DNA from: Terrisporobacter sp.
Lineage (GTDB): Bacteria > Bacillota > Clostridia > Peptostreptococcales > Peptostreptococcaceae
Length of the DNA: 35,527 nucleotides
Direction of reading: 5' to 3'
Assembly (NCBI RefSeq): GCF_017888745.1
Contig: NZ_JAGHFM010000076.1
Span: forward strand, 1-35,527
Positions 1 to 35,527 of this stretch are shown piece after piece. A program made the position numbers and the translations under genes. Each line of letters begins with the position of its first letter. Within the stretch, counting starts at the first letter, position 1. Below the pieces are notes generated by a model. It was not told where the DNA came from. It did not search any database and saw only the letters and a program-made list of their open reading frames with translations.

Positions 1-6
1 AAAATT

Positions 7-1458
7 CTATTGTTGGTTCATTGATTTTAATAATACAACTAAGTAGTCCCAAACATTTTTAATTGAAGTTATACTTACATGTTCGTTTGGAGTGTGAACT
101 TCAAACATATCTGGTCCCATAGAAATTGCTTCAGCACCATCCATTTTATCAAGTAATAGACCACACTCTAATCCTGCATGTATTGCAGTTATAATTGGTT
201 TTTTACCTGTTAATTTTTCATAAACATCTACGCATATTTCTTCTAATTTAGATCCTTTTGCATATTCCCAAGCAGGATATGGAGCGTGAATTTCAAATTT
301 AGCTGAAACAGCGTCACAAAGTAATTTAGTTTTATCGTTTATAGCATCTCTTAAAGTAGATACAGAGCTTCTAACAGTACTTTCGAAAGTCATTTTATCT
401 TCAGAAGTTATTACTACACCTAAATTAGTAGAGCTTTCTACTAAGCCTTCTATATCCATACTAACAGTTTGTATTCCATTTGGAATTAAGTTTAGTAATT
501 GTACAGCTTTAACTTTACACTCAGTAGTAAGAACTTTATCTGTAGAAGATGGCAATAATTCTATTTTTAGTCCTGGATCTGAAGTTTTAAATTCATTTTT
601 TAATATACATTCTACAGTTGTTAAATTATTTTTAAGAGTATCAACATCATCTTTGTTAACAACTATTTTAGCTTCACATTCACGAGGAATTGCATTACTT
701 TTTGATCCACCATTAACTTCTACTAAATCAAAATCAACACCAAGTAAATTTAATATTCTACCCATTACTATATTTGAGTTAGCTCTTTGTTTTACTATAT
801 CCATTCCTGAATGTCCACCAAGTAGACCTTTTACTTCAACTAAAAAAGTCTCCTTATCTTCTTCTATATTTTTATATTCAAGAGGTAAAGTTACAAGAGA
901 TCTATTTCCACCAGCACAGCTTACTAATATATAACCTTCTTCTTCTGAATCTAAGTTGATTATATATTTACCTTTTAATAAACTACCATCTAATCCACCT
1001 GCGCCAGTCATACCAGCTTCTTCATCAGATGTAATTAATACCTCTAATGATGGATGCTCTAAATCATTTGAAGCTAATACAGCCATACTCATAGCAACAG
1101 CTATACCGTTATCTGCACCAAGAGTTGTTCCATTAGCATAAATCATATCATCTATAACTCTAAGCTCTATAGGATCTTTTTCAAAATCATGATCCACATC
1201 TTTGTTTTTTTCACAAACCATATCCATATGACCTTGTAATATAACACCAGGACAGTTTTCATATCCTTTAGTAGCAGGTTTTCTTATTAAGATATTAAGA
1301 TATTCATCTTGTATAACTTCTAGGTTTAAATCTTTAGCGAACTTGTATAAGAAATCACTGATTTGTTTTTCTTTACCTGAACCTCTAGGTATTTGAGATA
1401 TTTGTTCAAAATAATTAAATACTAATGATGGGTTTAAACCATTTAATACATTTGTCAT
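7..1458 (-). CDS. pepD: Aminoacyl-histidine dipeptidase (M20 family, PepD-like)
   Basis: 483-aa ORF with M20/PepD motifs (LQGHMDMVCEKN, TTLGADNGIAVAMSMAVL, LDSEEEG, GLLGGHSGMDI, HAGLECGLL). Confidence 0.93.
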   Translation of the reverse strand: MTNVLNGLNPSLVFNYFEQISQIPRGSGKEKQISDFLYKFAKDLNLEVIQDEYLNILIRKPATKGYENCPGVILQGHMDMVCEKNKDVDHDFEKDPIELRVIDDMIYANGTTLGADNGIAVAMSMAVLASNDLEHPSLEVLITSDEEAGMTGAGGLDGSLLKGKYIINLDSEEEGYILVSCAGGNRSLVTLPLEYKNIEEDKETFLVEVKGLLGGHSGMDIVKQRANSNIVMGRILNLLGVDFDLVEVNGGSKSNAIPRECEAKIVVNKDDVDTLKNNLTTVECILKNEFKTSDPGLKIELLPSSTDKVLTTECKVKAVQLLNLIPNGIQTVSMDIEGLVESSTNLGVVITSEDKMTFESTVRSSVSTLRDAINDKTKLLCDAVSAKFEIHAPYPAWEYAKGSKLEEICVDVYEKLTGKKPIITAIHAGLECGLLLDKMDGAEAISMGPDMFEVHTPNEHVSITSIKNVWDYLVVLLKSMNQQ

Positions 1459-1690
1459 AATAAATCCCCTTCCTTTTTTATCCGATTAAAATTAAAATTT
1501 AAGTTAATAATGTAAATAACTTACTTTTGCTAAATAAAAACTACAATATATGATAAAATATAATATGTTAATGACTTGAGTTATTACTTAGCATATAAGT
1601 AGTATAATACATTTTTATTAAAAAAAACTATATATGAGGAAAATATTTGTACAATTTACATAAATAAGATAATTATAAAGAGGAGGAAAT

Positions 1691-4069
1691 ATGGATAGCA
1701 GATCATTAAAAGTTTTAGAATTCAATAAAGTTATTAATTTATTATCAGAAAAAGCCTCATCTTCTTTAGGTTTAAAATATATTGAAAAATTAATACCAAG
1801 CTCTGATTATGAAGAAGTCAGAGATATGTTAGAAGAGACCAGTGAAGCTCAAGGTATTCTTGTAAAAAGAGGACATGTTAACTTAGCTGGCATACAAGAC
1901 ATATCTGATAGTGTAAAAAGAGCGGAAATAGGGGCTGTATTAGATCCAGGAAGCTTACTTAAAATATCAGATACATTAAGAGCGGCCAGAATATTAAAAA
2001 GAAGTCTATCTACTAGTGAAGAAGAAGATTTTAATTATCCAATAATTCAAGGTTTATCAAATTCATTATATACATATAAAGATATTGAAGATGAGATAAG
2101 TAATGCAATTGTAAGTGAAGTAGAAATATCAGATAATGCATCTCCAGCATTAAAAAGCATAAGAAGAAGAATTCTACAAAAGAATCAATCTATAAGATCT
2201 AAATTAAATTCTATAATATCTTCAACTACATATCAAAAGTACTTACAAGATGCTATTATATCAGTTAGAGGGGATAGATTTGTTGTACCAGTTAAAGCAG
2301 AGTATAGATCTCAAGTAACAGGTATTATACATGATCAAAGTTCATCTGGAGCTACATTATTTATAGAACCTATGAGTATAGTTGAAATGAATAATGAACT
2401 TAGAAAATTAAAATTAGATGAACAGGAAGAAATAGAAAGAATTTTAAGCGAACTTACTAAATTAGTAGGTGAAGTTGCAAGTGATATATTATCAAATCAA
2501 GAGATACTTGGTAAATTAGACTTTGCTTTTGCAAAAGGTAAATTATCTATAGATATGAAAGGTATAGAACCTGTATTAAATGAAGAAAAACATATGAATA
2601 TAAAAAATGGAAGGCATCCATTATTAGATAGCAATAAAGTAGTGCCTAATAATATTTATTTAGGAGAAGATTTTGATACTTTAGTTATAACTGGTCCTAA
2701 TACAGGTGGTAAGACTGTAACTATAAAAACAGTAGGCTTATTTTCATTAATGACTCAAAGTGGTCTTCATATACCAGCTGACTATGGAAGTAGTATGTGT
2801 GTATATGATAATGTATTTGCTGATATAGGTGATGAACAAAGTATAGAGCAAAGTTTATCTACTTTCTCATCTCATATGACAAAAATAGTTGGAATACTAA
2901 ATAATGTAACTAGTGAATCTTTAGTAATATTTGATGAACTAGGAGCTGGTACTGATCCAGTTGAAGGTGCAGCTCTTGCAATAGCCATACTAGAAGATGT
3001 AAATATGGCTGGAGCAAAATGTATAGCGACTACTCATTATAGTGAATTAAAAAATTATGCCCTTACAAAAGATAGAGTAGAAAATGCTGCTGTTGAGTTT
3101 GATGTTAACACATTAAGTCCTACATATAAGTTACTTATAGGTGTTCCAGGAAAGTCAAATGCTTTTGAAATATCAAGAAAGTTAGGATTAAGAGACTATA
3201 TAATTGATAGAGCAAAAGAGTTTATAAATACAGAAAACATAGAATTAGAAGATGTACTTCAAAATGTTGAAAAGAATAGAATAAAAGCAAACCAAGAAAG
3301 AGAAGAAGCAGAAAAACTTAAATCAGAAATTGAGGAAATAAAAGCTGAATACGAAAGAAAGCTTGAAAAGCTATCTCTTCAAAGAGAGAAAATGTTAGAA
3401 AAAGCTAAATCTGAGGCATTTAGTATAACAAGACAAGCCAAAGAAGAAGCTGATAATATTGTTAAAGAGCTTAGAAGTATGGAAATGGAGATGGCTTCTA
3501 AGGAAAAAAATAAAAAAATAGAAGCATTGAGAAAAGAATTAGCAGATTCTATGGGTAATTTACAACCATCAGTAAAAAGTATGATAGTTCCAAAGGTTTC
3601 AAATAAAGAAATAAAAGATTTAAAACCTGGTGATGAAGTTAAAGTTATAACCTTAAATCAAGATGGTAGTGTAGTTTCTGTAGATAAAAAGAAAAAGGAA
3701 GCAGTTGTACAAATAGGTATTATGAAAATGACTCTTCCATTTAAGGCTCTTCAAATTGCTCAAAAAGACAAAAAATCTATTGTGACTAAATCTACTAGAA
3801 AAATTATAAGTTCTAAATCAGGAAGGGTAAAAAGTGAAGTTGATTTAAGAGGGATGAATTTAGAAGAGGCTATTATGGAAGTTGATAAGTACTTAGATGA
3901 TGCTTGTGTAGCAGGACTTGAAACTGTTACAATAATACATGGTGTAGGTACTGGAGTACTTAAAAAAGGACTTCAAGATGTTTTAAAAAGAAATAAACAT
4001 GTTAAATCCCAAAGACCTGGAGAATATGGAGAAGGTGGAATGGGAGTAACCATTGTTCAAATGAAATAA
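1691..4069 (+). CDS. mutS2: Endonuclease MutS2 (ATPase plus C-terminal Smr domain)
   Basis: 792-aa ORF; Walker A TGPNTGGKTVTIKT, FDELGAGTDPVEGAALA, C-terminal Smr VDLRGMNLEEA...IIHGVGTGVLKKG. SD gaggagg upstream. Confidence 0.96.
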   Translation: MDSRSLKVLEFNKVINLLSEKASSSLGLKYIEKLIPSSDYEEVRDMLEETSEAQGILVKRGHVNLAGIQDISDSVKRAEIGAVLDPGSLLKISDTLRAARILKRSLSTSEEEDFNYPIIQGLSNSLYTYKDIEDEISNAIVSEVEISDNASPALKSIRRRILQKNQSIRSKLNSIISSTTYQKYLQDAIISVRGDRFVVPVKAEYRSQVTGIIHDQSSSGATLFIEPMSIVEMNNELRKLKLDEQEEIERILSELTKLVGEVASDILSNQEILGKLDFAFAKGKLSIDMKGIEPVLNEEKHMNIKNGRHPLLDSNKVVPNNIYLGEDFDTLVITGPNTGGKTVTIKTVGLFSLMTQSGLHIPADYGSSMCVYDNVFADIGDEQSIEQSLSTFSSHMTKIVGILNNVTSESLVIFDELGAGTDPVEGAALAIAILEDVNMAGAKCIATTHYSELKNYALTKDRVENAAVEFDVNTLSPTYKLLIGVPGKSNAFEISRKLGLRDYIIDRAKEFINTENIELEDVLQNVEKNRIKANQEREEAEKLKSEIEEIKAEYERKLEKLSLQREKMLEKAKSEAFSITRQAKEEADNIVKELRSMEMEMASKEKNKKIEALRKELADSMGNLQPSVKSMIVPKVSNKEIKDLKPGDEVKVITLNQDGSVVSVDKKKKEAVVQIGIMKMTLPFKALQIAQKDKKSIVTKSTRKIISSKSGRVKSEVDLRGMNLEEAIMEVDKYLDDACVAGLETVTIIHGVGTGVLKKGLQDVLKRNKHVKSQRPGEYGEGGMGVTIVQMK

Positions 4070-4095
4070 ATAATTAATTAAGGAGATGGATTGAG

Positions 4096-4539
4096 TTGTT
4101 AGTAGTTTCTGCTTGTTTAGTTGGAGTAAACTGTAAATATAATGGCGAAAATAATGATAATGAAAAAGTAAAAGAATTTTTAAAAGATAAAGAATATATT
4201 GTTGTTTGCCCAGAGCAACTAGGAGGATTAACTACTCCAAGAGATCCATCAGAAATAAATATAAAAGATGGAAAAGAAGTTTTGCATGGTGAAAGTAAAG
4301 TAATATCATGTAAAAATATTGATGTAACAGATAATTTTATTAAAGGAGCAAGAGAAAGCTTAAAAATTGCACAGATGTTTAATTGTAATAAGGCTTTACT
4401 TAAAGAAGGAAGCCCTTCTTGTGGATGTAACTTTATTTATGATGGAACTTTTTCAGGAAACAAAATTTCAGGAAAAGGAGTAACTGCTGCTTTATTTAAT
4501 GAAAATAATATAGAAGTTTTTAGTGAAAAAGAGTTATAA
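4096..4539 (+). CDS. DUF523 family protein
   Basis: 147-aa ORF, TTG start after aaggag; VSACLVGVNCKYNG and KEGSPSCGCNFIYDGTFSG are DUF523-type motifs. Confidence 0.85.
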   Translation: MLVVSACLVGVNCKYNGENNDNEKVKEFLKDKEYIVVCPEQLGGLTTPRDPSEINIKDGKEVLHGESKVISCKNIDVTDNFIKGARESLKIAQMFNCNKALLKEGSPSCGCNFIYDGTFSGNKISGKGVTAALFNENNIEVFSEKEL

Positions 4540-4631
4540 TATATATTTGAAACGATAAGTATATCAATATCTTGAAAAAATATAAAAATTAATTTAACAT
4601 AGAAGAATAATGATGTAGAGAGGAGACAATA

Positions 4632-6332
4632 ATGCAAGATTTTAAAGTGGCAATAGCTAATTGCCTTAAAGAAAAGATTGAAGATTTAACATTAGAAGAA
4701 ATATTAGCACTAATAGAAGTGCCACCTAATAAAGAGATGGGGGATTATGCATTTCCTTGCTTTAAATTAGCGAAAGTATTTAGAAAAGCTCCAAATATGA
4801 TAGCTCAAGAATTAGCAGAAAGTATAGAAGCTAATGGTGGAATATCTAAAGTTATGCCACTTGGTGGATATGTGAACTTCTTTGTAAATAAGTCTCAATT
4901 AGCTGAGACAGTTATAAAAGACGTATTAACTAAAAAAGAAAAATACGGACATAGCGATTTAGGACAAGATAAAGCAGTAGTAATAGATTTCTCATCTCCT
5001 AACATAGCTAAGCCTTTCCATATAGGACATATAAGAACTACTGTTATAGGTAATGCTTTATATAAAATATATGATTCTCAAGGATATAATGTTGTAAGAG
5101 TGAATCACTTAGGGGATTATGGAACTCAATTTGGTAAACTTATAGTTGCCTTCAAACTTTGGGGTAACAAGGAAGCTGTAGAAGCTAATCCAATACCAGA
5201 ATTATTAAAATTATACATACAATTCCATGATGAAGCTGAGAAAAAACCAGAAATGGAAGATGAAGCTAGAGCTTGGTTTACAAAATTAGAAAACGGAGAT
5301 CCAGAAGCTAAAGAATTATGGCAATGGTTTAGAGATGAAAGTTTAAAAGAATTTGCTAGAGTATATGACCTATTAGATATAGAATTTGATTCATATGCAG
5401 GTGAAAGTTTCTATTCAGATAAAATGGATACTGTTATAGAGCAAATAAAAGAAAAAGGATTATTAATAGAGTCTCAAGGAACAAATGTTGTTGACTTAGA
5501 AGAATTTAATATGCCACCAGCTCTTATAACAAAAAATGATGGTTCAACATTATACATGACTAGAGATTTAGCAGCAGCTATTTATAGAAAAAATACTTAT
5601 GATTTTGAAAAATGTATATATGTAGTTGGTTCACAACAAAGCTTACATTTCCAACAATTATTCAAGGTGTTAGAACTTATGGGATTTGAATGGTCAAAAG
5701 ATTTAATACATGTTCCATTTGGTATGGTTGCTTTAGAAGAAGGAACTATGTCTACAAGAAAAGGTAGAGTAGTATTCTTAGAAGATGTTTTAAAACAAGC
5801 TATAGAAAAAACAAAAGAAACTGTTCTTTCTAAAAATCCAAATGCTAAAAATGTAGATGAAATATCTAAACAAGTTGGTGTTGGAGCTGTAGTATTCCAA
5901 GAACTATCAAATAGCAGAATAAAAGACTACACATTCTCATGGGAAAGAACTTTAAGTTTCGAGGGTGAAACAGGACCATATGTTCAATATACTCATGCTA
6001 GATGTTGTGCAGTTTTAAGAAAAGCCAATGAAGAAGTTACTACAGATATAAACTATGATTTATTATCTGATGGTGATGCAGCAGAAGTATTAAAAGTAAT
6101 CGGATCATTTAATAAAAGTATAGTTTCTGCAATGAGAAGAAACGAGCCACATATAGTTACAAGATTCGTACTAGACTTAGCTCAAGCATTTAATAAATTC
6201 TATCATGATAACCCAATAATAGTTGAAGATGTAGAATTAAGAAAAGCTAGACTTGCTTTAGTTGCAGTTACAAGACAAACTCTAGAAAATGGTCTTAGAA
6301 TATTAGGAATGCATTCTCCAGAAAGAATGTAG
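4632..6332 (+). CDS. argS: Arginyl-tRNA synthetase
   Basis: 566-aa ORF; FSSPNIAKPFHIGHIRTT (HIGH), GMVALEEGTMSTRKGRVVFLEDVL, C-terminal DALR region. TAG stop. Confidence 0.97.
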   Translation: MQDFKVAIANCLKEKIEDLTLEEILALIEVPPNKEMGDYAFPCFKLAKVFRKAPNMIAQELAESIEANGGISKVMPLGGYVNFFVNKSQLAETVIKDVLTKKEKYGHSDLGQDKAVVIDFSSPNIAKPFHIGHIRTTVIGNALYKIYDSQGYNVVRVNHLGDYGTQFGKLIVAFKLWGNKEAVEANPIPELLKLYIQFHDEAEKKPEMEDEARAWFTKLENGDPEAKELWQWFRDESLKEFARVYDLLDIEFDSYAGESFYSDKMDTVIEQIKEKGLLIESQGTNVVDLEEFNMPPALITKNDGSTLYMTRDLAAAIYRKNTYDFEKCIYVVGSQQSLHFQQLFKVLELMGFEWSKDLIHVPFGMVALEEGTMSTRKGRVVFLEDVLKQAIEKTKETVLSKNPNAKNVDEISKQVGVGAVVFQELSNSRIKDYTFSWERTLSFEGETGPYVQYTHARCCAVLRKANEEVTTDINYDLLSDGDAAEVLKVIGSFNKSIVSAMRRNEPHIVTRFVLDLAQAFNKFYHDNPIIVEDVELRKARLALVAVTRQTLENGLRILGMHSPERM

Positions 6333-6333
6333 A

Positions 6334-6363
6334 AAATGGCAGCTTTAAAAGCTGCTATTTTTT
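6334..6363 (+). terminator. Intrinsic terminator after argS
   Basis: GCAGCTTT-A-AAAGCTGC stem followed by a T-rich run. Confidence 0.8.
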
Positions 6364-6469
6364 AGATTATAAGGAAATTATCTATTATTTAGTTTTGATA
6401 AGAGGTAATTTGCTGGGCTTGAATATAAGATAAAATATTTGATTAAAATATTTATAAAGGAGTTAATTT

Positions 6470-7399
6470 ATGAAAGAACGTTTAATAAGAAATTCTTATC
6501 TAAATTCCTTTAATATTAATGAAGAAGATAATGGATTAAAAGGTTTAATCGTTATAAATACTAAGTGCTTAATAGATGATAAGACACAAAGATATGTATA
6601 TATAGATAATAATCGTTTGAGAGATGAATTAATATATTATAATTTTTATGGAATTAAGCCAGAGTATGATGATATACTAAATATTCTACTTCCTTTAATA
6701 CTTGCAAACACAAATATAAAAAAAAGTGAAGATGAAGTAGTAGGTTTAATTCAAAAATATGTAAAGTATCTTAAAAAAGAAAATTACTTATTTGAATATA
6801 TTATTGGAGCAGTTATTTATAATGCTTTGATACATAATTTAATAGATAATAAAAATATTGAATATAATGACTTACTTCAAGGCTTGAAAGAGAAAATTAT
6901 AGGATTTTCCATTGAATTAGAAAAAACTAATATGATAAAATTCCAAATGGCTAGAATAAGTGCTATACAGACTATAGATAATTATATTGACATGAAAATT
7001 CATGATTATGAAGATGGTAAAATTATAATAAACTTACTGAATGCTATTTATGATATATATATTGAAGAAAGAATGGAGAATAATCAGGGAATTTTAAGTA
7101 TAAAAAAATCTATATTATCCATATTAGGTGAAGAAGTAAATTTAAATATAGATAATATAGATTTTATTGAATCTATGTCCCATTACATAGTAAAAATAAG
7201 AAATTATATGATAAATAAAAAATTATATAATTTAAATTCAGACCCAAGAAGCTTAATAAAATATAATAAAAATGATATTGTTCTAGACCCTATATTAAAT
7301 AAGATAAATATTATATCTAAAGAATTAAAGGACAATATACTTTATATTAAAATTAAAGCTAAATCAGGTGAATATAATTTCATGTTTAAAAAAGCATAG
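6470..7399 (+). CDS. Hypothetical protein
   Basis: 309-aa ORF with SD aaaggag before ATG; no family recognised. Confidence 0.75.
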   Translation: MKERLIRNSYLNSFNINEEDNGLKGLIVINTKCLIDDKTQRYVYIDNNRLRDELIYYNFYGIKPEYDDILNILLPLILANTNIKKSEDEVVGLIQKYVKYLKKENYLFEYIIGAVIYNALIHNLIDNKNIEYNDLLQGLKEKIIGFSIELEKTNMIKFQMARISAIQTIDNYIDMKIHDYEDGKIIINLLNAIYDIYIEERMENNQGILSIKKSILSILGEEVNLNIDNIDFIESMSHYIVKIRNYMINKKLYNLNSDPRSLIKYNKNDIVLDPILNKINIISKELKDNILYIKIKAKSGEYNFMFKKA

Positions 7400-7402
7400 A
7401 TT

Positions 7403-7603
7403 TTAACTATTATTTTCTAAATACTCTAGAAACTCATTTTCAGTTGTTTCTGTTAAAAAACATAACTCTTTTACGATGTTATTTTTTAAGTTTAGAAATT
7501 CTTCAATATTAGCATTTTGTCCAGTATACTCTAATGCCTTGATTATTAATAGTAAGTCTCTTTTTGATAAATCATTTATGGATACTTGATCAATAGATTC
7601 CAT
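7403..7603 (-). CDS. Small hypothetical protein
   Basis: 66-aa ORF, convergent to the upstream gene; acidic helical composition; aaagga-type SD upstream on the minus strand (reverse of atcctttct). Confidence 0.6.
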   Translation of the reverse strand: MESIDQVSINDLSKRDLLLIIKALEYTGQNANIEEFLNLKNNIVKELCFLTETTENEFLEYLENNS

Positions 7604-7725
7604 ACAAATACATCCTTTCTAACAGTTGATTTTATATTATAAGTTTGAAATATTTACCTTACATATATTATTTTAACTTAAAAAGTATGTAGAACATAGT
7701 ATAAATTTAAAAAGGAGTGAAATAT

Positions 7726-9507
7726 TTGAAAATATTATTAACTACACTAAATTCGAAGTTTATTCACACGAATTTAGCAATAAGATATTTAAGAGAGAGT
7801 GTAAAAGATTTAATTGATGTAGATGTAAGAGAGTATACAATTAACAATCAATTAGATTACATTTTAAAAGATATATACAAAAATAATTATGATGTAGTAT
7901 TTTTCTCTACATACATATGGAATATTTATGACATAGTTAAACTATGTGATAACCTAAAAAAAGTTAAACCGGAAATTAAGATAGGCTTAGGTGGCCCTGA
8001 GGTTACATATGATAGCCAAAATGCTATGGAACAATATGAATTTTTAGATTATATACTATGTGGTGAAGGTGAATTAGTATTTAGAAGTTTAGTGGAGTAT
8101 TTTTTAGGAAACAAAAACATAGAGGACATTAAAGGTATTGCATATAGAAAAGATGGCCAAATAATAATTAATGAAGAAATGGAATTATTACAGAACTTAG
8201 ATGAAATACCAAGTCCGTATGAAAATCTTGATATAAAAGAATATGAAAATAGAATTGTTTATTATGAAACATCAAGAGGATGTCCGTTTAATTGTCAATA
8301 TTGTTTATCTTCGGCAATAAAAGGTCTTAGATATTTTAGTGCTGATAGGGTAAAAAGAGATTTGAAAAATTTAATAGATGCAAGGGTATCACAAATTAAA
8401 TTTATAGATAGGACTTTTAATGCAAATAAAAAATTTGCTAAAGAAATCATGGAATTCTTAATGGAAAATGATAACGGATATACTACATATCATTTCGAAG
8501 TTACGGCACATTTATTAGATGATGATATGCTATCATTTTTAAAAAACTGCAAAGAAGGTTTATTCCAATTTGAAATAGGAGTACAAAGTACAAATCAGAA
8601 AACACTTGATGCAGTGGGAAGAAGAGATAATTTTGAGAAATTATCTTATGTTGTAAAAACTATAAAATCATATAGAAACATACATCAACATTTAGATTTA
8701 ATAGCAGGTCTTCCTTATGAAGGTTATGAAAGATTCCAACAATCTTTCAATGATGTATTTAATCTTGGTATAGAGCAATTGCAACTAGGGTTCCTTAAAA
8801 TGATAAAAGGAACAGGCATGAGATATAGTGCTGATAAATATGGATATAGATTTAAAGATTATGCTCCATATGAAATATTATTCAATGATTTTATAAGTTA
8901 TGATGAAATTTTAAAAATAAAAGATATAGAAGAAATCTTAGAAACTTATTATAATTCTAATAATTTCCCATTATCTTTAGAATATATAATCAAAAATTAT
9001 TATATTGAAAGTCCGTTTAAATTCTTCGAAAAATTTGCTACTTATTTTGAAGAAAAAGGATATTTCCATATGGCTCAAGGTAAAAATCAATTGTATAAAA
9101 TACTATTAGATTTTTATTGTGAGAATATAAATGAGAACAATGAATTATTTAATGAAATTTTGAAATATGATTATTTATCTTTAGGAAAAATATCAACTGT
9201 TCCAGCAATATTTGATAAGATAGAAATAAATAATTTTAAAAGTAAATGTCATGACTTTTTACATGATGAAGATAATTTAAAGACATATTTACCTAATTTT
9301 GTTGATATACCGACGAAATATATGCTTAAATATATTCATTTCGAACCTTTCAAATATGATATTTTAAAATTAAAAGAAAATATTCATGAAAATTTAGATA
9401 AAGAACAGACTGTAATATTATTTGATTACAACACTAATAAAATATTTGATAAGTCAAAAACTTATACTGTAAAGGTGGGAGAAGAAGATGAAGTTCAAGA
9501 TAGATAA
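7726..9507 (+). CDS. B12-binding domain / radical SAM protein (DUF4080-like)
   Basis: N-terminal cobalamin-binding-like region (VVFFSTYIWNIYD...IGLGGPEVTYD), radical SAM CxxxCxxC in ETSRGCPFNCQYCLSS. TTG at 7726 is better placed relative to aaggag than the GTG at 7717 that overlaps the SD. Confidence 0.9.
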   Translation: MKILLTTLNSKFIHTNLAIRYLRESVKDLIDVDVREYTINNQLDYILKDIYKNNYDVVFFSTYIWNIYDIVKLCDNLKKVKPEIKIGLGGPEVTYDSQNAMEQYEFLDYILCGEGELVFRSLVEYFLGNKNIEDIKGIAYRKDGQIIINEEMELLQNLDEIPSPYENLDIKEYENRIVYYETSRGCPFNCQYCLSSAIKGLRYFSADRVKRDLKNLIDARVSQIKFIDRTFNANKKFAKEIMEFLMENDNGYTTYHFEVTAHLLDDDMLSFLKNCKEGLFQFEIGVQSTNQKTLDAVGRRDNFEKLSYVVKTIKSYRNIHQHLDLIAGLPYEGYERFQQSFNDVFNLGIEQLQLGFLKMIKGTGMRYSADKYGYRFKDYAPYEILFNDFISYDEILKIKDIEEILETYYNSNNFPLSLEYIIKNYYIESPFKFFEKFATYFEEKGYFHMAQGKNQLYKILLDFYCENINENNELFNEILKYDYLSLGKISTVPAIFDKIEINNFKSKCHDFLHDEDNLKTYLPNFVDIPTKYMLKYIHFEPFKYDILKLKENIHENLDKEQTVILFDYNTNKIFDKSKTYTVKVGEEDEVQDR

Positions 9508-10636
9508 ATATTTACTTAGAAAAACTGAAGAACTAGCATTTATAACTATTAAAAGAAATGGAGAATTCAGTTTAGAAGGATATGAAGTTCCAAAAGAAGG
9601 ACTAAATGTACCTATAAAGAATGAAGTTCTTGTAAAAGGAATAAAAGAAAAAACTGCACAAGATGGAATTAACTCTATATCTATTGCAGATGCAATGATA
9701 TATATAATAGGTATAGATCCAGAATTTAAATATAATGAAGAATATAAAAAATTCTTGTTTGCCTTAGAAAAGAAAGTTAACTTTAATGTAAGATCTTATG
9801 CAGGTTATATGTCTAGAAAATATTTTGAAATGGGAGAAAGTACAGATTCATTAATATACATTAAGGCATTAATAACACTATACCCAGATGATATAGAAGG
9901 ACTTTATAATTATGCGATTGTATGTCAAGAAGTAGCTACATTACACCAAAAAGATGGTGATGTGAAAGCAATGAATGCTTTCTTATTAGAAGCAGGAGAA
10001 AAATTAGAAAAGATCATTAATATGGATGGAGATTTTGCTCTTGCATATTATCACTTAGGATACCACTATTATAATCAAAGTCAATTCATTAAGGCTAAAG
10101 TAATATGGGAAGAGGCAATGAGATTAGGCCTTGATGAAGATATAATGGCAGAAATTCAAGAAAATATAGGAAAAATGGATTTTAAAGTACAATATGAAGA
10201 AGGATATTCTTTAGTTTTTCAAGGAAAGTTTGAACAAGGTCTTGAAAAATTATTGCCATTAGAAGAAGAACATAGTGATTGGTGGAATTTATTATTTATA
10301 ATAGGTATAGCCTATAAAAATATGGGTGAAATAGATAAAGCTATGTTATATTTTGAAAAAATATTAATAATAAGACCAGAACAAGTAGATACTTTAGTAG
10401 AACTTGCATTATGTGAAGCATCTTCATTTAATATGAATAGATGTGTAGAACTTTTAGAGCAAGCAGCTAAATTAAAAGAAGATCCAGAAATACTTTGTAA
10501 TTTAGGTATGGCTTATTTAAATACTGGAGATATAGATGATGCTATTTATTATATAGAAAGAGCATATGAACTCAATCCAGAAGATGAAGTAACAATATCA
10601 TGTATGAGAGAATTAGATAAATATAGAGTAAACTAA
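9488..10636 (+). CDS. TPR-repeat protein
   Basis: 382-aa ORF with tetratricopeptide-like repeats (AYYHLGYHYYNQSQFIKAKVIWEEAMRLG; NLGMAYLNTGDIDDAIYYIERAYELNPED); starts inside the 3' end of the radical SAM gene. Confidence 0.88.
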   Translation: MKFKIDKYLLRKTEELAFITIKRNGEFSLEGYEVPKEGLNVPIKNEVLVKGIKEKTAQDGINSISIADAMIYIIGIDPEFKYNEEYKKFLFALEKKVNFNVRSYAGYMSRKYFEMGESTDSLIYIKALITLYPDDIEGLYNYAIVCQEVATLHQKDGDVKAMNAFLLEAGEKLEKIINMDGDFALAYYHLGYHYYNQSQFIKAKVIWEEAMRLGLDEDIMAEIQENIGKMDFKVQYEEGYSLVFQGKFEQGLEKLLPLEEEHSDWWNLLFIIGIAYKNMGEIDKAMLYFEKILIIRPEQVDTLVELALCEASSFNMNRCVELLEQAAKLKEDPEILCNLGMAYLNTGDIDDAIYYIERAYELNPEDEVTISCMRELDKYRVN

Positions 10637-10646
10637 ATAAACATTT

Positions 10647-10687
10647 AACCACAAGATTAATTAAAAAGTTATATCTTGTGGTTTTTT
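10647..10687 (+). terminator. Intrinsic terminator after the TPR gene
   Basis: AACCACAAGAT-N15-ATCTTGTGGTT followed by TTTT. Confidence 0.88.
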
Positions 10688-11170
10688 ATAGATAAATTTA
10701 ATTTATATAAGAAATAAGGTATTGTAGGATAATCATTCTATAAAAGAAAGTAAAAAAAGAATGATTACAAATTACATATTTAAAATATAAACAGGTATAC
10801 AATTTGAATAATATATTATATAATTTAAGTAAAGTAATTAAATAGTAATTATTGGAAAATAAATTGCTTAAAAAAATAAGTCTAATCATAATAAAAGCTA
10901 ATCTAATTAAAAATCGACATAAAATTTCAAGATATTCATAAAAAATTTTACTAAATATTATAGACACTATGCATTTAATAATTGCATGAATATGCATAAG
11001 TTTGTCTAATATTGTGAAAAAATTAATTTTTTTGAATAAAAACTAATCGCTAATTTTCCATGAGTTTCGTTCATGATATATTTTTATAAATATATTGAAA
11101 TATATAAACAAGGCATCTTTTTGTTATTTCAAAAATAGGGTTAAAAAATTACAAAGAGGGGAAAAAGAAT

Positions 11171-13123
11171 ATGGAAAAAAAAGATATTAACATTCTTGAA
11201 CAAATGCAAAACATGACTGTTGATATGAACAGTAAAGTTATGCTTGAAAAGGCTGAAAAAGATGGCGTTGAAACAATGTATAAAAGAAAATTAGGCTATA
11301 AAGTACAATGTGGATTTGGTCTTCAAGGTGTATGTTGTAGAAACTGTGGAATGGGTCCTTGTAGAATAAGTCCTAAGACTCCAAGAGGACTTTGTGGTGC
11401 TGATGAACATACTATAGTTGGTAGAAATTTTGCTAGAATGTGTGCTGCAGGTACTGCTGCCCATTCAGATCATGCTAGAGATATAGCTCATACTTTAGCT
11501 TTAACTACTCCTGGTGGAGACTACCAAGTTAAAGAACCGCAAAAATTAATAGAATTTGCTAAATTTATGGATGTTGATACTGAAGGTAAAGATATATATG
11601 AATTAGCTCATGAGGTAGCAGAAGTCTGTCTAATGGAGTTTGGTAAACCATTTGGTGTATCAAAATTATTAAAGAGAGCTCCAAAAGTAAGACAAGAATT
11701 ATGGCATAAACTTGGCATAGAGCCAAGAGCAATAGATAGAGAAATAGCAACAGTAATGCACTCTACTCATGTAGGATGTACATCTGATTTAGATTCTTTA
11801 ATTCATATGGCTATGAGATGTTCTATGGCAGATGGATGGGCAGGATCTATGATAGGAACAATGCTTTCTGATGTATTATTTGGTACTCCAAAACCAGTTC
11901 ATACAGAAGCTAACTTAAATGTACTAGCAGGAAATAACGTTAATATAATTCTTCATGGACATGAACCAACATTATCTGAAATGATAGTTGCGGCTTCTGA
12001 ATTACCTGAGATGCAAGAACTAGCTAAAGAAGTAGGGGCTGATGGAATAACTCTATCAGGTATATGCTGTACAGGTAATGAGTTAACTATGAGACACGGT
12101 GTTAAAATAGCTGGTGACTTCCATCAACAAGAATTAGCTATAATAACAGGTGCTGTTGAAGCTATGATAGTTGATGTTCAATGTATATTCCCAGCATTAG
12201 CCGACTTAGCTAAACATTATCATACTAAATTTATAACTACATCTCCAAAAGCTAGAATCACTGGTTCTACATACATGGAGTTCCACGAAGATACTGCTAT
12301 GGAAGATGCTAAAACAATAGTAAGAGAAGCTATATTAAACTTCAAAAATAGAGATGAATCTAAAGTTTTAGTTCCAGATCTAAAATCAGAGGGTGTAGTT
12401 GGATATGCTGAAGAAGCTATAGTTGGTCAATTGAATAATGTTGTTAATACTCAAATAGATGAGATGGATACATTAAAACCATTAGTTGATGTTCTTGCAT
12501 CTGGTGTAATAAGAGGTGTTGTTGGTGTTGTTGGATGTAACAATGCTAAAACTCCATCTAACCATAATCACTTAACAATAATAAAAGAGTTAATAAAAAA
12601 TGATTTCTTAGTTGTTACTACAGGATGTGGTGCTTCTGCAGCTTGTAAGAATGGTTTAATGTTAAAAGAAAATGCTCCTAAATATGCAGGAAAAGGTTTA
12701 GCAACAGTTTGTGAATTAGTTGATATACCTCCAGTAATTCACTTAGGATCTTGTGTTGATAACTCTCGTATATTAAACGTATGTTCATTAGTTGCAAATG
12801 CATGTGATATGGATATAAGTGATTTACCAGTTGCAGGATGTGCTCCAGAGTGGATGTCAGAAAAAGCTGTAGCAATAGGAACTTATGTTGTTGCTTCAGG
12901 TATAGATACTTTCTTAGGTGTTATGCCTCCAGTTACAGGTTCTTCTAGAGCTGTTGAATTATTATGTGGTGGATTAAAAGATCAAGTAGGAGCTTGCTTC
13001 TTTGTTAACGAAGATCCAGTAGAGTTAGCTAAGATGATAATGGATGATATAGAATCTAAACGTCCACATTTCGAAGAATTATATCAAGAAAAAGTTTTAA
13101 ATAAACGTTTAGCAGAAGCTTAA
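11171..13123 (+). CDS. cooS: Anaerobic carbon monoxide dehydrogenase catalytic subunit
   Basis: 650-aa ORF; CGFGLQGVCCRNCGMGPCRI Fe-S cluster motif, HSDHARDIAH, GVVGCNN, GCGASAACKNG, LGSCVDNSRI. SD gagggg. Confidence 0.97.
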   Translation: MEKKDINILEQMQNMTVDMNSKVMLEKAEKDGVETMYKRKLGYKVQCGFGLQGVCCRNCGMGPCRISPKTPRGLCGADEHTIVGRNFARMCAAGTAAHSDHARDIAHTLALTTPGGDYQVKEPQKLIEFAKFMDVDTEGKDIYELAHEVAEVCLMEFGKPFGVSKLLKRAPKVRQELWHKLGIEPRAIDREIATVMHSTHVGCTSDLDSLIHMAMRCSMADGWAGSMIGTMLSDVLFGTPKPVHTEANLNVLAGNNVNIILHGHEPTLSEMIVAASELPEMQELAKEVGADGITLSGICCTGNELTMRHGVKIAGDFHQQELAIITGAVEAMIVDVQCIFPALADLAKHYHTKFITTSPKARITGSTYMEFHEDTAMEDAKTIVREAILNFKNRDESKVLVPDLKSEGVVGYAEEAIVGQLNNVVNTQIDEMDTLKPLVDVLASGVIRGVVGVVGCNNAKTPSNHNHLTIIKELIKNDFLVVTTGCGASAACKNGLMLKENAPKYAGKGLATVCELVDIPPVIHLGSCVDNSRILNVCSLVANACDMDISDLPVAGCAPEWMSEKAVAIGTYVVASGIDTFLGVMPPVTGSSRAVELLCGGLKDQVGACFFVNEDPVELAKMIMDDIESKRPHFEELYQEKVLNKRLAEA

Positions 13124-13162
13124 AAATAAGTATTTTTAAATAAAATAATTTTAATAATTAGA

Positions 13163-13201
13163 AGTTAGTCTATTATTAATAATTATAATAATAGACTAAC
13201 T
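13163..13201. repeat. 15-bp perfect inverted repeat in the cooS-cooC gap
   Basis: AGTTAGTCTATTATT (13163-13177), 9-nt loop, AATAATAGACTAACT (13187-13201); not followed by a T-tract. Confidence 0.9.
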
Positions 13202-13286
13202 ATGGATATATATTAGAAAAGTAAGAAAAGTTCATTTTTTAGTTACTTTAAAGACGATAGATTAAAGACGGGAGATGAGTGGGAAA

Positions 13287-14072
13287 ATGAAAATTGCTAT
13301 AACAGGAAAAGGTGGAGTAGGAAAAACAACTTTTGCTTCAATGATTTCAAGAATATTCGCAGATGAAGGATTTAGAGTAGTAGCTGTAGATGCAGATCCA
13401 GATGCTAATTTAGGGTTAGCATTAGGTTTTCCTAAGGATGTTTATGAATCAATTGTACCAATATCAGAAATGAAGAAATTAGTATCAGAAAGAACTGCTA
13501 CTAGTGAAGGTACATTTAATAAAATGTTTAAACTAAATCCAAAGGTGGATGATATTCCAGAAAAATATTGCAAAGAACATAATGGTGTAGGACTACTTAC
13601 GCTAGGTACAGTTGATACAGGTGGTTCAGGATGTGTTTGTCCAGAACATGTATTGTTAAAAAGATTATGTTCACATCTGATATTACAAAACAACGATGTT
13701 GTTGTAATGGATATGGAAGCTGGAATAGAGCATTTAGGAAGAGGTACTGCTCAAGGTGTAGATGCATTTATAGTAGTAGTAGAGCCAGGAGAAAGAAGCT
13801 TACAAACTTATAGAAAAGTTAAAAAGCTAGGTAGTGATATTGGTGTAAAAAAAGTATACGTTGTTGGAAATAAAATGAGGGATGATAATGATATTGAGTT
13901 TATAAAAAGTAATCTTGAAGATGGTGAAGCTTTAGGATTCATTCATTATAATCAACAAGTAATTGATTCTGATAGATCCAATCAATCTCCTTACGATATA
14001 AGTGAAGCAACTAGAAAAGAAATAAAAGATATTAAAGAAAGACTAGTTGAGATTAAAAAGCATAACAGTTAA
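13287..14072 (+). CDS. cooC: CooC-type nickel-insertion ATPase (CODH accessory)
   Basis: P-loop MKIAITGKGGVGKTTFASM, AVDADPDANLGLALG, CVCPEH, MDMEAGIEHLGRGT. The ORF track starts at 13275; the ATG at 13287 is the start typical of the family. Confidence 0.93.
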   Translation: MKIAITGKGGVGKTTFASMISRIFADEGFRVVAVDADPDANLGLALGFPKDVYESIVPISEMKKLVSERTATSEGTFNKMFKLNPKVDDIPEKYCKEHNGVGLLTLGTVDTGGSGCVCPEHVLLKRLCSHLILQNNDVVVMDMEAGIEHLGRGTAQGVDAFIVVVEPGERSLQTYRKVKKLGSDIGVKKVYVVGNKMRDDNDIEFIKSNLEDGEALGFIHYNQQVIDSDRSNQSPYDISEATRKEIKDIKERLVEIKKHNS

Positions 14073-14137
14073 TTAACTTTTATAAAAGATATAAACATTT
14101 AAATAGTGTTTAAATAAAAACTGTGGGAGGAATAGTT

Positions 14138-15811
14138 ATGGGATTCAAATCAGATATTGAGATTGCTCAAGAGGCAAAACCTCAAGATATTAGAGAGATA
14201 GGTAAAAAGTTAGGATTAACAGAAGATGATTTAGAGTTATATGGAAAATATAAAGCTAAAGTTGATTACAATTTACTTAAAAAAGATACTGGTAAAAAAG
14301 CTAAGTTAATTTTAACTACAGCTATCAACCCAACTCCAGCTGGAGAAGGTAAAACTACAACTACTATAGGTGTAGCTGATGGTTTACAAAAATTAGGTAA
14401 AAATGTTCTTGTTGCATTAAGAGAACCTTCTTTAGGTCCAGTATTTGGTATAAAAGGTGGAGCAGCAGGTGGTGGATATGCTCAAGTTGTTCCAATGGAA
14501 GATATAAACTTACATTTCACAGGTGATTTCCATGCTATAGGTGCTGCAAATAACTTATTAGCTGCAATGATAGACAATCATATTCATCAAGGTAATGATC
14601 TTGGAATAGATATTAGAACTATAACTTGGAGAAGATGCGTTGACATGAATGATAGACAATTAAGAAACGTAGTTGATGGACTAGGTGCAAGAGCTGATGG
14701 TGTTGTAAGGGAAGATGGATTTGATATAACAGTTGCTTCAGAAGTTATGGCTGCTTTTTGTTTAGCAAGTGATATTGTTGACTTAAAAGCTAGATTAGGA
14801 AGAATCGTTATTGGTTACAACTATGAAGGTAAACCAGTTACAGCTGAACAATTAAAAGCTAATGGTGCAATGGCTGCTCTATTAAAAGATGCTCTGAAAC
14901 CAAACCTAGTACAAACATTAGAAGGAACACCGGCATTTGTTCATGGTGGACCATTCGCAAATATAGCTCATGGATGTAACTCTGTTATAGCTACAAGAAT
15001 GGCAATGCATTTTGCAGACTATGTAGTAACTGAGGGAGGATTTGGTGCTGATCTTGGTGCTGAAAAATTCTTAGATATAAAATGTAGAATGGCTAACTTA
15101 AAACCAGATGCAGTTATAATAGTAGCTACAGTTAGAGCTCTTAAATATAACGGTGGAGTTCCAAAAGATCAATTAAATGAAGAAAATCTAGTAGCACTAG
15201 AAGCAGGTATTCCAAACCTATTAAAACATGTTGAAAATATAACTCAAGTTTATAAATTACCAGCAGTAGTTGCTATAAATGAATTCCCAACTGATACTCA
15301 AGCGGAAGTTGAATTAGTTAAAACTAAGTGTAAAGAATTAGGTGTTAATGTTGCTTTATCTCAAGTATGGGCTAAAGGTGGAGAAGGTGGAGTAGAACTT
15401 GCTGAAGAAGTATTAAGACTTTGCGAGCAAGAAAATGACTTCCAATTCTGTTATGAAGATGATTTAACATTAGCTGAAAAAATAGAAGCAATATCTACTA
15501 AGATATATGGAGCTGATGGTGTAGAATTTACTCCACAAGCAAAAAAAGAATTAGATAGATTAGAAAGTTTAGGATTTGGAAATATGCCAGTATGTATGGC
15601 TAAGACTCAATATTCTTTAACTGATGATTTAACTAAATTAGGTAGACCAACAGGGTTTAAAATTACAGTAAGACAAGTAACAGTTTCTGCTGGTGCAGGA
15701 TTTGTTGTTGCACTTACTGGCCAAATAATGAAGATGCCAGGTCTTCCAAAACGTCCAGCTGCTGAAAGAATAGATGTTGATGAAAATGGAGTAATTTCAG
15801 GATTATTCTAG
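14138..15811 (+). CDS. fhs: Formate-tetrahydrofolate ligase
   Basis: [57 protein letters not shown] 14138 follows gggagg; the track start at 14123 is a GTG within the SD region. Confidence 0.97.
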
Positions 15812-15852
15812 GATTATAAATAAAAATAATTATAAGCAATATATACAATGAA

Positions 15853-15881
15853 GTAGTACACAATTTTTAATTGTGTACTAC
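15853..15881. repeat. 12-bp perfect inverted repeat in the fhs-fchA gap
   Basis: GTAGTACACAAT-TTTTA-ATTGTGTACTAC; no T-tract follows. Confidence 0.9.
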
Positions 15882-15922
15882 CTTCGAATTAACCTTGAAT
15901 AATTTAAGGAGGCATTAATTAG

Positions 15923-16555
15923 ATGGAAAAAATAGCAGAAAAAAGTTGTATTGATTTTATAGAAGTATTAGCTTCTAAAGCTGCTGTACCAGGAGGTGGA
16001 GGAGCTGCTGCATTAGCAGGTGCAATAGGGATGGCATTAGGTAGTATGGTTTGTAACTTAACTACAGGAAAGAAAAAATATGCACAATACGAAGAAGCTA
16101 TACAAGAAATTCTAGTTAAAGCAGCAAAATTACAGGAAGAACTATTATCTATGATTGATAAAGATGCAGAAGGATTTTATCCGTTATCAAAAGCTTACGG
16201 GCTTCCTACATCTACAGAAGAAGAAAAACAATATAAGGCTGAAACTATGGAAAAATGTTTAAAAGTTGCATGTGAAGTTCCTATGAATATAGTAAGATTA
16301 TGTTTCGATTCAATAAAATTACATGAAGAATTAGTTGATAAAGGATCAAAACTAGCTATAAGTGATGTTGGATGTGGTGTTCAATGTTTAAGAGCAGCGA
16401 TTTTATCTGGTCAATTAAATGTAATAATAAATGTAAACTCTATGAAAGATAGAGAATATGCAGAACAAATAGAAAAAGAATGTAATGAATTAGTTCAAGA
16501 TGGTGTTAAAATTTGCGATGAAGTATACCAAAAAGTATTGGTTGCTTTAGGATAA
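15923..16555 (+). CDS. fchA: Methenyltetrahydrofolate cyclohydrolase / formimidoyl-THF cyclodeaminase family
   Basis: 210-aa ORF; VPGGGGAAALAGAIGMALGSMVCNLT and ISDVGCGVQCLRAA motifs; position between fhs and folD. Confidence 0.94.
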   Translation: MEKIAEKSCIDFIEVLASKAAVPGGGGAAALAGAIGMALGSMVCNLTTGKKKYAQYEEAIQEILVKAAKLQEELLSMIDKDAEGFYPLSKAYGLPTSTEEEKQYKAETMEKCLKVACEVPMNIVRLCFDSIKLHEELVDKGSKLAISDVGCGVQCLRAAILSGQLNVIINVNSMKDREYAEQIEKECNELVQDGVKICDEVYQKVLVALG

Positions 16556-16723
16556 TAAGAATATTGAAAATAATTTATTTTAAAAATATACTATAAGATT
16601 TACGATTATAATATATTTTTATACAAAATAATTTATATAATAACGATGAAAATTAGATAAGTATATAATTATATAAAAGACTATACGTAAAATAATCTTT
16701 TGTGTGTGGGAGGCGAATAAATA

Positions 16724-17581
16724 GTGGGTGAAATAATAAAAGGTAAACCAGTAGGCGATGCAATAAGTGAAGTTCTTAAAGGTGAATGCGAAGAATTAGT
16801 TAAAGATGGTATTCAACCTAAATTAGCTATTTTAAGAGTAGGTGCTAAAGCTAATGACTTATCTTATGAAAAAGGTGCTCTTAAAAAATGTGAAGCTATA
16901 GGAATTCAAACAGAAGTTACTGAGCTACCAGATGGTACAACTCAAGAACAATATATAGAAACATTACAAAAATTAAATGATGATTCTTCAGTACATGGTA
17001 TATTAACTTTTAGACCATTACCAGAAGGAATAGATGAAGAAGTAATCAAAAATATTATAGCACCTGAAAAAGATGTAGACTGCTTTAGTCCAATGAATAC
17101 TGCAAAGCTTATGGAAGGAGATAAAACTGGATTCCCTCCATGTACTCCTACAGCAGTAGTTGAAATATTAAAATACTATAATGTTCCTTTAAAAGGAGCA
17201 AATGTAGTTGTATTAGGTAGATCAATGGTTGTTGGTAAGCCAGTATCAATGTTATTACTTGGTGAAAATGCTACTGTTACAATTTGTCACTCAAAAACTA
17301 AAGATTTACCAAAGGTATGTGCGGATGCTGATGTATTAGTAGCTGGTGTTGGTAGAGCTAGAATGGTTACATCTGACTACATAAAAGAAGGGGCTGTAGT
17401 TATAGATGTTGGTATTAATGCAAAGCCAGAAGGCGGAGGAATTTGTGGAGATGTTGATACAGATGATGTTGTTGGAAAAGCATCAATGGTTACTCCAGTT
17501 CCAGCAGGTGTTGGTTCAGTTACAACATCTATACTTGCTAAACATGTAATTAAAGCATGTAAACAACAAAATAATAAATAA
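16724..17581 (+). CDS. folD: Bifunctional methylene-THF dehydrogenase / methenyl-THF cyclohydrolase
   Basis: 285-aa ORF, GTG start after gggagg; FolD motifs DGILTFRPLP, PPCTPTAVVEIL, VVVLGRSMVVGKPVSMLLL, VIDVGIN. Confidence 0.95.
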   Translation: MGEIIKGKPVGDAISEVLKGECEELVKDGIQPKLAILRVGAKANDLSYEKGALKKCEAIGIQTEVTELPDGTTQEQYIETLQKLNDDSSVHGILTFRPLPEGIDEEVIKNIIAPEKDVDCFSPMNTAKLMEGDKTGFPPCTPTAVVEILKYYNVPLKGANVVVLGRSMVVGKPVSMLLLGENATVTICHSKTKDLPKVCADADVLVAGVGRARMVTSDYIKEGAVVIDVGINAKPEGGGICGDVDTDDVVGKASMVTPVPAGVGSVTTSILAKHVIKACKQQNNK

Positions 17582-17643
17582 TCAGGGGTAGGATACTTAG
17601 ATTATGTATATAAGATAGTTAAAACTTTGGGGGGAAAATAACT

Positions 17644-18318
17644 ATGGTAATATCTGATAGAAAACCAATGGAAGAAATACTAGGCTTTTTAAAAGATGCT
17701 AAAAAAGTTATATTAGTAGGATGTAATCAATGTGCTGCTGCTAGTAAAACTGGTGGAGAACCTGAAATTCAAGAAATGAAAGATTTATTGGAAGCAGAAG
17801 GTAAAGAAGTATTAGGATATTTACTTCCAGATACAGCTTGTAACTTATTATTAGGTAAAAAAGAAATGAAATCTCTAAAAAGTGAGTTGAAAGAAGCTGA
17901 TGCAATATTATCATTAGCTTGCGGAGATGGAACTCAAACTATTGTTAAAAATATTAAAAAACAAAATATTCCTGTTTATCCAGCAAATAATACTTTATTT
18001 ATAGGTGAGGTAGAGAGAGTTGGCCAATTCGAAGAAGCTTGCAAGGCATGTGGAGAATGTGAACTTGGATGGACTGGGGGAATTTGTCCAGTTACTATGT
18101 GTGCTAAAGGCTTAATCAATGGTGCATGTGGTGGAGCAAAAAATGGAAAATGTGAAGTTAGCCCAGATAATGATTGCGCATGGGTAATGATTTATGAAAG
18201 ACTTAAAAGCTTAGGTCAACTAGATAATTTAATGGAGGTTAGAGCTCCAAAAGATTATTCTAAACAACTTAATCCAAGAAGACATAATGCAAATAAAAAA
18301 GCAGAGGCAGAAGCTTAA
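17644..18318 (+). CDS. metV: Methylene-THF reductase-associated Fe-S protein MetV (MTHFR_C)
   Basis: 224-aa Cys-rich ORF (CNQCAAASKTGG, CKACGECELGWTGGICPVTMCAKGLINGACGGAKNGKCE) directly upstream of metF. Confidence 0.9.
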   Translation: MVISDRKPMEEILGFLKDAKKVILVGCNQCAAASKTGGEPEIQEMKDLLEAEGKEVLGYLLPDTACNLLLGKKEMKSLKSELKEADAILSLACGDGTQTIVKNIKKQNIPVYPANNTLFIGEVERVGQFEEACKACGECELGWTGGICPVTMCAKGLINGACGGAKNGKCEVSPDNDCAWVMIYERLKSLGQLDNLMEVRAPKDYSKQLNPRRHNANKKAEAEA

Positions 18319-18351
18319 GAAGTAATAAGTTAATAAAGGGGGATTATTTTC

Positions 18352-19233
18352 ATGAGTAAGTTACAAGAAGCATTGGAAAGAGGAGAATTTGCCGTAACTG
18401 CAGAGATGGCACCACCAAAAGGTACAGATCTTTCTCATTTGCTAGAATGTGCAAAATTATGTGTAGGAAGGGTACATGCTGCAAACGTAACAGATTTCCA
18501 ATCAGCTGTAATGAGAGCTACTTCTCTGGCAACATGTAAGTTATTAAAGGATATCGGATTAGAACCAGTAATACAAATGACTGGTAGAGACAGAAATAGA
18601 ATTGCTATAGAAGGTGAAATGCTTTCTGCGGGAGTGTTCGGTATAGAAAACTTATTAGCATTAACAGGTGACCACACTAGTGTAGGTGACCATCCACAAG
18701 CTAAGCCAGTATTTGATTTAGATTCTGTAAGTATACTAAAAACAGCTTCTACATTAAATAGTGGAGTAGATAGTGTAGGATTAGAATTAAAAGGAAATAC
18801 TAATTTCTTCTTAGGAGCTTGTGTTACACCTGAATACGATCCTATAGAAGTGCAATTACTAAAAATGCAAAAGAAAATAAATGCTGGAGCTAAGTTCTTC
18901 CAAACTCAAGCAGTTTATGATATAGATCATATGAGAAAATTTAGAGAACTTACTAAAGATATGGATTGTAAAATTTTAGCTGGTATAGTTCCTCTAAAAT
19001 CACCAGGAATGGCTAAATTTATGACAGCTAATGTACCAGGTATATTTGTTCCTGATGAGCAAATAGAAAGATTAAAAGCAGCTGGTAAAGGAAATTATGT
19101 ACAAGAAGGTATTAAGATGGCTGGAGAGTTTATAAGACAATTAAAAGAAGAAAACCTATGTGATGGTGTACATATAATGGCAATCGGGGCTGAAGAGAAT
19201 GTTCCAAAAATATTAGATGAAGCAGGTTTATAA
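18352..19233 (+). CDS. metF: Methylenetetrahydrofolate reductase
   Basis: 293-aa ORF; VTAEMAPPKGTDLSH, NVTDFQSAVMR, LLALTGDH, AKFFQTQAVYD, ILAGIVPLKS. Confidence 0.95.
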   Translation: MSKLQEALERGEFAVTAEMAPPKGTDLSHLLECAKLCVGRVHAANVTDFQSAVMRATSLATCKLLKDIGLEPVIQMTGRDRNRIAIEGEMLSAGVFGIENLLALTGDHTSVGDHPQAKPVFDLDSVSILKTASTLNSGVDSVGLELKGNTNFFLGACVTPEYDPIEVQLLKMQKKINAGAKFFQTQAVYDIDHMRKFRELTKDMDCKILAGIVPLKSPGMAKFMTANVPGIFVPDEQIERLKAAGKGNYVQEGIKMAGEFIRQLKEENLCDGVHIMAIGAEENVPKILDEAGL

Positions 19234-19261
19234 AATTTGAAATAAAATTGGGGGATTGAAC

Positions 19262-20653
19262 ATGAAAGTTGCAGTAATTGGTGGAGGACCAGGAGGATAT
19301 GTAGCAGCTTTAAAGGCAGCTATGCTTGGTGCAGAAGTTACAGTAATTGAAAAGAATAAAGTAGGTGGAACTTGCTTAAATGTAGGTTGTATACCAACTA
19401 AAGCTTTATTAGCTTCAAGTGATGTACTAAGAACTGTAAAAGAAGCTAAATCTTTTGGAATCGATGTTGAAGGGGATATTAAGCCAGATTTTCAAGCTAT
19501 AATCGCAAGAAAACAAAAAGTAACAGATGAATTAGTGGCAGGTATAGAATTCCTTTTTGATAAAAGGGGAGTTAAAAAAATAAATGGATTTGGAAAATTA
19601 ATAGATAAAAATACTATAGAAGTTACTAAAGAAGATGGAAGTGTAGAAGAAGTTAAAGCAGATAAAATAATATTGGCCAATGGATCTATACCTACTGTAT
19701 TCCCATTCATGCCATACAATGGTAAAAATGTAATTACTTCTGATGAAGTATTAAGTTTAGAAAAATTACCAGAATCTATGGTAATCATAGGTGGTGGAGT
19801 AATAGGTTCTGAAATAGGTCAATTCTATTCTACATTAGGAACTAAAGTAACGATAGTGGAAGTTCTTCCACAAATCCTAGGAAGAATGGATTCTGATGGA
19901 GCAAAAGCTCTAGCAAGACAATTCAAAAAAGACAAAATAAAAGTTATGTGTAACGTTGCAACTGATAGCTTTGAAGTTAGTGAAGATAAAGTTAAGCTTA
20001 ACTTAAATAATGGAAAATCTATAGAGGCAGAAATAGTACTACTATGTACAGGAAGAAAGCCTAATTTAGCTAACTCTGGTGTGGCTGAAGCTGGAGTTAA
20101 GATGACTGATAGAGGATTCATAGAAGTAAATGAATATATGGAAACTAATTTAGAAGGTGTTTATGCTATAGGAGATATTATACCAGGAGCAATGCTTGCA
20201 CACGTTGCATCAGCAGAAGGTATGGTAGCAGCAGAAAATGCAGTAAAAGGAAATAGTGAAACAGTTAATTATAAATCAATACCAAGTTGTGTTTATACAG
20301 AGCCTGAAGTAGCAGGTGTTGGTAAAACAGAAGATGAATTAAAAGCTGAAGGCGTAGAGTACAAAGTTGGTAGATTTGATTTTAGAGGTCTAGGAAAAGC
20401 TAAGGCAATAGGAAAAATACAAGGATTTATCAAGGTTTTAGTTGATAAAGATGATGTTATAATAGGAGCTACTTTGGTGGGGCCTCATTGTACAGATTTA
20501 TTAACTGAATTATCTTTAGCAGTAGGGTTAGGATTAAAAGCCAAAGATGTAGGTAGAGTAATACATGCACATCCTAGTTTATCAGAAGGTATTATGGAAG
20601 CATTACATGATGTACATGATGAATGCGTTCATTCAGTACCATCATCTTTATAA
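19262..20653 (+). CDS. lpdA: Dihydrolipoyl dehydrogenase
   Basis: VAVIGGGPGGYVAALKAA, GGTCLNVGCIPTKALL redox motif, VIIGGGVIGSEIG, HAHPSLSEGIMEA. ATG 19262 follows GGGGGattgaac. Confidence 0.95.
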   Translation: MKVAVIGGGPGGYVAALKAAMLGAEVTVIEKNKVGGTCLNVGCIPTKALLASSDVLRTVKEAKSFGIDVEGDIKPDFQAIIARKQKVTDELVAGIEFLFDKRGVKKINGFGKLIDKNTIEVTKEDGSVEEVKADKIILANGSIPTVFPFMPYNGKNVITSDEVLSLEKLPESMVIIGGGVIGSEIGQFYSTLGTKVTIVEVLPQILGRMDSDGAKALARQFKKDKIKVMCNVATDSFEVSEDKVKLNLNNGKSIEAEIVLLCTGRKPNLANSGVAEAGVKMTDRGFIEVNEYMETNLEGVYAIGDIIPGAMLAHVASAEGMVAAENAVKGNSETVNYKSIPSCVYTEPEVAGVGKTEDELKAEGVEYKVGRFDFRGLGKAKAIGKIQGFIKVLVDKDDVIIGATLVGPHCTDLLTELSLAVGLGLKAKDVGRVIHAHPSLSEGIMEALHDVHDECVHSVPSSL

Positions 20654-20657
20654 GCTA

Positions 20658-20686
20658 AAACAGAGGAAAAATCTAAAGCTCTGTTT
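20658..20686. repeat. 8-bp inverted repeat in the lpdA-cooC2 gap
   Basis: AAACAGAG-N13-CTCTGTTT; no T-tract follows. Confidence 0.75.
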
Positions 20687-20713
20687 AGGCAAATTTTAAG
20701 GGGGAAGTCTTAA

Positions 20714-21484
20714 ATGAGTTATAACATAGCGGTAGCAGGAAAAGGTGGAACTGGTAAAACAAGTCTTACAGGGCTTTTAATAGATAATTTATTAAAAGAA
20801 AATAAAAAACCAATTCTTGTAGTTGATGCTGATGCTAATGCTAATATTAATGAAGTATTGGGAGTAGATGTAGAAGCTACAATAGGTCAAATTAGGGAAG
20901 AAGCTAATATGACTGAAAAAAGAGGCGATTCATTTCCTGGAGGTATGACGAAAGCTCAATTTTTACAATGGAAATTAAATTCTATTATAGTAGAAGGTGA
21001 AGGATACGACTTATTAGTAATGGGACGATCTGAAGGTGAAGGCTGTTATTGTTTCGTAAATGGAATATTAAGAGAGCAAGTCCAAAAGATTTCTAGCCAT
21101 TATAACTATGTAATCACTGATAATGAGGCAGGTATGGAACATTTAAGTAGAAAGACATCTAAACATATTGATACTTTGTTATTAGTAAGTGATTGCTCAA
21201 GAAGAAGTATACAAGCTGTTGCAAGAATTAGAGACTTAGCTGATGAATTAAATTTAAGTGTTGGAAGTGTTTATCTTATAGTAAATAAAGCACCGGATGG
21301 GGAGTTAAATGACGGTATAAAAGAAGAAATAAAAAGACATGATTTAAACCTTCTAGGTGTTGTACCTTTAGATGAATTAATATATGAATATGATTCTAAC
21401 GGAATTCCACTTGTGAATTTACCTAAAGAATCAAAATCTAGAATGGCTATGGAGAAAATTATAGCTAAATTAGAATTAAAATAG
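20714..21484 (+). CDS. cooC2: Second CooC/AcsF-type nickel-insertion ATPase
   Basis: P-loop VAGKGGTGKTSLTG, VVDADANANINEVLG, CYCFVNG, ITDNEAGMEHLSRKT; adjacent to acsDCEB. Confidence 0.92.
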   Translation: MSYNIAVAGKGGTGKTSLTGLLIDNLLKENKKPILVVDADANANINEVLGVDVEATIGQIREEANMTEKRGDSFPGGMTKAQFLQWKLNSIIVEGEGYDLLVMGRSEGEGCYCFVNGILREQVQKISSHYNYVITDNEAGMEHLSRKTSKHIDTLLLVSDCSRRSIQAVARIRDLADELNLSVGSVYLIVNKAPDGELNDGIKEEIKRHDLNLLGVVPLDELIYEYDSNGIPLVNLPKESKSRMAMEKIIAKLELK

Positions 21485-21503
21485 GCTTAAGGGGGAAAAA
21501 GAT

Positions 21504-22448
21504 ATGGCATTTAAAATGTCTGTTCAAAAAAGTTCTGGAAAAGTAAATGAAGTAGTAATAGGAACAGGAGAAAAGGCTATAAAATTAGGTGGAGAAAATG
21601 TATTACCATTCTATGCATTTGATGGTGATACAGGAAATGTCCAAAAGGTTGGTATAGAAATTAATGATGTATATCCAGAAAGTTGGATTCAATGCTACAA
21701 AGATATGTATAAAGATGTAGCAAATGATCCAGCTGCATGGGCTAAATACGTTGAAGATAATACAGAAGCAGATTTTGTTTGCTTAAGATTAGTAGGTGCA
21801 GATCCAAATGCAGAGGATAAATCTGCTGAAGAATGCGCAGAAGTAGCTAAAAAAGTGGCTGATGCTATTGAATTACCTTTAGTAATAGCTGGATGTGGAG
21901 TTGCTGAAAAGGATGGTAAAGTATTTGCCAAAGTTTCTGAAGCCCTTGAAGGCAAAAATATTTTAATATTATCTGCAGTTGAAGAAAACTATAAAGAAGT
22001 TGGTGCAGCAGCAGGCCTAGCATACGGTCAAAAAGTTGGTGCAGAATCAGCAGTAGATATAAACTTAGCTAAGCAAATGAATGTTTTATTAACTCAATTA
22101 GGTGTTAAACCTGAAAATACAGTTATGAACGTAGGTTGTTCAGCTGTAGGATATGGTTATGAGTATGTTGCATCTACAATGGATAGAATTAGATTAGCAG
22201 CTTTCAATCAAAATGATAAGTCATTACAAGTTCCAATTATAACACCAGTTTCTTTTGAAGTTGGTCATGTTAAAGAAGCTATAGCTGATGAGATAGATCA
22301 ACCAGAATGGGGATGCAATGAAAAAAGAAGTATAGCTATGGAAGTTTCAACTGCTGCAAGTGTTTTAGTAGGTGGATCTGATGCAGTAATACTTCGTCAT
22401 CCAGAATCAATAAAAACTATAAAAACATTAATAGGCGAATTAGCTTAA
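21504..22448 (+). CDS. acsD: Corrinoid iron-sulfur protein small subunit (acetyl-CoA synthase delta)
   Basis: 314-aa ORF; GGENVLPFYAFDGDTGN, LVGADPNAEDKSAEECAEVAKKV; syntenic with acsC. Confidence 0.94.
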   Translation: MAFKMSVQKSSGKVNEVVIGTGEKAIKLGGENVLPFYAFDGDTGNVQKVGIEINDVYPESWIQCYKDMYKDVANDPAAWAKYVEDNTEADFVCLRLVGADPNAEDKSAEECAEVAKKVADAIELPLVIAGCGVAEKDGKVFAKVSEALEGKNILILSAVEENYKEVGAAAGLAYGQKVGAESAVDINLAKQMNVLLTQLGVKPENTVMNVGCSAVGYGYEYVASTMDRIRLAAFNQNDKSLQVPIITPVSFEVGHVKEAIADEIDQPEWGCNEKRSIAMEVSTAASVLVGGSDAVILRHPESIKTIKTLIGELA

Positions 22449-22478
22449 TATTATTTGTAAGGTTAGGGGGATAAAACA

Positions 22479-23843
22479 ATGGCATTAAAAGCTTTAGATA
22501 TATTTAAATTAACACCAAAGAAAAACTGTAAGGAATGTGGATTTCCAACTTGTATGGCTTTCTCTATGAAAGTTGCTAGTGGAGCAGTAGAAGTAGAAAA
22601 ATGTCCACATATGTCTGATGAAGCAATACAAAAATTATCAGAGGCTACTGCGCCTCCAATGAAAACTTTAAAAGTTGGAGCTGGAGAAAGTGAATATACT
22701 CTAGGTGGAGAAACTGTATTATTTAGACATGAAAAAACTTTAGTAAGTAAAAATAGATTTGCTATAGCATTTTGTGACTGCATGACTGAAGAACAAGTAG
22801 ATGCAAAAATAGCTAATATAAAAGCAGTAGAATATGAAAGAATTGGAGAAGTAATGAGAGCTGAATTTGCTTTTGTTACTTACAATGAAAATAAAGAAAA
22901 TTTCTTAAGTATTATAAATAAATTAAAAGCTGAAACTAAAGTAGCATTCATATTAAATGTTTCTGATGCTGAAGTTGCTAAAGAAGCTGTTGAAGTATTA
23001 AAAGGATTAAATCCAGTAGTATATGGAGCTAATAAAGATAACTACAAAGCTATGATAGATGTAGTTAAAGGAGATAATTTAGCTTTAGGTGTAAAAGCTG
23101 ACAGCTTAGAAGGATTATATGAAACAGTTGAACTAATTCAAAAAGCTGGATATAAAGAATTAATCCTTGATGTAACTGGAGAAAACATAAAAGATACTTA
23201 TGTTAATGCAGTTCAAGTTAGAAGAATAGCTTTAAAAGAGCAAGATAGAACTTTTGGATATCCATCATTAGTATTTATAAATAAATTAGCTAATGGAGAT
23301 GACATGATGGAAGTTGCATTAGCATCTACATTTACAGTTAAATATGGTTCTATATTAGTTTTAAATGATATAAATTATGCAAAAGCATTACCATTATATG
23401 CTTTAAGACAAAACTTATATACTGATCCACAAAAACCAATGAGAGTTGAAACAAAAGTATATCCATTAAACAACCCAGATGAAAATTCTCCAGTATTAGT
23501 TACTGTTGACTTTGCTTTAACTTATTTCGTAGTAACTGGAGATATAGAAAGATCTAAAGTTCCATGCTGGTTAGTAATACCTGATGCAGGTGGATATTCA
23601 GTTCTTACTTCTTGGGCTGCTGGTAAATTTGGTGGTAGTGTAATAGGAAACTTTGTCAAAGAATGTGGTATAGCTGATATGACTAAGAACAGAGATTTAA
23701 TAATACCAGGTAAGGTAGCAGTTATACAAGCAGATGTACAAGATAATTTACCAGATTGGAATGTAATAGTAGGTCCTGCTGAGTCTATGGAACTACCTAA
23801 ATTCTTAAAAGAATATATGGAATCAAAAACAGTAACAGCATAA
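22479..23843 (+). CDS. acsC: Corrinoid iron-sulfur protein large subunit (gamma)
   Basis: 454-aa ORF; N-terminal 4Fe-4S motif KKNCKECGFPTCMAFSMKVASGAVEVEKCPHMS. Confidence 0.95.
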   Translation: MALKALDIFKLTPKKNCKECGFPTCMAFSMKVASGAVEVEKCPHMSDEAIQKLSEATAPPMKTLKVGAGESEYTLGGETVLFRHEKTLVSKNRFAIAFCDCMTEEQVDAKIANIKAVEYERIGEVMRAEFAFVTYNENKENFLSIINKLKAETKVAFILNVSDAEVAKEAVEVLKGLNPVVYGANKDNYKAMIDVVKGDNLALGVKADSLEGLYETVELIQKAGYKELILDVTGENIKDTYVNAVQVRRIALKEQDRTFGYPSLVFINKLANGDDMMEVALASTFTVKYGSILVLNDINYAKALPLYALRQNLYTDPQKPMRVETKVYPLNNPDENSPVLVTVDFALTYFVVTGDIERSKVPCWLVIPDAGGYSVLTSWAAGKFGGSVIGNFVKECGIADMTKNRDLIIPGKVAVIQADVQDNLPDWNVIVGPAESMELPKFLKEYMESKTVTA

Positions 23844-23894
23844 TTTTAGACAATAATTTATAAGATATATAAAATCTAAGGGGGATAAATTAGT

Positions 23895-24710
23895 ATGGAA
23901 AAATTTATGATTATAGGTGAAAGAATTCACTGTATAGCACCACCAATAAGAAAAGCTATAGCTGAAAGAGATCCAGAGCCAATATTAAAAAGAGCAAAAG
24001 AGCAATTAGATGCAGGGGCTCATGTTATAGATTTTAATATCGGGCCAGCTGAAAGAGATGGAGCTGAAATAATGGAATGGGGAGTTAAGTTACTTCAAAG
24101 TGAATTAAATAATGTTCCACTAGCTTTAGATACAGCTAATGTTGCAGCTTTAGAAGCTGGATTAAAAGTTTACGATAGAACTCATGGAAAGCCAATAATA
24201 AACTCTGCTGATGCTGGAGATAGAATGCATTTAATGGAGGTAGCTGGCGAATATGATGCAGCAATAATAGCATTATGTGCGAAAGAAGGTATACCTGCAG
24301 ATAATGACCAACGTATGGGATATTGTACAGAGTTAATAGAAGCAGCTGCAATGGCTGGATTAGATCCTGAAACAGATGTATTATTTGATCCACTTTGCTT
24401 AGTTATAAAAGGAATGCAAGATAAACAAATGGATGTTTTAGAAGCAATAAGACAAATGACTGAAATGGGATTAAAAACTACAGGTGGATTATCAAATGTT
24501 TCTAATGGTTGTCCAAAACATATAAGACCTATATTAGATAGCAATTGGTTAGCAATGGCTATGGCTAATGGATTCTCTTCTGCGATAGTTAACCCATTAG
24601 ATGAATTATTAATACAAACAATAAAATCTTGTGACATAATAAGAAACTCTAATTTATATGCAGATTCTTTCTTAGAAGTGAGAGATTTAGCATTTGACTA
24701 TAGAGGATAA
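23895..24710 (+). CDS. acsE: Methyltetrahydrofolate:corrinoid/iron-sulfur protein methyltransferase
   Basis: 271-aa ORF; IIGERIHCIAPPI, DAGAHVIDFNIGP, KTTGGLSNVSNGCP (pterin-binding methyltransferase). Confidence 0.95.
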   Translation: MEKFMIIGERIHCIAPPIRKAIAERDPEPILKRAKEQLDAGAHVIDFNIGPAERDGAEIMEWGVKLLQSELNNVPLALDTANVAALEAGLKVYDRTHGKPIINSADAGDRMHLMEVAGEYDAAIIALCAKEGIPADNDQRMGYCTELIEAAAMAGLDPETDVLFDPLCLVIKGMQDKQMDVLEAIRQMTEMGLKTTGGLSNVSNGCPKHIRPILDSNWLAMAMANGFSSAIVNPLDELLIQTIKSCDIIRNSNLYADSFLEVRDLAFDYRG

Positions 24711-24748
24711 ATATAAAAATTTATTAAATAATAGAATTAGGTTTAGAT

Positions 24749-24776
24749 GACTAAGCTTTTATATAAAAGCTTAGTC
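24749..24776. repeat. 28-bp perfect palindrome in the acsE-acsB gap
   Basis: GACTAAGCTTTTATATAAAAGCTTAGTC equals its own reverse complement; no T-tract follows. Confidence 0.95.
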
Positions 24777-24816
24777 TGAATATAAACATATAATTCATAA
24801 AAGGGGGAAGTAAAAA

Positions 24817-26946
24817 GTGAATTTATATAATACAATTTACACAGGTGCAAACCAAGCATACGATGCTGCAAATGGTGCACTTTCAGCTGCAATAGCAGAA
24901 AAAGGGAAAGAGTGTCCAGTAGCATTCCCAGATACAGCATATTCTATTCCATGTATATATGCTGCAACTGGGCAAAAGATGGCTACTTTAGGAGATTTAG
25001 AGGGTGCTTTAGCAATAGTAAAAGCTTTAATAGTAGAAAAACCATTACTTGAAACAGCTTTAAATGCTGGTTTAGCTACAGCTTTAGCAGCTGAAATCGT
25101 TGAAGCGGTTAAATATGCAACTAACGAAACTCCATATGAAGCTCCTTGTGCAGGGCACGTAGTTGACCCTGTAATCAGATCTTTAGGTGTACCGCTAGTT
25201 ACAGGGGATATACCTGGTGTTGCAGTTGTTCTTGGTGAATGCCCAGATGCTGAAACATTAGCAAAAGTAGTTAAAGATTATCAATCAAAAGGTTTATTAA
25301 CTTTCTTAGTAGGAAAAGTTATAGATCAAGCTATAGAAGCTGAAGTGAAAATGGGTGTAGACCTTCGTGTTATCCCTCTAGGATATGATGTAACTTCTGT
25401 TATACATGTTGTTTCTGTTGCTATAAGAGCTGCATTAATATTCGGTGCTGTTCCTCCAGGAGATTTAAATCAATTATTAGAATATACATCTAAGAGAGTT
25501 CCTGCATTCGTTAATGCATTTGGACCACTTAGTGAATTAGTAGTTGCTTGTGGTGCTGGTGCTATAGCTTTAGGATTCCCAGTTATAACTGATCAAGTTG
25601 TTACTGAAGTACCATGTAACTTATTAACTCAAAGAGATTATGATAAATTTGTTGCAACTTCTCTAGAAGCTAGAGGAATAAAAATAAAAGTAACTGAAAT
25701 ACCTATACCAGTTGGATTTGCGGCAGCTTTCGAAGGGGAAAGAATTAGAAAAGCTGAAATGGCATATGAATTCGGTGGAAACAAAACTCCTGCTTGGGAA
25801 TTAGTTATAGCTAAACCAATGTCAGAGGTAGAAGATCATAAAATAGAAGTAATAGGTGAAAATATAGATTTATCTAAATTAGCAGATGGAGTTACAAGAC
25901 TACCTCTTGCTGTAGTAGTTAATGTTGCTGGTAAAGCAATGCAAGAAGACTTCGAACCGGTTCTTGAAAGACGTTTCCATTACTTTATGAACTATATAGA
26001 AGGATTAATGCATGTTGGTCAAAGAGACATGTCTTGGGTAAGAATATCTAAAGATGCAGTAGAAAAAGGATTTAAATTAGAGCATATAGGTGAAGTTATG
26101 TATGCTATGATGAAAGATGAATTTGAAGCTGTTGTTGATAAATGTGAGGTTACTATAATAACTGATGAAGCGATAGTAAATGAAAGAAAATCTGAAGCAT
26201 TAGCAAGATATGAAGCAAGAGATAATAGATTAGCTTCTCTTGTTGATGAAAGTGTTGAAGATTTCTATTCTTGTAACATGTGTCAATCATTTGCTCCAGC
26301 TCACGTTTGTGTTGTTACTCCTGAAAGACTAGGACTTTGTGGTGCAGTTTCTTGGTTAGATGCTAAAGCTACAAAAGAACTTAATCCAACAGGACCTTGT
26401 CAACCAATACCAAAAGGTGAATGCTTAGATGATAAAAAAGGTATCTGGCAATCAGTTAATGATACTGTAAACGAAATATCTCAAGGTGCAGTTGAACAAG
26501 TTACACTTTACTCTATAATGGAAGATCCAATGACTTCTTGTGGATGTTTTGAATGTATATGTGGTATAATGCCAGAAGCTAACGGATTAGTTATAGTAAA
26601 CAGAGAATTCCCAGGAGTAACTCCTGTTGGTATGACTTTTGGTGAGCTTGCTTCTATGACTGGTGGTGGGGTTCAAACTCCAGGATTTATGGGCCATGGT
26701 AGACATTTCATATCTTCTAAAAAATTCGCTTACACAGAAGGTGGACCAGAGAGAATAGTTTGGATGCCAAAAGAATTAAAAGATTTTGTAGCTGATAAAC
26801 TTGATGCTACAGTTAAAGAAATGACTGGAATAGATAACTTTAGTCAAATGATTTGCGATGAAACTATAGCAGTTGATTCAGAATCAGTTTGTGCTTTCCT
26901 TGAGGAAAAAGGACATCCAGCATTATCTATGGATCCAATAATGTAA
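24817..26946 (+). CDS. acsB: CO dehydrogenase/acetyl-CoA synthase, acetyl-CoA synthase subunit
   Basis: 709-aa ORF, GTG start after GGGGG; A-cluster Cys motifs CNMCQSFAPAHVCVVTPERLGLCGAVSWLDA and SCGCFECICGIMPEANG. Confidence 0.97.
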   Translation: MNLYNTIYTGANQAYDAANGALSAAIAEKGKECPVAFPDTAYSIPCIYAATGQKMATLGDLEGALAIVKALIVEKPLLETALNAGLATALAAEIVEAVKYATNETPYEAPCAGHVVDPVIRSLGVPLVTGDIPGVAVVLGECPDAETLAKVVKDYQSKGLLTFLVGKVIDQAIEAEVKMGVDLRVIPLGYDVTSVIHVVSVAIRAALIFGAVPPGDLNQLLEYTSKRVPAFVNAFGPLSELVVACGAGAIALGFPVITDQVVTEVPCNLLTQRDYDKFVATSLEARGIKIKVTEIPIPVGFAAAFEGERIRKAEMAYEFGGNKTPAWELVIAKPMSEVEDHKIEVIGENIDLSKLADGVTRLPLAVVVNVAGKAMQEDFEPVLERRFHYFMNYIEGLMHVGQRDMSWVRISKDAVEKGFKLEHIGEVMYAMMKDEFEAVVDKCEVTIITDEAIVNERKSEALARYEARDNRLASLVDESVEDFYSCNMCQSFAPAHVCVVTPERLGLCGAVSWLDAKATKELNPTGPCQPIPKGECLDDKKGIWQSVNDTVNEISQGAVEQVTLYSIMEDPMTSCGCFECICGIMPEANGLVIVNREFPGVTPVGMTFGELASMTGGGVQTPGFMGHGRHFISSKKFAYTEGGPERIVWMPKELKDFVADKLDATVKEMTGIDNFSQMICDETIAVDSESVCAFLEEKGHPALSMDPIM

Positions 26947-26977
26947 TAATAAAAGAATTGATTTGGGGGAATAAAAT

Positions 26978-27355
26978 ATGAAAATATTAGCTGAATTAAA
27001 ATACTCTCCAAAACATACTTGGGTAAGAGTTGAAGGGGAATATGCTTACGTTGGTGTCACAGATTTTGCTCAAGAACAATTAGGAGAAGTGTTATTTGTT
27101 GAAATGCCAGAAGTAGAAGATGAATTAACTAAAGATGAATCTTTTGGTGTAATAGAGTCTTCTAAGGTAGCTTCTGATTTAATAGCTCCAGTTTCAGGAG
27201 AAGTAGTTGAAATAAATGAAGATAAATTAGAAGATGAACCTGAATATGTAAATGAAGATCCATATGATGCATGGATTTGCAAAGTTAAAATGTCAGATGC
27301 ATCTGAATTAGATACATTATTAAGTGGAGAAGATTATCAAAAGGGCCTAGAGTAA
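26978..27355 (+). CDS. gcvH: Glycine cleavage system H protein
   Basis: 125-aa ORF; KYSPKHTWVRVEGEYAYVGVTDFAQEQLGEVLFVEMP and lipoylation-site context GVIESSKVASDL. Confidence 0.95.
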   Translation: MKILAELKYSPKHTWVRVEGEYAYVGVTDFAQEQLGEVLFVEMPEVEDELTKDESFGVIESSKVASDLIAPVSGEVVEINEDKLEDEPEYVNEDPYDAWICKVKMSDASELDTLLSGEDYQKGLE

Positions 27356-27382
27356 TCTAGTACTACTTAATATTAAATTAAT

Positions 27383-27427
27383 AAAAGCATAGTAAATTTA
27401 AGCGCGCTAAGTTTACTATGCTTTTTT
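27383..27427 (+). terminator. Intrinsic terminator between gcvH and acsV
   Basis: AAAAGCATAGTAAA-N15-TTTACTATGCTTTTTT, with an inner AGCGCGCT palindrome. Confidence 0.9.
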
Positions 27428-27523
27428 ACTCATAGTGATATATACAAATAAGGGAATTTCATACCTATTTAAATAAGATAGCAGGTTGAGTGATTATAAA
27501 AATAAAATTATTGGGGTGATGAT

Positions 27524-29452
27524 ATGGCTAAAGTGTTTTTTAAATCACATAACAAAGAAGTTCAGTGTGAAGTGGGTGAAAATTTATTAGATTTAGCAAG
27601 AAAGGCAGATATATTTATAGATGCACCTTGTAATGGATCTCAATCATGTGGAAAATGTAAAGTTAAACTATTAGATGGCAAATGTGATACTGAAAAAAAT
27701 ATACATATTAGTGATGATGAATGGGAACAAGGATATATATTAGCCTGTGCCACTAAAGTTACTGAAGATATAGTAGTAGATGTTCCATCTAAACTTTCTT
27801 CATCAATGCATGGTATGAAAATAGAAGGTTCAGATAAAAAAGTGGATAAGGATTTATTTGATAGAGCTAAGAAATTAATAGACGATAACGGGCTTTCATA
27901 TAGCACTAATATAGAAAAAAGATATATTGAATTAGAAGAACCATCATTAGATGATAACATAAGTGATGTTGACAGACTTGAAAGACAAGTGAGACAAGAT
28001 TTTGGAATAGATGGAATTGATTTTAGATTAGATATATTAAGAAAAATGCCAAAAGTATTAAGAGAAAATAATTTTAAGGTAACTTTAACTTATGTTAAAA
28101 AGAGAAATAAAATAACAATATTAAATATTGAATCAGGAAATAAAGAGGGAGAATTATACGGTCTAGCTATAGATATAGGGACTACTTCTGTTGTTGTGTG
28201 TTTAGTAAATTTAATAACTAATGAAATTATTGAAAAAACATCATCAGGAAATTCTCAAATAAGATACGGCGCAGATGTTATAAATAGAATAGTATTTGCC
28301 GTTAGAAAAGATAATCTAGAAATTATGAGAAAGGCAATAGTAGAAGATACTTTAAATCCTTTAATAGAGTCAATCTATGAAAAAACAGGTATTGATAAGA
28401 ATAATGTAATTAGAGCTGTTATTTCCGGGAATACTACTATGTCTACGCTATTTTTAGGTATATATCCTGATTATTTGAGATTAGAACCTTATATACCACC
28501 ATATTTAAAATCACCAAGACTAATGGGCGAAGATGTAGGCTTAAATATTAATCAAAGTGCATTAATTTATCTATCTCCAAATGTAGCTAGTTATGTTGGT
28601 GGAGATATAACAGCAGGTGTATTATCAGCAGGTATATGGGCAAGTGAAGAGAATACACTATTCATTGATTTGGGTACTAATGGAGAAATAGTATTTGGAA
28701 ATAAAGATTTCATGATGTGCTGTGCATGTTCTGCTGGGCCAGCTTTTGAAGGTGGAGGTATAAGTTGTGGAATGAGAGCCTCTGCTGGTGCAATTGAAAA
28801 AGTTAGTATTGATAAGGATACTTTAGAACCGAAATTGACTATAATTGGAGAAGGTAACCCAATAGGAATATGTGGTTCTGGTATAATAGATTTAATCTGC
28901 CAAATGCTACTTAAAGGTGTAATAGATAGAAGAGGTAAAATCCAAAAAGGTCTTGATAATAGAAGAGTAAGATTTAATGAGCATGAAATTGGTGAGTATG
29001 TATTAGCTTTCAAGGATGACTATGAAGGTTTAGAAAATGATTTAGTTGTAAATGAAGTAGATATAGATAACTTTATAAGAGCTAAAGGAGCCATATATTC
29101 AGGAGCATCTGTGCTTCTTGAAAGTTTAGGCATGGATTTTGAAGTCATAGATAAAGTATATATAGCTGGAGGTATAGGAAATAACCTTGACATAGAAAAT
29201 TCTATATTAATTGGATTACTACCTGATGTAGATAGAAGTAAATTTAAATATATAGGAAATAGTTCATTAGTTGGTTCTTACTTAGCTTTAATTAGTTCAG
29301 ATGCAAAACATAAACTAGAGGAAATAGGTTCACAAATGACATATGTAGAATTAAGTGTATATCCTACATATATGGATGAATTTGTTTCTGCATGTTTCTT
29401 ACCTCATACCAATATAGATAGTTTTCCAACAGTAAAAGAAATCTTAGAATAA
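27524..29452 (+). CDS. acsV: ASKHA-domain [2Fe-2S] corrinoid-activating protein (AcsV/RACo-like)
   Basis: 642-aa ORF; N-terminal ferredoxin motif APCNGSQSCGKCKVKLLDGKC; ASKHA ATPase segments (LAIDIGTTSVVVCLV, FIDLGTNGEIVFGN). Confidence 0.92.
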   Translation: MAKVFFKSHNKEVQCEVGENLLDLARKADIFIDAPCNGSQSCGKCKVKLLDGKCDTEKNIHISDDEWEQGYILACATKVTEDIVVDVPSKLSSSMHGMKIEGSDKKVDKDLFDRAKKLIDDNGLSYSTNIEKRYIELEEPSLDDNISDVDRLERQVRQDFGIDGIDFRLDILRKMPKVLRENNFKVTLTYVKKRNKITILNIESGNKEGELYGLAIDIGTTSVVVCLVNLITNEIIEKTSSGNSQIRYGADVINRIVFAVRKDNLEIMRKAIVEDTLNPLIESIYEKTGIDKNNVIRAVISGNTTMSTLFLGIYPDYLRLEPYIPPYLKSPRLMGEDVGLNINQSALIYLSPNVASYVGGDITAGVLSAGIWASEENTLFIDLGTNGEIVFGNKDFMMCCACSAGPAFEGGGISCGMRASAGAIEKVSIDKDTLEPKLTIIGEGNPIGICGSGIIDLICQMLLKGVIDRRGKIQKGLDNRRVRFNEHEIGEYVLAFKDDYEGLENDLVVNEVDIDNFIRAKGAIYSGASVLLESLGMDFEVIDKVYIAGGIGNNLDIENSILIGLLPDVDRSKFKYIGNSSLVGSYLALISSDAKHKLEEIGSQMTYVELSVYPTYMDEFVSACFLPHTNIDSFPTVKEILE

Positions 29453-29480
29453 TATAAAATTTATTAATTTATAATTATAT

Positions 29481-29527
29481 AAAAAAACTCCTATAATATT
29501 TATAAAAAATATTATAGGAGTTTTTTT
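29481..29527. terminator. Strong bidirectional intrinsic terminator after acsV
   Basis: AAAAAAACTCCTATAATATT-loop-AATATTATAGGAGTTTTTTT. Confidence 0.95.
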
Positions 29528-29757
29528 ATGACAATAAATAATTACACTAAATTAGAAAATTATCAATGGAAGTAATTTATAAATAAAGAACATGTAAATT
29601 TAAAATTAAAAATGAAATATGTCAAGTTATGCAATAATACATAAAATAATGTATAATATTGAATTTTAATGAAATAAAATATATAAAATTAAATATTTTG
29701 ACAATTCATGTATATATTTACAACATAATTAATAATTGATAATCTTATATATATAGT

Positions 29758-29787
29758 CCAGTATAGAAGTGTTCAAAATACTGGAGG
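29758..29787 (+). promoter_or_regulatory. Possible SD-occluding hairpin upstream of the His/Cys peptide
   Basis: CCAGTAT-N13-ATACTGG (29758-29764 / 29778-29784); the right arm overlaps the first bases of the GGAGG SD (29783-29787). Confidence 0.4.
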
Positions 29788-29793
29788 TTTAAT

Positions 29794-29931
29794 ATGCTAA
29801 GAAGGAGTTTAATGAAACATCATAATCCACATATAGGTGGATGCTGCGGTAATGGTGGAGAAAACTGCTGTGGGAGCTATGACCATGAAGAACACATACA
29901 TCCATATGATCATGTTCACATTCATGCATAA
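29794..29931 (+). CDS. 45-aa His/Cys-rich peptide, putative metal-binding or leader peptide
   Basis: Manual translation: MLRRSLMKHHNPHIGGCCGNGGENCCGSYDHEEHIHPYDHVHIHA (9 His, 4 Cys as two CC pairs); GGAGG SD 6 nt upstream of ATG 29794; alternative ATG at 29812 after AAGGAG. Below the length cutoff of the ORF track. Confidence 0.72.
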   Translation: MLRRSLMKHHNPHIGGCCGNGGENCCGSYDHEEHIHPYDHVHIHA

Positions 29932-29964
29932 TAATTAAATAAGATAATCATAACTATAACCATG

Positions 29965-30021
29965 AAGGTTTATGTATTATAGATTTGTTATATCTATACA
30001 TATATAAACCTTTTATTTTTT
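29965..30021 (+). terminator. Terminator-like hairpin between the peptide gene and the binding-protein gene
   Basis: AAGGTTTAT...TATAGAT-loop-ATCTATA...ATAAACCTT, imperfect in the middle, followed by TTTTATTTTTT. Confidence 0.6.
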
Positions 30022-30073
30022 ATAAAATAAATTATATAAATTACAAAAAGTATTTTACAGGGGGAATTAATCA

Positions 30074-31099
30074 ATGTTAAAAAGTAAAGGTTTAAGAAGG
30101 GTATTAGCACTATTATCTATAGTAGGGGTAACTTTAAGTTTTGTTGGATGTTCAAATGACAATCAAAAATCTGAAACAACAAAAACAAAAGCAGAAGCAA
30201 GTAACTTTGAACCAGTAGAATTTACATATTCTGATGGAGCTAAAGATTATGATGTAAAAGTTGATAAACCTAGACAAAAAGCAGTTACATTATCCCAGTT
30301 TATGACGGAAATGTTATTGGCATTAGATTTAGGTGATAAAATGGTGGGGACAGCGCTTTTAGATAATCCAATACTTCCAGAATTTGAAGAAGCATACAAT
30401 AAAATACCAGAGTTAGAAGTAGGTGAAGGCCACTCAATATCAAAAGAAGGATTTATGGCTACAGGGGCTGACTTTGTCAGTGGATGGGATTCATCAATAA
30501 GTGAGCAGACAACAGGATCACCAGAGGAGCTTATAAAAAATGATATAACTCCATTTATGGCAAAGTCTTATTCACCAGATGCAACAGTTGAAACAGTATA
30601 CGAAGATTTTGAATTATTAGGAAAAATATTTGGAGTAGAAGATAAAGCTACAGAAGTAATAAATAAAATGAAAAGTGATATAAAAGAAGTAAGTAACAAA
30701 TTAGGTGATATAAAAGAAGAAGATAGAGTAAAAATGATGGTATATGACTCAGGGGAAAAGGATGCCATGGTAGTTGGTTCTGGTCTTGCTAATAACTTAA
30801 TAGATTTAGCTGGAGGGAATAATATATTTGGAAAAGACGCTGAAAAGCCTTATATAAATGTATCTTGGGAAAGTATAGTAGCTGAAAATCCAGAGGTTAT
30901 ATTAGTAACTGACTTTATGGCTGGACAACCAGCACAAGAAAAAATAGATTTCTTAAAGTCTCATCCTGCTCTTAAAGATGTAGCAGCAATAAAAAATGAT
31001 AAAATATATGTTGTAGGATTAGCAGATTTATCTCCAGGTGTTAGAAATCCTAAGCTTATAGAGAAAATGTATGGATATTTCTATGGAGAAAATAAATAA
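30074..31099 (+). CDS. ABC transporter substrate-binding lipoprotein (FecB/BtuF-like, TroA fold)
   Basis: 341-aa ORF with signal peptide and lipobox (LLSIVGVTLSFVGCSN); periplasmic binding-protein segments (RQKAVTLSQFMTEMLLALDLGDKMVGTA, GNNIFGKDAEKPYINVSWESIVAENPEVILVTD). Confidence 0.9.
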   Translation: MLKSKGLRRVLALLSIVGVTLSFVGCSNDNQKSETTKTKAEASNFEPVEFTYSDGAKDYDVKVDKPRQKAVTLSQFMTEMLLALDLGDKMVGTALLDNPILPEFEEAYNKIPELEVGEGHSISKEGFMATGADFVSGWDSSISEQTTGSPEELIKNDITPFMAKSYSPDATVETVYEDFELLGKIFGVEDKATEVINKMKSDIKEVSNKLGDIKEEDRVKMMVYDSGEKDAMVVGSGLANNLIDLAGGNNIFGKDAEKPYINVSWESIVAENPEVILVTDFMAGQPAQEKIDFLKSHPALKDVAAIKNDKIYVVGLADLSPGVRNPKLIEKMYGYFYGENK

Positions 31100-32181
31100 T
31101 GGATATATCAGTACAAGAAAAAAGAGGCCTTTCTAAAAAGAAAGGTTTCCTATTTTGGACAGTATTACTTATTATATTATTAGCTATTACGGTAGTATCA
31201 GCAATAGCAATAGGTAGCACATATATACCTCCTGGAGAAGTTTATAAAGTACTACTAAGTAAATTATCAAATGGAATGCTATTTGGTGATGTGGGAACTA
31301 TAATGACACAAAATATAATATGGGAAATAAGATTTCCAAGAGTGTTATTAGGGGCAATGTGTGGCGCTGGTCTTGCGCTTTGTGGAGTACTTATGCAATG
31401 TGTAACTAAAAATCCAATAGCAGAGCCTTATATATTAGGTATATCATCAGGGGCATCTTGTGGTGCTGTAGCAGTTATAGTTTTAGGTGGAATATCTACT
31501 ATGGGAATAAATAGCATAAGTACAGGTGCTTTTGTAGGTTCAATAATATCAGGAGTTCTTGTATTTGCAATAGGAACTCAAATGGGGAAGACAACTTCTA
31601 CTACGAGGTTAGTACTTACAGGTATGGCAATATCTACAATATTTTCAGCTCTTACTAATTTACTTATATATTCTGCAGATAATTCAAATCAAGCTAAAAA
31701 TGCATTATTTTGGACAGTAGGTAGTTTAGGTGGAGCGAAATGGGATGTACTATTATTACCTTTTATAGTATTAATAATAGTAATTATAGCCTCATTTATG
31801 ATGTCTAAATCTCTAGATATATTACTTTTAGGTGATGATAGTGCAATAATACTAGGAATAAATGTAAAGCTTATTAAGTCAATAATACTTATTTTAGCAA
31901 CTTTACTTACATCCTCTTTAGTTGCAATAACAGGAGCTATAGGATTTATAGGTTTAGTAGTACCACATGTATGCAGAACTATAGCAGGAAGTGACCACAA
32001 AAAATTAATAGTACCCTCATCATTAATAGGGGCAATATTTTTGATAATATCAGATATTTTTGCAAGAGGGCTTTTCCCGCCAATAGAAATACCTATAGGA
32101 ATCATAACATCATTAGTTGGTGGACCATTCTTCTTATATTTAATTTCTAAGAAAAATTATGCTTTTGGAGGAAAAGAGTAA
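31099..32181 (+). CDS. FecCD-family ABC transporter permease
   Basis: 360-aa polytopic ORF; IRFPRVLLGAMCGAGLALCGVLMQCVTKNPIAEPYILGISSGA, GAIGFIGLVVPHVCRTIAGSDH. Start overlaps the preceding stop (TAATG). Confidence 0.93.
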   Translation: MDISVQEKRGLSKKKGFLFWTVLLIILLAITVVSAIAIGSTYIPPGEVYKVLLSKLSNGMLFGDVGTIMTQNIIWEIRFPRVLLGAMCGAGLALCGVLMQCVTKNPIAEPYILGISSGASCGAVAVIVLGGISTMGINSISTGAFVGSIISGVLVFAIGTQMGKTTSTTRLVLTGMAISTIFSALTNLLIYSADNSNQAKNALFWTVGSLGGAKWDVLLLPFIVLIIVIIASFMMSKSLDILLLGDDSAIILGINVKLIKSIILILATLLTSSLVAITGAIGFIGLVVPHVCRTIAGSDHKKLIVPSSLIGAIFLIISDIFARGLFPPIEIPIGIITSLVGGPFFLYLISKKNYAFGGKE

Positions 32182-33032
32182 TGCATAAAATTCAAGTAAA
32201 AAATTTAAGATTTAGCATAGATAAGAATGAAATATTAAAAGATATATCTTTTAATGTTCCTAAGGGAAGTTTTGTAGGTATTATTGGACCTAATGGATCT
32301 GGAAAATCAACTTTATTAAAAAATATATATAGACTATATAAACCATCAAGTGGACAAATTATATTAGATAATAAAGACTTAATTCACATGAAAGATAAAG
32401 ATTGTGCAAAAGAAACTGCAGTACTTGCTCAAGAAAGTGATTCTCAATTTGACTTTACTGTAGAGCAAATAGTAAAAATGGGAAGATATCCGTATAAATC
32501 TATATTTGAAGATTACTCAAAGGAAGATCTGAATATGGTTTCAGATATGCTAAAAAAGGTTGGGCTGGACAATTATATCCATAGAAGTTTTTCAAATTTA
32601 TCTGGAGGAGAGAAGCAAAGAACTTTAATTGCGAGGGCTCTTGTACAAAATACGGATTTTCTAATATTAGATGAACCTACAAATCACTTAGATATAGGAT
32701 AGCAAATACAATTAATGGATCTAGTAAAAAGTTTAAATATAACTACGTTATCTGCTATACATGATATGAATATAGCCTCTATGTATTGTGACTATTTAAT
32801 AGTTATGAAAAAAGGGGAGATAATTGATTTTGGAAAGGTTGAAGAAGTAATAACTTCAGCTATGTTAAAAGATGTTTTTGGAGTAAATGCTTATATAGGT
32901 GTTAATCCTATAAATAAAAAACTACAAGTATCATTTATGCATACTCATGAACATATAAATGGTATTGGAGAAGATCATGTGCACGAAGATGGATTTACAG
33001 GTTTTCATAGTCATCAACATATTTGTTTATAA
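32181..33032 (+). pseudogene. FecE/BtuD-like ABC ATPase with His-rich C-terminal tail, interrupted by an in-frame TAG at 32700-32702
   Basis: Both track ORFs (32181-32702 and 32715-33032) lie in one frame; Walker A GPNGSGKST, signature LSGGEKQR and Walker B LILDEPTNHLD precede the TAG; switch region SAIHDMN follows it. Tail ...MHTHEHINGIGEDHVHEDGFTGFHSHQHICL. Confidence 0.85.
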
Positions 33033-33109
33033 TTTGTATTTATAAATAGATAGTTGAAAAACAATCCATTATTCTTGGCTTATTATTAACAATAATTATG
33101 TTTAAGTAT

Positions 33110-33138
33110 TTGACTTAACAATAATATGAGTATATACT
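33110..33138 (+). promoter_or_regulatory. Sigma-A-like promoter for cooT and downstream genes
   Basis: TTGACT (33110-33115), 17-nt spacer, TATACT (33133-33138). Confidence 0.7.
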
Positions 33139-33179
33139 TATGGTATAAGAATATAGAAAAATTTGTAAATGGAATCATG

Positions 33180-33223
33180 AAGATTTCTTATTGGCGTTAT
33201 ATTGCCTTTAGAAATCTTTTTTT
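33180..33223 (+). terminator. Intrinsic terminator in the 5' leader of cooT (possible attenuator)
   Basis: AAGATTTCT-loop (with inner GGC/GCC pairing)-AGAAATCTT followed by TTTTT; lies between the promoter at 33110 and the ORF at 33254. Confidence 0.8.
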
Positions 33224-33253
33224 GATTAGATTTATAACTAAGGGGGATTTTAT

Positions 33254-33445
33254 ATGTGTGAATCATCTGCATTTGTATTAGGTAAAGATAATAATTTGCA
33301 AAAAGTAATGGAAAATGTAGTAACTGTAGACCCGGCTGATGGGAAAGTATATTTAACAGATTTATTAGGGGACCAAAAAATAATAGATGGTTATATTAAA
33401 GAAATAAGGTTAATGGATCATAAAATAATATTAGCTCAAGAATAA
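33254..33445 (+). CDS. cooT: CooT-like nickel-binding protein
   Basis: 63-aa ORF MCESSAFVLGKDNNLQKVMENVVTVDPADGKVYLTDLLGDQKIIDGYIKEIRLMDHKIILAQE; Cys2 and size fit the CooT family; GGGGG SD. Confidence 0.8.
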   Translation: MCESSAFVLGKDNNLQKVMENVVTVDPADGKVYLTDLLGDQKIIDGYIKEIRLMDHKIILAQE

Positions 33446-33469
33446 TAATAAAAATTCGAGGTATGTCAA

Positions 33470-33886
33470 ATGATTATAGCTGTAATTGATGGAATGGGTG
33501 GTGGAATAGGTGCTCAGGTAGTTAATGCTCTTAGAGAAGAATTACCAACATATATAGAAATTTATGCTCTGGGAACTAACTCAATAGCAACTAGTGCAAT
33601 GATGAAAGCTCATGCTAATAAAGGTGCTACAGGAGAAAATGCAATAGTAGTTTCTTCTAAAAAGGCAAGTATAATTGTAGCTCCTATATCAGTTGTAATG
33701 CCAAATACAATGATGGGGGAAGTTACTAGTAAAATTAGTGAAGCTGTATCAGATAGTGAAGCATTTAAAATTCTTTTACCTATTATGCCAGAAAATTTTG
33801 AAGTAGTAGGAGTTGAAGGAAAACCATTGTCTTTATTAATAAAAGATACAATAAAAATAATAAAAAAAGAATTTAATATAAAATAA
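33470..33886 (+). CDS. DUF3842 family protein
   Basis: 138-aa ORF; AVIDGMGGGIGAQVVNALRE N-terminus and IVVSSKKASIIVAPISVVMPNTMMGEVT. Confidence 0.8.
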   Translation: MIIAVIDGMGGGIGAQVVNALREELPTYIEIYALGTNSIATSAMMKAHANKGATGENAIVVSSKKASIIVAPISVVMPNTMMGEVTSKISEAVSDSEAFKILLPIMPENFEVVGVEGKPLSLLIKDTIKIIKKEFNIK

Positions 33887-33899
33887 GGGGGATTTAAAA

Positions 33900-34214
33900 A
33901 TGTTAAATAAAAATATAGCTTTATTCCATGAGGGGCATCATCACCATCATGATCATGTACATACTGATTGTGGATGTGGGGGAAGTTGCGGACATGCTCA
34001 TGAAGAAGATCAAATGAGCAAAGATGAAAAAACTTTAAATATATTATTAGTTCATTGGGTGAATCATAACGAGTCTCATGAAGAAGGATTTAGAGAATGG
34101 GTGTCTAAAGCTAAAGAAATGGGAAAAGAAGAATCAGCAGAATATATTGAAAAAGCAATAGAAGCTATGCAAAAAGCTAACGAAATGTTATTAGAAGCTA
34201 AGAAGCATATGTAA
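33900..34214 (+). CDS. His/Cys-rich N-terminal metal-binding protein with helical C-terminal domain
   Basis: 104-aa ORF MLNKNIALFHEGHHHHHDHVHTDCGCGGSCGHAHEED... followed by a helical domain (LNILLVHWVNHNESHEEGFREWVSKA); GGGGG SD. Confidence 0.85.
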   Translation: MLNKNIALFHEGHHHHHDHVHTDCGCGGSCGHAHEEDQMSKDEKTLNILLVHWVNHNESHEEGFREWVSKAKEMGKEESAEYIEKAIEAMQKANEMLLEAKKHM

Positions 34215-34223
34215 TTATAAATT

Positions 34224-34255
34224 AGCAAAGAAGATGAAAATTTTCTTTGCTTTTT
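34224..34255 (+). terminator. Intrinsic terminator closing the metal cassette
   Basis: AGCAAAGAA-N10-TTCTTTGCT followed by TTTT. Confidence 0.85.
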
Positions 34256-34363
34256 AATTATATTTGTAATCTATATTTTATTTTAAATTTAATATTATTC
34301 ACAATAAAATGTTTACTTGAAAATTAATTTTTAATATAGAATATATTTTATCTTTACTAAATA

Positions 34364-34392
34364 TTGACACAATGATTATTATGAGATATAAT
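34364..34392 (+). promoter_or_regulatory. Perfect sigma-A consensus promoter for tRNA-Ser
   Basis: TTGACA (34364-34369), 17-nt spacer, TATAAT (34387-34392); tRNA starts 14 nt after the -10. Confidence 0.93.
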
Positions 34393-34405
34393 TGAAGTAC
34401 AGTTT

Positions 34406-34498
34406 GGAGAAGTACTCAAGTGGCTCAAGAGGATCCCCTGCTAAGGGATTAGGCTGGATTAAACCGGTGCGAGGGTTCGAATCCCTCCTTCTCCGCCA
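34406..34498 (+). tRNA. tRNA-Ser(GCT), CCA encoded
   Basis: Acceptor GGAGAAG/CTTCTCC, anticodon arm ATCCC-CTGCTAA-GGGAT (anticodon GCT), long variable arm, T arm GAGGG-TTCGAAT-CCCTC, 3' GCCA. Confidence 0.96.
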
Positions 34499-34504
34499 AT
34501 CAAA

Positions 34505-34536
34505 AGATCTAAGATTTTTATCTTAGGTCTTTTTTA
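34505..34536 (+). terminator. Intrinsic terminator after tRNA-Ser
   Basis: AGATCTAAGAT-TTTT-ATCTTAGGTCT followed by TTTTTT. Confidence 0.9.
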
Positions 34537-34544
34537 TATGTTAC

Positions 34545-34587
34545 GGAATTTATAATTTATCTGGTTTGTGGATAAATTATAAATTCC
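34545..34587. repeat. 17-bp perfect inverted repeat upstream of the ClC gene
   Basis: GGAATTTATAATTTATC-TGGTTTGTG-GATAAATTATAAATTCC. Confidence 0.95.
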
Positions 34588-34664
34588 AACCTATTATCTT
34601 AAGCAACGGACGAAGTCGTTGGCGATATGAGAGAAGCGAATTTTTTTATGCAAGGAGGGGGAAG

Positions 34665-35527
34665 ATGGATAAAAAAGGTGATAGAGTATATAACATGTTA
34701 AAAAGATTAGAAAATCTTAAATATAAGTTAATACTAGATTCTTTATTAGTAGGAGCGTCAGTAGGTTTTGTAATTGTATTCCATCGAATCATATTATCAA
34801 GCTTAAGTCATAAGTTTACTAATTTTTATGAAAAAGCAAGTAGTAATTATTTATTAATACCAATAATTTTTTCAGTACTTATACTATTAGGATACATAGT
34901 TGGAAAAATGGTGAAAAAAGAACCAATGATTAGTGGTAGTGGTATTCCACAAGTTACAGGAGTTTTGACTAGGAACTTAAAACAGAATTGGTTTAGTGTA
35001 CTATTTTACAAATTTGTTGGAGGATTAATTTGTTTAGTAGCAGGTCTTTCTTTAGGGCGAGAGGGCCCTTCTGTTCAAATGGGTGCTTGTATTGGAGAAG
35101 GTATTTCTGAAAAAACTAATAAATTAGATAATGAAAAGAAATATTTAATAACAAGCGGATCTAGTGCAGGACTGTCTGCAGCATTCAATGCCCCAATATC
35201 GGGGGTGATGTTTTCTCTAGAGGAAACCCATAAAAATTTTTCGCCATTAGTTTTAGTATCGGCTATGATAGCCTCGCTTACAGCTGACTTTATTTCAAAA
35301 AATTTCTTTGGATTGACTCCATCATTGTATTTTCCAAAGCTTAATTCATTACCACTTAAATATTATTGGGGACTTATATTATTAGGAATTATAATAGGGA
35401 TAAGTGGAGTAATATATTGCAAAGGATTATTAAAACACAAAACTTATACACAAAAATAAATTTATCAACAGAGATAAAGTGTATTATACCTTTTGTGATA
35501 ACAGGTATAATGGGGATAACGTTACCT
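34665..35527 (+). pseudogene. ClC-type chloride channel/antiporter, apparent frameshift near 35432-35435, continues past the window
   Basis: ClC motifs GSGIPQVTGVL, GREGPSVQMGACIGEG, GLSAAFNAPISGVMFSLEE. Frame breaks after ...CKGLLK; the -1 frame continues KTQNLYTKINLSTEIKCIIPFVITGIMGITLP to the window end. ATG 34665 follows AAGGAGGGGG. Confidence 0.8.

Follow-up and report, generated by a model that had tools for sequence, protein, structure and literature searches.

As far as we are aware, little is known about how acetogens supply CODH and acetyl-CoA synthase with nickel. CooT of Rhodospirillum rubrum binds nickel with a Kd of 9 nM, Cys2 being involved, and cooT mutants require added nickel (PMC6006190). 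In C. autoethanogenum, deletion of CooT or of the hp gene led to lower levels of AcsB and CooS1 (PMC10230548); growth of the CooT deletion strain in minimal medium was normal with or without extra nickel. On the import side, the NiuBDE system of H. pylori and the CeuE-FecDE system of H. mustelae supply nickel for urease and hydrogenase, and a solved structure of H. pylori CeuE contains Ni (PMC5140060).

The DNA analysed here, referred to as the window, is the 35,527 nt contig NZ_JAGHFM010000076.1 of Terrisporobacter sp. (GCF_017888745.1, a draft of 417 contigs). A preliminary description had listed a His/Cys-rich peptide, an importer, a CooT-like protein, a DUF3842 protein and a His/Cys-rich helical protein between two terminators, and all of these genes were found, on the same (+) strand as cooS...acsB-gcvH-acsV. 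Both terminators are present as well. The first, 3' of acsV, is a hairpin formed by a long perfect inverted repeat (AAAAAACTCCTATAATATTT, 29481-29527, + strand). It was seen by inspection of inverted repeats and is missing from the list of the terminator scan. The second, 3' of the last gene (Hp104), spans 34224-34251 (+ strand) in the scan and thus ends at 34251 instead of 34255 as described before.

The layout recalls the CooC-CooT-CooJ set of R. rubrum, where CODH is accompanied, as it is here, by CooC, a small His-rich protein and a CooT that has Cys2 (PMC6006190); however, DUF3842 and the attached importer have no counterpart in that set. In C. autoethanogenum, CooT and a His-rich small protein (nbp/hp) are likewise encoded right downstream of the WLP cluster, but neither an importer nor DUF3842 is mentioned (PMC10230548). 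From its position and from a homolog at another locus (L123), not from the published sequence, we infer that hp and Hp104 are homologs.

The importer genes encode a substrate-binding lipoprotein (SBP) of the Peripla_BP_2 class (30074-31099; PF01497, 98.5 bits), a FecCD-family permease (31099-32181; PF01032, 318.8 bits) and a FecE/BtuD-type ABC ATPase (32181-33032; profile matches). They are encoded together and in conserved order, as expected of a FecBCD-type (type II) importer, and the Peripla_BP_2 and FecCD matches bear out the initial assignment to the siderophore/B12 type and not to the Nik, Cbi or NixA type. The specific NCBIfam models all scored far under their cut-offs (BtuF 29.8 vs 234; IsdE 61 vs 299; F420-0 133 vs 392), and BtuC stayed under its own too (250.7 vs 461). 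The nearest solved relative of the SBP (AF2 model, pLDDT 84.9) is 4n01 from Veillonella (E 9e-70). His120 of the SBP (codon 30431-30433) is found in 33 of 33 close orthologs versus none of seven SBPs whose ATPases have no tail (see below), which makes it a candidate metal or chelate contact. NiuBDE and CeuE-FecDE are FecBCD-type ABC importers like the trio of the window, but they are a functional precedent and not orthologs: the SBP matches CeuE with E ~2e-6, ~18% identity and a TM score of 0.60-0.67, and many other proteins are closer. Also, H. pylori niuDE is a two-gene operon without a binding protein, unlike the trio, and a His-tailed ATPase is not mentioned for either Helicobacter system in the available portion of the source (PMC5140060).

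Such a tail is the most conspicuous trait of the ATPase. It is encoded at 32940-33029 (+ strand; HTHEHINGIGEDHVHEDGFTGFHSHQHICL) and carries the motif HEHxNGxGHDHxHEDGFTG, which also occurs in the His-rich protein encoded upstream of the importer. Every close ortholog with a complete ATPase gene has kept the tail, and outgroup ATPases lack it; a presumed tail-less ATPase (L089) was rejected because its gene reaches the contig end before the tail. Yet the tailed ATPase is not one open reading frame in the window, since an in-frame TAG (32700-32702, + strand) interrupts it. The sequence there reads LDIG*QIQLMDLV, and all 25 relatives compared have Tyr at this position and an open frame, so that the intact ATPase of a type II ABC importer is missing here. 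Of the FecBCD-like importer with a His-tailed ATPase proposed beforehand, the protein families and the tail therefore stand, but not the single intact ATPase gene, the TAG having been overlooked, and the nonsense codon speaks against a functional importer copy in the window. Barring a sequence error at the TAG, the importer of this genome is probably inactive or powered by another ATPase.

The peptide in front of the importer (29794-29931, + strand) is in a similar state. It is enriched in His and Cys (P=1.5e-9 against the window background of 3.3%, compared with 3.6e-7 for the ATPase tail and 5.9e-8 for Hp104), as had been stated, but its 45 residues are not a stand-alone protein; they are the truncated remnant of a metal-binding-like protein of 84-104 aa, which many relatives encode at full length ahead of the SBP gene. 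Past the stop of the peptide a remnant 'DNHNYNHEGL' is still readable, and the protein is degenerate at three loci of other Terrisporobacter. An inverted repeat over the ribosome binding site of the peptide (TCCAGTAT-N13-ATACTGGA) was considered as a conserved operator and dismissed, as it is not among the best repeats in the leaders of relatives. No NiCo or other known RNA was found in the leader, and a search of the plasmid collection gave no match.

One interpretation is that the importer genes of this genome are a decaying pseudogene set and that CooT-DUF3842-Hp104 alone is functional. We lean towards this reading, which is compatible with a role of the importer in nickel uptake across the family. 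The nonsense codon hits an invariant position, the peptide is truncated and has been lost in other genomes of the genus, and at two loci (L056, L057) the entire importer is lost. On the other side, both the SBP and the permease have intact genes and share 82-87% identity with their relatives, and a single base could be wrong in a draft of this kind.

The second group of genes starts with CooT (33254-33445, + strand). The assignment as a CooT-like protein was confirmed by PF10133 (84.3 bits, cut-off 27) and by a profile match to the solved CooT 6fan (E 8.5e-23). Cys2, the nickel ligand (codon 33257-33259), is present and invariant in the alignment. Among 71 genomes of the family CooT and acsB coincide exactly (43/43 acsB genomes), and among 291 genomes of the class CooT is present in 15/15 acsB genomes and CooS in 24 of the 31 genomes with CooT. 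The DUF3842 protein (33470-33886, + strand), a small Rossmann-like domain, was likewise identified as described (PF12953, 174 bits); a fold search gave generic Rossmann matches only, with TM scores of ~0.5 or below. Its gene lies at most 600 bp from CooT in 25 of these 31 genomes. We nevertheless rejected DUF3842 as a CODH-specific protein, as it occurs in 96 of the 291 genomes, most of them without CooT. Hp104 (33900-34214, + strand; 104 aa) has a His/Cys-rich N-terminus followed by a probably helical domain with the conserved residues W53, H56, H60 and W67. It matched no Pfam or NCBIfam model and no solved protein, and homologs are found at five acsB loci of other families. With CooJ it shares working traits, namely a His-rich segment, small size and a place beside CODH genes, but not family membership: its His stretch is N-terminal, and no CooJ turned up among the PDB chains with matches at E 1 or better.

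The preliminary description took all these genes for one dedicated cassette. This does not hold: CooT-DUF3842-Hp is present without the importer at L056 and L057, the importer is also found away from CooT-DUF3842-Hp, and DUF3842 mostly occurs without CooT. Since importer and CooT triad each occur without the other, they are two modules. Between the two there is a promoter-like site at 33110-33138, albeit such sites are no commoner than in shuffled sequence. In relatives, genes for 288, 320 and 271 aa between acsV and cooT were considered as an ABC transporter and discarded, as a radical-SAM protein and a lipoate ligase are among their products.

What, then, does the importer carry? It adjoins acsV or Hp104 at the CODH/ACS cluster in nine genomes of the Peptostreptococcaceae, one of which is that of the window. 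Close orthologs lie directly behind ureABCEFGD at two Fusobacterium loci and behind hypB...hypA at five Clostridium loci (Pfam was run on one locus of each context, L093 and L084), and the urease-linked and Hyp-linked branches are separate in the tree. About half of the orthologs in the family showed no linkage to any nickel gene within the stretch read. A nickel enzyme was present in 31 of the 34 genomes with close importer orthologs (21/22 inside the family, Fisher 2.5e-5; 10/12 outside), so that these genes do not occur mostly in genomes devoid of nickel enzymes; two importer-bearing MAGs showed none of the three that were looked for.

Other nickel importers can take the same place. NikA (631 bits, cut-off 393) and Opp1B lie directly behind Hp104 in one genome and NikA ~5 kb behind it in another, and a genome of the same genus without the FecBCD-type importer has NikA and a Ni/Co permease in its place. 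CbiM-PDGLE with CbiQ (NikMNQO-like) stands beside distant DUF3842-CooT pairs at five loci. NikABCDE and NikMNQO thus hold an equivalent site beside CooT-DUF3842 in other genomes while belonging to other transporter superfamilies. Across the family, nikA and the importer were not strictly complementary; because both often co-occur, they are not simple replacements for each other.

Gene context lends good support to nickel as the substrate, because orthologous importers adjoin CODH/ACS, HypA/HypB and urease and because nickel-type importers hold the equivalent place beside CooT-DUF3842 elsewhere; for the copy in the window, the ATPase stop speaks against uptake. Hence we consider it likely that the locus combines two adjoining nickel modules, a His-tailed FecBCD-class importer and a CooT-DUF3842-Hp104 set for nickel buffering and delivery to CODH/ACS. 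The lipoprotein would capture Ni2+ or a Ni chelate and the FecCD permease would move the captured nickel, which the His-rich cytoplasmic tail of the ATPase probably catches or gates; a related His/Cys-rich small protein is often encoded directly upstream. Working alongside the cluster's CooC-like ATPases, CooT-DUF3842-Hp104 would buffer nickel and deliver it to the nickel sites in CODH and acetyl-CoA synthase. The importer would then be a movable unit, set beside CODH/ACS, Hyp or urease genes depending on the lineage, and other nickel importers would occupy its place beside CooT-DUF3842. More tentatively, the importers may form a distinct clade, present in anaerobic Firmicutes and Fusobacteria, in which import and delivery are physically coupled, the ATPase tail passing nickel directly to enzyme-specific chaperones (CooT-DUF3842-Hp at CODH/ACS, HypA/HypB, UreE), a possibility that we hold to be doubtful at present.

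The importer could also bring in cobalt, as ion or chelate, from which the corrinoid for the iron-sulfur protein and for other enzymes using B12 would be made. Cobalt is required by acetogens, Co2+ is bound by His-rich sequences, cbiMN or cbiMNQO adjoins the importer in L037, L039 and L046, and in four loci (these and L041) cbi genes or a cobalamin riboswitch are near. However, in L037, L041 and L046 the riboswitch comes after the importer and before the next genes, and therefore governs these instead of the importer, and the urease and HypA/HypB contexts carry no cobalt logic, which leaves cobalt improbable. Genes for 229 and 474 aa that adjoin the importer at L037 and L041, considered as CbiQ/CbiO, turned out to be a two-component system.

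Still less probable is uptake of corrinoids (B12, cobinamide), heme or a ferric siderophore with incidental nickel-gene neighbours, to which membership in the FecBCD/BtuCDF family and weak profile matches to BtuF and to heme and siderophore binding proteins would point. Every specific NCBIfam model remained far below cut-off, and chance placement is unlikely given three distinct nickel contexts and the conserved His tail. A corrinoid importer, formerly named as the main alternative, was rejected as the main reading because neither BtuF nor BtuC matched above cut-off and the usual cobalamin riboswitch precedes the importer neither in the window nor in the loci searched. A zinc or general divalent-metal importer is very improbable. 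Zinc transport proteins often contain His-rich stretches, and a His tail binds zinc or cobalt as well, but the SBP belongs to the Peripla_BP_2 and not the ZnuA class, and its neighbours are nickel enzymes, without zinc genes.

With nickel as the likely substrate, a candidate nickel importer can be named among systems that sequence families label only as iron-siderophore, heme or B12 type, and the ATPase tail motif and His120 of the SBP are offered as markers for its recognition. The little-studied DUF3842 family is tied to CooT. The finding is relevant to how gas-fermenting acetogens are supplied with metals and to how the urease and hydrogenase systems of gut anaerobes are annotated.

The window is one entire contig of a draft genome, to which Terrisporobacter mayombei and T. 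petrolearius are the closest named species. Its Wood-Ljungdahl cluster consists of cooS, a cooC-like gene, fhs, fchA, folD, metV (assigned by position), metF, lpd, a second cooC-like gene, acsD, acsC, acsE, acsB, gcvH and acsV. All genes that the preliminary description had placed between two terminators were found: acsV and a hairpin terminator are followed by genes for a 45-aa His/Cys peptide, a Peripla_BP_2 lipoprotein (the substrate-binding protein, SBP), a FecCD permease, a His-tailed ABC ATPase, CooT, a DUF3842 protein and a 104-aa His/Cys-rich protein (Hp), after which a second terminator closes the set. The His/Cys enrichments of the peptide, the ATPase tail and the 104-aa protein are beyond chance. 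At the gene for the 45-aa peptide an inverted repeat, TCCAGTAT-N13-ATACTGGA (29757-29785), overlaps the ribosome-binding site; it was absent among the best repeats in the leaders of relatives. A second CooS is encoded outside the window (G000:C104:2695-4458; model positions 32-621, 795 bits).

The proposal of a single dedicated cassette was not supported, as the position of the importer (SBP, permease and ATPase) varies independently of CooT-DUF3842-Hp. The latter module lies 3' of acsV in nearly all loci examined. The importer stands between acsV and CooT in Terrisporobacter, 3' of Hp at L035, L037, L039, L041 and L048, and elsewhere in the genome in others; two genomes of the same genus as the window, G069 and G070, have no close ortholog of it. 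Other importers seem to take its place there. In G070 the genes directly 3' of Hp encode Opp1B, a permease for nickel/cobalt (498 bits against a cut-off of 380), and NikA (631 bits against 393), and in G052 NikA lies about 5 kb 3' of Hp and the FecBCD-type importer elsewhere. At some CooT loci of the class Clostridia, the neighbours are a CbiM-PDGLE fusion, a CbiQ-type protein and an ATPase, i.e. the NikMNQO layout (L114, L116, L117, L121, L122), a more distant FecBCD-type importer (L109, L110) or an Opp/Nik-type importer (L113). In many relatives the acsV-cooT interval holds genes for a 288-aa and a roughly 320-aa protein, both radical-SAM-like though the Pfam model matched the larger one alone, and in the majority also for a 271-aa ligase of the LplA type, as at L065:8044-10680 and in the same place in L037, L039, L048, L058, L062-L064, L066 and L068-L070. 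This set, absent from the window, resembles a split lipoyl synthase set and could lipoylate the GcvH of the cluster.

Across the 71 Peptostreptococcaceae genomes the distributions of CooT and acsB coincide fully, both being present in the same 43. In a class sample of 291 genomes, CooT was found in 31, including all 15 with acsB; 25 of the 31 have DUF3842 within 600 bp of CooT and 24 have CooS. The other seven have no CooS over the cut-off, thus CooT may serve other nickel enzymes. Two CooT sequence types were seen: ACS loci (L120, L123, L124, L126 and L127) have MCES(A/S/T)A(Y/F), and the other loci (L109-L111, L113-L117 and L121) mostly have MCEANVY. The window CooT keeps Cys2, a residue involved in binding nickel in the R. 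rubrum protein (PMC6006190). In DUF3842, a compact domain of Rossmann-like type, the motifs GGGIG and LGTN are conserved; comparison with solved structures gave no close relative. Hp retains W53, H56, H60 and W67 even where the acsB locus belongs to another family.

A close SBP ortholog (73-85% identity) is present in 22 of the 71 family genomes, window included, and 21 of these have acsB (Fisher 2.5e-5, a significance inflated by relatedness); the one without it, G031, is an assembly of 75% completeness. The His tail is kept in every close ortholog with a complete ATPase gene, which leaves out L089, where the gene hits the contig edge. The translation at this MAG locus ends in RSEER at the contig end near 9403 and resembles read-through into sequencing adapter (AGATCGGAAGAGC).

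In the window itself the ATPase was confirmed in its identity and its tail but not in its reading frame: an in-frame TAG (32700-32702; LDIG*QIQLMDLV) lies directly 3' of the Walker B motif. Since all 25 relatives compared have Tyr at this position, the window copy is either nonsense-mutated or wrongly sequenced here. Likewise, the 45-aa peptide exists, but as a truncation of a protein of 84-104 aa (HHNPHINGCCGNGGENCCGSHDHEDH...HDHNHEDGFTGTHSHDH) encoded 5' of the SBP gene in many relatives; other Terrisporobacter loci (L032-L034) show only degenerate traces of it. The C-terminal half of this protein shares the motif HEHxNGxGHDHxHEDGFTGxHxH with the ATPase tail.

The predicted SBP model (pLDDT 84.9) is nearest to the solved Veillonella structure 4n01 (TM 0.79/0.91); against CeuE-Ni the TM is 0.60/0.67. 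An insert bearing His120 is found in 33/33 close-ortholog SBP rows, and 0/7 SBPs of untailed importers have the His. By sequence, His120 is a candidate metal or chelate contact. In Clostridium thermobutyricum (L090) the importer occurs in two tandem copies, and after these comes a Cys/His repeat protein of 75 aa (L090:9064-9291; HCNCGCEEHKHA...).

Scanning the SBP alignment against 85,462 species genomes yielded orthologs outside the family. In five Clostridium genomes the importer is preceded by hypB and hypA with the gene for a large oxidoreductase of flavin/Fe-S type between them; two Fusobacterium genomes have ureABCEFGD, then the importer. Pfam confirmed HypA, HypB/UreG-type GTPases, UreC, UreE and UreD in L084 and L093. 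In the tree, the urease-linked importers branch apart from the Hyp-linked ones, which fall inside or next to the Peptostreptococcaceae set. Occurrence mostly in genomes lacking nickel enzymes, which would speak against a nickel role, was not seen: CooS, [NiFe]-hydrogenase or urease is present in 10 of the 12 outside-family genomes with close orthologs, and the remaining two are MAGs, one with hypA/hypB. Next to the more distant, untailed importers (36-46% identity) no nickel gene was seen in those ORFs that could be identified, with annotation covering part of the unmatched neighbours.

Cobalt is a possible substrate, as some genomes have cbi genes next to the importer. Against this, no cobalamin riboswitch was found 5' of the importer in the window and the loci searched; in L037, L041 and L046 one lies between the importer and the following cbi genes or two-component system, on the strand of those genes. 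The riboswitch result speaks against a corrinoid as well, and the specific BtuF, heme and siderophore models scored far below cut-off with the window importer. The two-component system beside the importer (L037:3712-5822; L041:4165-6290, there under the riboswitch) and a histidine kinase of similar type next to nikA (L069:13505-14932) possibly represent a metal-sensing regulator.

From the gene identities, the contexts and the conservation, which the sequences show directly, we infer nickel as the substrate, a function of the tail and a handover. Most likely, the lipoprotein would capture nickel or a nickel chelate, the FecCD permease and ATPase would bring it inward, the His tail and the small His-rich protein would buffer it at the membrane, and CooT-DUF3842-Hp together with CooC would deliver the metal to CODH and to ACS. 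Mutants of R. rubrum in cooT, cooJ and cooC require added nickel (PMC6006190). In C. autoethanogenum, deletion of CooT or hp lowers AcsB and CooS1 (PMC10230548), but the CooT mutant grew without defect in minimal medium, whether nickel was added or not. Nickel import by a FecBCD-type system is established for Helicobacter NiuBDE (PMC5140060), so an importer of the proposed kind has a precedent. Our literature search, thin on subscription journals, returned no work on DUF3842 and no report of the His-tailed clade or of its association with CODH/ACS, Hyp and urease genes.
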